Shown here piece after piece: positions 1 through 64,000 of a DNA stretch of 64,000 nt. The translations under genes and the position numbers were made by a program. Below the pieces are notes generated by a model, which worked only from the letters and a program-made list of their open reading frames with translations, had not been told where the DNA came from and did not search any database. The DNA lies in contig MCFL01000018.1 in assembly GCA_002102555.1 (NCBI GenBank), positions 406,700-470,699 on the forward strand, read 5' to 3'. Each line of letters opens with the position of its first letter. Positions within the stretch are counted from its first letter, which is position 1. The DNA is from Catenaria anguillulae PL171 (lineage: Eukaryota > Blastocladiomycota > Blastocladiomycetes > Blastocladiales > Catenariaceae).

Positions 1-583
1 GAGTTTGCGGTTATACGCAGCCTTTGCACACTAGCAGGAAACTGACACTAAAACTGCTCGAGCTCTTTGTCTGTATGCTTGAGCGTTGGCATAGATTGCG
101 CAGGTTTACCAGCCGTCGCCGCAAGGGGAGAAAGAGGGCCGCCGATGGCGGGCTTTCACTCGCCGACCTCTGAGGAGCGCCAAGATCGGCCTGTATGGTG
201 GGGAAGCAACAGGAAATAGAGCATCCGTCCGGTGCGGCCCCAAAAGGGCAGTATGCGTCCTCCATGCAACCGTGTATGCGGTCGACTGTTGCTTCTTTGC
301 TGGCCCGCCCTGGTTTGGTATGACCAATGCCAGTTGTGACGCGTGTGTCACATCCAACTCCAACAAGCCTGTGATGTTGCCGTGTTATCCCGCATCTGGA
401 TTATAGTGCCAACATCATGAGTGACGGGGACGTTGTCTCATGGACATCAAAACTTGATGGAATTCGCCTCCAAGGCAACAGAACCGTTTGTATGTTCAAC
501 AGTAATGGGTATATCGTGTATTCAAAGTGGAGTGTACAATAGCCTTCACATCAACTTCAACCGAGCCATCATGCCGATACTTT
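1..583. other. left-edge stretch without an assigned gene
   Basis: No reading frame here has recognisable protein features. The open frames are short and overlap on both strands. It lies downstream of the lipase stop codon and probably holds its 3' flank. A gene running off the left edge cannot be excluded. Confidence 0.4.
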
Positions 584-1702
584 CTACCAAAGGCAACCGC
601 CCCACGGCAAAGGCCCAAACACCATCTTCCCAAACAAGGACAAATGTGCCGTGGGAAACTCGGTCATGGCTCCCAACATGCTCGACTTGTTGCCCGAGCA
701 TCGTGGATCCTGTGTGCCCACACAATCAATGATCTCGTTCCCGTCAACATACTTTTCGCCCGGGATGTCGGCAAACTGCCACCTGTGCAGCGGGCCATAG
801 AGAATCATGTCATTCTTGACCGTGACCCGATCAATGGACTTGAAATGAAGTGCCTGAACCAGCGATGCGAATACGTGGTTGCCAATCACGGGCGTATGGA
901 ACGTGACGAGCTCGATTTGGTTCGCAGAAAGCACGTGGGAAAGAACCAGGTCCACCGAGGCAATGGTGGCGAGTGATCCACCAAGCGAGTGGCCCGAGAA
1001 GACGATGCCAGATGTGTGAATGCTTGGAACATAGTACCGGCGGATCTGGTCGTGCAGTTGATGGCGAACGTGGTCGTATGCGTCCATGAAACCAGCAAGG
1101 ATGGCCATGCTTGTCGTGGGATTGCTTGGCTTGGAATAGCGCCAGGGTCGTAGGTGCTGTGTCATGTCCTGGATCACGTTGCGCCAGTTGGTCGTTCCCG
1201 AAAGACGACGAGCAGCTGGTTGGCGTCGTGGCGGGTGGCAATGTATCCGAGAGTACCACCGGACTCGATGACGGAATGAACTTGGATGTTTGACAAGCTT
1301 TTGCTTGTAATTATAAAGACAGCGAGCGTTAGTGTTTGTCGCCAGATGATGCGAGCCAAGGCGCAAAACGAAAACTAGGAAGTACCATTTCCCGCAACTC
1401 CAGCTCTCGATCTCGCGTCGGCTTGCACAGTAAGGGACATTCGCAAGCCCGGCAAAGAGTTGAATGCGGTGCTTTTCAATCGTGTTGAGAAGTTTTGGGG
1501 GTGGGAATGATTGAGTGTCGTTTGAGAATTGCCAGCTGCCCGAAGTCGCGCCAGCCGCAAGAAATGATGGAGGTGGAACACCGATCTCGTGATGGACGCG
1601 GGCCGGTCGTGTGAGTGCTGGGTCCGGGAGGAAATTGGACAGGAATGGAGTGGCCAGATGAAGTAGGAGCAGGCCGGTGTGGAGGTAGGAAAATGGCTTC
1701 AT
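584..1702 (-). CDS. secreted class-3 (fungal type) lipase
   Basis: Predicted alpha/beta-hydrolase that cleaves acyl esters outside the cell or in the secretory route. The ATG at 1702 is followed by a hydrophobic signal-peptide-like segment (about residues 5-22). A WSCGKC cysteine motif matches the family's N-terminal WxCxxC, then come VVFRGTT and the nucleophile elbow GHSLGG (catalytic Ser). A late AHLSLFG could carry the catalytic His. Exons 1702-1386 and 1303-584 are joined by an 82-nt GT..AG intron. The frame breaks near 1190, inside VVFRGTT; one missing G (CGGGGA read as CGGGA) restores 345 residues and a length divisible by three. I therefore treat it as an intact gene with a sequencing deletion. 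Family assignment is firm; the substrate is unknown. Confidence 0.85.
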
Positions 1703-1733
1703 TGTGGTGGAGACGGAGGTCGGGAACGGATGG

Positions 1734-1803
1734 GTGGATGGATGGATGGATGGATGGATGGATGGATGGATGGATGGATGGATGGATGGATGGATGGATG
1801 GAC
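1734..1803. repeat. (GGAT)n microsatellite, about 17 units
   Basis: Near-perfect four-base repeat beginning some 30 bases upstream of the lipase ATG, on the gene's 5' side. Read on the minus strand it is open and in frame with the lipase, and would add a Ser-Ile-His-Pro repeat if an upstream start were used. Confidence 0.95.
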
Positions 1804-2245
1804 AGATGACAGAGGGCAAAATCAACCCAACGGAGGGACGATTCCGCCCTAAATATACCCGTGGTCAGTCATTTGTTTTCCCTTTCCTTTCTATTGAAGC
1901 TTTCAGGCGCTGTTGCTCCGCATTCTGGCTCCAAAATTATCGTCCAAAGGCGACTTGGGAGCGGAGAACGGCAATCGGCGTGGGTGGGCGTGGTGGTTGT
2001 GGAGAAGCGAACGTTCAAACAAGACACGGTGAACCGAAACGACACCAACACGAGCCTCGGTCGGGTTTGAGCACTTCACTCAGTCAGACCGTGCACAGTG
2101 TGACATGGCAGCAGCCGTGGACAAATTTGACCTCTCTCATGGCCGCACACAACATTGCGGCAATGGGCAGAGACGTAACCGGCGCGACGCCAAGGTGTTC
2201 TTGTATATTGGAACCGCAAACACCGCCAAATCGCTACATAGATCT

Positions 2246-3074
2246 TCAACAGTTCCGCAAACGAAGGTACACACCAAGCGATACCAATCCAAGTGCGAGC
2301 CAAGCAATGCCCGAAAACATGCACGCGACCGCTGTCCCTGGCCGGCCCATGGAAAAATGAGCTTCCCACCAAATTGCGCCAGCCGAACCCGACCCAGGAA
2401 TGCCCAGTGACATGTAGATGGCATAGAGGGCGTGAAGTGAATGGAGCCAAAGGTACATGTGGATGTCGAAACGGTTAGCGAGTGCGATGCCACCCGTTTT
2501 GGCGACTGCTTGACCCTACAGGTGAACAGCCGTGAAAGTTGGCCATGAGCACAGGGCGAGACCTTGAGACGGATGGAACGAAAAGAAAGAACATAAATAC
2601 CGGCTTCATCCAGCCGAGGTATGCAAATGGAATGCCGAGCAAGTGAATGGAGCTGGTAGGGTCGCGGGACCACATCAGGCAACGGTGAAGTCAAGAAGCG
2701 CCAATACAACGATGGGAGAAGGACACATGAGCGAACCTGGATAGCCAACGAGAGAACGACATGTCGAACCCTGGTACGCTTGCCCACCACATGAACCCAT
2801 ATGCAACGAAGTTGAGGACTGGCGCCACAACCGCAAGCTTGTAATTGACGTTGAGTAACGTTTGCTCGGTTCCGGCGGGCAGGCACATGGAGAATAGTCC
2901 TCCCAACGATGGCATCATTGGCGGCTTACTACCAGATGCGACATTTGGGGACGCTTGCTGGGCAGCCATGAGCTGCACTGGTTCATATTGGGAGTTGACA
3001 TGTTGTGGGATGGGACTAGCGAAGAGGTCCGCCACGGACGATGACGATGTTGGTTTCAATGGAATGGACTGCAT
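2246..3074 (-). CDS. SCAMP-like multi-pass membrane protein (C-terminus unresolved)
   Basis: Resembles secretory carrier membrane proteins, four-helix proteins of post-Golgi vesicles. The ATG at 3074 (MQSIPLKP) precedes a polar 80-residue N-terminus. Hydrophobic segments follow: [53 protein letters not shown] and [18 protein letters not shown]. The LGIPG.G..G turn matches the VGIPG turn before the last SCAMP helix. Exon 1 (3074-2737) and exon 2 (2652-2601) splice in phase. The junction to the third block (about 2500-2246) is not clean, and the C-terminal tail beyond LRLRNC could not be followed. The family call is moderate: similarity is in helix spacing and this turn, not throughout. Confidence 0.5.
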
Positions 3075-3458
3075 GGCGTGGGCAGGGAGTGGCACTTCAG
3101 GTATTGCTCTGTGTCACGAGTGCAGGTACATATGGTGTGTCTATGGATTGTATAAATAGTTTTCACACCCTCGTCGCGGGAAATGTCTTCACCTATCTAC
3201 GTTGGCGCGACGGCCATGGACCACTTGCCTCGCTGTTGCCAACCGGCCAAACTCAAGTGCATAGCTCTAGCCTGGCTACAGGGCTAGTATGTCCGAACAC
3301 CTGCCAGGAACCTACTCGTGTATGCCTGGTGAGACGGCACATGAGAAAAAAGCGACGATGATGATCAAGAGGTTGACGTAGAATAATGTAATAGGCTGAA
3401 CAGAGCAAAACAGTCAGGAAGCCGAAGTACAGCTTCCACAAGGTCCAAACGTCAAGTC

Positions 3459-4100
3459 TCACCCTTCCACTCCTTCACGAAACACACCATGACCCACCTC
3501 CCCAAGTTCGCTTCCGTTGGACTCGTCGTCCACCTCCTTTGCGCGGTTGAAAGGAAACGTCAAAAAGTACGCCGAGGTGGGATTGAGCTGCAAATAGTAG
3601 TCTGGAACCAGCTCCTGCCGAATAAAGCCAAGTCGATCGTAAAAATCCAAGGCGCCCAGGTTGGATGTTTGGACATGCAGGGCGATTTCGGTACAGTTGG
3701 GATCGGTTCGCGCGTGGGAAATGACGCGCTGAACAAGTGTGGAGGCAATGCCGAGGCGGCGGTACTGTGGCCGGACACCGATGGTCATGACGTAGACGCG
3801 GTACGATGAATCCCACGAGTTTGTTTCGCGGCGGCAGCAGATGGCTCCGGCGAGCTGGTCTTCGATGAAGGCTAACCGCAGGTGACACGGAATCAGTCGG
3901 ATCAGTCTAAGCCGCAATTCAAGCGAGGTCCCCAGAAGCATTCCATGCTGGGACGCACCTGCATGGGCATACTCTTTTGTTGCGAGCACATCCGCATAAA
4001 ACTTGTCGTTGTACGCGACAGGAAACAGGGCAGAATTGAGAGCGCGGAGCTCGGGGATCATGCGATAGTTGATGTTGTTGAATGTTGGTCTCGGGAACAC
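3459..4100 (-). CDS. NAA50: N-alpha-acetyltransferase 50 (NatE catalytic subunit), GNAT fold
   Basis: Transfers acetyl from acetyl-CoA to protein N-termini, usually bound to NatA at the ribosome. Diagnostic segments are LFPVAYNDKFYADVL (substrate loop of NAA50), AGAICCR, YVMTIGVRPQYRRLGIAS (the R-x-x-G-x-G/A acetyl-CoA signature) and LHVQTSNLGALDFYDRLGF. An 87-nt intron (3958-3872) interrupts the protein in phase, leaving about 185 residues, close to the family's usual 160-180. The true start is uncertain. The open frame begins at a GTG at 4100; the first in-frame ATG (4061) would remove part of the first strand, so a short upstream exon may exist. A C-terminal acidic/Gly tail of about 25 residues is not conserved. 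Confidence 0.85.
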   Translation of the reverse strand: MFPRPTFNNINYRMIPELRALNSALFPVAYNDKFYADVLATKEYAHAGASQHGMLLGTSLELRLRLIRLIPCHLRLAFIEDQLAGAICCRRETNSWDSSYRVYVMTIGVRPQYRRLGIASTLVQRVISHARTDPNCTEIALHVQTSNLGALDFYDRLGFIRQELVPDYYLQLNPTSAYFLTFPFNRAKEVDDESNGSELGEVGHGVFREGVEG

Positions 4101-4821
4101 TCTCTGCTGCGGCCGCCTCGGACTGCTGCTGGCATTGGGAGAGACTGGGAAGTGGCGAGAATGCGATGGGCGACATCAGGCATCCGTGAAGGCGGCTGCA
4201 CGATGGCGTGCGATGCCGCGGAAAACGATGGCCGTGTCTCCATTGCAGATGCTTGGCGCAATCGCTGTCAGGGAACTAGCTTTCTGCTTGTAAGGTGAAG
4301 CAGGACAAGGGGACAAGCAGCGGGGCTATGTATGATTGCGCTTTGATGGGTGGCACTCCTTAGGCGAGCGAACACTGAAAGAATAGTGGAAATGGGCCAC
4401 AGTAGGATTGCTTCTTGTCACATTGCCAAGGGTGCCATGCGGCTCATGTCCGCCGTCACCTTGAAATATGCATGTCAAATTCCAGCAGCTGCCTTCGCTC
4501 CTTTGGCGGCTGCCAGATGCTGTGCCCAAGGTGCAGTCGCACTGGTGGGGCCGCCGATCGTGTTTGCCCGCTTCTGGGCCACCGCACACTGCTGAGTGCT
4601 TGCCCGTTGAAAAAGCTGCCGACCACATCGGTCTCATTTTTGGTCGCGTGACTCTGAATGCGCTGTGACTCTGACTCCGCAATGCATCCGGTTCCAGCTC
4701 CATGTCAGCACGTCAAGGAAACAAGAACCCTCAGATACCTATTCTCACCATCTCGCCATCAAGCTCCAATATCAAGTCCTCCCCCTTCTCGCTCGCCCGG
4801 CCCCAACCGACTCCCACACAA
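4101..4821. other. intergenic, divergent between NAA50 and chorismate mutase
   Basis: Shared upstream region of two outward-facing genes. It holds no frame with recognisable similarity, and may contain an upstream NAA50 exon. Pyrimidine-rich tracts just before 4822 fit a fungal promoter or leader. Confidence 0.4.
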
Positions 4822-6065
4822 ATGAACTTCTTGGACCCAAACGAGACCCTCTCATTGGACAAGCTCCGCAGTATCCTCGTCCGGTACTGATTCCGACATC
4901 CATATCCTCATCACCCCCGTTAAAAAAGGGTGGCCAGGGCTCAGATCGACTCTGACGTCCAACGCCGTGGGTGTACAGCCTCGAGGACACCATCATCTTT
5001 GCCCTTATCGAGCGGTTCGTACGTTCAGTCATCGGACCAACTGCGCACAGCTCAAGGGCAGGAGCTGACAGCTGCCGCACCTGACGGTATTGGTCTGCGT
5101 GTTTCAGCGCTCAATTCATGCATAACGAGCAAATATACGTCCAAGGCGCTTTCGCATTTCAAGACCAACCGGAATTTCATGGCTCATTCTTGGATTACTT
5201 CTTGAGCGAGACTGAAAAGATACATGGTCCGTTTGCTGTTGAAATAATTGTTCGGTTGGCGACTGCTGTCGTCCGCCATTGCGAGTCCTTACCTTTTCAG
5301 TGTTCCAATGACATAGCTCGGGTGCGCCGCTACACTTCGCCCGACGAATACCCGTTCACAGGTGCCATCAGATGCTTGTCCTACATTGTTTTGCTGCCTC
5401 GATTGCTGTGCATGGAGCCAGACTGACGACGCTCATTGCTCCTGTTGCGACAGACAACCTGCCCAAACCTATTCTCCCGCCGCTCGAGTTTCACCAACAC
5501 TTGATTCCCAACAAGGTCAACGTCAACTCTCATATCAAGTCCATGTACCTCCTCAACATCCTCCCATCGCTTTGCCAATCGGGTGACGACGGCAACCACG
5601 GCTCCGCGGCCACACGTGATGTGGACTGCTTGCAGGCTCTGTCCAAGCGCATTCATTACGGCAAGTACATTGCCGAGGCAAAGTTTCTCGCCGATCCTGA
5701 GGGATACACCAAGCTGATTCGTGCGCGCGACACGGCCGGGCTCATGGCGCTGCTGACCAACGAGGCCGTCGAGGAAAAGCTGCTGAAGCGGCTGCGCAAA
5801 AAGGCAGAGCTGTACGGTCGCGAGTTTCATGATGATGAGGAGCATCATCCCAATGGTATGTTTACTTGTTGGATTTCGCTATGCGGACTGCAGGTTTTGC
5901 TCACTCGATCATTCATCGCTTTTGCCTGTAGATCCTGCCACACCAGCCAACGGATCTACCAAGAAGCAAAGGATTGATCTGGACATGGTTGTGCGGCTCT
6001 ACAGAGATCACGTCATTCCTTTGACAAAGCGCGTAGAGGTGGATTACTTGCTCCTTCGTGCTTGA
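4822..6065 (+). CDS. ARO7: chorismate mutase, allosteric fungal (AroQ/Aro7) type
   Basis: Converts chorismate to prephenate, the committed step to phenylalanine and tyrosine. Six exons (4822-4883, 4979-5014, 5108-5226, 5317-5361, 5454-5855, 5932-6065) sum to exactly 798 nt, giving 265 residues against 256 in yeast Aro7. Recognisable blocks in order are MNFLDPNETLSLDKLR, LEDTIIFALIER, GSFLDYFL, RVRRYTSPDEYPF, GSAATRDVDCLQALSKRIHY, GKYIAEAKF, AVEEKLLKRLRKKAELYG and the C-terminal EVDYLLLR. The active-site Arg/Lys framework of RIHYGKYIAEAKF is present. The T-state/R-state effector site seen in yeast (Gly-Ser near GSAATRD) is also kept, so tyrosine inhibition and tryptophan activation are plausible but inferred. 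No frame breaks. Confidence 0.95.
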
Positions 6066-6342
6066 AGTTGTGTCATAAGTCCACGAAGTTGGCCGCAAAC
6101 CTGTGTTACGCTGTCTTTTTTAAGCACTCGATATTCATTTCACTTAGGACATCATTGTCAAGAAAATGGGAAACTCTGCATCAATCCTAAATGTGGCGGT
6201 TGATCGTCAATGACGCGCCTGCACCGCGGACAGGTATTGACACGCCAAATGGAGCAAATCTCAAGTTGCTTAAAACGAGCGCAAGGCAAGTCAATGCAAT
6301 CTGACCCCTTTCAATGCTGTGTCATCCGTATGAATCACCAAC

Positions 6343-8706
6343 ATGGCAAGCAATTGGACTTCCCTCGACTCGCTCGAAGAATGGGACGCCCGCCCGTGGA
6401 ATGGGCGCAATTTTGACAAACATTCATTCGCGTTGCTGCCATTGAGCATGGCACAAGGATTAGCGACCCTGGTGCTCAACCTCCTAGTTATACTGGCGGC
6501 CATTAGGAACGGCATTTACCGGAATCCGTCGCATGTGCTCATCCTTGCGTTGTCGTGCGTGCACCTCAACGTCGAGCCTTTTCTCGTCAATCCCGGGCTA
6601 ACGTGTAACCACTTTTGCCACACTTTAGAGGCATGTACGTGGTATACGTCGGAGCGATTGTTCTTCTCAAATCAATAGCTTGGTTTGCTCAAGAATGGAC
6701 GTTGGTACGGTTGGCGATGAGAGCTTTGTATCCTGAACCTCTGTAACCAACGAGTGGACGACCATGCATTTTTCAGGAAGTATGCAAAGTCGACGCTGTG
6801 CTCAGTGTCCTCTTTCTCAGTGTCCTCATTAGTTTAATGCTCATGCTCGCAGTCGAGCGATGGTTAGCCTGTATCCCAATGAAAAGGGTATGCTCAAGAA
6901 AGGAAGTTGGTACGGTTGATGATGAGAGCTGACATGCATCCTTCGAATCGGAATCTCCTCCAGATTGATTACACAACAAGCTTCTACATGGTTTCCTTTG
7001 CCATTTCAGTTGGAGTTACCAACGGCGGCCTGCATTACGGCCTGATGCACAAGCCAGTGATTAGTCGCAGCGGGCTGTTTTGCACTCCCAACTTTGGGGA
7101 CGGGCACACCGAATCAGCCTGGCTCGTTGGGTTCAAGTACGTTGCATGTACTTCCCTCGGGCAGTGAGCCGTAAACTCACACCAGCATCACCCGAAGCAT
7201 GATTGCCGCAAGCGTCTACGTCATTGCTATTTCAGGTTCATTTTTCTTCCCTTGCCTTCGTTGGGGAATCAGATGCTAATCCGTTGTTGGTTCTCCGTTT
7301 GAAGTCGTGTACACGGCCATCATTCGCAATTTTCACATCACTATCCGAACCTTGGCACTCAAGCAGTCGGCCATTCATCTCTCGCATCGCCCTGACAGTA
7401 CTGGCTCACAGTCGATGAGTGGGTCGGTTGGCGAGAGTCTTGGGAGCTCGCAACTGGGTTCTGCGGAAGACGCCATTGTATCCGTCAGTCTTGTCGAATC
7501 AAACCCTGGACGTGATCAAGTGTCCGTAGGTCGAACTGCCCATGCAAGTTCGTCCCCGCTTGCAGCAATTGATGAGTCAAGAGCTCTGCCACAGGTGCCG
7601 ATCATAAAGACAGGAGCTCGGCGGATATCAGACAACAAGCACCCGTCTACCAAATCGTCCGATAAGCAACCGTCTCGGCGTATTACGAATGCCGATGAAC
7701 GGCCTTCTGGCTCGGCCGCTCCTTCACCAACTTCCCCGATCACGGCCAGTGCAACACCGCGGTCGTCGCACGTGTCTGTCGCGATGCAGGTTGTCCGTAA
7801 CGCGACCATTTCACGAACACTGCGAACACGACCAAACGAGCGTGCTCCTCCTGATGATGCGAGTCCCAGTACACCTGCCACCGCTGCTACTTCGACTGAC
7901 CAATGGCTACACTCTGTCAACCCGGCCGCCCTGTTTGGTGCGTCAGCGGCTGTAGCAGACTCCATCGTGGCGACTGGGCCAGTCCAGTCTCAAACTCAAC
8001 TCGAGGCAGGTGCGCCGAGCGAGGAGGCGACCATTCGGTCCATGGACATGGGCTCGTCCCAGAGCAACCCCAGCCCCAATCGCATCAACTTTGTCCCTCC
8101 CGTTCCCATTCGCATCAGCGGTGAGGTGAGCCGCAAAGTGTCCGTCGACTCCAGTTTCAAGCGGCAGGGAAAGAGAAGCAAACACGGGGGTACAAATCAC
8201 GGCTCTGCTTCAGGACGACGAGGGTTTGTCAAGGTCGAAATGGTGCTGGTTCGCCGAGGATTATTCATCTTTGTGCTCTTTGTCTCCACATGGATGCTCA
8301 TGGTTCTCAAGAGTGTGTACAACTCGCTGCCAGGCGACCCATCTTCACACACATCTCACCGACCGCTGTTGCAATTGTGCGTGTGTAGTTTTGCTGCTTT
8401 ATCTTACAAAGCGGCGTGCCTCCGCCGAGTACGATACAGGTATGCGTTCGAGGTTCGGGCAACCCTACTTTCTCATTTGCTCACTGCTTTTTCCTTCAAA
8501 TTGTCTTAGCTGTCAGTTTTACCTTGTGGCTCGCCCCGCTTGCAGAGCCAATCATCATCATGTACTATGACAAGAAATGGCGTCGTGCAGTCATTTCTTT
8601 GCTCCAGCTGGTCGCTCCCTGCCGGCGTTTTCAATCCAGTCGTCGCAGCGACAGCCAGCGTGCCACCCAAGACAAACGACGCAGGCAAGAAGGGAGCGTG
8701 ACGTGA
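6343..8706 (+). CDS. rhodopsin-class (class A-like) G-protein-coupled receptor
   Basis: Seven-helix receptor of 625 residues from eight exons (6343-6554, 6629-6704, 6777-6887, 6964-7136, 7186-7235, 7305-8312, 8389-8439, 8510-8706). The exons sum to 1878 nt with all phases consistent. TM1 is about residues 30-54 and TM2 63-90, ending in QEW. TM3 starts with Cys99 and ends in ERW (123-125), in the place of DRY. TM4 is 138-160; the second extracellular loop carries Cys173, the expected disulphide partner. TM5 is 195-217. A Ser/Thr/Pro-rich third cytoplasmic loop of about 290 residues follows, then TM6 525-548 and TM7 562-583 with EPIIIMYY where NPxxY would stand, followed by a basic helix KKWRRAV. 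The residue at the opsin lysine position is Trp, so it should not bind retinal by a Schiff base. The ligand is unknown. Confidence 0.85.
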
Positions 8707-8797
8707 CTGCACGGCCAGAACATGAACATAAGGAAAGCAATGTAAAAATGATACATAATTGAGAAAAAAAAGGAGTCCACAGCTACGTGCTCTAACA

Positions 8798-11241
8798 CTA
8801 CATGCCATACTTTTTGCCCGCAAACGCATCGGGCAAGCTCGTCACCAAATCCACCCACGGTCTCTCAACCACCACCATCTTGTGCGCGCCAACAATCTCC
8901 ATGTGCATCATGTGCTTGTAATGCGAAAAGAAGGAATACCCGCGGTCCGCCAACTCGCCCTCCCTACCCAGCACGGCCGACGCCGATGACGGCTTGCCAT
9001 CCGCCTTGTGCTTGCGCTTGTTCAAGCTCGGCAAATCCTTGTTCAAATCCACAGCAAGCACCCAATGCGATGTCCACAAAAGCATGCGCGAGGCATTGAG
9101 CGCATACGCGCCGCGGAAGTAATCGGCGCGGTCGCGGAAGTCGGCGCCCATGCGCGACAGGTTGGTGCGCGTCCACTTGTGCTGCTCGAATCCAGGTGCA
9201 GTGTAAATGTAAAAGTCATTGTTGGAGAGGGTCATGACCAAGTACTCGACTTGCGAGGCAACGAGGCCGGCCTTGTCGAGAGTTTGTGCGCATGTGAACT
9301 GGAGCGAGGTGACGGCAAGTGGGGCATATTGCGGGAACACCTTCTTTTCAAAGAAGGATTCGGAAACGAGAGGCAAGGATGGGGTGGAGGAGATGACGGC
9401 GTCGGGTTTGGGGAGACCAGCGGCATGGGCGGTTGCTGACCAGAGGTCGACGACAAACGCGCGGGCTTGAGCGTCGGCAGACGCAAGGAACCGGCCATTC
9501 TTGGACAGGGCAACGTGTGCAACGTGTGATCCACCGTGATGTGTAAATGTTGCAACGTGTACGGGTACCCAGGACTTGGACAAGGGTGGCAAGTGGTACA
9601 CTTGAACAGCGTTCTTGGCATCCACGCCGGCAACGAGACTTCCGCCTTGGAATGCATTGGGCGAGTGAGCGAAAATGGCAGCAGCTTCACGCTCAGATTC
9701 ACCGGTGCTTGAAGCGACCGGAGCTGTGGCCAAATGGCGCAGGGATGGGAGCTTGGACTTGGTCTTTGTGAGCTGGACCGCCAACTCGTTGCCCTGAGCA
9801 TATCCAACGTGCCAAAGCTTGACCGCGTCCATGTGTGAAGCAACCACCCACTCGCCGTCGCGCGAAATCACAGCTTGCTCAACGTTGCGCACGGATGACA
9901 GGCGCATTTCGGCAAGCAAGCTGGCCGGTTGCGTGACGTCGAGTTTGCTGCGGTACTTGCGCTCGGCGAGGGAAGCCTCCTCAACATCGGTGGTGCCGAG
10001 TTGGAACAGCCGGAGCGAGTTGTCGTAGCGGGCGAGGAGCACATCGCGGTCGGCAGCAATGGAGATACGTGGGACTTGGAATTCGTCCATGCGGCGTTGA
10101 ACGCTCGAGCGGAAGCCGCCCGCGCCAAGAGGGACAATGGTCAATTCGGTGTCGACACCTATCATTGGCACAGGAGGTTGGGTGTGAGCAAAAAGAGTTT
10201 GGGAAAGTGGAAAGTGAAGAGCGACATACCGCCGGAGACTAGATCATGGGCGCCCTTGGTTTCCACCATGCAGATGGCCTTGACATCGTTGGCGTGGTAC
10301 TTGCGTACGTGCGCCTTGACCCAAGTCTTGCCCTCTGCGCGGAGCTGAGCAACATTGCGATCCACACTGGCGGAAAACACCTGTGATCCGTCCTTTGATG
10401 CCGTCAACGACAAGACATCGGCCTCGTGTGCCACAATCGTATGCAACAGAGTCGCTGTGTCCCAATCCCAAAACTCGACACGGCCCATCGAGTTGCCCGT
10501 GACAATGGTGCCGTTCGGAAGCACCAAGATGGACCACACGACCGTCTGTTTGCGGTTTTTACGCTCAAGCGTCGCCCGATCGAGCGGTTGGCCGGTGGCT
10601 ACATCCCATTGCCGTAAAACACTGTCGTCGGAACCAGAAACAAGGAAGTTGCCGCTGGGATGCCATGCCAGCGACAAGACGCGACCCTTTTGCTTGTAGA
10701 ATGTGCGAGCAAGTGTAACCTGATCGTCGGTCAAATCGTACAACCTAATGCATCCGTCGTCGCATCCGGCAGCAAGCATTGTCCCAGCCGGATTCACCGC
10801 CAAGCTCCAAACCCCACCGCCGGTCGCGTCCACGATCTTGACGGGCAGCAAAGACTCGATATTCCACTCCGTGATGTATCCATTCAAGGACGCGGAAAAG
10901 AGTCGCGGGCGCTTGGCCAGAAGACGCTTGAGCGCCCACGCGCGCTCCTCATTGTCGTCGTAGAAATCTGGATCGGCGAGCACCGACTCGTGCGCCCAAG
11001 CGAGACTCGATGGCATGCGGTTTTCGCCGCCGGGGATCACGCGCTCGACATAGTAGGCGCATTGTGGAAGTCGGAGCTCAATGTCGCCATTGTCGCGGGC
11101 AACGGCGAGGTATTGGCGGTGGGTCGAGGGAGGTGTGAGTGCAAGCGAGTTGATGGGCGACGGAACGTGGTCCACAAAGCGGACCACGTGCGATTCCATG
11201 GCGGTGACGCCCGGTGCTTTCATGGATGAAGACGCAGTCAT
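8798..11241 (-). CDS. UTP4: UTP4/Cirhin, t-UTP WD40 subunit of the SSU processome
   Basis: Nucleolar WD40 scaffold needed for rDNA transcription and early 18S pre-rRNA processing. Two exons (11241-10230 and 10158-8798) total 2373 nt, giving 790 residues. The N-terminus VRFVDHVPSPINSLAL matches the family's VRFF-VPS-I start. WD repeats include RLFSASLNGYITEWNI, GCDDGCIRLYDL, RVLSLAWHPSGNFLVSGSDD and GNSMGRVEFWDW. The C-terminus VVVERPWVDLVTSLP corresponds to the VAVERPLDDI..LP end of human cirhin, followed by a basic tail. It lies head to head with CWC15, with 294 bp between the start codons. No frame breaks. Identity is strong because both ends match. Confidence 0.93.
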
Positions 11242-11535
11242 GGCTCAGTGTGTGAATCGTTCCTTGTGGACGGATGACGGCTTGCATTCCCTCATGCAAA
11301 GTCGCAACCACTCACGACGATTGTTCGTGTCGAAAACAATGCCGCGTGGTCACACGAATGAGATCATGTGACCGGTCTCTATGCCATTCCGCTTTGGCTG
11401 AACCACAGCTTCGTTGAAGGCACAGCATGCATCTCATGCATAAAGTATCAATGCTCATGTTCACGCACATGCATCCATGAACGACTCCCCGCACTCGGCG
11501 CCAATTGACATCTTTCTACTGCAATCGCCCTCAAC

Positions 11536-12699
11536 ATGACGACTGCCGCTCGCCCAACGTGCGTTCCCGTACTCGCCGCCGCCATCTAGGATGGAATGGG
11601 CTGACATTGGCGCTGGCTTCACCATGACAGATGGAACCCCGCAATGGGTGGCCACACTGGCCGAGACGTTGGTTCAAGTCCCGCATTCTTCACGCCAAGG
11701 AGCTGACGGCCCACACCAAGCTCAAGTACCGGTAAGTTTCGCGAAGCGACTCAATCTCTATCGTCATCTTCAACCGAACAATGAGCTTCTCTAACTCGAC
11801 ATGACGCATCATCTTGCAGTCAACGCGGACAAAACTCGGCTGCCGAATTGCGCGATCGAAACCTCAAGGCCCAGCTGCAGCAAGCTGAGCGCGAGTACAC
11901 TGCCAAGAAGCGCAAGCTCATTGGTGATGTGGACGAGGAGGCTGACCCCATTTCCATTGATGGTGATGGCTCACGTGCATCTTCTCGAGGTTCGCTCTCA
12001 TTATCTTTGCGATTTCTCGTCCTCAGTTCCGGCTTCCCAGCTTACCCTGGCCCAATTCGCCAACACACCATGTCAATAGGACCACAGTCTCTCGACGGCC
12101 CCTCGTACGACGACTACCCACCCTCTCACGCGACCCGATCGGGCCCACGCAGTCCCAAACGTGCTCGCCGCTCTGGTCCCGACGACGACGATGTTGACGA
12201 CCCGGATCGAGACATGGCCATATCCGATTCGGATGCATCTGGCAGCGACTCAAATGATGAGAGTAGCGATGACGATGACGACAGTGACGATAGTGAAGAT
12301 GAGACGGAGCAGCTCATGCGCGAGCTGGAAAAGATCAAACGCGAGCGTGCCGAGGAACGCGAGCGGCAAGAGCGTGAGCGGCAAGCAAAGGAGGAGGCCG
12401 AGCGTGAGGAGGCATTGCTGACGAGCAACCCACTGCTGCAGTTGGGTGGGTCGAGTGCAGCACGGCCTGATTTCACAATCAAGAAACGGTGCGTCCTGTG
12501 TTGCTCGTTCTGTCTTTCAGGAACCAGTGATATGGGGACTGATTCTTTTTCTCCGGTATGCTTCATTTTCAGGTGGGATGACGACGTTGTGTTCAAGAAC
12601 CAAGCTCGGGCATCGGACGAAAAACCTGTCAAGCGCTTCATCAATGACACCATCCGCTCCGATTTTCATCGCAAGTTCCTCAACAAGTACATTCATTGA
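11536..12699 (+). CDS. CWC15: CWC15 spliceosome (NTC-related) protein
   Basis: Small, acidic, largely disordered component of the active spliceosome. Five exons: 11536-11558, 11631-11731, 11820-11989, 12080-12488, 12573-12699. The N-terminus MTTAARPTWNPAMGG, the core LTAHTKLKYRQ, an Asp/Ser/Glu stretch with a charged helix ELEKIKRERAEER, SNPLLQL, and the C-terminus RWDDDVVFKNQA...RFINDTIRSDFHRKFLNKYI match the family block by block. The exons sum to 830 nt. One missing base is needed near 11693 (CCCC read as CCC, between the GRDVGSSP and RILHAKELTAH reading frames), giving 276 residues. The break lies between two highly conserved halves, so it is almost certainly a sequence error. Confidence 0.92.
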
Positions 12700-13086
12700 T
12701 GTGTGTGAGCTGTGTTTTCGTGACTCGATTTACACCTACAGCAACCAAATGCACACGAATGCCTCTTTTCCGGGCCTGGTTCCCCTTGCGTGGATCAGTC
12801 TGCGGTTCCAATTGAAACATACGCTTCGATCTCCGCCTTTGTTTATACGTATCCCCTCCCACAGGGCACAGGAAGAAGATTTGGTTGGAAAGCCTGCTCG
12901 AGCTCTAGCTCCAAATTGCATTTGTTCAACGGGCTGCACATGGCAGAAATCTGAAGGGCGATGCAGGAAATCGCTCGTCAGCAGACAAGCACGTGAACAA
13001 TGGGGATTGTGTCGGTAAAACGTTAGTTTGTTTCGCGACGTGAGAGCAGCCGGCGCCAATCGGCGCGTTCCCGGGCGGCGGACTTT
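12700..13086. other. intergenic, CWC15 3' end to HAL 5' end
   Basis: Nothing recognisable. It contains the CWC15 3' flank and probably the HAL promoter. Confidence 0.4.
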
Positions 13087-15017
13087 ATGTTCTCAGAAAT
13101 ACAAAAGACGTTGTACTCCCCGCTGCCCCTGGCTCCCACTCTTGCAGTGTATCCCAGCGACAGAACCAAAGCCTCGTTATCATGTATGATCGACTCTCAA
13201 CTCGTAAACACTCCATGTATCCCCACCCGCGCTGACTTCACGCCCACCGACTCGCTGTTCCCAGGCCATTCTGCACGTCCGACCCGACCAAATTCCTCCT
13301 CGACGGCGACACGCTGACGCCCGAAAACCTTGTCCTGCTGTCTCACGGCAAGCACAAGCTGGACCTGGCTCCGGAAGCCTGGGCCCGCATCCACGAGTCG
13401 CGCGCTTTGGTCGACAAGCTGGCCACCTGCGGCAAGCCCATCTACGGCATCTCGACCGGATTCGGCAACTTTGCGACCGTTGTCATTCCCGATGAGCAGC
13501 TCGCTCAGCTCCAGGTCAACCTTATCGTCTCACACTCTGCCGGTGTCGGCGCTCCGCTGTCTGTTCCGCGCACGCGCATGCTGCTCGTGCTTCGCATCAA
13601 TGTGCTCGCTAAGGGGTTCTCGGGCATTAGTCCCGAGACGGTCCAGCGCATGTTGGCTGCGTTCAATGCCGGCTGTCTGAGTTATGTCCCCGAGCAAGGG
13701 ACTGTTGGCGCTTCCGGCGATTTGGCACCCTTGTCGCATTTGGCCCTCGGGTACATTTAACCGTTCCCTACTCGATCGCCAGCTTCATATTCTGACGTCT
13801 CTTTTCGTGTCCAGAATGATGGGCATGGGCAAGATGTACGACCCAACCCTCAAAGCCTTTGACGACGCCGCTGCCGTCCTCAAGCGCCACAACCTGACGC
13901 CCATTACGCCAGGCGCCAAGGAAGGTCTTGCCATGATCAACGGGACACAATTCATGACGTCACTTGGTGCCGAGGCGCTTGTCCGCGCCGACATGCTCGT
14001 CAAGCTGGCGGATGTCATTGGTGCGCTTTCGCTCGAGGCGCTTCAAGGAACGCCCAGGGCGTTTGATCCAAAGATTCACGCTGCACGGCCGCATCCGGGA
14101 CAAGTGTCGTCGGCCGAGCGGTTGCGCATGTTGTTGCATCGGGATGGCGAGAATGAGTCGGAGATTTTTGCTTCGCACGAGAATTGCCATCGGGTCCAGG
14201 ATTCCTACACGCTGCGCTGCATGCCTCAGGTATGCTTCGCGTTCCACATCCTGCAAAGTCTGCTCCCGCCAGTCATCTCAACCTGATTTCTACTGCTCGC
14301 ACTTAGGTTCACGGCGCTTCTGGCGAAACCCTGCGCATGGTGCGCCCCGTTGTTGAAACCGAAATGAACTCTGCGACCGACAACCCAATGATCTTTTCGG
14401 AAACGGGCGAGTCGCGCAGCTGCGGTAACTTCCACGGCGAAATCATTGCCAAGTTTCTCGACTACCTGTGTATTGGCGTGCACGAGCTCGCGTCCATCTC
14501 GGAGCGTCGCATTGAGCGCCTCATCAACCCGACGCTTTCTGGCCTCCCCGCTTTCCTTGTGGAAAAGGGCGGACTCAACTCTGGGTTCATGATTGCGCAT
14601 TGTACCGCTGCCGCGCTCGTCTCTGAAAACAAGCAAATGTGCATGCCCGCGAGCGTGGACTCGATCCCAACGAGTGCCGGCAAGGAAGACCACGTGTCGA
14701 TGGGCGGATGGTCGGCGCGCAAGTGCTTGCGCGTGGTGGAAAATGTCGAAAAGGTGTTGGCCATTGAGCTGCTTGCCGCGTGCCAGGCGCTCGAGTTTCA
14801 TCGCCCTTTGAAGACGACCAAGCCGCTCGAGGATGTGCTTGCACTTGTCAGGAGCGTGGTGCCGCATTACGACCAGGACAGGTTCATGAGCCCTGATATT
14901 GAGGCCGTGCATCGGTTGGTCAAGAGCGGCCAGGTGTGGAATGTGGTTGCTGAGCATTTGGGCGAGCCAAAGGCGTTGGAGGAGGTGCATGGTTGGTTGA
15001 GGGAGCGCCAAGATTAA
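13087..15017 (+). CDS. HAL: histidine ammonia-lyase (5' exon tentative)
   Basis: Deaminates L-histidine to trans-urocanate and ammonia, the first step of histidine degradation. Secure exons are 13265-13750, 13815-14229 and 14307-15017, in consistent phase. Motifs seen are [21 protein letters not shown] with the catalytic Tyr, and [18 protein letters not shown]. Its Ala-Ser-Gly cyclises to the MIO electrophile, which marks this as a HAL/PAL enzyme. Later motifs are [28 protein letters not shown] and SGNFHG written here as SCGNFHGE. The histidine-type QDSYTLRC and the lack of plant PAL features favour HAL over PAL. A first exon at 13087-13183 followed by an 81-nt intron would supply the N-terminus but needs one extra base, so the start is uncertain. 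Formimidoylglutamase of the same pathway follows tail to tail. Confidence 0.92.
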
Positions 15018-15278
15018 GAAACAATGTTGTGCTTGTCACTTTTCGATCCTGTGCTGGGATCGCTTGCCCCATACCTATTGTGCGGACTCGTGTAGCTTTT
15101 CTCTCCTATATACAGTGCACTGACTCACGAAACATACACTTTGATTTTTTGGGTTCCTTTTTCATTGACCGCATGAGCTCCCACAAACTGCTGTTCCTGC
15201 CGCTCCCAAGAGCAATTTATTGACGACGCACTATCGCAAAACACATGAATTGATCCTGCAAGAACCTCAAACAGCACC

Positions 15279-16525
15279 TCAGGTAGAAAACTTTGCCGGT
15301 CGCCGGGCAAGTCCAAGGCAAAAGTAGTAAAACATGAAAGCAACCAACCTGCCCGTGCGATACTCTTCGATGGTGGGGTTGAACTCGCTCAAATCGAACA
15401 GCTTGACCTAAACATGCAACGCAACCGTGAGTGAGTGAGCTCAGCAAGCTGCAATTCAAATCATTTTCAAAGGCAACATACCGCCGGATGCGACCCTGCC
15501 ACATAACAAATATCCAACGCCATCTGCGCTGACAGCCCAAGCGGACTGGCGCACGACACACCCGGTGCATCTGCGCTCCTAACGGCATCCAAATCAAACG
15601 ACACAAACACCACTCCATCTTGTCCCTCTTCGCCCCTGCGCTTTGCCCCTGTATCCAGCCGCGCACGAAACGCGCGCGCAAACTCGGACTCGCCCGGACG
15701 CCCGCCGTCGGGCGCCGCAAGGCCCGCAATGTCGCTGAGCCACACGAGCTCGGTGGATGCGTGCGGAAACGTGCGCAGGAACTGAATGTGCGCGGCCGAG
15801 CATTGCGAGCCCTGGATGGCAAACTCGCAAAAGTGGCCGTGGCGCGTCTGGAAGGCCGAATCTTGGAGAAGCTGGCGGAAGGGCGAGCCGGAATGCGCTT
15901 GGCCTGCCGGTGTCAGCGGGCGGACGTCGAGGTGGGCGTCAATATTGATGACGGCCACACGAGTCGAGGCAGGCAAAGTCGCGAGGAGGCCGGTGGCGTT
16001 CGGGTACGACTGGTTGTTGCCGCCGCCAATGACAAATGGGACAAATCCGTGCGTAATCACTTGGCGGACGTGATCCTTCAGTTGCTCGTGTGCCTGTTCA
16101 AGCGACTGCGTCTTGCGACACGCCGCCATGCCCGTGGTCACGGCTTGAATCGACTGGCGCAGGTCAATGTCAAACTCTGGGTTGAAAATGGTTCCGACCT
16201 TGGCAATGTACTTGAGTGCCGCCTCGGGGCCGGCCGCGGCACCAATTCGGCCACCGTTGCGTGCCACGCCCTAAAAGATACCTCGACAATACATGAGTGA
16301 AGGGCTGCCGGCAGAAAGCACGCATTGTGGGCGTACCTCATCATCTGGAAATCCGACAATGCAGACTCGGCGATGGGCGGCGTCCGGGTTGGGCAGCTGG
16401 TCCAACAGCTTGAGAGCGTCTGGGTTGGCGACCTTGATGAGCATGTGGCCCATGCGTGGGTCGTCGGATCCGTACGACGCAAAATCGATCGGGTCGTTGG
16501 CAGCGGGTGCAGTAGAGCTAGACAT
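15279..16525 (-). CDS. hutG: formimidoylglutamase, arginase-family (HutG-like)
   Basis: Hydrolyses N-formimino-L-glutamate to glutamate and formamide, the last step of histidine breakdown. Three exons (16525-16337, 16270-15482, 15407-15279) total 1107 nt, giving 368 residues, with no breaks. Ureohydrolase motifs are GVARNGGRIGA, FVIGGGNNQSYPN, VINIDAHLDVRP (DAHxD, manganese ligands), SFDLDAVRSADAPGVS (DxD ligands) and the C-terminal DLSEFNPTIEEYRTGRL. The first motif has Asn where arginases have the GGxH manganese-A ligand. I recall the same His-to-Asn change in the studied Trypanosoma cruzi formiminoglutamase, which supports this substrate rather than arginine. The gene converges on HAL with about 260 bp between stop codons. 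Confidence 0.88.
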
Positions 16526-16717
16526 GGCAAATTCTTTCTTTCATTCCTCACGGCCGACAGAGAGCGCGAGATGAGAGCGGTCGTTGTTGGTGTTGGGGCA
16601 ATGGTGTCGCGAGACGACGCGTCCAACGTCAATTGGCAACTGCGAGACAATGTTTTTAGTAACGACAGCACAATGGCTTGCTGTACGGTCACAATAGGCC
16701 ATGCACAGTTCTACTAC

Positions 16718-17519
16718 TCACTCTTGAACCGATTTCCCAATCCCCATGATAATCTTCCCAAACACCCAGGCCGCCCACCACCTCCCGTCAACCCACTCAT
16801 CCACCTCCACCACCTCAAATGCTGCCTTCAATCCCGCCACCGTCCTCACCCGCCCGATATCACACCCGCCAAACACCCTCGCTGTGCGCCGCGCAACACC
16901 TGCCACGCCCACCTGCCCAGCCCCCACGCCTGCACGCCACGCGTGGGTACATGCTCCAGAAACACATACCGCCCCGTGTTGGGATCCAGCACGCGCCCAG
17001 GTCGGCCAGCAGCCACGGCAGCTCGCTCGAGACAACTGTACACAGCAAGAGTGTGCCAACGGCCACTTGAACGGCTCCCGTGGCCAGCGGAATCACCGTG
17101 TATGCTTGGGGATCGAGCGGCATGTCAAGTGCCGAGGCGATCCGGCGCGCACGGGCAGTGACGAGTGCCACGTCTTCGTCGTCAGCAGATTGCGGTTCAT
17201 GGCCTCGTCCAGGGACAGGTACTTGATGGCCTGCACTCGGATTCCGTAAGCGTCTGCTTCGGTGTACACGCGATTGTGCACCTCGTCGGCTTGTGGACGA
17301 GGGCGACAAGCTGCTTGACGGATTTCGGGTAGTGTCGCACATTGAATCCGGGCCCGGGTCCGATTTCCAGGACGGTCGAGGCAGACGGGGAATGGCGCCG
17401 AACAGGGCGGCGCGCAGCGGCTCGAACCGCTCAAACACGGGCATGACGCAGTAGGATTCGTAGGCGAGGGCAAGGCGAAGGGTCAGGGAAGACCAGGTAC
17501 GGGAGAGGAGGTCTGTCAT
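16718..17519 (-). pseudogene. METTL7-like SAM methyltransferase, frame-broken
   Basis: Related to the methyltransferase-like 7 family, membrane-associated class I methyltransferases. Pieces in three frames line up in family order. These are the N-terminal MTDLLSRTWSSLTLRLALAY (start 17519), the SAM-binding VLEIGPGPGFNVRHYP, VGTLLLCTV (family TLVLCSV), GRVLDPNTGRYVFLEHV (family RVLRPGG..FLEHV), and GGCDIGRVRTVAGLKAAFEVV near the end. At least four frame changes are needed within 800 bases. As neighbouring genes show single missing bases that look technical, this may be the same effect, but the middle third (about 17130-17300) does not join well. True decay is therefore possible, and I list it as a pseudogene with that doubt. 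Confidence 0.55.
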
Positions 17520-18078
17520 GTTGATGCAGTTGAACGGTGGTGGCCGTGGGAAGTGTGCTTGAACGGTCGTAAGTCAGACACTGGGAACCAATGCAACTTC
17601 TTTGCCCAAAGAGCTTGTCTTCCTGCGGAGAACTCTGTGTGTAGACATGCGCCCGAGGACGCGACGTGTTTTGGCTCCAGCTGAATCGGCGTGCCCGCGA
17701 AATCGCTGGATGCCAGTCCGGGTGCCAGTCATGTACTTAGTCTATTTATTAAGAACAGGGCAAGGGAAAGGGAAAGGGGTACATACAACATGAACATAAA
17801 TGATAAAGAGGATTCAAGACGTTGACTGCGGTCATTCTGCCAGTGTTGACGATGAGATGGGGTGATGGGTACAGTACGCCAAGGCGTCGGTGCCAGGAGC
17901 GGAGCAGAGAGGACCAGGCGTGAGGCCACGGAGAAAGCGATGTTTCGAGGGGAAAAAAGTGAAAAAAACAAAGAGGGAGGTATGTATGGACACAAGATGA
18001 ATGCATGAACCGAATGACGAAGGATTGCGTAGCCGACCAAAAACGGAATTCAACGAGGGGGGAATACATAGGTTTGCC
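17520..18078. other. intergenic, METTL7-like 5' side to LEA2-like 3' side
   Basis: No recognisable coding sequence. The minus-strand open frames at 17729-18069 are low-complexity, Phe/Leu/Ser-rich and without homology signs. The good donor sequence GTAAGC just before the LEA2 stop leaves open a further 3' exon in this stretch. Confidence 0.35.
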
Positions 18079-19801
18079 CTAGTTTGGTGTAATGCTTACC
18101 CACGCCCTGCCAACTTTTCGACCCCGTCCTGGTCCATCTGTCACGACCAACTCGACTGGATGCGCCAGAGCCGGCCCTCGCTTGTCCAACACGCCGCGAC
18201 TCGCCAACCCGGCCGTGCCCGCACCTCTTGCAGCATTGTTGGCCAACCCACCAATCAACTGCAAGATTGCGGAAAGCGCCGGGTTTCCGCCAATGTTGAT
18301 CGGGCACGCAAACGAAGCCTTCTCCTCGTGTTTGTACTTGTACCCGATGGGCTTGAGCATGGCCAGGCCAATGTCGAGCTCGTACTTGACTGAAATCTGG
18401 TTGCCGGCGGCCCCTGCGCCGCCACCACCACAGGCTGTGATGAGCCCAGCAAAGAACTGCGAGTTGCTCGATTGCTTTGTGTTGAGGGAAAAGGTGACAG
18501 GGAATTGCACGTTGGTGTTGCCGTTTGCTTCAATGTATGTGTCGAGTTTGGTACCGTTGGCGATTTGGTTGTCAATATTGGAAGCTGCGTTGGGTGGGAA
18601 GGCTCGCATGTCGAGCGACGAGACGGAGGCGCCAAACGAGTTTGGATTCGAGACTTGGAACACAAAGTCCCAGTTTCTGGCGGACGGAGTGGCGTGAGGA
18701 TAAGCAGCCAAGGGCGAGAAGAAAAGATGGTGAAAGGAAAAACGTACAAGTTGACGGTGGAGCCACTCAGCTGCAACGGTGATCGATCGGTTGGTGCCCT
18801 TGCCCCGCTAAACGACACCTTGGGCACCTTGACGATCAAAAACAAGAAGACGAGTAGCGCGGCAATCAAGAGAAGGAGGATCAGCAGGATACAGCAACAG
18901 CATCCGCCAAACCCGCGGCCAAAACAGCACAGAGTCAGCGCGTTCTTGCGCTTTTCTTTGACGTAAGGCACGGCCCCGAGCATGCCAGTGCCGTATCCAG
19001 CCGAGGATGATGCATTGAGTGCACCCTGTCGGGAGTCGTTGCCTGCAGATGCACCGAGGTGCGCAAAGGGCGCGTTACTGGCGGTGTAGGCGGGCATGCC
19101 TGGGGCGGCAGACGTGGATGTGGCGGCTTCGGATTCGGGAACCACTTTGTAGACGCGACTCGATTCGGTAGCGGATGTGGACGGTGTTCTTGAGGGCAGA
19201 GCGGCAGGAAGCGGCTGCTGATGCTGGTGCTGGTGCTGATAGTATGGGTCGGGGGTGTATGTCGCAGCGGGGTATGACTGATACTGCTGTGGTTGCTGCT
19301 GCTGCTGCTGGGCATAGTATGGGTCCTCGAATGCCGGTGGCGGTTGCTGCTGTTGATATTGCTGCTGCGGGACTGGTGGTGGTGCCGAGTAGTAAGACGA
19401 CTGGTACGGGTCGGCGGGAGCATACGCGGCGGCGACGGCGGGCGGTGCGGAAGAAATGTCTGGTGGTAGCCGGCCTGATGAGGTGCGCCCGTGGACGGAT
19501 TGGACTGGGAGCGAGCCCCGGGGGCAACGGGCACCGTGACGGGCGGGTTGTGCGAGTAGGATGGGTTCATGGTAGCAGAAGCAGAAGCGGATTCGGCCCT
19601 CTGGACGACGGTAGTGTAGGGGTTGGTGGTGGCGGGGCCGGGAGACCCAATGAAGCTTGAGGTGTTGTTGAGAGGAAACCTTGATGGATGATGATTGCTC
19701 GTACTGGTGGTAGTCAACATGGAGTGGGACGAGCCGCGACGGTATTCATCGCTACCCGTAGCGGCAGCGGCATGCGCAGGTTTGGATGGGAGCGAGCACA
19801 T
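18079..19801 (-). CDS. single-pass membrane protein with a LEA2/WHy-type domain
   Basis: Residues 1-240 are low-complexity (Ser/Thr/Pro, Gln runs, Tyr-rich), probably cytosolic. Then come a basic KEKRKN, a cysteine-rich juxtamembrane run, and one strong helix (CCCCILLILLLLIAALLVFLFLIV). The C-terminal 200 residues begin NWDFVFQVSNPNSFGASVSS, the NPN-turn signature of LEA2/WHy beta-sandwich domains, and continue ..NTNVQFPVTFSLNT. Exons 19801-18748 and 18676-18079 join in phase only if one base is missing near 19458, where the Gln-rich frame begins; the corrected length is 550 residues. LEA2 domains in fungal membrane proteins are poorly studied (vacuole membrane in some cases), so no specific role is claimed. 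Confidence 0.65.
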
Positions 19802-20447
19802 GTTTTTGTTGTGCCAAGTCTGTCTCTCTTCTTGGTGTTCTGTTGCAATTGGCGACGGTCACTCTTTCAATTCGTTCATTTCGTCAAGAAAAAGTCATGG
19901 AAATGGCGACCAGCGGCCGACACCCGCCAATGGGCACAGCCAAGTGGTGGCTTGCAGCTCCCCACCCGGGACTGGCCCATCCCGGCCATTCGCGACCGTT
20001 TCGCGAACTTTTTTGTGCCAGAGTCGCTCCTGTAAGTCTCAACCGCACTCCGCTCGCTACCTAGCCTGGGTCGACACGGCCTCGAAAAACGATTGACGAA
20101 TTTGCATCTCCGAGAAATTCAACTCGGATGAGGTACGAAAATGGTCACCCTCCCCCACTTTCACAAAACTCCATAACCAAGCCCTACTTCAATATTGCCC
20201 GCCGGCGAACTTGGGGTGCAAATCAACATATTCTGCTCCCTGTCCACACAAACGTGGGCTCTTCCAAGATCCTGGTGGGTACACAAAACATCCACAAAAC
20301 TGCCTCCATTTCGGCCGCGGTGCTTGTCGCGCTGCACTTGGTGCGATACTCCGTGTCTCCGAGTGGTCGCCGCTCTATGGCTCGCGAGCGGCACAACTGT
20401 AGATTCGCACACGATGTGATTGCATTCAGCTGGCTGCGACTTGGCGA
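19802..20447. other. intergenic or undecided
   Basis: Upstream region of the LEA2-like gene. A 150-residue minus-strand open frame (20613-20161) overlaps its far end but shows no family features and uneven composition. I do not call it. Confidence 0.35.
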
Positions 20448-21238
20448 TCAACGCCACTTGAAGTGAATGGGCCAAGTATCGGTTGAGCTCGTAAATGATG
20501 AAAGGCCAAGTTGCACTGGCACACTCAAAGACTCGCCCCGACACCCGCTGGCCGCCGCGGTCATTGACGCACCCGGAGCTACCGCACTGGTGCACGGCAT
20601 ACGCATCACACATGGGTCCACGCGTGCTCGCCCTTGCTTGCGAGCACTGCCGGCAACTGCGCCAGCAATCGGGCGAGGGGTAGGGGCGCGTACGTTACGT
20701 TGCGGCGAACGTGCGCCATGGCAGTGGCGGCGCAGGGTCCGTTGTTTTGTGGGAATACTGGTACTCGAGTCCGAATCGTCCCCGTTGGTCTCGTCATACT
20801 CGTTCCTTGCCGGAGTCCGCACCATCCGCCAACGTCGCCATCGACACCCTCGGCAGCACCACAAACCGCGCGTTGCGCACAAGCACCTGGGCCACCCACG
20901 CATCAGCCGCATGATGGGCGTGGGCGTCGCGCAGCACGTGCTTGATCCGTTGCGCATCAACCAGCTCGTCCCGTGTGTCGGCACATGTCCATGGCCAAAT
21001 CATGGACGTGCTGAATCCGCTTGCTGTTGGGCATTCGCTGTTGGGCGGCCACGAATGGGAATGTGGACAAGGATCGCGTCGAGTGTCCTGTGCCAACCGT
21101 CCCGAGCGTCCGTTTGGTGGTCGGCGCATTTAATCGCAGTTGGAGGTCCGAAATGCATATTGTGGTGGATGTGGTCATGGTGTATGCAAATGTGTGAATG
21201 GTGACGGAGTGAGGTATACACATTTGAGCGCCATTCAA
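20448..21238 (-). CDS. unassigned protein, possible frame break
   Basis: Two minus-strand stretches look like one coding region. The first (ISDLQLRLNAPTTKRTLGTV...) reads to about 20985. A one-base shift then opens DELVDAQRIKHVLRDAHAHH followed by AADAWVAQVLVRNARFVVLP, a plausible amphipathic helix and strand succession. Downstream there is an acidic Asp/Ser stretch and an Arg-rich tail in a third frame. I do not recognise a family. The join resembles the one-base losses in neighbouring genes, which is the main reason for listing it. Confidence 0.3.
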
Positions 21239-21498
21239 ACTTCAAGCGTCATGCAAGTGGCGAGGCACCGTCATGAGGGATGCATAGCCATGGCGACTGA
21301 CCGAAGGATGAGGACACTTGTCGCATGAAAACAAGAACAGAACATCGAATGAAATTGGACAATAACATCGCCGAAGAATAACAAACAAATGAGACTCGAG
21401 GCGAGGCCCCTGCGAGAAAGGCAAAACACAAAATGCACACAATTGACAACGTCACATCCATGACATGAACCGACAATACGCAGCTGGCTACAAACCAC

Positions 21499-22422
21499 TT
21501 AAAAACTCTCAATCTGCTCCTCGGCGTTGATATGCTCATACGCAGCGTCCGCATCGGTCACGCCTGGTGCGCCGGCGTCATCGGGCGCATACATGATAGC
21601 CAACACGTCGGCCGTTGGGACGGCTTGGTGGCCGGCTTCTTGGGCGGAAATGGCGAGGGTCTCGACTTGACGCAACTAGGATACACACATGAGAGTAAGG
21701 TCAGTATCTGTAGCGATGGGTCCCAAGGACAAAGGCAGAACAAACCTTGGCGAAATAAAAGTCGCGCTCACGCATCATGACCTCGACCGTCTGCTGTGCC
21801 TCAACACCTGTGACTCGAGCATCATAATCTGGTTTTGGGCTTGTTGGAGTGCTTCGGCATTGGCCGAGGGAGCCGCGCCAGCCATACCGCCGCCCGTGTA
21901 GTGGCCTGCGGCGGAACCCGAGCGCGCAAGTGAGGGTGACGACGTCGACTTGACGCGCGGGCCCATGGACTTGGCCGCGGGGGCGGCGTGGGAAACCGAG
22001 GCGCCACCGGCACCGCCGCGGCGGGCAACAGGGTCGTAAGCGTGGCCGGGGTAGTGTTGCTCCCAAAACTTTTTCACGAATTGAACAAACTCGATGTTGT
22101 CCTGGAACTTGAGTTTGACAAGACTGAAGGAAATGAGAGGGTTAGGGAGTGCATGAAGACGAGGGGAACACTGAGAGAAATACCGCTGGACGGGGATGTC
22201 ATTGGGAATCTTGTGCTTGTCAAAGACGGCCTGAAGAACCTTGAAATTTTGAATGTACTCGAATTCATGCTTTGCACCAAACTTGACACGCTTGAGCGGG
22301 ACGTCGAGGTAGATTGAGTCGAAAATTTGGCACAAGGCGTCGCCGCGGCCGAGCTCCTCAATCTTGGTGAGGCCAAGCTGGGTGACCTGGTTAATCCAGG
22401 TTAACATTTCGACCCTCGACAT
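21499..22422 (-). CDS. BIM1: EB1/MAPRE microtubule plus-end-tracking protein
   Basis: Binds growing microtubule plus ends and recruits partners. Exons are 22422-22184, 22123-21746 and 21675-21499. The calponin-homology domain (residues 1-125) has MLTWINQVTQLGLTKIEELG, AKHEFEYIQNFKVLQ and LKFQDNIEFVQFVKKFWEQHY. A Ser/Ala/Gly linker follows, then the EBH coiled coil containing VMMRERDFYFAKLRQVE (family EKERDFYFGKLRNIE), and an acidic tail. The exons need one extra base near 21805 (CAGGG read as CAGG) to total 795 nt and 264 residues, matching human EB1 at 268. The C-terminus ends ...QIESF rather than the EEY/F motif read by CAP-Gly proteins, although a terminal Phe remains. Confidence 0.93.
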
Positions 22423-23100
22423 GGCGGAAGCTGCAATTTAGGTCGATAGAAGGTGTCGCTGTTCAGCCAGAAATGGTGACTGAACTGAATTGAACTGGTT
22501 CTGTGGTTGTGGGTGAGGTGAGGGATGGATGGGTACGGGTGAGCGGCGGTGAGAGTCACGGTGAGAGGGGCGTTCAAGAGCGTGTGGGGATGAATTGCAT
22601 AGAGAGCTGCATGTGGACATACATTGGGCGTTCTTGTAATCTTTCACGGTTGGATGTTCGCTCGTGTGAGATGCATGTTTACTACTGACGTTTGTGAGAA
22701 ACGCGGCGTATCGTTGACTTCAGTTATTGAACGTTGACATTGATTGTCTTGTGCACATGGTGAGAAAGAGATCGGCGCGCGAACTTGTTGTCGATGGATC
22801 GGCGAGCCTGAGCCTCCTCAGCAGTCCCACAACTCACTACCTAACACTGCTGCCTGTTGGACGGACGCCCGCCGACTGGTCGAGCTCTAGCTCGCTTCTC
22901 CGTCAGATACTTAGAGCTACCTAGGCGGCGGCCGCCCCCACCTCCAACGCCTCAGGCTGCGACCCGACCTCGCCTCCTGCGGCCTCCTTCACCCCGATCC
23001 ACCACCGCGGCCGCCTCCTCCATTCACCCATCCAACACCGCATGTCTGGCTGGTCCTCGTCGCCCTCACCGGGCCAACCCACCCCGGCCACCCAGACAAT

Positions 23101-23993
23101 GGCTCCCGTGGCGCTCACGAAAATCATGGCAAACCTTGGAGTGGTCAACAGAAACATTCACTCCGTCGGTACCCGGGTCGACACGGTCGGTACTTAACCA
23201 AGTCAAAACGATGGCCGCAGACTAGTTGCGTTGGGCACGCGAGTGTCACTGATCGAACAAGGCTCATCGTCCAAGAACGAACGCGCACCCACTTCCTGTG
23301 CCCGATGCCCTCGCCAAATCTCTGGGTCTTGCAAAGGACGGCGGATACGCAAACACGTCCGTCCCGGTCGCGGCTACCCGTCGTGAATCACCACCGCCAT
23401 GCCGGTGTTTGATGGAATCAAGTACGCCGTGCCGGTGCATGACCCGAAGGTGGCAAAGATCGAGCCCACCGCGCACAAGGACCAACACGCCAAGGAGCAG
23501 GAACTCGTGACCCGCCAGCACGCACTGACCTGGCAGCATCGGCGCGCCCCTTCCCAAGCTCTCTCTCAGGTCACCGGTGTCGTCGGCTCTGGCAGCAGTA
23601 CCATTGTCCGACGAGTTTATCATTGCCGACGCTACTCGCTCGACCGTGTCTTGCCCCTCGCGCCCAACCAACGCCACGAGTACGGCACCCAACGCGCATG
23701 GGCAGGCCGAACCACCGCTCGGACAGTCACAACTCTCGCTGCTCGACAGACGCGGACTCGTTCTAGGGCCTGCCCGCGGGCTTGCACATCTCGGACTTGG
23801 CCTCTGGCTTGGCGAGACGGACTGGACTTTGGGCTCCAACGACACAGGCTCGACCTCGGGCGACGACTCAGACGAAGAAAGTGATTTTGGGCCGGCAAGT
23901 CGATCGTGTACCAGAAGCAGACTCGACACAATGGGCATAGGCAAGTACCAGTTGGGATGGATTGCAATTGTATTAATATGTGCACAAGTATGA
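23101..23993 (+). CDS. unassigned protein, several frame breaks
   Basis: A start MAPVALTKIMANLGVVNR is followed by NIHSVGTRVDT. After a possible short intron comes LVALGTRVSLIEQ, echoing the GTRV pattern. Then PDALAKSLGLAKDGGYANTS, MPVFDGIKYAVPVHDPKVAK, PLSDEFIIADATRSTVSC, an acidic SGDDSDEESDFG stretch and a hydrophobic end GIGKYQLGWIAIVLICAQV occur in order but in shifting frames. Each change is consistent with one lost base. The opposite strand has a 313-residue open frame that I judge a shadow because it lacks such blocks. I recognise no family. The hydrophobic C-terminus could be a tail anchor if the gene is real. Confidence 0.35.
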
Positions 23994-24435
23994 ATACATC
24001 CTTTTCTTGAGGGAAAAAAAAAACTGCATCTATATTTGAGAAAACAGAACACCAATGGGAACGCCGCGTGAAGGTAGCGGGAACTCTCACAAGTGCAGTG
24101 CGGAATGCAGACATGCCGTTGCAGAACTGGAGAGGTTGGCGTATCGGAATGAATATGGTCGTCGAAGACAGCTGTTGACGAAGTAAGCGTCAAAGCGACC
24201 GTCAAGTGTCTGAGATCAGCGGATGGGATCGATGGGCCATCTCAGTTCACCTCGTATCACCACAAGCCAGCGTCCATTTTCCCCTGTCTTCAGTGCATTC
24301 AGGCATCGCAATAGTTCAGCGTCGCAAGTTTCTCGTCAAATGCAACGTCGCCCTTTGTTGTGAAGCCCGAATGCAACCAACCAACCCCTGACTGTCACCG
24401 ACCACCAATCGCACCGCTCAAATCCCATTGCCATC
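23994..24435. other. intergenic
   Basis: Nothing recognisable apart from an A-run near 24019; upstream flank of the LYR-like gene. Confidence 0.4.
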
Positions 24436-24726
24436 ATGATTTCAAGAAACCCATCCATTTCCTTCTACCGTCACGCTCTGCGCACGATATCCCGGTTCCC
24501 CATCGATTCCTTGCGCCCCAAGCTGCGATACAACACCCGCCACGCCCTCGAGCTCTACCGCCAAGCGGACCCGGCCACCGCAGACCGGATACGGTCGCAG
24601 GCACTCTTCGATTTCAACGTCCTCCGGGCGCTGGGCACAAGAATGCCCGCCGAGGATCTCGAGCGCATGTTTAAGGGGCACGAAGTCAAGTTGGGACAGG
24701 CCAATGGGAGGAAGGGGACGGTATGA
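24436..24726 (+). CDS. small LYR-motif (Complex1_LYR-like) protein
   Basis: A 96-residue single-exon protein. The N-terminal helix ISFYRHALRTISRFP, with F-Y-R at the L-Y-R position followed by LRPKLRYNTRHALELYRQ, follows the LYR/Complex1 pattern of small basic mitochondrial proteins that contact acyl carrier protein and Fe-S or respiratory complexes. The length, positive charge and helix spacing fit. Which subfamily (LYRM or an assembly factor) cannot be decided. The start is the first ATG of the frame, and no intron is needed. Confidence 0.55.
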   Translation: MISRNPSISFYRHALRTISRFPIDSLRPKLRYNTRHALELYRQADPATADRIRSQALFDFNVLRALGTRMPAEDLERMFKGHEVKLGQANGRKGTV

Positions 24727-25502
24727 AGTTGTTGTGAACCAGCTGCACACAAACACTGTATATCAAATCACTGGACCTGGATGATGCTCGGTGACCTTCG
24801 GGTGACACCCTCCCAGGGAATGCATGCCAATGAGAAGCAAAATCATTCATGGCAAAGCCTCTTTCTTGTCGATTGTCATCACACCGACTCTTGCCTATCC
24901 CCTTGCTCTCGACCAGTTCTTCACCTTGGCGGTTCCCACAATAATGTGAGGGGAATGAACGAAGTGTCAATTTCAACCCCTCCGCCACGTCTGCGACACG
25001 CAAGCTGCGGCATGTCCAGTACCGGGGAGGATAGGGATACATACGCCTCGTATGTATTCGGATGGGACCGGGGAGCAGATCGGCCGAGCTATGCACCTGT
25101 CTGTCAGAAACATTGCTCTGCTTTCACCGATTCCCGATTGTATCGGTGGCCGATAATAGATCATGACCTCGATCACCTGAGGCCATGAACAAATCACTTG
25201 ATACGGGGTCCAACCTGTTGGGACACTGGCAGACCAATTCCACATGCCAGTGTTGATGTGTTAGCGACTTTGCAGCATGTGTGAATTTCGGTTTGTAATC
25301 TGCCCCTTGTTCTTGCCAAATATTTATCATTGCACATTTCGTCTTCGTTGCTGGGAAAGAACAGCAGGAAGGATAAAAGGGGATTGCGAACCCTCCTCTT
25401 GAAATTAACGCACCTGCTGCGAACATTCACGCCCTTCCGATTTCATCAGCGAGACAGGCCAATCGACCTATCTCCACAGACTACGATCGATCGCATGCAC
25501 AA
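24727..25502. other. intergenic, about 775 bases
   Basis: One of the longer empty stretches. It precedes the ethanolamine ammonia-lyase gene and holds short alternating open frames without features. I saw no tRNA cloverleaf or long repeat by eye. Confidence 0.4.
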
Positions 25503-28200
25503 ATGAGCCCACCACCTGCCATCTCATCCGCCGCCGCTACGACCGCCACTTCTTCGTCGGTCGTGGTGGTTCCACAAGACCCACAAACCACCCCGATACC
25601 GCGTCCACAGCACCCTTTCGAGTATGTCCGCACCTTGCGTTCCCATCCCTCGTACACCCACATGATATCCGCTCAAACATGTCAATAAATATACACTAGC
25701 CCGAGCGCTGACGACGACCCGCACTCGGTTCCGACCCGTCCGCTCCATTCAACCGAAGCGCCCGAAGACCTCCGCCTGCTGTATGGCCAAGCCAACGAGT
25801 TCAAGGAGGGCGATGAAGCCTTGGGCGTTTCGGCACCCACCCCCGCGCACCGTCTCGCAGCACGCTTGCAACTGTCCACCTTCCGACTGGGCGACATTTC
25901 GCCCGCTCGCTTTGACGCTCCAGCCGATTCGGACCCGTCTCGTCATTCATCGAATCGGGTATTGACCCGGTCGTCGCATCGCGAATCGCACATTGGACGC
26001 TTGGCGACCTGCGCGTCTTTCTGCTTGAGGAACCCAATGAGGCTCGGATTCGTGAAATTATGCCTGGGTTGAGGAGCGAGGTGATTGCCGGTGTAGTCAA
26101 GCTCATGTCCAACGAGGAGCTCATCAAGGTGGCAAGTAAGATTTGGAATCCCGTAGCCAAAGGTCGGTCCCTGGGAACTCGTGGTGTGTTTGCGAGCCGC
26201 ATTCAGCCCAATAGTGCGACAGACGATCCCGAGGAGGTGCTTATGAGTATCTTGGAGGGATTGAGCTATGGATGTGGCGATGCAATCTTTGGTGCGTAGC
26301 ATGCAGAGAACAACTCGGATCCAAGGCTAGTTTTCTCACATCTCGTCTGTTCCCAGGCATCAATATTGTTGCGTCCGACTTGCCCAACGTTGCCACGCTC
26401 GAGTCCATCCTCCTCGACGTGATCCAAACATTCAAACTCGAGTCCGCCACCCGCCACTGTGTGCTCGCCCACATTGAGGAACAAATGGCGGTCCACGCCA
26501 ACCGCCACCTTCCTTTGCCCCCTCTCCTCCTCTTCCACACCGGCGCGCAAACCGCCCACACTGTATTGTCGTCCACGCCCGGCTCCTCACTCGTCCGCGT
26601 CGCGTTCCAATCCATTGGCGGGACCACCGCCGTCAACCGGGTGTTTGGCGTGACGGTCGACTCGCTTCTGGCGCACGCGCGGTCCATTCCCGTGTCCTCG
26701 ACCACTGGCCTGTACTTTGAAACTGGGCAAGGGTCTGCCGTGACCAACAACGCGGCACACGGCATCGACATGGTGACGTGCGAGTCGCGCGCACACGGGC
26801 TCGCGCGCGCCCTGCGCCGTGCCACTGGCCACTGGTGCATTGTCAACACGGTTGCGGGCTTTATTGGGCCCGAAGTGTTCAAGACGCGCGCCCAGCTGGT
26901 GCGTGCGTGCCTCGAGGACGTGACCATGGGCAAGTTGCATGGGCTCACCTTTGGCTTGGATATCTGTAGCACGTATCATATGGGGTGCACGCTGGACGAT
27001 ATGCAGCAGGTCCAGGATGAGGTGTTGAGGGCCGGGCCGGGGTTTTACATGAGTGTGGCAGGGCGGAATGATCCAATGCTGTCGTACATTACGACCGGAT
27101 TCAGGGATCATCCGCGGCTCAGGGAGACGTTTGGGGTGCGCGGGACGGACGAGATGCGTGGATTCTTTGCGGACGAGTTGGGCGTCATGGATGCCGAGGG
27201 AAGAATGACGAGCAGGGCTGGGGATACTGAATGGGTCTATGTGCAGTACCGGAAGCGAAAGGGAGACCAGCGGAGCGAAGACGAGTTGAGAGCAGAGGCC
27301 AGGACCATTTTGGCCAAGCTGCAGGCCCGTGGGATGGACCTGGGGTACGGCCACGATGGGGCATTCGGCCCGCCCGCAGAGGTCAAGGAGCGGTTGCAGG
27401 CCATTTACGAGGATGCAAAGCGGGCAGTCAGGTTGGAGCTCGATGTGGATCGCGTGCATCGGTCAATGCGAGCACAGTCAGCGAGGGAGCCTGAAGTTAT
27501 TGCGCTCGAGACGACGGCGCACAGCCGAGACGAGTACTTGGCCAAGCCCACCACGGGCGAATCACTTGCCCCGCATTCACTGGCTGCCCTTCGCGACGTT
27601 TCCCGACGCGGTGCCGTCCCATCCACACAGGGTCTGTCCCGGCCGCCGCCTGCACGTGCCGTGATTATTCTTGGGGACGGCCTCAACGCCGACGCCGTGC
27701 ACGAATCGGGCGCCGACCTCGTAGCTGCGATCCAATCTGCCTGTGCACAACAAGACATCGACGTTCATCCAACCACACTGCTCGTGCGCAACGCCCGAGT
27801 CCGTGTCGGGTACCAGATTGGGCACGAGCTGTTTGCGCAACGTGCGACCGACGACAACGTTGTGCTAAGTCCTGACCAGCTTGGGATCGTGTTTCTGATT
27901 GTGGGCGAGCGACCTGGCAATGGGAACAATACCATGAGCGTGTACCAAGTCGCGGCGGGTGCGGACAAGTGGGCCAGTGGCCGCGTGGATCATTGTGATG
28001 CACGCGTCGTTTCGGGCATTTCGAACCGAGCATTGCGGCCGCTCGAGGCGGCACAAGAGTGTCTCAAGTTTGTCGAGGAAGCCTTGGTGATGGCCGCAGT
28101 TGAAAAGGGAAAGACGGGCGGTGGGAGTGTTGGAGGGATTGAGGTGCCAACCTCAAGAGTGGGCGACGAGACCAAGGACCAGCGATCAAATGCTGTTTGA
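25503..28200 (+). CDS. eutBC: ethanolamine ammonia-lyase, EutB-EutC fusion
   Basis: Adenosylcobalamin-type lyase converting ethanolamine to acetaldehyde and ammonia; bacteria encode its large and small subunits separately. Exons 25503-25621, 25700-26291 and 26357-28200 give 851 residues once a missing C near 25937 is allowed. After 40 low-complexity residues, the EutB part (about 60-610) shows ANEFKEGDEALG, AARLQLSTFRLGDIS, LSYGCGDAIFGIN, FQSIGGTTAVNRVFGV, YFETGQGSA (catalytic-Glu motif), NTVAGFIGPEVF and GLDICSTYHM. A linker leads into the EutC part (about 625-825), with VIILGDGLNADAVH and GIVFLIVGERPG, the cobalamin-side motif. It is continuous in one exon across the junction, so the fusion is real in this sequence. 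No reactivase (EutA) or microcompartment genes are visible nearby. Typical fungal introns argue against bacterial contamination. Confidence 0.92.
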
Positions 28201-28562
28201 GCCATGAGCTTAGGTCGGCCCAGTGGTGTGAGTGTATCAGTATGAAGCTTCCTTGAATATATGTACGACTCGCAATGCATTGTTTCCTTGCTGCCATAGA
28301 TCATCATTTGTCAAAGTGATGTAGTCCCTATGTCTCCTGAACACCAATCACGCGGCCGTTGAGAGTATGATGAAGCTTGCAGTTTGGACCAGGCCATGTG
28401 AAATAAGACACCCGAAATGACATGAGAAAGTAAGAAATCACGGGAAATAAGAAACACAAAGTGGAACGAATGGTGCAAGCAGGAACAAGAAGGACCAACA
28501 AGACCAGCTAAAGTGAAGCGCATGAATGCGCATGAAAGGATCCAGCCCTGGAACTTGTGTGC
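28201..28562. other. convergent 3' intergenic region
   Basis: Lies between the stop codons of the lyase fusion and the Rmd1-like gene. It is A/T-richer than its surroundings, has no coding features, and presumably carries both polyadenylation regions. Confidence 0.45.
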
Positions 28563-30351
28563 TTAGGCACCGCCGCGCGAAAACTGCAAGTAGTCAAAGA
28601 GGATGGTGATGATGCCAATGACGATTTCCATGCCAATCAAGATGATCACGATCCACTCGAGCTGCTCGCCGTGGGTGCTGGTGAGATGCTCCTTCAACCT
28701 GTCAGGTCGTTGATGAGCAACAGGTTAGCGACCTGGGACATGAACGCGAAAATGGAAAGCAGGATGAAAACAACGCACATGTCAAGCAAATCCGAAATGA
28801 CCGACACTCGCTGGTTGAGCAATTCAACACGTTGCGTGATCTCCAAGTAGCTCCGAATGGCCTGGTACAAGGGTTCGAGCGCCGGCTCGGACCAAAACAC
28901 CTCGGGGACGTCAAGCACGTTGGAGATGAGGTTGACATTAATCCGCATGATGAAAAGCTGCCCAATCTTCTTGGTGATGGCCGTCCGAGACATGGGAACC
29001 TTGCCCGTCATGGCCATTGTTTGCGGAATGTGTTTTGTGGCCGAGATGGTTTCCTCCATCAAGCCCTCAAACAAGGTCAGCTTGGTGGATTGTGCAATGG
29101 CGTGCGAGATGGTCAGTTTGGCCATGTAGTTGGCGGGGTTCTTGAGCGAAATGCTGCAGGAAAGACAAAAGAGGAGTGGGCGTCAGGATCCGGCGCAGGT
29201 ATCATCGGGTGGCGAGACAACAGCGTCGTACATGTCATTATAAATACGCGGCTGGTAGTTGCCGTGGTAAAACGACACAAATTCCTCAAGCTGGACGAGT
29301 TCTGGGTCGAGCGACTCCTCCTCGAATGGCGAAAATCGGCGCAGCAGGTCGCGCTCCTCGTCCTCGGTGAATCCCCACTGTTGGAAGACAACAACACAAA
29401 AATAATGTTCGGTCACGTTGAATCAACAAAAAAAGGCGGAAACAAGGAAGAAAGCGGCCGTACGAAAACCACAACACCATAGTCATATATGAACACCTCT
29501 CCCATATTCTGTTGAAAGATACCCATGGCCTCGGTGTGCACCCGGTATGTCTCCTGTGCATCCATATTTGTCGGATCAGGCCGCTGGCCGGGGGGTGTGC
29601 TGGATCCGTTGACGGCCGCCGGTGGAGCCACCATCCCATCGGGCACGTTGGGCAGCTGCGTGACGTGCAGCGGATTCCGTGCAGGCGCCGCGGCGTGATG
29701 TACATGCTGGTGCGATTGCATCATCCCAGGCGCCACGGGCCCAAAGCCCGACGTATTTGTGGGTTGCGGAACGCTTTGGCCAACCGACGAGTATAAGCAC
29801 ACGTAGGCGCACTCATCAAACTTGCGCGGAGGCGCCAAGTGCGGCGACTGCTTGAGGAGATCAATGAGCTCGTCGAGGCGGTAAGCATTGGCGACGCAGT
29901 AGGCCGTGACCCTCGGAAGCTTTTTGCGATCAAGCTTGCCAATACGCTCGGGGGGCACGTGGGTGAGTTGATCGAACAAGTCCTCAGCTTCGGGGAGGAG
30001 CATGTCCTCTGGGATTTGCGAAGGTTGCGTCGTGGGAGCATCCTCGGGGAACAGCGTGAGCTTTTGCGCCGTTTTTGTGGTACGCTGCGGCTGCTTGGGC
30101 TTTGCTTTTGCCACATTGGGGCCGGGGCCGATGCCAGCAGTGCCTGGCGGGCTTGTGACGGCGGCGGTCGGGACCGAGGGATGGGGATGGGCACCAGCGT
30201 TGGCGGCGGCCGAGGGGCCAATGTGGGACGGGCCGTTGGGCCCGGTGGCGGCGGGGCCGGCCATGGGCATGGTGCCGTAGAGAGTATCGGCGGTGGAGGT
30301 TGGCAGCTGGCTGTAGCCGGCCTTGCTACGTTTTGCAGGTTGGCGCGACAT
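28563..30351 (-). CDS. Rmd1/Sif-type DUF155 membrane protein
   Basis: Four exons (30351-29464, 29377-29232, 29153-28779, 28698-28563) total 1545 nt, giving 514 residues with no breaks. About 130 low-complexity residues are followed by RVTAYCVANAYRLDELIDLL, GEVFIYDYGVVVFWGFTEDE and FVSFYHGNYQPRIYNDIISL. Next come ISHAIAQSTKLTLFE, LFIMRINVNLISNVLD, EPLYQAIRSYLEITQRVELL and HGEQLEWIVIILIG with a C-terminal helix. These are the conserved blocks of the DUF155 family (yeast Rmd1/Rmd8, fission yeast Sif, human RMND1). The best-studied relatives act at mitochondrial inner-membrane translation or are membrane proteins linked to nuclear/ER factors; the exact role here is open. I chose the ATG at 30351 because the longer frame runs through a poly-G tract. 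It lies head to head with PRP28. Confidence 0.88.
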
Positions 30352-30366
30352 GGGGCAGTGGCTGTT

Positions 30367-30379
30367 GGGGGGGGGGGGG
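30367..30379. repeat. 13-base G homopolymer
   Basis: Uninterrupted G run in the 336-bp space between the start codons of the Rmd1-like gene and PRP28. Its length is likely unreliable given the run-length errors elsewhere. Confidence 0.9.
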
Positions 30380-30687
30380 AATGACAGAGTGTACTTGGTC
30401 GTTTGAATGCGCAAAACTTCTCACAAAGAGCGAGACAATAAAGAATACATGGGTCTTTGCATTCAGGTTGGCGCGGGAGGGAGAGTGGTCTAATGGTCGC
30501 CAACGAAGACAATGAGATGTCCTCATGCCCAGAATATGGAAGCCACATGGAAGCATCGCCACGTGCAATCGTTCGAGAAGAGCCTTCTGTTTTTGACGAT
30601 TCACAATTGCCTCTGTATCGAAATCTTGCCTGAGATCAATCTATCTCTGGTACCGCATGCAAAGAACTCAAGGCACCACACATTGCA

Positions 30688-33251
30688 ATGTCATCGTCAT
30701 CATCCGCGCCGTCACCCGCGCCCAAAACCAACGGCAGCAGGCAGCCGCTTTCCCTCGAGGACGTGCTCAAGCAAAAGGCCGCCGAGCAGGCTGCCGGCGC
30801 AAAGCCAAAGTTCCTCTCCAAGGAGGAGCGGCAAAAGCTCGCTCTCGCAAAGCGGGCCGAGGAGGTGGAGCGCATTCGTGATCGCCAGCTCGCAGAAAAG
30901 CAGCATCGCTCAACCTTCTTTGACGAGGCCAAGGAACTTGCCAAAGGTCTGTCCACCATTTTTTGTCCTCGTCGGCCCGAATGACTTGAGGCCTGACGGT
31001 TGTGACCATTCACTCTTGTTTGCAGCTGAGCAAGAAAAACGTTACGGGAGCTCGACTTCTCGCTTCCGAAACGACGGTTTCTCATCCGATTGGCGACAAA
31101 ATCGCGACCGCGACGCTGGCGGATACCGCGACCGCGATCGCCCATCTGGTGGTGGCAGTGGCAGCAGCGGTCACTGGTCGCGCGACCGGGACCGTGATCG
31201 ATACAATGCCAGCAGCCGTAGCGACAACAGCAACGCTCGTCGCCGCTCACCCAGCCCGCGCTCACGCTCCAATCTCAACGCATCCTCGCCTCTGCATCCG
31301 CAGGCAACATGGATCCCGATGACGACCCGTCCCTCGCACACCTCACACCGCAAGAGCGCGACCAAATCCGCGCTCGGTACATGGGCCAAGACAACAAAAA
31401 GAAGCAAAAGCGCCGCATGAACGAGCGGAGGTTTGTATTTGACTGGGACGCTGGCGAGGACACGTCTCGGGACGCAAATCCGCTGTATGAAAAGCGGGTT
31501 GGATACTCGGCCTATGGCCGTGGACACATTGGCGGTGTGGATCCCAACGACAAGGACTATGACCAGTCGCAGCAGGACAACCGCCATTGGTCGGAAAAGT
31601 CGCTCAAGGAGATGAAGGAGAGGGATTGGCGCATTTTCAAGGAAGACTTCGATATCGCGACCAAAGGTGCGCGCGATTCATTTCATGTTTTTTTTCCGCC
31701 ATCCAGCTTCGGATATCTGAACCTGTATCTCAACCAACTGCAACAACAGGTGGTAACATCCCTCACCCGCTCCGCTCCTGGCGCGAATCGACCATTCCAC
31801 CACGCATCCTGCACGTCATCGACACAGTTGGGTACAAGGAACCCACACCGATCCAGCGCCAAGCCATTCCAATTGGCCTGCAAGGCCGCGACATGCTGGG
31901 TATTGCCGAAACCGGCTCTGGTAAAACGCTTACCTTTCTCGTCCCCTTGCTCTCCTTCATTCTCAAACTGCCGAAAATCACCGAAGAAATGCCAACCTCG
32001 GTCCCTATGCACTCATCATGGTCCCGACGCGCGAACTCGCGCAACAAATGAGGTCGAGGCCATGAAGTTTGCCGCGCCGCTCGGGTACAGCTGCGTGTCG
32101 ATTGTCGGTGGGCATGCCATTGAAGAGCAGAGTTTTGCCCTGTCGCGCGGGTGCGAGATTGTGATTGCGACGCCCGGTCGACTCAAGGATTGTTTGGATC
32201 GGCACATTGTTGTGCTGGGCCAGTGCATGTACGTGGTCATGGACGAGGCGGATCGCATGATTGATATGGGGTTCGAGGCAGATGTCACGTACATTTTGGA
32301 TCAGTTGCCCGTGAGCGAGGAGGAATTGAGGAGCGCAAGGTCAAGGCCGCGGCAGAGAGCGCAAAGAAGGAGATGGATCGCGAGCACCAGTTTGCGGGCA
32401 TGAATCCGTATTTGCGAGAGGCCCAGGACATGGCGGCAGCCGCAAGGGAGCTCGTGGAGGCCATGGACGTGGACGGACCCCTTGGCACGTCAAGCGGCGC
32501 GACCGACGCAAGCCGTGCACGAACCGAGCCCACGTTTCACAAGCTGCCCGAAAAAGTGCGTGAGGCGCTCGGTGGCCAGCATTTCCGTCAAACCGTGCTG
32601 TACTCTGCGACCATGCCACCGCAAGTCGAGCGCCTTGCGCAAAAGTATCTCCGGCGGCCCGCCACAGTCACCATCGGCAGCGCCGGCAAAGCCGTCGATA
32701 CTGTCGAACAGCGTGTCGAGTTCATCAACGATGAAGCCCGCAAACGCGCCCGCCTGGTCGAGCTTATCAACCAATTCCACGCGCCCATTATTGTGTTTTT
32801 CAACCGCAAGAACTCGGTCGACGCCACGGCCAAACAGCTTTCTCGTGACGGCTACCGTGTTGCCGCCCTGCACGGCGGTAAAGCGCAGGAGGTACGCGAA
32901 GAGGCCATTCAAATGCTCAAGGACGGCGATGTCGATATCCTGCTTGCAACCAACGTGGCGGGCCGTGGTCTGGACGTTCGCGACGTGTCGCTGGTCGTCA
33001 ACTTTGACATGGCCAAGAACATTGAAGAGTACACGCATCGGATCGGTCGGACGGGTCGTGCGGGCAAGACGGGTACTGCGTCACGTTCTTGACGGCGAGG
33101 ACAGCGAGGTCTTGTATGACTTGAAGAACCTGTTGCTCAAGAGCCCAGTTTCAAAGTGCCCCAAGAGTTGGCGAATCATCCCGATGCGCAGGTGCGGCCG
33201 GGGCAGTATGTGGCCAAGCGCAAGTTTGAGGAAACGCTGTATGCAAGGTGA
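30688..33251 (+). CDS. PRP28: PRP28/DDX23 DEAD-box ATPase of the U5 snRNP
   Basis: Displaces U1 from the 5' splice site during spliceosome activation. The N-terminus ([33 protein letters not shown]), an RD/RS-like basic region, [13 protein letters not shown] and [11 protein letters not shown] are specific to this helicase. The core has [17 protein letters not shown] (Q motif), TGSGKT (I), PTRELAQQ (Ia), TPGRL (Ib), DEAD (II), SAT (III), [10 protein letters not shown] (V) and [11 protein letters not shown] (VI), and the end reads [15 protein letters not shown]. Introns lie after about 30945 and 31666. Seven single-base losses (near 31295, 31992, 32049, 32332, 33081, 33094, 33150) split it, yet every piece is conserved in order, so I regard the gene as functional and the sequence as faulty. 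Confidence 0.92.
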
Positions 33252-33380
33252 TGTCGGATAATTGTTTGGCGTCCATCGTGTATTGTATCCTTCAACTATT
33301 TTTGCCTATGGCTTTTGTTTCTATTCTGCTTTATCCATCCTGGCGTGGCCAGCAAAAGGCGAACAAACTGCGACACCCCC

Positions 33381-33423
33381 CACACACACACACACCACAC
33401 CACACACACCACACACACACACA

Positions 33424-33460
<37 letters not shown>
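33381..33460. repeat. (CA)n microsatellite with interruptions
   Basis: About 80 bases of CA units broken by a few CCA steps, 130 bases past the PRP28 stop. The His/Thr-rich open frames across it are repeat artefacts. Confidence 0.95.
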
Positions 33461-33461
<1 letters not shown>

Positions 33462-34082
33462 CATCCTCCTCCCTTTCGTTTGCATTCATTTGCTTGCCAT
33501 TTGTGCTCAAAATTCATACATAATCCCTGACGCTGCCGGTGGGGGCAGATGATCGGGTCTGCGGGCAGTAGAAGCCGACACTGAGAAGACAAATCGTGAC
33601 GGCGGCATGATGGGTTCGCGAAGGCAAAGAGATTCCGAAAGAGACTTGAATATCATTGACCAAAAAATCATTTGGCTCCCGATAACGGATTAAAGTGAGT
33701 ATCACTCCCTTCGCGGCGGTAAATGGCTGATGTTATACTTGTGGCGATGATAATACCCGATGCACCATCAAAGCACGCTCGCACCTGACTGGTGATGCTG
33801 GACAGGTCCTGCGGTTATTGTCATGGTATTCCCATGTATTATACATAGCTGCCTCCATAACCAAGACGTTCCCACAAGCCCTGACGCGACGCCGACCACG
33901 CGCCAAGCATCCGCCGATGGAGCTTGGCCGGGCTGCCAATCAGTCTTGACGGTGTGTCTTGTCTTGTGCCCCAATGTTCCTCGCTCTTTCCTGCTCGGTC
34001 CCGATGATGATACATGCTGTATTGCTCATGAATGACCCATCTCAAGCCCATGCATTGTTGATATTCACACAATTGAATTGCC
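33461..34082. other. intergenic
   Basis: PRP28 3' flank to the transporter start. No coding features seen. Confidence 0.45.
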
Positions 34083-35931
34083 ATGCCACGATCCTCATCG
34101 ACCTCCCCGCCGCTGCTACCCGTGTCGGATAAACCAAGCACAAGCGCGTCTGCAACTGCCGCCACCGTATCCGCAGCCCACGCCCGAAGAACATCGCCCA
34201 CGACTGGGACATCGCCCGCAGGTCTCACCACCGAATCAGCGAGCCACCACGACCATCATGCCGTGGGCCGGGACTCGGAGTTTTTGCTTTCGGAGCCATC
34301 GGCCGGAGGTGGAAAAGGACGAAGCGAAGGGCTTCACTCGCCGTTACTCTCCTCCTCATCCTCATCCGTCGACGGCAGATCGTCGCTCACGTTACATTCG
34401 AACGAGCTGGAATCGTTTGACATGATTCTCGACGACAATGCAGCCAAGAGCTCGGTTGTCGGGGCAACCCTCAACTTCACCAATTCCATCATTGGGGCGG
34501 GAATCATAGGACTCCCGTATGCGTTCAAGGAGGCGGGATTTGTGCTTGGTGTTGTGCTCCTGGTTGTGCTGGCGTTTCTTGTTGGTGCGTGCGGTTACGC
34601 CACTCCTCTCCCATATTCGCGGGCGTCTGTAGGTTAACCTGAACTCCTTCGCTACTTTTTTTTGTTTCCCGTTATGACAGCATGGACAGTCGTATTGCTG
34701 GTCAAGTGCGGCAAAATGGTCTCGAAAACCTCATACCAAGACCTCGTCAACGCAGCCTTCAACGGACGAGGGCAATTTCTCATCACCTTTTTCCAGTTCA
34801 TCTTTGCTTTTGGAGGTTCGTCCTTCCACTTCTTGCCAGGTTAATCTGTCTTTGCACTCAACCATGTACCATCTCTGGCCTACGCCTCTAGCCATGTGCG
34901 CGTACCGGTCATTATTGGCGACTCGCTGCCTCCCGTCCTCAAGGCTTTGTTTGGCGTGACGGACGACCCATGGTATTTCTCGCGCTCGATTCTCGTCATT
35001 TCATCCACGCTGTTTGTGACGCTCCCGCTTTCAATGCAGCGGGACATGGCGGCATTGGCAAAGACATCGGCCGTGTCCATGGTTCGAGCATTCTCATTTC
35101 CTTACTCGCCTTGTCTTTGTGCGCCACTCATCCTCCTCCTGGCTGATTTTGCACAGGTATCAATTATCCTTATTGTCACGGCCGTCATCTTCTCAGCCTT
35201 CTCGGTCCCAGACACATTACGCGGTGACCCAACTCAACGCTTTACGGTCATCGGCGACTCGCCTGCCAAAGCGATTGGTGTCATTTCCTTTGGTTCGCCT
35301 CCTCTCGCCTCATCATGATCCTTCTCATTATCACCTTCTTTCTCTTCTAACATCTTGTATGTACTTGGGTCACGTTCCAGCCTTTGTCTGCCATCACAAC
35401 ACTTTCATCATCTTCTCGTCGCTGTCCACGCCGACACTCGACCGGTTTTCCCGCGTCACCAACCTCTCTGCCGGCATATCCCTTGTCGCCTGCCTGATCC
35501 TGGCCCTGGCGGGCTTTTGGACATTTACCGACAAGACCCAAGGCAACGTGCTCAACAACTTCCCGCCCGACCACCTGGGCATCAACCTGGCGCGCCTCGC
35601 CTTCACGCTCAACATGTACACCACGTACCCAATGGAACTGTTTGTTGCGCGGCACGTCATGGAGGACTACTTGTACCCAGGGCACAAGGCCGCCGGATGG
35701 GCTCGGCATACCATGTGGACCGTCGGCTTGGTCATGGCCAGTTTGCTCGTGGCCGTGGGCGTCCAGGACGTGAGCGTGATTTTGGAGGTGACGGGTGGGG
35801 TGGCGGCAACGGCCTTGGCATACATTTTGCCGCCGTGGTGTTGGCTAAGGTTGGCTGGGTCGCACAAGTGGAAGTGTTGGGGGTGTATTGCGTTTGGTAT
35901 TGTGGCCATGGTCTTGTCATTTGTGCGATAA
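34083..35931 (+). CDS. amino-acid transporter, AVT/SLC38 (AAAP) family
   Basis: Proton- or sodium-coupled amino-acid carrier, in fungi usually vacuolar. Five exons (34083-34584, 34681-34815, 34892-35081, 35157-35292, 35381-35931) give 504 residues after one missing G near 34908 (CGGGTC read as CGGTC). A 115-residue Ser-rich cytosolic N-terminus precedes TM1, whose GATLNFTNSIIGAGIIGLPYAFKEAG is the AAAP signature with the unwound GAGIIGLP. Further blocks are TLFVTLPLSMQRDMAAL, VPDTLRGDPTQRF and FTLNMYTTYPMELFVAR (TM8 region, YP-E motif), with 10-11 helices in all. Relatives are SLC38A and yeast AVT5-7. Substrate and direction cannot be told from sequence. Confidence 0.88.
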
Positions 35932-36170
35932 GACGACCATGCTTTGCTTGTTGCATAGTTGGTGAATCGGCAGCGTGACCCGAAACTCACAAATGAAATT
36001 GCCACTTGTGTATCGAGAAGATTAAACATGACTCTATTGATGGAATGAGAGTGAAACAAACATGACACAACGGGGTAGAAACATGCGGTAGAGCACAGAC
36101 AACGTGGAAAAAGGTAAAGAATCTCAAGTGATGATGATACAGAGCCGGAAAGATTGCCACAAATGTATAT

Positions 36171-38238
36171 CTAGTTGAGGAACCCGGGGCCCGATGTCCA
36201 CGTCCCGACACCACCCGTGCCGACCATGGGCGACGCCGAAACGCTGTTGGCGTTGCCGAGTTGCCGAGAATGCGGAGCAGAGTAATAAAAGTATTGTTGC
36301 TGATGCGGTTGCTGCTGCATATGCGACTGCTGCTCCTGCTGTTGCTGTTGCATTTGCGACTGTTCCTGATGCTGCACATATGCATGGGACTGCTGCTGAC
36401 CTTGCACAGTAGGGTAGTATTCTGATTGACGTTGGTATTGCACGGGCTGGGGTACGACAGCGTATCCCGTGGCCGACGAACTGACAGTGGGAGGAAGCGA
36501 GTAAACTGATGAGCCAGTGCTGGTTGGGTATGAGGATGCAGCAGGGGCAAGCTGGGTTTGTTGAGGTTGAATTGGGGAGGATGCTGCGGCAGAGGGAGAG
36601 GAGAAGGTGTGCTGCTGCCGCTGGCTGTGGTTGGCCGTGATGAGTGGATGGAAAGGAGACTGGTGCTGGTATACTTGCATTTGCTGGCGTTGGTCCTGCA
36701 CAGGCTGAGCAAATGACCCGATCGATACAGACGAGTTGGGGAGAGGGAGCGATAGCGATGACGATGACGGGGGAGGTAGTCGCAATGGCGCGCTACCAGT
36801 GACATGCACAGATGTGATGGAAACAGCCGGGGACGGCGGAGCAGATGCGTCCATGGCACAGGCAACCGATGCGAGTGCGGCAAGCCCTCCGCCAACGGCA
36901 GCTGGCTGTGGTGGAAGACGAGGCGAGGATCCAGGCGTCGATGGAGGGGTGTTCCCACCGGCTGCAACGCGTCCAAACATGATGGACGAGGAAGGGTTGG
37001 CGGCGAAGGATGACGGTACGCTGGGTGCGGGCAACAGCGGGACTGGCGCTGCTGAAGAAACGAGTCGGACGGGTAGCCTGTGGTGTTGGGAAGCCACCGA
37101 CCCTCATTGGCTACGAGCCTGTCGTCGTGGTCGGCGTGAAATGACCGGGTTGCTGCTGCTCCACAGTCCCCATCGCACCATTTGACCGTGCACCGACATC
37201 CGACTGGGTGGCGGATCCCGCGCTCTCTGCCCCGACCGAATGCTGCTGCTGTTGCTGCAATGCTGAGCCTGCACCTTGCTCGCAGCAACCGCCACCCGCC
37301 CGCCATCCGTTGATGGCAGCAACCTCGGCAACCCACTTTGATGCTGATACTCGAGGTGCTGTTGCGCTTGTTGCTCGGCCGCTGAAGCCGACATTTGCGC
37401 TCGGTGCTCGGCAATCGCCACTTCGACCGTCTTCCAGTCGACGCCGCGTTCTTGCAACATGGTGCGCATGACTTGACGTTCGACGAGCAAGTCTTGGTTT
37501 TGCGCCGTGAGTTGACGGACAAAGTCGACCGAGAGCTTGAGGGTGTTGAGCTTGTTGAGCGCTGCACCTTGGTGAATGGACATGGGGAGCATTTCGGCGA
37601 GCTCGGTGATGGATTGGTTGATTTGGTCTGTCAAGTGACAACGTCGTGAGTCATCATGGCATGGCAGTGGGAATGAATGCAGGAACAGGAATAGGACACA
37701 AACCTCGACGGCGCCGCTCAATGACATTGTGGTTGATCTTGCGAAGCTTTTCGTATTCCCGGTCCTCATCGTCGGCATGTGATTCGCTATTGGCAACGAC
37801 GAGTGATGGTGAGAGTGAGCATTCTCCATCCATGAGCGTTCCCAAGGGGGCTGGTCGCCATTTGGCGGTGTCCAACTGTGACTGTCACTAGGAAAATGGA
37901 AACGTGCTTCAAGATGTTGGTATTCGAGACAAAGTAGACCAGCTTGCGAGGCCTGCCACGCTTGCGCTTGGGAGGCGCACCTTCGGCATCGTCCTGTTGG
38001 ATGTGATCCGCGCCCGCTGGCCCACGGGCGATTGTTGCTGCTGCTGTTGCTGGGGCGCAGTGTCGGAGCCTGATCCAGCGCCAGAGCCGGTGGACGACTC
38101 AACGTGGGAAACCTGGCCAGCCGAGCTCGGAGCACTTGCGGAATTGGAGCAAAGGGGCGATGTGATTGTGGCTGGGTCTCCTGTCGAAGCTGCGGCGGCG
38201 GCAGCAGTGCGCTTGCGGGGTCGGGATCCAGCTGGCAT
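36171..38238 (-). CDS. bHLH transcription factor with AT-hook and Gln-rich tail
   Basis: The ATG at 38238 begins a basic, Ala/Ser-rich N-terminus with a poly-Gln run. PPKRKRGRPRKL follows, a canonical AT-hook (GRPRK core), in the frame reached after one missing base near 38020. Exon 2 (37881-37704) carries the basic region EYEKLRKINHNVIERRRR. Exon 3 (from 37627) supplies helix-loop-helix DQINQSITELAEMLP...NKLNTLKLSVDFVRQL and a following leucine/glutamine heptad stretch. The Glu and Arg of the ERRRR segment predict binding of CACGTG/CANNTG E-boxes. The C-terminal 400 residues are Ser/Pro then Gln-rich, typical of activation domains. Three further one-base losses between about 37330 and 37050 return to the original frame, which fits a total of roughly 648 residues. 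The regulated genes are unknown. Confidence 0.82.
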
Positions 38239-38260
38239 GGTTGCTTGATGTGATGTTGAT

Positions 38261-38281
38261 GTGATGATGATGATGATGATT
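38261..38281. repeat. (GAT)n short repeat
   Basis: Seven near-perfect GAT units about 25 bases upstream of the bHLH start codon. Confidence 0.85.
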
Positions 38282-38951
38282 GTTGTCGTTGCAATTGGGA
38301 AAAGGTGAGGCAAGGATCCGAGGAGAGAGCGAGCTCGAGAGAGCAGGAGGGCTGTGAAGCTCGCGTGGTCAAAAATGCGACTGGAAATGGAAATTTGGGC
38401 ACGAGGATGCAAAAGTCGAGGCCGCCAGGCTGTGCATGCGCTGGCGGCGGTCGGGATGGGCAGGGCAGGGCAGGGAGGACTCAAGCTAAACGCCAACCGC
38501 TGGCGCTGTGAAATGGCATAAGTATTCAATTGAGCGAGCTCGCCAAGTCAGGACGGATGCGGGTCGTCATCGTCGTCGTCGTCGTCAAGCGAACGGCTTG
38601 GACTGGCTCTGTCATCATCGCAATGCAGCTCAGTGTTGGGCCATGCATGATGAGAGCCACAAAGGTCTGTGCCTCGGGAAATCGGGTGCTGGCTGTCTCC
38701 ACTTTATCCCCACGTGAAGAAAAAGCGATTTCTGAAACAGTTGATATGGCGAGTGTGAGTGCTGCAATCAATTGCACCTGCCTCAATATTCGTTTCAGGC
38801 AATTGGCCTGCACAGCTCGTCGGATAAATCAAGCCAAGAGAAGCACGGAATATTGGTCAAGTTGATACAGTACACATCATCCAAGAAGTCAGTTCGGAAC
38901 ACACGTGCATGTCACACACACGCACACACTGCCACTGCACAGCACATGGAA
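38282..38951. other. intergenic, bHLH 5' side to MtnB 3' side
   Basis: No recognisable gene; a run of Val-type GTC/CGT repeats near 38563-38586 makes spurious open frames. Confidence 0.45.
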
Positions 38952-40426
38952 TCAGGCCTTGACCTGCTTCTTTGCCGGTCGATTCTCGGAGCCTTTGCCC
39001 TTGACACGCTTGGCCGCAGGTTGAACAGCTGAATCCGTGGCGGCGATTGCCGCCGCCGGCTTAGCATTTGTCTTGACTGGTGCCTCCGAAGCGGCCACAG
39101 CCGAAGCAGACCGCTTCTTGGCGGCGGCTGTTGCTCTGGTCGTACGCGCTTGGGTTGGTTCCGCGGACGCTTGCTTGGCGGCCGACGGAGACGACGACGA
39201 CGGAGACGACGCTGGAGCTTGGACGCGATCCGACTTCTTGCCAATGTTGTCGTACTCTTCGTCCTCGGGCACGGCCGCGGGATCCAGCCCAGCCAACTTC
39301 ATCTTGACGGCAAGCTCAAACAGGTAGTCGTAGCACTCGGCCATGCACTTTGCCTTTTCCCACGAGTCGCCCCACACATAGACACCGTGCCTGCGCACCA
39401 GTACGGCGTTTGTCTCGGGGAAATCCCTCAACGCCTGCTCCATGCGCTCCTGCAAATCCTCCTCCTCGGGCGTGTTCTCAATGATGGGCACCACCAGCCG
39501 CTCATAGTACCGCATGCTCTTTCCGGAACTGCCTTCTTGATGCCCTTGATCATCTCCTGGTGCGTCATTTCAAACCGGTCGCCCTTGAACATGAGCGTCG
39601 CCATGACGGCTGCTTGCGAGTGCGTATGAATACACGCGCCAGCATCGCGCATCGTGTATGCCGTATAAAACAGCGGCGTGCACGCGCTTTGTTTGAGCGA
39701 GGCGCCGCGTGCCCCCGTCGGGTGCACAAGCACCTTGCGGGTGGAACGATCCAGCACAAACATGTCCTCGGGTTGCAGGCGCTCCTTTTGCACGCCTGAG
39801 GGGGCAATGTACACTTGGTCGCCTTGGCGAATCGACATGCCGCCTCCCGTGCCCGAGACCCACCCGAGCGTGTAGAATTGCTTGCAGAGTTCGGGAATGA
39901 GGTGGGCGGCAGAGTGCGAGTGTTCTTGCGGGCAGTACGTGTCGTCGTTTTGCGAGGCCGGTTGCGACTGGTCGGTTGAGGTGGGAGGCGTGATGGCGGC
40001 AGAGGCAAGCGTGGCGGTCGATTGCGTGGCGTCCGGAGAGATATCGACATCCATGGCATCATCCGCCGATGAAGTCGGGGCAGCAACATCAGAAACGGCC
40101 TTGGAATCGGCAGCCACGGCAGGAGCAGCTCCATCCTCCAGTTGGACGGACCCGTTCACATTAGAACGCCTCTTGCGGGGTTTCTTCTTCTTGGCTTGAG
40201 CCGGAGCTGATGACGCTTCACCGGAAGCCTCCTGCTCAGTCGACACGGGAGCAGGTGCGCCGGAATCCGAAACAGAGGCCGGGGCGTCAATGGATGTCTC
40301 CTGCGTCGCGGCAACGGTCTCCTGGGCGACCTCTGCCAGAACAGGTTCTGGAACCGCGTCCACAATGGCAGTCGCGGCGACGGTGGTGCCTGCGGAGGCG
40401 GATGACTTACTCTTGCGGCGGCCCAT
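38952..40426 (-). CDS. MDE1: methylthioribulose-1-phosphate dehydratase with long extensions
   Basis: MtnB/APIP enzyme of the methionine salvage pathway, a zinc class-II aldolase fold. Core (about residues 165-400): [57 protein letters not shown] (zinc His pair), [13 protein letters not shown] (catalytic Glu), [13 protein letters not shown] and [17 protein letters not shown] (third zinc His). One G is missing near 39530 (AAGGGC read as AAGGC); with it the single exon is 1476 nt and 491 residues, about twice the usual 240. The extra length is a 160-residue Ala/Ser-rich N-terminus with a basic KKKKPRKRR cluster, and an 85-residue Ala/Lys-rich C-terminus. These could be a nuclear or nucleolar signal and a disordered tail. 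No intron. Confidence 0.9.
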
Positions 40427-40997
40427 GATTGCTTTTGGTTCTTGAGGTTGCTATCGTGTATGCATGCGATTCGATGGAGGCTATGGCGATTGAGGCCAAC
40501 ACAACGCTGGGTCAGACGTTGAAGGATGGAATGAGGTGCGAGACACTGCTGTTTGCTCAACGGCTCCACACGTGACTGGTTGCCTGCTTTTCGCACATTG
40601 CGCTCTTTTTCCACTTGTCCCAGGTCGAAACGCCCCCGGCTCCGCACCCCCGGCTCCACAGCACCTTGAAGGTATCGCAGACACGCATGGCCGATGGGCA
40701 TGGGCATGGAAAAGAGGAACAAGGCATTACTCCAAAGCGATGTTCTTTGAGCCTTCTCGCAGCGATGGTGGAAGCTTGGAGGACGCGGTGAGGAACGCGG
40801 TGCGGTTCCGCCACCTGGGCGGTACTTCAGCGGTTCCCAGCCAGCGGGCTCTGAGTCAAAAATGGGCAGGCTACGTGAGACACACAGTCCGTCGCACAGT
40901 TCTGTCTTCAACGTCGGGCAGCTGCCCTTGACATAAAGCTTGCTTGACACCCCTCGAACTCAGGCTCCTTCCACGTCACCCAACAGCCTGTCTTGCC
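40427..40997. other. shared upstream region of MDE1 and the tail-anchored paralogue
   Basis: A 571-bp divergent intergenic region. A CACGTG E-box core stands at about 40568. No coding evidence. Confidence 0.45.
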
Positions 40998-42077
40998 ATG
41001 TATTCCACAATCAAAACCCGTATCCGCAACTCTGGCAGGCACCACCGCCTTGCCCTTGACTTGCCCGGCACTGCAGATGGCTCAACAACACCGTTGGTCC
41101 CCACCCCGGTCATAACCGATATCGAATCCGCCGGCCAAGCTTCGGCAAAGCCTACCCCACTCTACAATCTCCCAGAAGCCCTTGCCGCATTCCAATCAGG
41201 CACACACGAGCTCGATGTTGAGCCCGAGTTTGTCGGAGGGAACAATCCGCGGCCATCTGGCGCTTTCTGGGCCGGCGCCGTGGTTTCCCGATCCAAGGAA
41301 GCGCCCAAGCGCCGGCAAACCTTCATCCAAGTCATTCACGACGTGAGCAACAAGTGCCTCAAGCTCAAGATTCCCGCACACACGCGCGCAGGCAACTTGG
41401 CCGCGGTTCTCGAGGCAAAAGAGCGCAATAAGGAGGTGGAAAAGCTGGAAGCGAGGCACAAGGCCAATTCGACCGTGGTTGTGCCCGAACGAATCGAATT
41501 GCCTCCCATTCCCACCGGGTTGACGGATCTCGAAGTCAAGATCGAGTTTAAGAACGACGTCTTTGCCAAGATTTATGTGCTGTTGCCGCTGGCCGGCCAT
41601 CGCATCCTGTTCATCGAGCCGCCTGCCTCACCATCCATCAACAAGCATTTGCACTGGGAGGCGTGGCTGCTGTATCCCAACTTTCCCGATGCGTTCCTCA
41701 AGGATCCCAAAAAGTGCGACGTTGTGCCGGAGCAAGACAAGCACTATGGCGTCTTGATCCGCCACGAGGAGCCGCCAAAGGGCTGCTGCGCTCAGTGTTG
41801 TGGTTCCGAAGGGCGTGCCGGTCGTGCTCAGGTCCAGCTGGGTCTCATCAGGTCGCTAGCGACCACGCCGCCGCCTGCGACCGCCCCTGCCCCTGCTGGT
41901 GGATTCCCACAGGTTTCCGAGGCGGAGTTGACGTTGACTGTGCTCGCATTTGTCGCTCAGATGAATGCTATGGTCACATCGCGCAAGACGAGGATGATTA
42001 CTATGCCAATTACCATGATGTCGGGCCTGTTGACGCTTGTAATGCTGATTCTCAAATTCACCATTTGGAAAAAGTAG
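40998..42077 (+). CDS. unrecognised tail-anchored protein, copy 1
   Basis: A 359-residue intronless protein of unknown family. The N-terminal block YNLPEALAAFQSGTHELDVE is followed by VIHDVSNKCLKLKIP, a charged helix EAKERNKEVEKLEARHK, and PPIPTGLTDLEVKIEF. A beta-rich section (AKIYVLLPLAGHRILFIEPP) comes next, then WEAWLLYPNFPDAFL and a C-terminal ELTLTVLAFVAQMNAM. One membrane helix (MSGLLTLVMLILKFTIW) ends in KK, a tail-anchor layout with a short basic tail. I chose the ATG at 40998 because the open frame upstream lacks another ATG. A second gene with the same block order follows 235 bases downstream on the same strand, so the pair arose by tandem duplication. No function is proposed. Confidence 0.8.
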   Translation: MYSTIKTRIRNSGRHHRLALDLPGTADGSTTPLVPTPVITDIESAGQASAKPTPLYNLPEALAAFQSGTHELDVEPEFVGGNNPRPSGAFWAGAVVSRSKEAPKRRQTFIQVIHDVSNKCLKLKIPAHTRAGNLAAVLEAKERNKEVEKLEARHKANSTVVVPERIELPPIPTGLTDLEVKIEFKNDVFAKIYVLLPLAGHRILFIEPPASPSINKHLHWEAWLLYPNFPDAFLKDPKKCDVVPEQDKHYGVLIRHEEPPKGCCAQCCGSEGRAGRAQVQLGLIRSLATTPPPATAPAPAGGFPQVSEAELTLTVLAFVAQMNAMVTSRKTRMITMPITMMSGLLTLVMLILKFTIWKK

Positions 42078-42312
42078 CGGCAGTATCAATGATGCACCGA
42101 ATGTGAATACAAGTGTTTTTGTTGAGTATATTTGCTTGTTTTCACGGTCTGACTGTCAGGGCTTTGGGAGTGCAGGCAGTGCGTGAGAAGGTGCCGCCAC
42201 ACCCAGCTTCACCAGCTCCATCGACGAATTCGTTCATTCTCACGATACGAATGCAAAACGAATCATGCCGCTACGAGCTTGCAACGTCTGATTCCCATGC
42301 AATTCATTCAAG

Positions 42313-43388
42313 ATGCCGCTCACGACCATCACTAGCCGCACTTCATTGGGATGGATTGATCTCCATTATCGCCTTCGAATCCGAATCGACGACAGAGACG
42401 AAGAAAACCCGCCTGCACACTCGCCCGCCCCACCCGAGAGCCAAGCAGAGTCGCCGATATGCGCCAAGCGTGGGCAAAAGTACGACATTGCATCCGGCTT
42501 CGCCGCCTTTCTCGCGGGATCCCACGAAATCGACGTCCACATCGGGCGTTACGGTATCCCAATGTTTTTGGCTATGCCGTCCGGTAACTTGTGGTTGAGC
42601 ATTGTGCGGCCGGGCGTCTTTCGGCATTTCAAGCACAGCCATGCATTGGTGGAATCTTGCCATGTTGTTGGTAAGTATCAAGTCAAAGTGAGCATTTCGG
42701 AGCAAGTGCGTGCTCGGATCATGGAAACAGTGGCTGCGAATTACTGGTTTCGGCGAAAAGGGAAGAAGCATGCTGGTTACCCTGACCCTGGTCCGGTCCC
42801 CGAGGTACCAGCGGGTGTCAAGCCGGTCGAATTGGCGGTTTCTGGCCGAGTCTTCAGCTTCTTTCGTCGGTCACACTTGGTGTTGGGCGTTGGCAAGCGC
42901 CGCATTTTATTTCTTGAACGGCCAGGCGTAGGATTGTCAAACAAGTGGATCGAATGGGAGCCCGACTACTGCACGACAGTCAACCGGAGATAGACTTGGC
43001 GTCCCTTGACCGTGGAACAATCACTGCGGTGGAGGGAGTCGACTATACCCTGCTCATGTCGCACGAGGATCGCAATGCCCTGAGCTGGTTTCGGTGGGCG
43101 GGCGCCAACGATGAGGGGCAGGGGATTGCCAAGGTCGACGTGGATGCAATTTTGGGATTGATGACAAGCTCCGAAGATTGCGATGACGGCACACCCACAG
43201 CTCAGGAACTCGCTCTCGTTGTACTCGCATTCCATCCGTTGATGTGCTCGGCAATTTCTCATCGCAAGTGGGCAATCTACCTGTTGCCGCTCAAGTTACT
43301 GCTGTTGGTGTGGTTTTGTAGCAACATTGTGGGAAACATCAATTTCCTCACTTGCATGGTGAGCGGCGGCTCAATCGAGTCTTGTTAG
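42313..43388 (+). CDS. unrecognised tail-anchored protein, copy 2
   Basis: Diverged tandem copy of the preceding gene, 358 residues once a missing G near 42961 is added (GAGGCC read as GAGCC). Corresponding blocks are YDIASGFAAFLAGSHEIDVH (copy 1 YNLPEALAAFQSGTHELDVE), VPEVPAGVKPVEL (LPPIPTGLTDLEV), LGVGKRRILFLERPGVGLSNKW (LPLAGHRILFIEP..SINKH) and EARLLHDSQPEIDLA (EAWLLYPNFPDAFLK). TAQELALVVLAFHPLM (EAELTLTVLAFVAQM) and a C-terminal hydrophobic helix (LLPLKLLLLVWFCSNIVG) complete the match. Identity is low but order and spacing hold across the whole length. The repair of the frame break falls exactly where the alignment to copy 1 requires it, which is independent support. Function unknown. 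Confidence 0.75.
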
Positions 43389-43489
43389 GTGTCAAGTGTA
43401 TTATTCCCATGTAAAGATCAAGTGTATTCGTAAAGACCAAAAAGAAATTGAATGTATAATATACAAAGTGCTCCATCACCGCCCATTAC

Positions 43490-44987
43490 TCACTTCCTCA
43501 GCTTGCGTGCCTCGTTGGGATTCTTGCTTCCAAATCCAATACTGGGGGCCCGAATGGGTGAGTCACCAAACAAGCGGTCGTCCCACTGGTTCTTTGCTTG
43601 CTTCTTCTTGAGATGCTGGAAGTTCTTTTGCTTGACCTGGAACTCATGCTGATCCTCGCGCAAGATGAGGTTGTCGGCGTTGCGACCTTGCTTTGGGTTG
43701 GGGATCGAGAAGACGGTGCCGCGGAGCTTGTATTGGAAGTTCTAGAAATTGAACAGAGTGAGTGGGAGGGTGGGTGGGTGGGTGAGTGAGTGGATCAAGT
43801 TGGTTGCGACGGAGGAGGCGGTGGACGAGTGTGGATGCTTTACCTTCTTCAAATGCAAGTGCATGACGCCATCCTCGATTGTGTACGACGTCCGGATGAG
43901 GGTGTTGCCACCGCAACTAGGACAGAACCGGCGTTCCATTTCGGATGTCGTCCTGTTGAGTGACGAGAAGTGCATTAGCATTCTGTCATTGGCGTAAACT
44001 TGAGCACGAAACGAACCTGAAGCAAGCGTGACACCGCAACAACCAGTTCTTGAGCCTGCGCACATGGATCCCGTCGAGCGACAACAAATGCATGCCCATC
44101 TGCAGCAGCACGTTCTGCACCGCAAAATCGTCCGACATGCACGACACATTGGGTACCTGTGTATCGGCGGCGGTCCGCGATCCGTTGACGGTAATCTCTT
44201 TGGCCTTTTGCACATTGTCGGGTGTGATCCATCCAGTTTCGTCATCTTCCTCATTGTCCGAGTCGGCCTCGATGAATCCGGGGAGCTGCTTGAATTGGAC
44301 ATTGTCGAGCGACGACGAGGCGGCAGTGGACGTGACAGAGGGGGCAATGACGGACGCGGCATCATCATCCAGAGCCATTTCGGTAAGCTGCGCCTCGAGT
44401 TCAGAGTCGTCAACGCGGGCGGCAAATGGGGACGGCTTGGAATTGAGGACGATTTGGTCGTGCTCGCTCGACTGGATGCCTTGCCCAGCATCAGCTGCAC
44501 TCGAATCCTGCGCACTCTCCTGCTCCGTCTGCTGCTCCTGCTCCTGCTGCTCCGGTTCGGCATTCGCCTTGACAGCCTCATCAAACTCCTCGTCCGTCAT
44601 CATGCGATTCTTCTTCTTGCCTCCCTTTTTCTTCTTTTGCGCGGGCTGCTTTGGCTCGGTCAAAATGGCCTCGATGCCATCCGCCTCCTTTGTCAAATCG
44701 TACGTCAGGGCAATGACACGCAAATCCGTGACAGACAAGGATGCAAAATCACCAGTGAGCTTTGCAAATGCCGACACGGCCGCCATGGCCTCCTCGGAAG
44801 GGTTGCGCGTCTCGATGGTGAATGGCAGGCGGGCAAGCGCCTCGCGGGCGGCTGCATCGCGCACTTCGGCCAGCACATCCGGGGTCGCAACAAACCGGTC
44901 AGCCAGGTGGTACAGCGGCGTTTGCTTGATGAGCGGCGCCGTGTCGAGGACGAGGGTTTTGGTTTTGTGGGTTGTTTGGATGGTCAT
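43490..44987 (-). CDS. NOB1: NOB1 pre-rRNA endonuclease
   Basis: Cuts 20S/18S-E pre-rRNA at the 3' end of 18S rRNA in cytoplasmic pre-40S particles. Exons 44987-44017, 43952-43844 and 43741-43490 total 1332 nt, giving 443 residues. The PIN domain starts TLVLDTAPLI (catalytic Asp) and has TPDVLAEVRD, FAKLTGDFASLSVTDLRVIAL (catalytic acidic residues) and DLTKE. A Lys-rich and acidic insert follows. GWITPDNV, DFAVQNVLLQMGMHLLSLDG and the zinc ribbon (LLRCHACF, RRFCPSCGGNTL) come next, and NFQYKLRGTVFSIPNPKQGR and LILREDQHEF close the conserved part. All expected domains are present and unbroken. An ATG eight codons upstream (45011) is also possible. Confidence 0.95.
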
Positions 44988-45459
44988 TGTGGATATGAGC
45001 TTACATGGCATGGCACACTAAGGCAAAGGTCCGGAAAGCCCAACGTAGTTGGGAGGTCTCACGAGCTCACACGGATGAGAGCGTTGCATTTTCGTCACAC
45101 GCCATCACGTGCCAAGTCACTGTCTCACAGGGGAGTTGCAGATCAACATGTCTCCCTTTTGTTACCTTCACCACCCTCTTCAGTATTCTCACTTGAACCC
45201 AAAGCAGAGGTGCGAAGAGCTGCCCAATTAAACTGCAATCAAAATCAGTCAGAAAAACTGTTGGGGAAGCAGCGCGCGCACGTATTGATTGTCGCCACCT
45301 CGCCTCCCATATCTAAGAACATTTGCCACACACTTGTATACATGGAACATTGCAATTGACCAGAAGCATGTGCCCGCCAACCAGAGAAAGTCATGATTCA
45401 TAGGTAAACGATAGCGAAGTACCATGGACTTTGGAGACTAGTCCACAAGGCTCCTACCA
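44988..45459. other. intergenic between NOB1 and the transposon
   Basis: NOB1 upstream flank. A CACGTG core lies near 45107. Nothing else recognised up to the transposon terminus. Confidence 0.45.
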
Positions 45460-45500
45460 CATCGTAAACCCAAGTTTTTCTTAAATGTGCTTATGTGAGA
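45460..45500 (+). repeat. left terminal inverted repeat
   Basis: Begins CATCGTAAACC; about 27 of the first 40 positions match the complement of the right end, including the first 11 without a mismatch. Confidence 0.7.
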
Positions 45501-45525
45501 ATTTTGGTCGTCATTTACGGTAAAG

Positions 45526-45690
45526 TGAGCTCAAATGGGTGGACTGGGTTAGATCGCGTGAGTGAATGTGCTGAGATGAGCTCAAATGACTCACGACCAA
45601 CACCAACATCGGCTCATTCATTCAAAAACGAGCAAGAATGAGCTTGTTCGAATGGCGACCAGTGTCAAATGCACAGAAATGAGCACATTC
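45526..45690. repeat. left subterminal motif cluster
   Basis: Several copies of a TGAGCTCAAATG-like motif in both orientations (about 45526, 45577), plus half-motifs GGCTCATTC, AATGAGCTTG and AATGAGCACATTC. The TGAGCTCA core is palindromic. Such clusters are typical transposase-binding regions in CACTA-like elements. Confidence 0.65.
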
Positions 45691-45851
45691 AATGCCTCTA
45701 TTCGCATATATTCCGTTTCGTGAGATTGCAGCAGCTCCAAGGCGCAACGACAAAACAGACAGCCCTTGCAAAACCACGCCAGTCATCCACAGTCCACATC
45801 GGCTCACTTTTCCTCTGCACACTTCCTTGGCCGTCACCCCTCGCCGTTGCC

Positions 45852-48800
45852 TCAGTCGCAAAAACACGCCAAAAACTCGTCTTGCGCAAACATGAGCCCC
45901 ACATGCTCCTCGGCATTGTGGTTCACAAAGTACTGGGTAAACCAGGGCGACACTCCCGTGAACGATTTAGCTGACTCGCGCCGGGTTCGCAAAGCAGCAT
46001 GACCAGCAGGTGTCATGGACGAGAAATTGGGACACAGGTGGACGCCAAAGAGGAGCGACTCGGGTGGGGCCAGAATGACAGATCCGGGTGCCGGTTCTTC
46101 CACGCAAACTTGGCCAGTGGTTGGATCGCGCAGGGTGGAAATGGACATGGGCTCCAAAATGACGCCACATCCCACAACTGCCGCCTGCCCTACACTGGGT
46201 TTGGTCGCAAACTTGATGCAATGACGAATGCGCCCAATACCAAGCTTTTGGCCGCCATCCTTCAAATACACGACGCCATCGCACCATGCACCCTTTTTGT
46301 TCCCTGGCAAGCGAGCACGTAGCAGCTGTGTCACCTCCGTGTGAATCACGTTCGACCAAAAGGACAGCTTGATGCTTTGATACGCCCATATCGTGGCGCT
46401 CGGCCACGCACGGTGGTAGTGTGGAAGTGGCGCATCCGACAATTGTTGAGCAACGAGTCGCTGTGTGTACGGATGAAGCCCAGTGGGACATGGGTCGCAG
46501 GTGGACGTGGTGATTGCGTGCGAGCCAAAGCAATACGCAGCAGGGGTTGGCTGGTTGTCTCGTTCCTTGAACAAGTCGGTGATGTGAGCAAACCGCTTGT
46601 TTTGGTACTCGCCAAGCGAATCTATGCAGACGAGTGTCATACATCAATAATTGAGACGTCTGGGTAGGTTGACAAGAAGTGTATCACATACCACCGTGAA
46701 GCAGCTGAAGCGTTTCCAACATGTCGTTGAGGGCATCCACAAGTGCCACCCAATCGCACATCTGGCGGGAAACAGTTGCGCGGTTGTAGTTGGTGTGCTC
46801 GGCACTTGTCTTGGTTGTGACAGAATGCTCCTTTTCGCCGCGCTGCGCACCCTGAGCGTTGACTGCGCCATACCATGTCGCGGCCTCGTTGTAGTGCGTA
46901 AGCATGTGGAACTTGAGCGGTTCCGGCACCTTGTGTTGCTCGTCGGCAAGCTTGAGCGTGTCCTGCATATCGTACCACGCGGAAAAGAGCGATTCCAGTG
47001 CCTTGTCAGACAGGGCAAGGATCCACGGTGTAGGTGCGGACGCGCGCGCAAACAAGTCAAAGTCGCACATCGCCTTGACAAGCTCAACACCCGGCAAATC
47101 AGCGGTGCATGGAAGCAAGATCTGAGGATCGCTTGGACACAGATTGTCAGTGTCGTTCATGCAAAAACCAGCGACAATATGTAATGAAGTACCCTGGTCA
47201 CGCTCCTCCATTCGTGCGCCTTCAACGACTTTTGCATCTTTGGGTCAATGGCGAGCAATGAAACAGTCCGAGCCTCCAATGCATGGTAGGGCGGCATCCA
47301 TGTTGATGTGCGTAAGCGCAACTCTTCCAGCTTGCCTTTTGTGTCCGCTTCGGTAGCGTCAATGAGCTGATTAACAATCAAATCAGAAAATAATCACTCT
47401 GTGAGAATGAGAATGCAGCCAGTTAGGCAACAGCAATCATGTGTACGTACCTGCTGCACTGCTTGTGTTACATATGGCACAACGCCAAGGTCAAACTGAT
47501 GTAGTGGATCAACTGCGGCACACTCATAGACGTCGCTTGTTGCCGCAAAGAGAGCACTCGGCGCTTTCCATGCGCCGAGCTCCTTGCACTTGGCTTTCGT
47601 GATATTGGCCTCGAGAAGCTGAATCATGTCGGATTGCGAACGGCGTGGGGCTGTGCGGTGGTCGTCCAGGTCTGGGCTTGTCACGAGTTCCGCCGGAATC
47701 AGACATTTTGGGCACGGACACATTCCACGGTGACCGCGAGTCTGCGTGATCATGGCGAACTCTTGGAGGTCGGCCTGGTATTGGAGCAGAAACGGGGAAA
47801 ACGTTGTACTTGCATCCATCTGGGCCGGTCATGCGTTTGCCGTGTTCCATGGCGTGCAACCACTCGTCGTCAAGTACAATTTTCATGCAGTCGTGGTAAA
47901 CAGTGCGCCGTGCTTCCGACTGCAAATTAAAAAAGGACGAGTGAGAACAGCATGAAAGCAATCCGGCAGAGACCCATTCGCACCATCTTTGACACGGAAA
48001 GCCCTTGTAATGCCGCGTCAGTTGGAATTGGGAACATGGCCAGCAGTCGCATAGCGCGATAGCTTGGCTTGGAGAGAATGTCGGGGTGAACACCAGCGAG
48101 GAACACAAAGAGCGGATGTGCATCTTGGTTGGCGGAAATGTTGGACTTGTCGGAATAAAAGCCAATGGGTAGGAGCATGTTGGGAACGCCTTCCTCGTCA
48201 AATGGGCCAACTTGCTTCATGAGGTCGTCGTGATGCGCTTGCCAGGCAATTCCAGCAGCGGGATCCAAGTACACTGGCTCGTCTCCATATCGCACGCCAC
48301 GGGGTGTTGTTGTAAATTTCAGAAGGAACTTGGTCGACTTGAACAAACGCTCAATGGTTGGGATAATGCGCCGGTGTGGGAATGTGGACGTGGAATGGAT
48401 GATGTGGACGTCGGTCAATGTGAATGGATCGTGAAAATGGCTTTGGCGAATGAGTGTTTTCAACTCGGCCATTGTCGACCACCCATGACGCTTGGCGGAA
48501 CCAATGGTTGAATCGTCTGCAATCCCGCGCATCAAATCATCCACTTGCTTTTCGCCGAGGTCCAGTACAGCAAGAGCCATGTGCGCCATGTTGACATCCC
48601 GAACACTCTTGAAAGGGCCAATAATCTCGTTTATGCTGGCGACTGAAAAAGAGGGAAAATGTCATGGATGCACGTGAGTGAGTAAGTAAATAACACGTGA
48701 AAAACGAAATGCTCCGAAACAAGACATACACTTTGCATCATGAAGAAATCCTTCAATGTCAAGGGCAATGGTAGGCTGCTCAAAGTGGAGTGGTTGCGGT

Positions 48801-49484
48801 TCCAGGAAATCGAGAAGACGGGATTCGAGCATTTGCCGCGGGCGCATGGCGGTGCCATCTTGGTGCTGGTCAAACGAATCACCATCTTCAGGCTCGGGCG
48901 GCGGCAACGGGTCGCACTGCATTTCGTCCTCTTCAGCAGTGTTGGATTCGTCACCGTCATCCGTATCGCTTTCCTGGCAGTTGTGCTGGATATTTGCCAG
49001 TCGAGCGCGAAGGGCAATTGGCGAGCGAGTGCGTTCAGAATGGTTTTCGAACGCGTTCTGAGTTGGTGAATGTAAATGAGCGTTGCCGTACAGGTGGGAT
49101 TCACAAACAATGGACGCAACGTACGGCTCTCACGCCGTCATCGGCGGTGTTGCTGCACGTATCCATAGACCCGTAAAGCTCCGTGTGCTCCTCGTCGCTC
49201 GTGCCGCTGTCAGCGCTGATGTCCATGTCATCTTGAGTAGGGTCGTAGTCTGATCCGGAGACAGCCTCTGCAAAATAAGCCAGGAAAGGCACAGCTCAGC
49301 CCCAAGCATCGTGTTTAGACATCAATGCATCCGGCTAGCGTCGCGGTATGATAGCGGAAATGGCCAACGGACCATGACGGGCAGGGTGGTATCGGTTCAA
49401 GTGGCGGTTGTACGTGTTGAGGTACCGGAAGCCTTTGTCGCATGCTTCACACCAATACGGACGAGCATCGGAGCATCGCTCCAT
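45852..49484 (-). CDS. Plavaka-like (CACTA superfamily) transposase
   Basis: DDE-type cut-and-paste transposase spread over many short exons. The first exon (49484-49373) encodes a C2H2 zinc finger, YWCEACDKGFRYLNTYNRH then LNRYH. Exon 2 (49267-49134) and exon 3 (49057-48697) are acidic and variable. Exon 4 (48642-47984) holds VASINEIIGPFKSVRDVNMA, LLPIGFYSDKSNISANQDAH and HPLFVFLAGVHPDI. Exon 5 (47919-47451) holds LDDEWLHAMEHGK, GMCPCPKCLIP (the CPRCL motif of this group) and AVDPLHQFDLGV (family DLMHEFELG). The C-terminal part ends at 45852. An extra C near 47800 breaks one frame, the reverse of the usual loss. Catalytic acids appear present (FYSDK, DPLHQFD), but exact DDE assignment needs an alignment. 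Confidence 0.8.
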
Positions 49485-49961
49485 TGTTTCGGGCACTTTG
49501 CTGAGGGTTCGAATGAAGTTTCATGCCGATCAAGGGGCCTCTGTATAGCACTTTATTGGCAGCAGGCAAGTGCGTGTGGATACAGGGCCTCGTCGGCAGC
49601 TGCTTTGAGTCGCGCGGTGGAGCGATCGGCGAATGATCTTCGACAGGAACCCAGATCCAACGCCACACCTGCATCCATCCACACCTATAAAAAGCCCACT
49701 GGCGCCGCCACTTGCGCCACCTCCCTGTTGGTGCCCTGGTATATATTTACATTCATGGAGCACGTACCAAGTTGTCAATGCACCCGTTACTCGCCACCCC
49801 CCAGGTACACCCCACATTCAACTTCCGGATCCTGCAAGCTTGGCTGTTTTTCCGCATTTTCTCTGAGACCCGTGGTACGTACATATAACTCCAACTTTGC
49901 TTCACCTTCACAAGTCATCTGCACTTACCTCGCCAGCGCTGGTGCCTGCTCTGTAGTCACG
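49485..49961. promoter_or_regulatory. bidirectional promoter region of the transposon
   Basis: The 477 bases between the two divergent start codons. They include a TATAAAAA box at about 49685 and a TATATATT at about 49740 on the plus strand, both suitably upstream of the plus gene. The region probably drives both genes; this is inference from the layout. Confidence 0.5.
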
Positions 49962-51986
49962 ATGGCGTCACGCTTGGACGCCGCTTTTGACAACGAAGAC
50001 GAGGTCGACTGCTGCGTCCAAGGGTGCGAGAACATCGCAACCCAAGTTTGCAACCGACGCACGTGCAAAGCAGACATTTGTGCAGACCATGCCCATGACA
50101 AGCAGTGTGCCATTTGTTCCCCGGCGAGCGACTCTAGGTCGTCCATCCATGCTCCGCCTCCCACGCCGCCAAGCAACACAGCCAGTCGTGTATTGGCGTC
50201 ATCCTCTGTTACACGTCCAGCCACACGCACTGTAACCCCATCATCGACATCCAGAAGGAACACAGCTCAAGATCAAATTAACGTCATGTCTCCATTATGG
50301 ACACCAGGTGCGGCTGCTTCGGCCTCTGGTCGTCTGCCGCCTGGACAGCCCTCAGCTCCGAGCCGTCTCCGTCCCGCAGCCACGCCTTCATTGACATCGT
50401 CCTCAGCCATGCCCTCGTCAACACGGCCGTTGTCTCAAAGCCAACCTTCGCCGTCATGTGCTTTGCGGCCATCAGCATCGACTGCGGGTCGACCTCCAAC
50501 GTTGGCACGTGCCAAACGCACTGCTGCGACCACTCCTCCCGCCGCACAAGCCAACAGGTCCCAGGGCCGTGAACGGATCGGAGCCGCGCCCGCGGCTATG
50601 AAACCGAACGCGTCGCAGTCCGCCGAAGAGACAGGCGAGGTGGAACCTACCCGCACATTGCCGAGGCACCTCCAGGAAGCTTTGCCCTACGCCAAGGCCA
50701 TGATCCTGACACACGAGGCGTTTGGCGAGCCTGCTGCTTTTGGCAAGGACGTTGTCGCGTATATTGATTCGCTCACCCAGACCAAGCCACTCTCCAAGAA
50801 GATGTCGGCCAAAGAAGTATGTATCCGTTCCATTTGCCGATACCGTACGCCGAATGAGCTCACTTGCAACGGTTTCCCACTTCCAGGGACTCTCTTTATC
50901 ATCCATTGCCCGCTCTCGCCTGAGGGTCTCAATCTCCAAGCCCGCTCGAAGCATGGAGGCGGGCATTCACTCGTTTGCGCTCGCGCAAGAACTCCTTGAT
51001 CAGTCGTTTGCAAATCAAAACACCACGCCAACAATCACGAAGCTTCACTCACCTGCATTTGACTCCGAGATACCACTTCATTCGTACACCAATCTGCTCT
51101 GGTTTGCTGCTAAGCTCCCAGATGGTGTCAAGTCTCAAGTGATTGTCTATGTACCTGGGTTGCATCAAGCATTCATTGCCGTCGTTCGCGAGTTCCTTTG
51201 GGGCACATCGAGCCAAGCAAATGGTATGGACGCGTCCATTTCACAATTCCAGTGCTGGTTGGTTACTAATGGCCGTGACTTCTTTTTTTTGTCCCTAGCC
51301 CTCATGATGGGCCCAATTTTGAAAACATCGGGTGCCTGGGTGCCATCGTCGGGCAAAGGCACCGTCCCAAACGATGTCGATTTTGGTCGCTTGTCAGCAT
51401 TGATTGCTTTCGTATACGTTGCTGTACGTGTTCCAACCACGTCTTCTTTGTTCAAACCGCCAAATGACTGACTACTTCACCTTGACCTGCATTCCAGGTT
51501 TCATCCACTTTGTGCACACCATTCAAAATTGGAGGTCCGATTGCCATCGCGGCATATCGCGCCTGCAAGGACACTCTCCATTCGGCTGGCTCAGACCCAA
51601 ACGTCCGCCAAGTCCTTTTCGCCAAGTACTACGATGTTATTTTCCCAAGCTCGGCTGGCGACATTGCGCGCTTGCGTTTAGGCGATGCCTCGGTCCTGGG
51701 CCTCAACCTCGCAGCGGTTCCTCCTCGTCCTTCTTTATCATTGCCCGTGCCCACTGGCACGCGCGCTCATGTTGTCGCGGGCCGCGACATTGATCCGCCA
51801 GCGCTGCCGGACCAGGACCTGCCTCGCGATCGAGATCCCATCCGTGCCCAGGCTGGTCGGGCACGTCGGTCGCGTGTTGTTGAGAGTGATGAGGAGGACG
51901 CTGGCACGGTTTTTGAGCAGGAGAACGATGGCGAATTTTTTTCTATGGCATTGGAGCAAGGATTGATTCAAGACGAGGAAGATTGA
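49962..51986 (+). CDS. transposon companion protein with Cys/His-rich N-terminus
   Basis: Second gene of the element. Four exons (49962-50816, 50887-51223, 51299-51423, 51498-51986) total 1806 nt, giving 601 residues with no breaks. Residues 15-50 form a Cys/His cluster (CCVQGCENIATQVC, CKADICADHAHDKQCAIC) resembling a B-box or other zinc-binding fold. A Ser/Pro/Ala-rich linker of about 180 residues follows. The second half (GEVEPTRTLPRHLQEALPYA, FGEPAAFGKDVVAYIDSL, CTPFKIGGPIAIAAYRACKD) appears alpha-helical and globular, and the tail is acidic. I recognise no family for it. Its intact frame inside the element implies selection, perhaps as an accessory DNA-binding protein for transposition; that role is a guess. 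Confidence 0.7.
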
Positions 51987-52016
51987 GGACGATCACGATT
52001 GTGTATATCACGTTTT

Positions 52017-52079
52017 TTTTTGGTGCGCGTGAGGCGCTTGTTTTGTGTTTTTGGTGCGCGTGAGGCGCTTGTTTTGTGT
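52017..52079. repeat. 31-bp tandem duplication
   Basis: Two identical copies of a GGTGCGCGTGAGGCGCTTG-containing unit, each preceded by a T run, just after the companion gene's stop codon (period 31). Confidence 0.9.
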
Positions 52080-52217
52080 GACGGTGATGCAAGCAGTAAC
52101 ATCTAATATGTAAAATTTATCTTGTGGCGGTTTGCAATGATGTGCTTGTATGCAGTGGGCCGATACAGGGGTACTGTGGCCGATATGGGAACATCTGCGG
52201 CCAAACTTGATCATCTT

Positions 52218-52375
52218 GGCTCAAATTTGTTGAAATGACTCGCAGATCCTCAAATGAGTTTTCGAGACTCATTGTCGCGCATTTGAACATGGCAGCTCAC
52301 TCTACGCGGCATAGGAGCGCAATTGAGCTCATGTGAGAAGGCCATGCTCATTGCAGCTAAAATGAGCTCATATGC
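52218..52375. repeat. right subterminal motif cluster
   Basis: Motifs matching the left cluster: GGCTCAAATTTG, AAATGACTC, TCAAATGAG, GACTCATTG, TTGAGCTCATG, CATGCTCATTG and AATGAGCTCATATG, in both orientations over about 160 bases. Confidence 0.65.
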
Positions 52376-52406
52376 GACAATATCAGCAAAATCCAGGTTT
52401 ACGATG
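52366..52406 (-). repeat. right terminal inverted repeat
   Basis: Complement of the left terminus; the outer 11 bases (52396-52406) match perfectly. The flank just outside (CAAGCTC) does not duplicate the left flank. Confidence 0.7.
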
Positions 52407-52682
52407 CAAGCTCGAGCAGCAAGTCACTTCTTGTCGGATGGAGTGGCAGGTAGTGATTGGCCGGCCGCTCTGAGCATGATGTCCGTCCGTATCCATAGAT
52501 AGCGGGATGCAGCGGAATGCACTCGTCCGATCCCCAGCTGGCATCCCTCTAGATCTTGGCATTCCCGCTGGCAGCAAACGACGAGCGGCAAGTGTGGCGG
52601 TGGTGGTGGACCCATTCCCTGATAAAAAAATCTAAACACGCTTGCCGCGTCACAATCGAATCGCTCCGGTCATCCGATCATC

Positions 52683-52935
52683 ATGCCGTATCGTCAAAGG
52701 CGGATGTTGTAAGTACACCTATTACTGTTGCAGTATACCGCTGGAATTGGCGCGGCGGAGGCACATTCTTCCGCCGTATAGTATTTACTTTGAGCAACTT
52801 CCTGGATTGGAGGCCAATGTGGGGCACTGGTCTTCAACAAACGCGTTGGGTGTCCGAGGTAAATACGATGCACGCAAAGGTGAGCACAGCCGGCGCGCTG
52901 AGCCGCCACAGATACTGTTAAAGTTGCCAAAGTAG
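52683..52935 (+). CDS. possible small basic protein
   Basis: An ATG (MPYRQRRM) is followed by a perfect GTAAGT donor. A CAG acceptor only 25 bases later continues in phase into IPLELARRRHILPPYSIYFE, then QLPGLEANVGHWSSTNALGV and a basic tail. The total would be about 75 residues, or fewer if the GTGAGC near 52880 is another donor. The composition resembles small mitochondrial proteins, but I recognise no family, and a 25-base intron is far below the size of others here. Listed as tentative. Confidence 0.3.
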
Positions 52936-53479
52936 ATGGAATCATTGGTATCATCATCATGCGCGCAAACCGAGAAAACATGCACACGAGCGCGCACGTT
53001 TGTCGTTCGTCCCGTGCCATCCCCGCGCCAAACCAATCCAAACCAACTTTAACGCAAGCGCCCCAACTTTGTGATCTCACAAGGTCTGGCAAGTCTGTGG
53101 ACTGACCGCCCGCCAGACCGGCACCGCTGGCCTCTTATTACGGCGCAAGCATCCTCGCTCCACTCTGGCTGACTGGTCCTCTGCTGACTCTGCTCCAATC
53201 GCCCTCGTCAATCATTAGTGCCCTCGGGAATCAACATAGGCGGATATCAGATGTATGTACGTCCGTGTACCCCTAGCTCCCATACCACGCACTTGAAGCC
53301 GATCACTCGCTCGCTCGCTCCCGCACACCAGTCTTCCGATTCCAATTCGCCGCCGCAAGCGGCCAACGCTTGCCTGATCGTGAGCTCATGATCCGTGCTA
53401 GAGTCAAGTGCAGAGTGCAGAGTGCAGACAGCTGATTGATCGAGCAATTGCTTTTCGTCCAGCAAAGACCAGCAGCACA
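52936..53479. other. intergenic
   Basis: No recognisable gene; upstream flank and leader of the hydrolase gene. CTCG repeats occur near 53307. Confidence 0.4.
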
Positions 53480-55832
53480 ATGACCGCCGCCAACAGCAGC
53501 AACCACGCCGACCACAACTTGCACTTCCAATCGGACATGCGCGCCGCGCCGGCCATTGCCACGCCGCCCGACTCGCCCGACATTGCGCCACTCGACCCCA
53601 TGCTGCGCCATCCCGTCTCGGACTCGGACTTGGACGCAGTGCACGTCGACGCGTACTCGCTTGGCAGGGATCAAGGGTCTCTTGCAAGCGGCAGCATGAT
53701 GATGCCTATGCCGATTCCTCCCAGTGTCTCCAAGGCCAACATGCTCAAGGAGCGGCAGCATCACCCGCAGCATCCCAAGAGCAAGCATGATGCATACGAC
53801 TCGGGCACCATCTCTGACTCACCACCGTCGACAAGTCCAACACGTCACGACCGTGGCCAAGACGCGAATGCGATTGCACCGGCTGCCGACTACCTTGGCC
53901 GCCAGCCGTCGCCTTCCCAGGCAAACCTCGACCCGACACGCTCCACGACCACATTATTCCACAAGCCCGCTCCTGCTAGTGCTGCCGCCACCGACTCGCT
54001 CGCCGACATTGAACGTTTCATCGAACTCTCGCGCCTTGCTCTACAAATCCCTGGCCTGACCATCTCAGTCTCACACAATACCCGTCCGATCATGCACCGC
54101 GCCTTTGGCTCCCTCTCTGCGGCGTCGCCTTCCCAACTCATGTCCACCTCCACCTTGACCGACCTGTGCTCGCTCACAAAGGCATTCACGTCGGCCGCCG
54201 CCGCCAAACTCGTCCACCAAGGCAGACTCGACTGGCAAATGCCCATCACGCACTACGTGCCCGACTTGGCCTTTTCCGACCCGCTCGCCTCATCCGCCAT
54301 CACCATGCTCGACCTGCTATCGCATCGGACCGGCTTGGCCGCACACGACGAGTTGTGGACTGGGTCCTCGCGCGCGTTACGTGCTGGTGGGGATCTCATC
54401 GATATTGTTCCGTGGCTCGAGTTTGGAGGTCACTTTCGCGCCAGCTATATTTTCTCGCACGTCGGGTATGCCATTGCCACACTCGTCATTGAGCGAGTCG
54501 CGGGCGAGCCGTTTGAAGCCTATGTGACGAGGGAATTGTTGGCACCACTGGGCATGACGGGCGTACGGTGGCGGTATCCAGGGGCAAAGCGAAAGGTTGT
54601 GGACAATGATGGCGCAATTGCCCGGCCCCACCAGTGCGTTTGGCTCAAAGACCCCAATGCCATGCACGCGTTTCGTGCAGATGTGGTGGCGGATTTGCAC
54701 CAGTTTGTGGACGATGTGCACCCGGACAAGGTCACGGACGGGCTTGCGCATGCCGCAGAGTACTCGGTCCCAGTGCACGAGACGCTTGCGTATGCAGAGA
54801 CCAATCGATACATGGCGGGTGCTGCGGGCGTCATGTACGCATCGGCCGACGACGTCGCAAAATGGGCAGCGTGCTGGTTGAATGGCGGGTTGGCGCCCGA
54901 TGGCAAGACACAGGTGTTGCATGAGATGAGTGTATTGACTCGGGTCCACAATTCGTCCGACCTGTACGAAAGTGAGGCAGAGGCCAGGCGTGGGATGCGC
55001 GTGATTGGGTATGCGTGTGGGTGGGAAGTCAACCAATTTGGGTCCGTCCGCTTTCTTTGGTTTGTGCCCATCAACTGGCAACGTGTCTTGTCTCACACTT
55101 GGGAACATTTGTACTGTTTTTAGTGACCACGAACTTCTCATGCACACTGGCGGCTCGCCCGGCTACGCCACCTTGCTCGCCTTGGTCCCAGGTGCCAACC
55201 TAAGCATCTACATTGCCGAAAACCAATCTTTCACGTCTCTTTCAAGCATCCTTCTCCCGCTCCTCCTCCACACGCTCATCCCACCATCCACCAAATCCAA
55301 ATCAATCCGCCCATTCACACTTGCCGACGCATGCGCGGCGCTGCCGCGCGTCAAACTCAACATGATTCTCGCGCACGCCAAAGCACACTTGTCCGTAGCC
55401 CCAACGCCCGCGGCCGATCCGGCAGTGCTTGATGACGCCTCGGAGCTTGTGCTGGGTATGGACCAACACACGCTTTCGGCCGTTGCAGGCGTGTACAAGC
55501 ACGACGCGTACGGGTATGTGACGATTGCCCTGGACACGCCGGCGGCGGCACACACAAACGCACAAGGGCTACGCCTGATTCGCGCGCCCGATGTCAACAC
55601 GCGCATGTACCCTGCGCGTGCGCTCGAGGAGCCAGGATGTCTGACCTTGTTTACGTACCCGGCACACACGCTGTATTGGTTTCGCAAGGTCAGGGAGAGC
55701 GGTGAGGATCGCTATGTGAGGCAGGCGAGGCGCGGGTTTGTGGACGGCGACGACGAGGAGCATGATAGGTTTGAGCTCGTGATGCGTGAAGAATCGACTT
55801 ATGTCGAAGTGGTGTTTACGCGAGTCGATTGA
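53480..55832 (+). CDS. serine beta-lactamase-fold (class C/S12) hydrolase
   Basis: Related to beta-lactamases, D-Ala-D-Ala peptidases, LACTB and fungal esterases of the same fold. Exons 53480-55041 and 55124-55832 give 756 residues, no breaks. The first 170 residues are disordered (Ser/Pro/His/Asp). The fold starts at about IERFIELSRLALQIPGLTIS. The SxxK motif is in LCSLTKAFTSAAAAKLV (nucleophile Ser and Lys). GLAPLGMTGVRW-like ELLAPLGMTG and the third motif HTGGSPGY (HTG for KTG) are present. The second motif, normally Y-S/A-N, reads F-S-H in YIFSHVGYAIA, so the usual base Tyr is Phe. A C-terminal 220-residue domain is of the type seen in peptide-hydrolase relatives. No signal peptide, so probably cytosolic. 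Activity may be altered or absent. Confidence 0.85.
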
Positions 55833-56558
55833 GACCAAGATGGGATTTCGCCTTGCGTTTTGTGTCAAAGATTATCGACTAGTTGATGTGGTGCTGCTGT
55901 GGAGTGTTCCCACACCACCCTTCGCATTTGTTATCATTTTGTACCCCACCCTGCTTTTTTTTTAGTTTGTTTGTTTCCAAGATATCCTCCATTTTGTTGA
56001 GCTTGAAGACGATAGGTTTTCGTTACATACTTCCCCCCCCCCCCCCAGTCGCTCTCCCTCGATTTGTTTCTTCAATGTAGTATGTACCGTGCACAATGTA
56101 GAAACATACAGAGTATTCAACAATTTTGACTCAAGCATTGCATACTGAAGCAGAAAAAATACAGAACCCATCGACATTAAGCGAGAAAACGAGTCGACAT
56201 GGGGAAGCAACGTGAAGCAAAAGCGGCAGATGGGCCAAATGGATGGGAAACGGCTGATTGAATGTTTTCATGTCAAGTGAGCGACGAGTGAAAGAAATGT
56301 CAATATCGGGCAGGAAGCCCCTGGTCGCACAACAGACGAGGCCACCAACTTGAAGGATTGTGAGCGACACGCAAATAGTGTAGGTCAGAAGAAACAAGAA
56401 AAAGGGTACGAATTGCACGAGAAGGCCATGAGGAAAAATTGTAGGTCCGCCTTGCGACCAAAACAAGAATATCAGAGTACCATAACGCCAAAAGACCGAG
56501 TTGCCGAGCAACGTGGGAAATCTGCGGATGGGGCGCCCGGTAAAGCAACGAGCTCAAC
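55833..56558. other. convergent intergenic region with a 14-base C run
   Basis: Lies between two converging genes. It is A/T- and pyrimidine-rich, with a C homopolymer at 56033-56046. Small minus-strand frames here are Phe/Leu-rich noise. Confidence 0.45.
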
Positions 56559-59500
56559 TCATTTCCTCTCGGCCATCTCCCTTGCCTCGGCCCTCTCCTC
56601 GTCCCCAGGCTGCTGGTGCTCCCCACCAACGGCCCAAAACCTGTCCCACCGCCGCTGCAACGCGCTCTTTTCTGCACTCATGACGGACGACGCCACAGAC
56701 TCGCGCACCGTATCCCTGTTTCTCGGATCATCCTCTCCAGTGTCTCCTTCAAACCTGCGTGACATGCCGGGCGACGGCAGAACGTGCGCCTGCCCATTGT
56801 ACATGTAAAACGCATTGAACGAGGATGCGGACGCGTTGGCGGACTCGGCACCAGTGTGCTCGGCGCTGCCGCCAGACATGATGATGGCATGGCTGTGGTT
56901 GTGCGAGTAGCGGGCCGATGACGACGTTGACGAGTTGAATGTCGAGAAACCATTGTTTGCGGGTCCACCAGCATACATGGCCGTGTTGTTGTGGCTGCCG
57001 CCGCCGTGGTAGTGCGCGTCCAGCGCATACCCGTGGTACGCTTGCTGATGGTATCCCCCACTGGCATTCGCGTATCCAAACGAAGGCACATCAGTGTCTC
57101 TGCCCTCGCTGCGGTCCTCGTCCGAAACCTCTGCAATGGACGCCAGCCCGCCGGCGCTCATGATTGTACTTGGCCGCTCGCCATGTTCACCGGGCCGCGA
57201 CCACCCAGCCATGACCATACCCGACGGACTCATGCCGCCCAAGCTCACATCGCTCACGCTGGGCATGGGTGGTAAACCAACCAAGACGCCATTCCCGGCG
57301 TCGCGCGGGCTTGCCCCTCCGCCCGATGTCGACGTGGTCATGTCCATGATGCCCTGCGAAAACATGGGCGAGTTATTCCCAAAACTCTCCAAGCTCGACG
57401 ACGCCTGAGTTGTACCAGTCGCACCACCTGCGGTTGTGGATCCCACTTGGCTGGCACCCAACGAGGACGACACGGTCGATCCACCAGTCGCATCGGTGGC
57501 CACCATGCCAGGTGACCGGGACCATCGCCGGAAAGCGTTTCCGAAAAACGAGCCGCTTGCGCCCGCACCCGCACTCGGGGCGTGCTTTGACGCGGTCGGC
57601 GCAGGCAACGCCGGAATGTCGGCCCTGATTCCTGGTGGACTACTCTGATATGCTTGGTGGAGTTGAAGCTGGTGCTGGTGTTGGTGCGCGGCGACCTGCG
57701 CCTGCAACGACGTGACACTTGCCGCTGCCGACACGGGCGGCGGCGGCCCAGAAACAGTGTATGGAGAGCCGATGGGCGCCGCGTATTGCACGCCGGTTGC
57801 ACCCGTCGGATACGTGACAACGGGAAACGATGCCGAACCCGCGGGCACGGGATACACGGACCCCGGATCGTGCGCGCCGTAGTTTGAAAAGGACGAGATG
57901 GACGCCGTGGGCGACATGGGCGCGCCTGCCGCTTGCCAGTTGTTGCGTTCCATGGACGAGTGTGGCGACGTGGACGCGGACGCGGACGAGGATCCAGATC
58001 CATGTGCGTGAATGCCTGCGGCTGTGGGCGGCGGTAATTGGGGCTTTGTTCCCGTGGCGGATGAGCGGCCAAACGACCCGTGCAGGTGCGGGTTATAATG
58101 CGGATGGTGATGCGGCGGGCCCCCGCCGGCGCGCAGCGAGTCGGGTAGGTGCCAGACGTGTTTTTTGCGGCGCTGACGCGCCGAGCGCATGCGAATGTAG
58201 CCTGTGAAGCCCGCAACAACAACGAGTGCGGCCTAGATTTAGTGGGTTAGCCATGGGAACAAGCAGGAATGAATCCAACGGGCGTGAGTCTAACTTACCA
58301 CAGCAACAGCAACACTAGCAATGACTGTGCCCGTGAGAGGTGTGGCAGGCGCAGCTTGAGTTTCGCCCGTGTTTCCATTGACGGCTGGCCCGCCGCGTGC
58401 TTGCGACCCGCTCCCGCCCGAGCCGCCGCTCGTGTTTTCGCCATTGGCAGCGATGTTGGGACCATTCTGTGGCGTTGGGAAGAAGTACTGAAGATTGTGC
58501 TTGAAATGTTGACGTTGAGTGAAGCTGTGGCAGAAGCTGATGCATCAGAAGATGATATAGACTCTGATGCAGAATTGGAAGTGGTTGGTGGTGCAAGTGT
58601 GGGTGACGGGATGGGTGGCAGAGTGGGTGAATTGGGTGCAAGTGTGGGTTCCGGCGATGGCCCTGCATCGGATGGCGTCGGCGGTGGAAGTGACGGGAGT
58701 GTTGGCGCAGGAGGGACGGGTGGCAGCGTAGGACTTGGCTGGGCTGACGGTTGCGGATCAGGCGCCGGTGCAGGCGGCGGTGGCGGTGGTGGTGAAGGCT
58801 GCTCACTGGGTGGAGCGGGAGGGTTGCTGGAAGAGACGGGGCCGTTGCTGCCATTCTGACCAGCAGAGGGAGCAGATTCGGCCACTGTGATGACCGGCGG
58901 ACTCGCAGCCGCAGCCGCAGCCGCGGCAGGTGATGGAAGGGAGGGGCAGACGCGGTATCCGACATGTTGTTGACGGCGGCAACAGCAAGGGCGTCCAGCG
59001 AACCGTCGTTGGTGGTGTTGTCGGGAGGTGAAGAAGAGGCAGACAAGAGAGACGGCGGTGCTCTTGCGATTGTGGGAACGGCAGCTGCAGCGAGATCAGC
59101 TTGGGCTGCCACTTGGGCCAAGGACGACGGCGACGCGACCCTTGGCAAAGGCAAAGCGGTTGCGGGTGCCCCACCGATAACGATGGTTGGCGACGCGTCG
59201 GCGACGGCGACGGCAGCAGAGGCGGCAGAAACAAGAATGTTACTGCGAGGACGGCTCAACAAAGTGGAGGCTCTCGAGGGCGCACTCGATATTCGCGAGG
59301 CCAATGGTCCAGGTGTTCTTGTTCTTGTTCTTGTGGATAAAGCTCGATTCGCTCGTGTCGATGTTCTTTCTATCAACGAAACATGAAGAACAGCACAGTG
59401 TCCGATCAGCCTTGTATGTCTTCGTGCATGGGGAATCGAATCATATCGAATCGTGTTGTGGCGTTTCGGGTCTACAGCGGGTATGGTTTTGAGTGTGCGG

Positions 59501-60024
59501 CCAACTTGAAGGGAGAGAAACTTGAAGGCGGGAAGAGGGACAAGCGGCAAGCGACAACTTGAAGACAACAGTAAGCGAGAGACCGACCCATGATCAAAGT
59601 GAACGTGAAAGGAAAGGGCGAGTTGCTGTCAAAGTCGTGTCGGTGCACTGGGCGGCCAAGGTAAAGATACCGAGGGAAGGTTTCGACACGAATATGGACA
59701 CGAGTATGGGTACAAGAGTAATGAACGAGAGGATGGGAGGATGGAGAGAAAGACGACGAGCGGGTGCCTGCCCGTCTTGTCAGGTCAAGTTGGAAGCGCG
59801 CGTACTTACTTGGTCAGGCCCTGAGGCTGAGGCGGTGCGAGACCGTGGGAACAGATGTTGTTGATCTGCTCGCATGAAATGGCGCTGGCCGGCAGCAGGC
59901 CAATCGTGGGCGGGTCGCAGTCTGTTGGCTCGTTGGGCTGCCAGTGAGCTCGAGCGAGGTTGAGAAGCGGGGCGTGTTCAGTTTCGGCTAACTTGCGTGC
60001 ATCCAATGCGAGTACTGAATGCAT
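56559..60024 (-). CDS. large single-pass membrane protein with Pro/Ser-rich ectodomain
   Basis: Only the 3' half is secure. The last exon (58232-56559, 558 codons) begins inside a membrane helix (TGTVIASVAVAV|AALVVVAGFTGY) interrupted by a 66-nt intron. A stop-transfer RMRSARQRRKK and a long Ser/Gly/His/Gln-rich cytosolic tail follow, with repeated poly-Ser and His-rich patches. Upstream (58885-58299) lies a Pro/Ser/Ala ectodomain with a PPPPPPPAPAPDPQPSAQPS-like stretch, then NGNTGETQ near the membrane. A cysteine-bearing N-terminal piece (HWQPNEPTDCDPP, ISCEQINNICSHG) sits at 60024-59812 before a GTAAGT donor. The middle (59800-58900) could not be spliced and has frame changes. The layout resembles an adhesin or sensor with an O-glycosylated stalk. 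No homologue recognised. Confidence 0.5.
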
Positions 60025-60033
60025 TTCATCCAA

Positions 60034-60523
60034 TCAGTCTCGGCCGTGGATGAAACATGTCATGATGATTTCAATTCTTGGCGCTGCTGTTGCACAACGC
60101 GGCAGCAGATCCTGATGCTGATGCTGTCAGCACCATACGTTGTGTTGTGTGAAAGCGGCGAGCTCTTTCCCAATCAGGAAGGGCTGCGGGGTATTCATGC
60201 CTCATCCTTCTCACGAAGGGGAATGCATGGAGTCAGTGCTCCCTGATCCATGGACACGTGAAGGAACTCATGCAAGCAAGCGCTTAAGAATATTGATGTA
60301 AAGGGAGAGACAAGTATACATGTATGTCGGATGATAAGGGAGGATAGCATCGATGATATAGTAGTTCGCAATGTTCCTTTCTGGAAAGGAGGAAAAAAAA
60401 ACGGCAATGCACGAGAATGATGACCACGCAGGTCAAGTGACATCAACCGATCGATTCATTCACACTGAGCTAACAGCAGATCATCCATGCGGGCTTCACT
60501 CTCGCAGCAGTCCACACTGCTCC
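60034..60523. other. intergenic
   Basis: Nothing recognisable; includes an A run near 60392 and the 3' flank of the MIX17-like gene. Confidence 0.4.
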
Positions 60524-61116
60524 TTAATGGAACCGGGCTTGGCACGCCTTGAGCATGTCAAAGTAGTACGAGCACGTCGTGGGCTCGTTGGGATGCTGCT
60601 CCATGCACTTCATGTACGCCTTGAGGTCAGCCTCGCACGCACCACCGGCATTGGTTGTCTCGTTGTAGTAAGCCGTCGGCGCAGCGGCAACAGGCGCCTG
60701 TTGTTGCTGGTGCGAAGAGGACGAACCGCCGCCAAACATGGACGTGAGGCCGGCACCAATCGTGTGACCCTGCATTTATGGTCAACCATGGGCGACAAGT
60801 TAGCAGCTTGCACCAAAAATGGGTGAGTCGCAGATACAAGAAACAGGCGAGGGATACGTACGACAGCAGAACCAACAGCAACACCAGCAGCCGTGGTGGC
60901 CATTTGCGCAAAGAGACCGGGCTGGCGCTGCTCGACCATCGGGGCAGAGGGCGCAGCAGCAGCGGGAGGGGTGTGAGTCGGGTGCACGGCCGACTGGGCG
61001 GGAGCTGGGGGAGCATGGTGCATGGGCGGGGCAGCCGCGGCGGTGGTAGCCGGGCGCGAGGGAGCAGCAGTGCGCGTGGGAGCGGCGGGGGCAGAGACAC
61101 GGGACTTGCGGGCCAT
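60524..61116 (-). CDS. MIX17: MIX17/CHCHD2-CHCHD10-like twin CX9C protein
   Basis: Small mitochondrial intermembrane-space protein oxidised by Mia40 and linked to respiratory-chain and cristae upkeep. Exons 61116-60862 and 60769-60524 give 166 residues. The basic N-terminus (MARKSRVSAPAAPTRTAAPS) and an Ala/Pro-rich stretch precede the hydrophobic GLFAQMATTAAGVAVGSAVG, continuing HTIGAGLTSMFGGG. These are the CHCHD2-type glycine-rich segments. The C-terminal CHCH domain has CEADLKAYMKC and CSYYFDMLKAC, two exact CX9C pairs. Divergent from PEX13 across 550 bp. No breaks. Confidence 0.92.
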
Positions 61117-61666
61117 TTTGATAGTCTGGCAGATGAGATGGGAGCGGAAGAATGGCAGGGAGGTCAGCACGGGATGCGTGAGGGAGAGTGCGATCTGGAG
61201 CTGGATGTCCTGTTTGCGTTTAAGTGTTGAGGGTGCGATTGCATGAAATAGGGCAGATACATACATGATCCGTTGCACGTTCAATTGGTGGTGGGTGGTG
61301 GTGAGAGAGACGAGTCGGAATCCGTCGGATCGTTGCCATCACTCAATCTCCCCAATATCAATATCGTCAGCAACATTTTGGCCTGGCCACAGAAGGTGAC
61401 GGAAGCTTTGGATCGAACGCGCGGTTGTTTGGATCGGAGAGCTCCTGTCCAAGCTCCTTCTTGGCCAGTTGAGGTCATTCCAGAACCGTTCTAGAGCAAC
61501 AGGTCGAGGGTTCCGAAAGATGATGTCATCGCCCTCCCACAGCCACAAAGCGTAACCGCTTTGGTTGCTGCCGTTGAAAAGCTATCGATATCGGAAGAAT
61601 ATGCACATTCAATCCAACACACGCACGTCCATGCTATAGCGTAACACCCTGTGCATTACTCTCAGA
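61117..61666. other. divergent intergenic region, MIX17 and PEX13
   Basis: No coding evidence. Presumed promoter region for the two organelle-protein genes. Confidence 0.45.
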
Positions 61667-62911
61667 ATGCCTCCTTCGCCTCCGAAACCGTGGGAAACCG
61701 CCGCCGCTGCTGGTGGCCCCGCCGCTGCCGTCAGTGCCTCTTCCACAATGGCACCCACACAACCAGCCACCTCGACCTCCACATCGACGTCGGCACCTCC
61801 GCCCGTCCCCGTTCGCCCCGCCGTCATGTCCGCAACCGCCTCGCCGCTTGGCAGCGCCTACGGCCCATCCGCCACAACCACCATGGGCGCTTATGGCACC
61901 CCCTCGGCTTACGGCTCCTCGTACGCCTCACCCTACTCGCGCTTTTCCTCACCCTACTCGTCCTACTCGTCGCCCTACTCGACGTATGGCGGCTACGGAT
62001 CCACCTACGGGTCGTATGGTGGTGCCGGCTACGGTGCATACGGTTCGACGTATGGCGCCATGGGCCGCCCGGGGTTCGGGGCCATGGGCCCACCAGGCGC
62101 ACAAGGACCCAATTCGTTGCAATCGTCGACGCAGGCGGCGTTTGATTTGCTCAACTCGTTTGTCCAGTCGTTTGGGTCGTTCGCCGGCATGCTCGATTCC
62201 ACATTGCACGCGACTTTCCAGTCGTTCCATGCCATGATGGCCGTGGCCGACCAGGTTGGGCATTTGCGGTCGACAGTTGGCCAAGTGTTTAGTTTGGTTT
62301 GGTTGATTCGAAGGGTCAAGGCGTGGATCACTGGCAAGAAGGATGAACGTGCTGATGGGTTTGCTGCCGAGTTTGCTGGTGCCGCTGGCCAAGCACCTGG
62401 CGGGCCACCGGCGCACCCGCCCATTAAAAAGAAGCCCATCCTGGTCTTTATTGCGCTTGTGTTTGGCTTCCCTTACTTGCTCAGCAAACTCGTCAAGTTC
62501 CTGAGCGAGCGTCTCGCCCAACAACAGCCAAAGGCCATCAAGTTTGACCCCAACAATGTCGAGCTCGTACGCGCCTTGTACGACTATGTGGCCACCAACC
62601 CGGCTGAGCTTTCCTTCAAGCGCGGGGATATCTTGGCCGTGGTCGAAAAGCCCATTGAGCCCAGTGGCGAGCCGGGCATGTGGTGGCAAGGCAAGTTGCA
62701 GCAAGGGCCAATCGGATACTTTCCAAGCAATTACGTTGAAATCATTCGCAAGACGCAGCCGCCGACGTCGGCGCAGCTAGGAAATGGGAACGCTCAGCCG
62801 CAGCATCCGATGGGTACGGACTCAGCTGCGTTCGGCCAGACGTTTGCTCCAGCCGGTGCTGCAGGTGCAATGGCAACAGGTGCGGGATCGTTTGAAGGGG
62901 TTTCGTGGTAA
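61667..62911 (+). CDS. PEX13: peroxin 13, peroxisomal import docking protein
   Basis: Membrane protein of the peroxisomal docking complex with Pex14, receiving Pex5. A single exon encodes 414 residues. The N-terminus starts PPSPPKPWE, the usual PxPKPWE opening of the family. A Tyr/Gly/Ser-rich stretch (about 65-140) of the kind proposed to form a permeable phase follows. Next come an amphipathic helical region with SSTQAAFDLLNSFVQSFGSF, a membrane segment KPILVFIALVFGFPYLLSKL, and a C-terminal SH3 domain (about 300-365). The SH3 has ALYDYVATNPAELSFKRGD, WWQGKL and GYFPSNYVEII. All domains are in order and unbroken. Confidence 0.95.
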   Translation: MPPSPPKPWETAAAAGGPAAAVSASSTMAPTQPATSTSTSTSAPPPVPVRPAVMSATASPLGSAYGPSATTTMGAYGTPSAYGSSYASPYSRFSSPYSSYSSPYSTYGGYGSTYGSYGGAGYGAYGSTYGAMGRPGFGAMGPPGAQGPNSLQSSTQAAFDLLNSFVQSFGSFAGMLDSTLHATFQSFHAMMAVADQVGHLRSTVGQVFSLVWLIRRVKAWITGKKDERADGFAAEFAGAAGQAPGGPPAHPPIKKKPILVFIALVFGFPYLLSKLVKFLSERLAQQQPKAIKFDPNNVELVRALYDYVATNPAELSFKRGDILAVVEKPIEPSGEPGMWWQGKLQQGPIGYFPSNYVEIIRKTQPPTSAQLGNGNAQPQHPMGTDSAAFGQTFAPAGAAGAMATGAGSFEGVSW

Positions 62912-63399
62912 AGGATGTGATTTGCTGGCATGCTTTGTGTACATTATTTCTTTTTTTGTTCATTTTTCTTTACCCCACCCGTTCTCCTTTTGCCGCCAAT
63001 GTAGTCGTTCACCCCTCGCGGCATGCGTATTTCTCCCTCTTTGTTTGCTTGTCGAGCTTTCCATCCAGTACCAATACCCACATCTTCTGTGGCTACATAC
63101 AGACATACTTGGCACCAGAGCTGACTGCGTTGGCCGATTCAACAAGGGCCGGGAAAACGCGGAATGTCAGGGTCACGTGTGTTGGAGTGATGCGACACGC
63201 TTGCGATCGGCTCCGAGATGCCACCACTTAAGATCGCTCGATCTCGGCCCGCGACCATCGTCGGACATTGTTGGATCGCTTTGTCGCAAATGGTCTGCCG
63301 CCAACATCAACCAATACCGCTCCACAACTGCGCTCTTTGAACTTTGATAGTGGCCATGTTGTCCATGCCAAGCAACTAAGAAATCATCAGCAAACAGCC
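62912..63399. other. intergenic
   Basis: PEX13 3' flank, with T-rich stretches, and the SDHB upstream region. No gene recognised. Confidence 0.45.
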
Positions 63400-64000
63400 A
63401 TGCACTCCATCGCCTCTTCTGCCTTGCGCCGCTCCGTTCGCCCGCCGCCCCCGTGTCCGCATCCTCTCGCGGGCCACGCTCGCCACTGCCGTCGAGTCGG
63501 CCGCGACCAAGCAGGCTGCCCCCGTGCTGCCGCCGTTGCTGCCACCAAGGCTCCGCTCATCAAGAAGTTTGAGTTTACCGTTGGGTTCGTCGTCGCTTTA
63601 TCCATCGCCTGGCCATGCTGCACATTAGTCAGAACGACCAACCAGCAGTGCATACAACACAAACCGTATTGTAGACCGTCGCGCCCCACGGAAAAGCCCC
63701 GCCTTCAACGTACGAAATCGACATCAACTCGTGCCGGTCCATGGTGCTCGATGCCTCATCAAGATTAAGAATGAGGTGGACCCATCCTTGACGTTCCGTC
63801 GCTCGTGCGTGAGGTATTTTGCGGTTCCTGGTATGTGTGCCTTTCGCTTGCGCTCTACTCCTCTACTGCGATTGGCCACCGCTGAACTTGAGGTCTGGCT
63901 CACGAATCACATCCTTGCTCCCAACTCAACGCGCCATGAACATTGCTGGTCAACACCCTTGCCTGCATTGCCAAAATCCGCGCACCAACGACTCGCTCAA
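63400..64000 (+). CDS. SDHB: succinate dehydrogenase iron-sulphur subunit, 5' part (runs off the window)
   Basis: Fe-S subunit of respiratory complex II. The ATG at 63400 opens an Arg/Ser/Ala-rich presequence. After it come KAPLIKKFEFT (family IKKFxIYRW), an intron, then STYEIDINSC and MVLDA, LIKIKNEVDPSLTFRRSC in the frame after a missing C near 63756, and NIAGQ close to the edge. The TFRRSC segment leads into the first [2Fe-2S] cysteine motif, of which pieces (GICGSC) are visible near 63805-63830 once two losses and one extra T are allowed. Error density is highest here. The rest of the gene lies beyond 64000. Confidence 0.85.

Follow-up and report, generated by a model that had tools for sequence, protein, structure and literature searches.

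A fused EutB-EutC gene in the blastocladiomycete Catenaria anguillulae predicts a single-chain B12-dependent ethanolamine ammonia-lyase of likely bacterial origin

The locus described here raises the question of whether a zoosporic fungus encodes both subunits of ethanolamine ammonia-lyase, EutB and EutC, in one polypeptide, and where such a fusion would have come from. The DNA analyzed (the window) comprises 64,000 bases at the end of a contig 470,699 bases long from the 41.07-Mb genome of the blastocladiomycete Catenaria anguillulae PL171, and its fused EutB-EutC gene is the same as that of NCBI protein P0001 (827 aa). We consider it probable that this gene, when read across a frame change, encodes a single polypeptide with an EutB barrel and an EutC domain, a predicted single-chain, adenosylcobalamin-dependent ethanolamine ammonia-lyase derived from bacteria.

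Homology to both subunits was identified in one plus-strand transcription unit, as the original prediction held. The 851-residue reading matched EutB (PF06751, 6.2e-128; 427.8 bits, above the Pfam gathering score of 25) and EutC (PF05985, 3.7e-29; 102.2 bits, above the gathering score of 25.8). The two introns with GT..AG ends that had been proposed could be read from the sequence (Table 1), and the motifs YFETGQGSA, VIILGDGLN, and IVGERPG indeed share one frame of exon 3, whose open run of 613 codons compares with a longest run of 267 among 500 single-base shuffles. The motif ANEFKEGDEALG, which had been assigned to the same exon as the EutC motifs, actually lies in exon 2, upstream of intron 2. 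Exon 1 is unlike a mitochondrial presequence because, judged by eye, it carries almost no positive charge.

Table 1. Features of the fused gene in the window.
Feature	Position	Strand	Remarks
Fused EutB-EutC gene	25503..28200	+	Start codon to stop codon, three exons
Exon 1	25503..25621	+	Low-complexity N-terminal extension, positive charge almost absent
Intron 1	25622..25699	+	GTATGT...CTAG, 78 nt, from sequence
Exon 2	25700..26291	+	EutB N-terminal third; one-base frame change near 25937
EutB domain	25764..27228	+	Residues about 62-528 of the 851-residue reading
Place of frame change	25930..25945	+	Blastocladiella emersonii aligned across without gap
71-nt stretch, third intron in NCBI P0001	25959..26029	+	GTATTG...CTTGAG; most likely coding
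Intron 2	26292..26356	+	GTGCGT...CCAG, 65 nt, from sequence
Exon 3	26357..28200	+	Remaining EutB, linker, EutC, C-terminal tail
Conserved inter-domain linker	27229..27384	+	Residues about 529-580, computed from domain borders
EutC domain	27385..28089	+	Residues 581-815 of the 851-residue reading

The proposed product of 851 residues was borne out in its EutB and EutC homology but not as an uninterrupted reading, as it consists of 119 and 732 residues joined across the frame change. EutB homology in exon 2 follows one frame up to about 25937 and another frame thereafter, a change of one base; the first frame, extended past this point, runs into many stops. NCBI P0001 splices out 25959-26029, which swaps 31 residues for 7 and excises a block retained by the other nine of the ten proteins in our alignment A1. 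Rescue by an intron was rejected, since all frame-restoring GT..AG pairs in the scanned ranges (six and two) excise EutB-like coding sequence, and a one-base indel is therefore preferred. Single missing bases are common in draft assemblies, and because nine of the ten A1 proteins keep the block cut by P0001, the simplest reading is that the draft assembly is wrong by one base. An error in sequencing or assembly most likely accounts for the frame change in PL171, with a recent lesion of this strain as a possibility. The wider finding is untouched by it, since the deposited sequences of the orthologues are uninterrupted.

Two alternative explanations bear on this gene. If the frame change were real, the PL171 copy would be a fresh pseudogene from which no functional enzyme is made, as suggested by the one-base change within exon 2 and by the NCBI model, which bridges it only by cutting out a conserved block. 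We regard this as unlikely, because the 851 codons hold no stop other than at the frame change, all eight examined EutB residues are kept, both introns have GT..AG ends, third-position GC is alike on the two sides (0.664 and 0.690), and a lone missing base is, in general experience, nothing unusual in a draft. Bacterial contamination of the assembly could be suspected from the bacterial character of the protein family, but it is refuted by the two introns, the length and context of the Catenaria contig, the ordinary neighbors, and the orthologues in six other Blastocladiomycota and Gonapodya, so that its probability is negligible and the gene stands as fungal, as first proposed.

The genes on either side were expected to be ordinary, and six of the ten ORFs run had a Pfam match above cut-off (aromatic amino-acid lyase, arginase family, helicase, amino-acid transporter, class II aldolase, and beta-lactamase fold); the remaining ones comprised one CH-domain match below its cut-off and three without a match. 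The aromatic amino-acid lyase gene lies in the 13684-16267 region of the window (PF00221 on 14337-15014) and is likely a histidine ammonia-lyase gene. It is adjoined by the arginase-family gene at 15470-16267 on the minus strand, formimidoylglutamase-like by eye, and the two may be a small pair for histidine breakdown, at a distance of some 9 kb from the ethanolamine gene. Additionally, an ORF of 571 residues at 53408-55120 is serine hydrolase-like with a beta-lactamase fold (PF00144).

The prediction that an early-diverging fungus carries a fused B12-type ethanolamine ammonia-lyase is upheld by the two Pfam domains and by the orthologues in Blastocladiomycota and Gonapodya. Both domains occur together on a single chain in eight named fungi; the window protein, which unites them only across the frame change, also falls inside the clade of fused enzymes. 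The residues R160, Q162, N193, E287, and D362 of EutB, which we take to be functional residues of ethanolamine ammonia-lyase (EC 4.3.1.7), are all present, and the eight EutB positions examined, all kept, cover both the substrate and the corrin side. Substrate-side residues are identical across 109 of 109 rows. A key role has been reported for E287 (PMC4413051). The fold assignment was made on the Blastocladiella emersonii orthologue, whose AlphaFold model is confident apart from low-confidence tails and whose two parts, each taken separately, match EutB and EutC as solved by crystallography. Foldseek placed EutB above diol and glycerol dehydratases, and the structures ranked under these and EutC were other barrel enzymes; the EutC match starts at chain residue 97 of 5ysn_B. 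Identity to characterized proteins is 34-38% for EutB and 23-27% for EutC, and no targeting signal was noticed by eye in the low-confidence tails.

The curated NCBIfam cut-offs are stricter (554 bits for the EutB subfamily NF011649 and 230 bits for the EutC equivalog NF003971), and they were applied to the orthologues of B. emersonii, Allomyces macrogynus, and Gonapodya, the metagenomic protein P0009, and the bacterial fused protein P0064. In this order, NF011649 gave 477.7, 446.5, 475.3, and 530.4 bits, all below the cut-off, and 641.6 bits for P0064, which passes; NF003971 gave 83.4, 71.4, 27.6, 95.9, and 80.3 bits, all below the cut-off. Because the fungal proteins fall under these cut-offs, functional equivalence with EutB/EutC is not certified.

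The original prediction assumed that the subunits are separate operon genes in bacteria and that they were fused in the fungal lineage. Neither assumption was supported. A scan of bacterial and archaeal genomes found 595 loci, of which the best 80 were kept and classed by ORF reading: in 31 of the 80, one frame spans both domains (L005-L032, L035, L036, and L059, with L028 counted as fused although it runs off the contig end within EutC), in two the contig ends before EutC (L033 and L034), and in 47 EutB is separate or alone, including L067, a 774-residue ORF that was counted as not fused on a match over EutB only. The fused loci come from Myxococcota, Planctomycetota, Bacteroidota, Thermodesulfobacteriota, Gemmatimonadota, Acidobacteriota, and Pseudomonadota, Rhizobiales among them, and the window protein shares 38-42% identity with named bacterial proteins among the matches listed. 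Full-length EutA was found in one of the 31 fused-gene genomes versus eight of 15 sampled genomes without a fusion; partial matches, seen in many genomes with E values between about 2e-9 and 9e-4 and covering some 40-150 of the 475 profile positions, were not counted; the sole full-length EutA on the fused side belongs to the genome of L019 (G015; 6.2e-71). Among 93 of 154 neighboring ORFs scanned, from every fused locus but L028 (30 of 31), no recurrent eut partner was seen, the top family accounting for at most four of the 93 (25 of 132 families listed), and EutH for one. The neighbors thus do not tell the substrate of the bacterial fused enzymes.

Phylogenetic trees were built with 68 rows (24 of the 31 fused loci plus 14 of the 47 with separate or lone EutB, separate genes entering as concatenates) and, with bootstraps, with 40 rows (11 fused loci and three others); P0021 (529 aa, without the EutC domain) was excluded from both. 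One branch of the 68-row tree splits separate-gene from fused rows, with the fungi inside the fused clade, and the fused side received 100/100 in the 40-row tree. The two sides are far apart, with branches of 1.2-1.5 changes per column each, and the Gonapodya branch is long (1.06). Fungi and four metagenomic rows form one clade in the 40-row tree (95/86). Nine further metagenomic rows (P0009, P0010, P0012-P0016, P0018, and P0022) group together (84/82) and are the nearest by path outside the fungal clade; their union with it is seen in the 68-row tree (SH-aLRT 92) and not decided in the 40-row tree. Six of the nine (P0009, P0010, P0012, P0013, P0015, and P0016) have a hydrophobic, secretion-signal-like N-terminus, with a best 12-residue mean of 1.8-3.3 compared with at most 1.3 in five fungal rows; secretion or a periplasmic location would be unexpected for a B12 lyase. 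When the 40-row tree is rooted on the separate-gene rows, the bacterial group L029, L030, and L035 splits first (fork 89/94). These three form a deep, divergent group of fused EutBC proteins, each about 707 residues long, that is basal in the fused clade.

An origin of the fusion in fungi is rejected in view of the bacterial fused genes and the tree position. Since the fungi lie inside the fused clade and a bacterial fused group branches first, the fungal fusion was likely inherited ready-made from bacteria, with the closest sister lineage not fixed by the trees. Judging from these sequences, a single fusion of the subunits likely took place in bacteria; the fused gene would then have passed to an early zoosporic fungus, and the introns would have been gained after uptake.

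Two rival readings concern the history and the substrate of the enzyme. The fused enzyme could have been present in early eukaryotes and lost in most of them; vertical inheritance has been argued for B12 use in early fungi (PMC8085122), and the single clade of fungi and four metagenomic rows would suit this history. Among the 120 matches listed of 2935, however, the EukProt label is borne only by A. macrogynus and Gonapodya, so no other EukProt eukaryote ranks near, and the bacterial group that branches before the fungi also argues against it; we therefore hold such ancient inheritance to be improbable and favor uptake from bacteria. Alternatively, the protein might share the fold and the B12 dependence and yet be a lyase or dehydratase that acts on another amino alcohol or has another main substrate. 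Since all three fungal proteins run fall under both NCBIfam cut-offs, a different amino alcohol is conceivable, and the distance of the fused clade from the separate-gene enzymes and the scanned neighborhoods of the bacterial fused genes, in which no eut partner recurs, point the same way. The invariant substrate-side residues, the Foldseek order, and the one EutH among the scanned neighbors speak for ethanolamine, leaving another substrate a minor, though not trivial, chance.

The predicted single-chain enzyme would break ethanolamine down to acetaldehyde and ammonia, with the cytosol of the fungus as the likely site. As in the bacterial enzyme, adenosylcobalamin would sit between the barrel and the EutC domain; the substrate would react inside the barrel via the usual radical route. 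The ammonia may enter nitrogen assimilation and the acetaldehyde may be handled by ordinary aldehyde dehydrogenases, while ethanolamine could be supplied by phospholipid turnover or by uptake through general transporters. Growth of the fungus on ethanolamine would be plausible.

The Catenaria genome contains two adenosyltransferases (PF01923), one of the accessory functions that the original prediction pointed to, as well as methylmalonyl-CoA mutase, MeaB, MetH, and a weak MMACHC match. Because of these genes, a supply of adenosylcobalamin is to be expected once cobalamin has been taken up. The adenosyltransferases, encoded at L085 (G000:C1:98162-98849) and L087 (G000:C431:78605-79337) with start codons that are ambiguous by eye, fall into two separate clades (P0204, 195 residues without an extension, and P0264, 239 residues) in a tree of 38 proteins chosen among 120 matches listed. 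The short one groups with Allomyces and Blastocladiella and also with Rhizophagus-type and Mortierella-type fungi (99/95), and Gonapodya has only the other type among the matches listed. A second adenosyltransferase dedicated to EutBC was considered and rejected, because Mortierella and Rhizophagus, which share this clade, are not among the 120 EutBC matches listed; the pairing is not specific.

A EutA-like reactivase, also pointed to at the outset, was not found in the Catenaria genome by a search that was positive in five of 14 control genomes. This agrees with the bacterial fused branch and its single full-length EutA. Shell proteins (PF00936) and EutH likewise gave no match in this genome, each being positive in two of the 14 controls; the proposed function without a microcompartment is consistent with the lack of a shell-protein match, no component sought of the eut microcompartment system (PF00936, EutA, and EutH) was matched, and EutH, the dedicated ethanolamine importer looked for, gave no hit. 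Activity would have to be sustained without EutA, as in the two-chain enzyme of Acinetobacter.

Compared with known systems, the fungal protein shares its two folds and the eight examined EutB residues with E. coli EutB/EutC (PDB 3abo) and Listeria EutB (2qez). The E. coli enzyme has two chains whereas the fungal enzyme is one, in which a conserved linker replaces most of the EutC N-terminus of the E. coli-type enzyme, and no shell, EutA, or EutH match accompanies it. The fusion and the clade are shared with bacterial EutBC, which differs in its uninterrupted frame, its separate sub-branch (100/100), and its shorter low-complexity ends. Acinetobacter baumannii is reported to obtain nitrogen from ethanolamine with EutBC but without EutA or a metabolosome (PMC9426561); its two subunits are separate and of the other deep clade, Acinetobacter sp. 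L063 grouping with the separate-gene rows in our 68-row tree.

The B12 enzymes reported for eukaryotes are methionine synthase, methylmalonyl-CoA mutase, and class II ribonucleotide reductase (PMC2667541, PMC8085122, PMC7435645), and the whole set has been described in Blastocladiomycota among early-diverging fungi (PMC8085122). EutBC would share its cofactor supply with these three and would be a further B12 enzyme; the word ethanolamine is absent from the main text of PMC8085122 and from a survey of horizontal transfer in 44 early fungi (PMC11291939). A table in PMC7435645 gives ethanolamine ammonia-lyase on the prokaryote side only, and Tilletia genomes were reportedly examined for eutBC with none found (PMC9172201). 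No description of a fused EutBC, or of the enzyme in fungi, appeared in the text available for the open-access literature matches listed, and NCBI and UniProt names already give ethanolamine ammonia-lyase for some of the proteins.

Taken together, we lean toward the view that zoosporic fungi possess a fourth eukaryotic cobalamin chemistry, a single-chain, reactivase-free, non-compartmentalized, fused lyase from a bacterial lineage that would mine phospholipid head groups for nitrogen, given bacterial B12. Such a lyase, conserved as a fusion in Blastocladiomycota and Gonapodya, would bring the B12 enzymes of eukaryotes to four, would tie the nitrogen of zoosporic fungi to the bacterial B12 supply, and would provide a classic radical enzyme in single-chain form, for which subunit assembly is unnecessary. 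It also points to a large bacterial EutBC branch, mostly without EutA and, at the loci looked at, outside eut operons.
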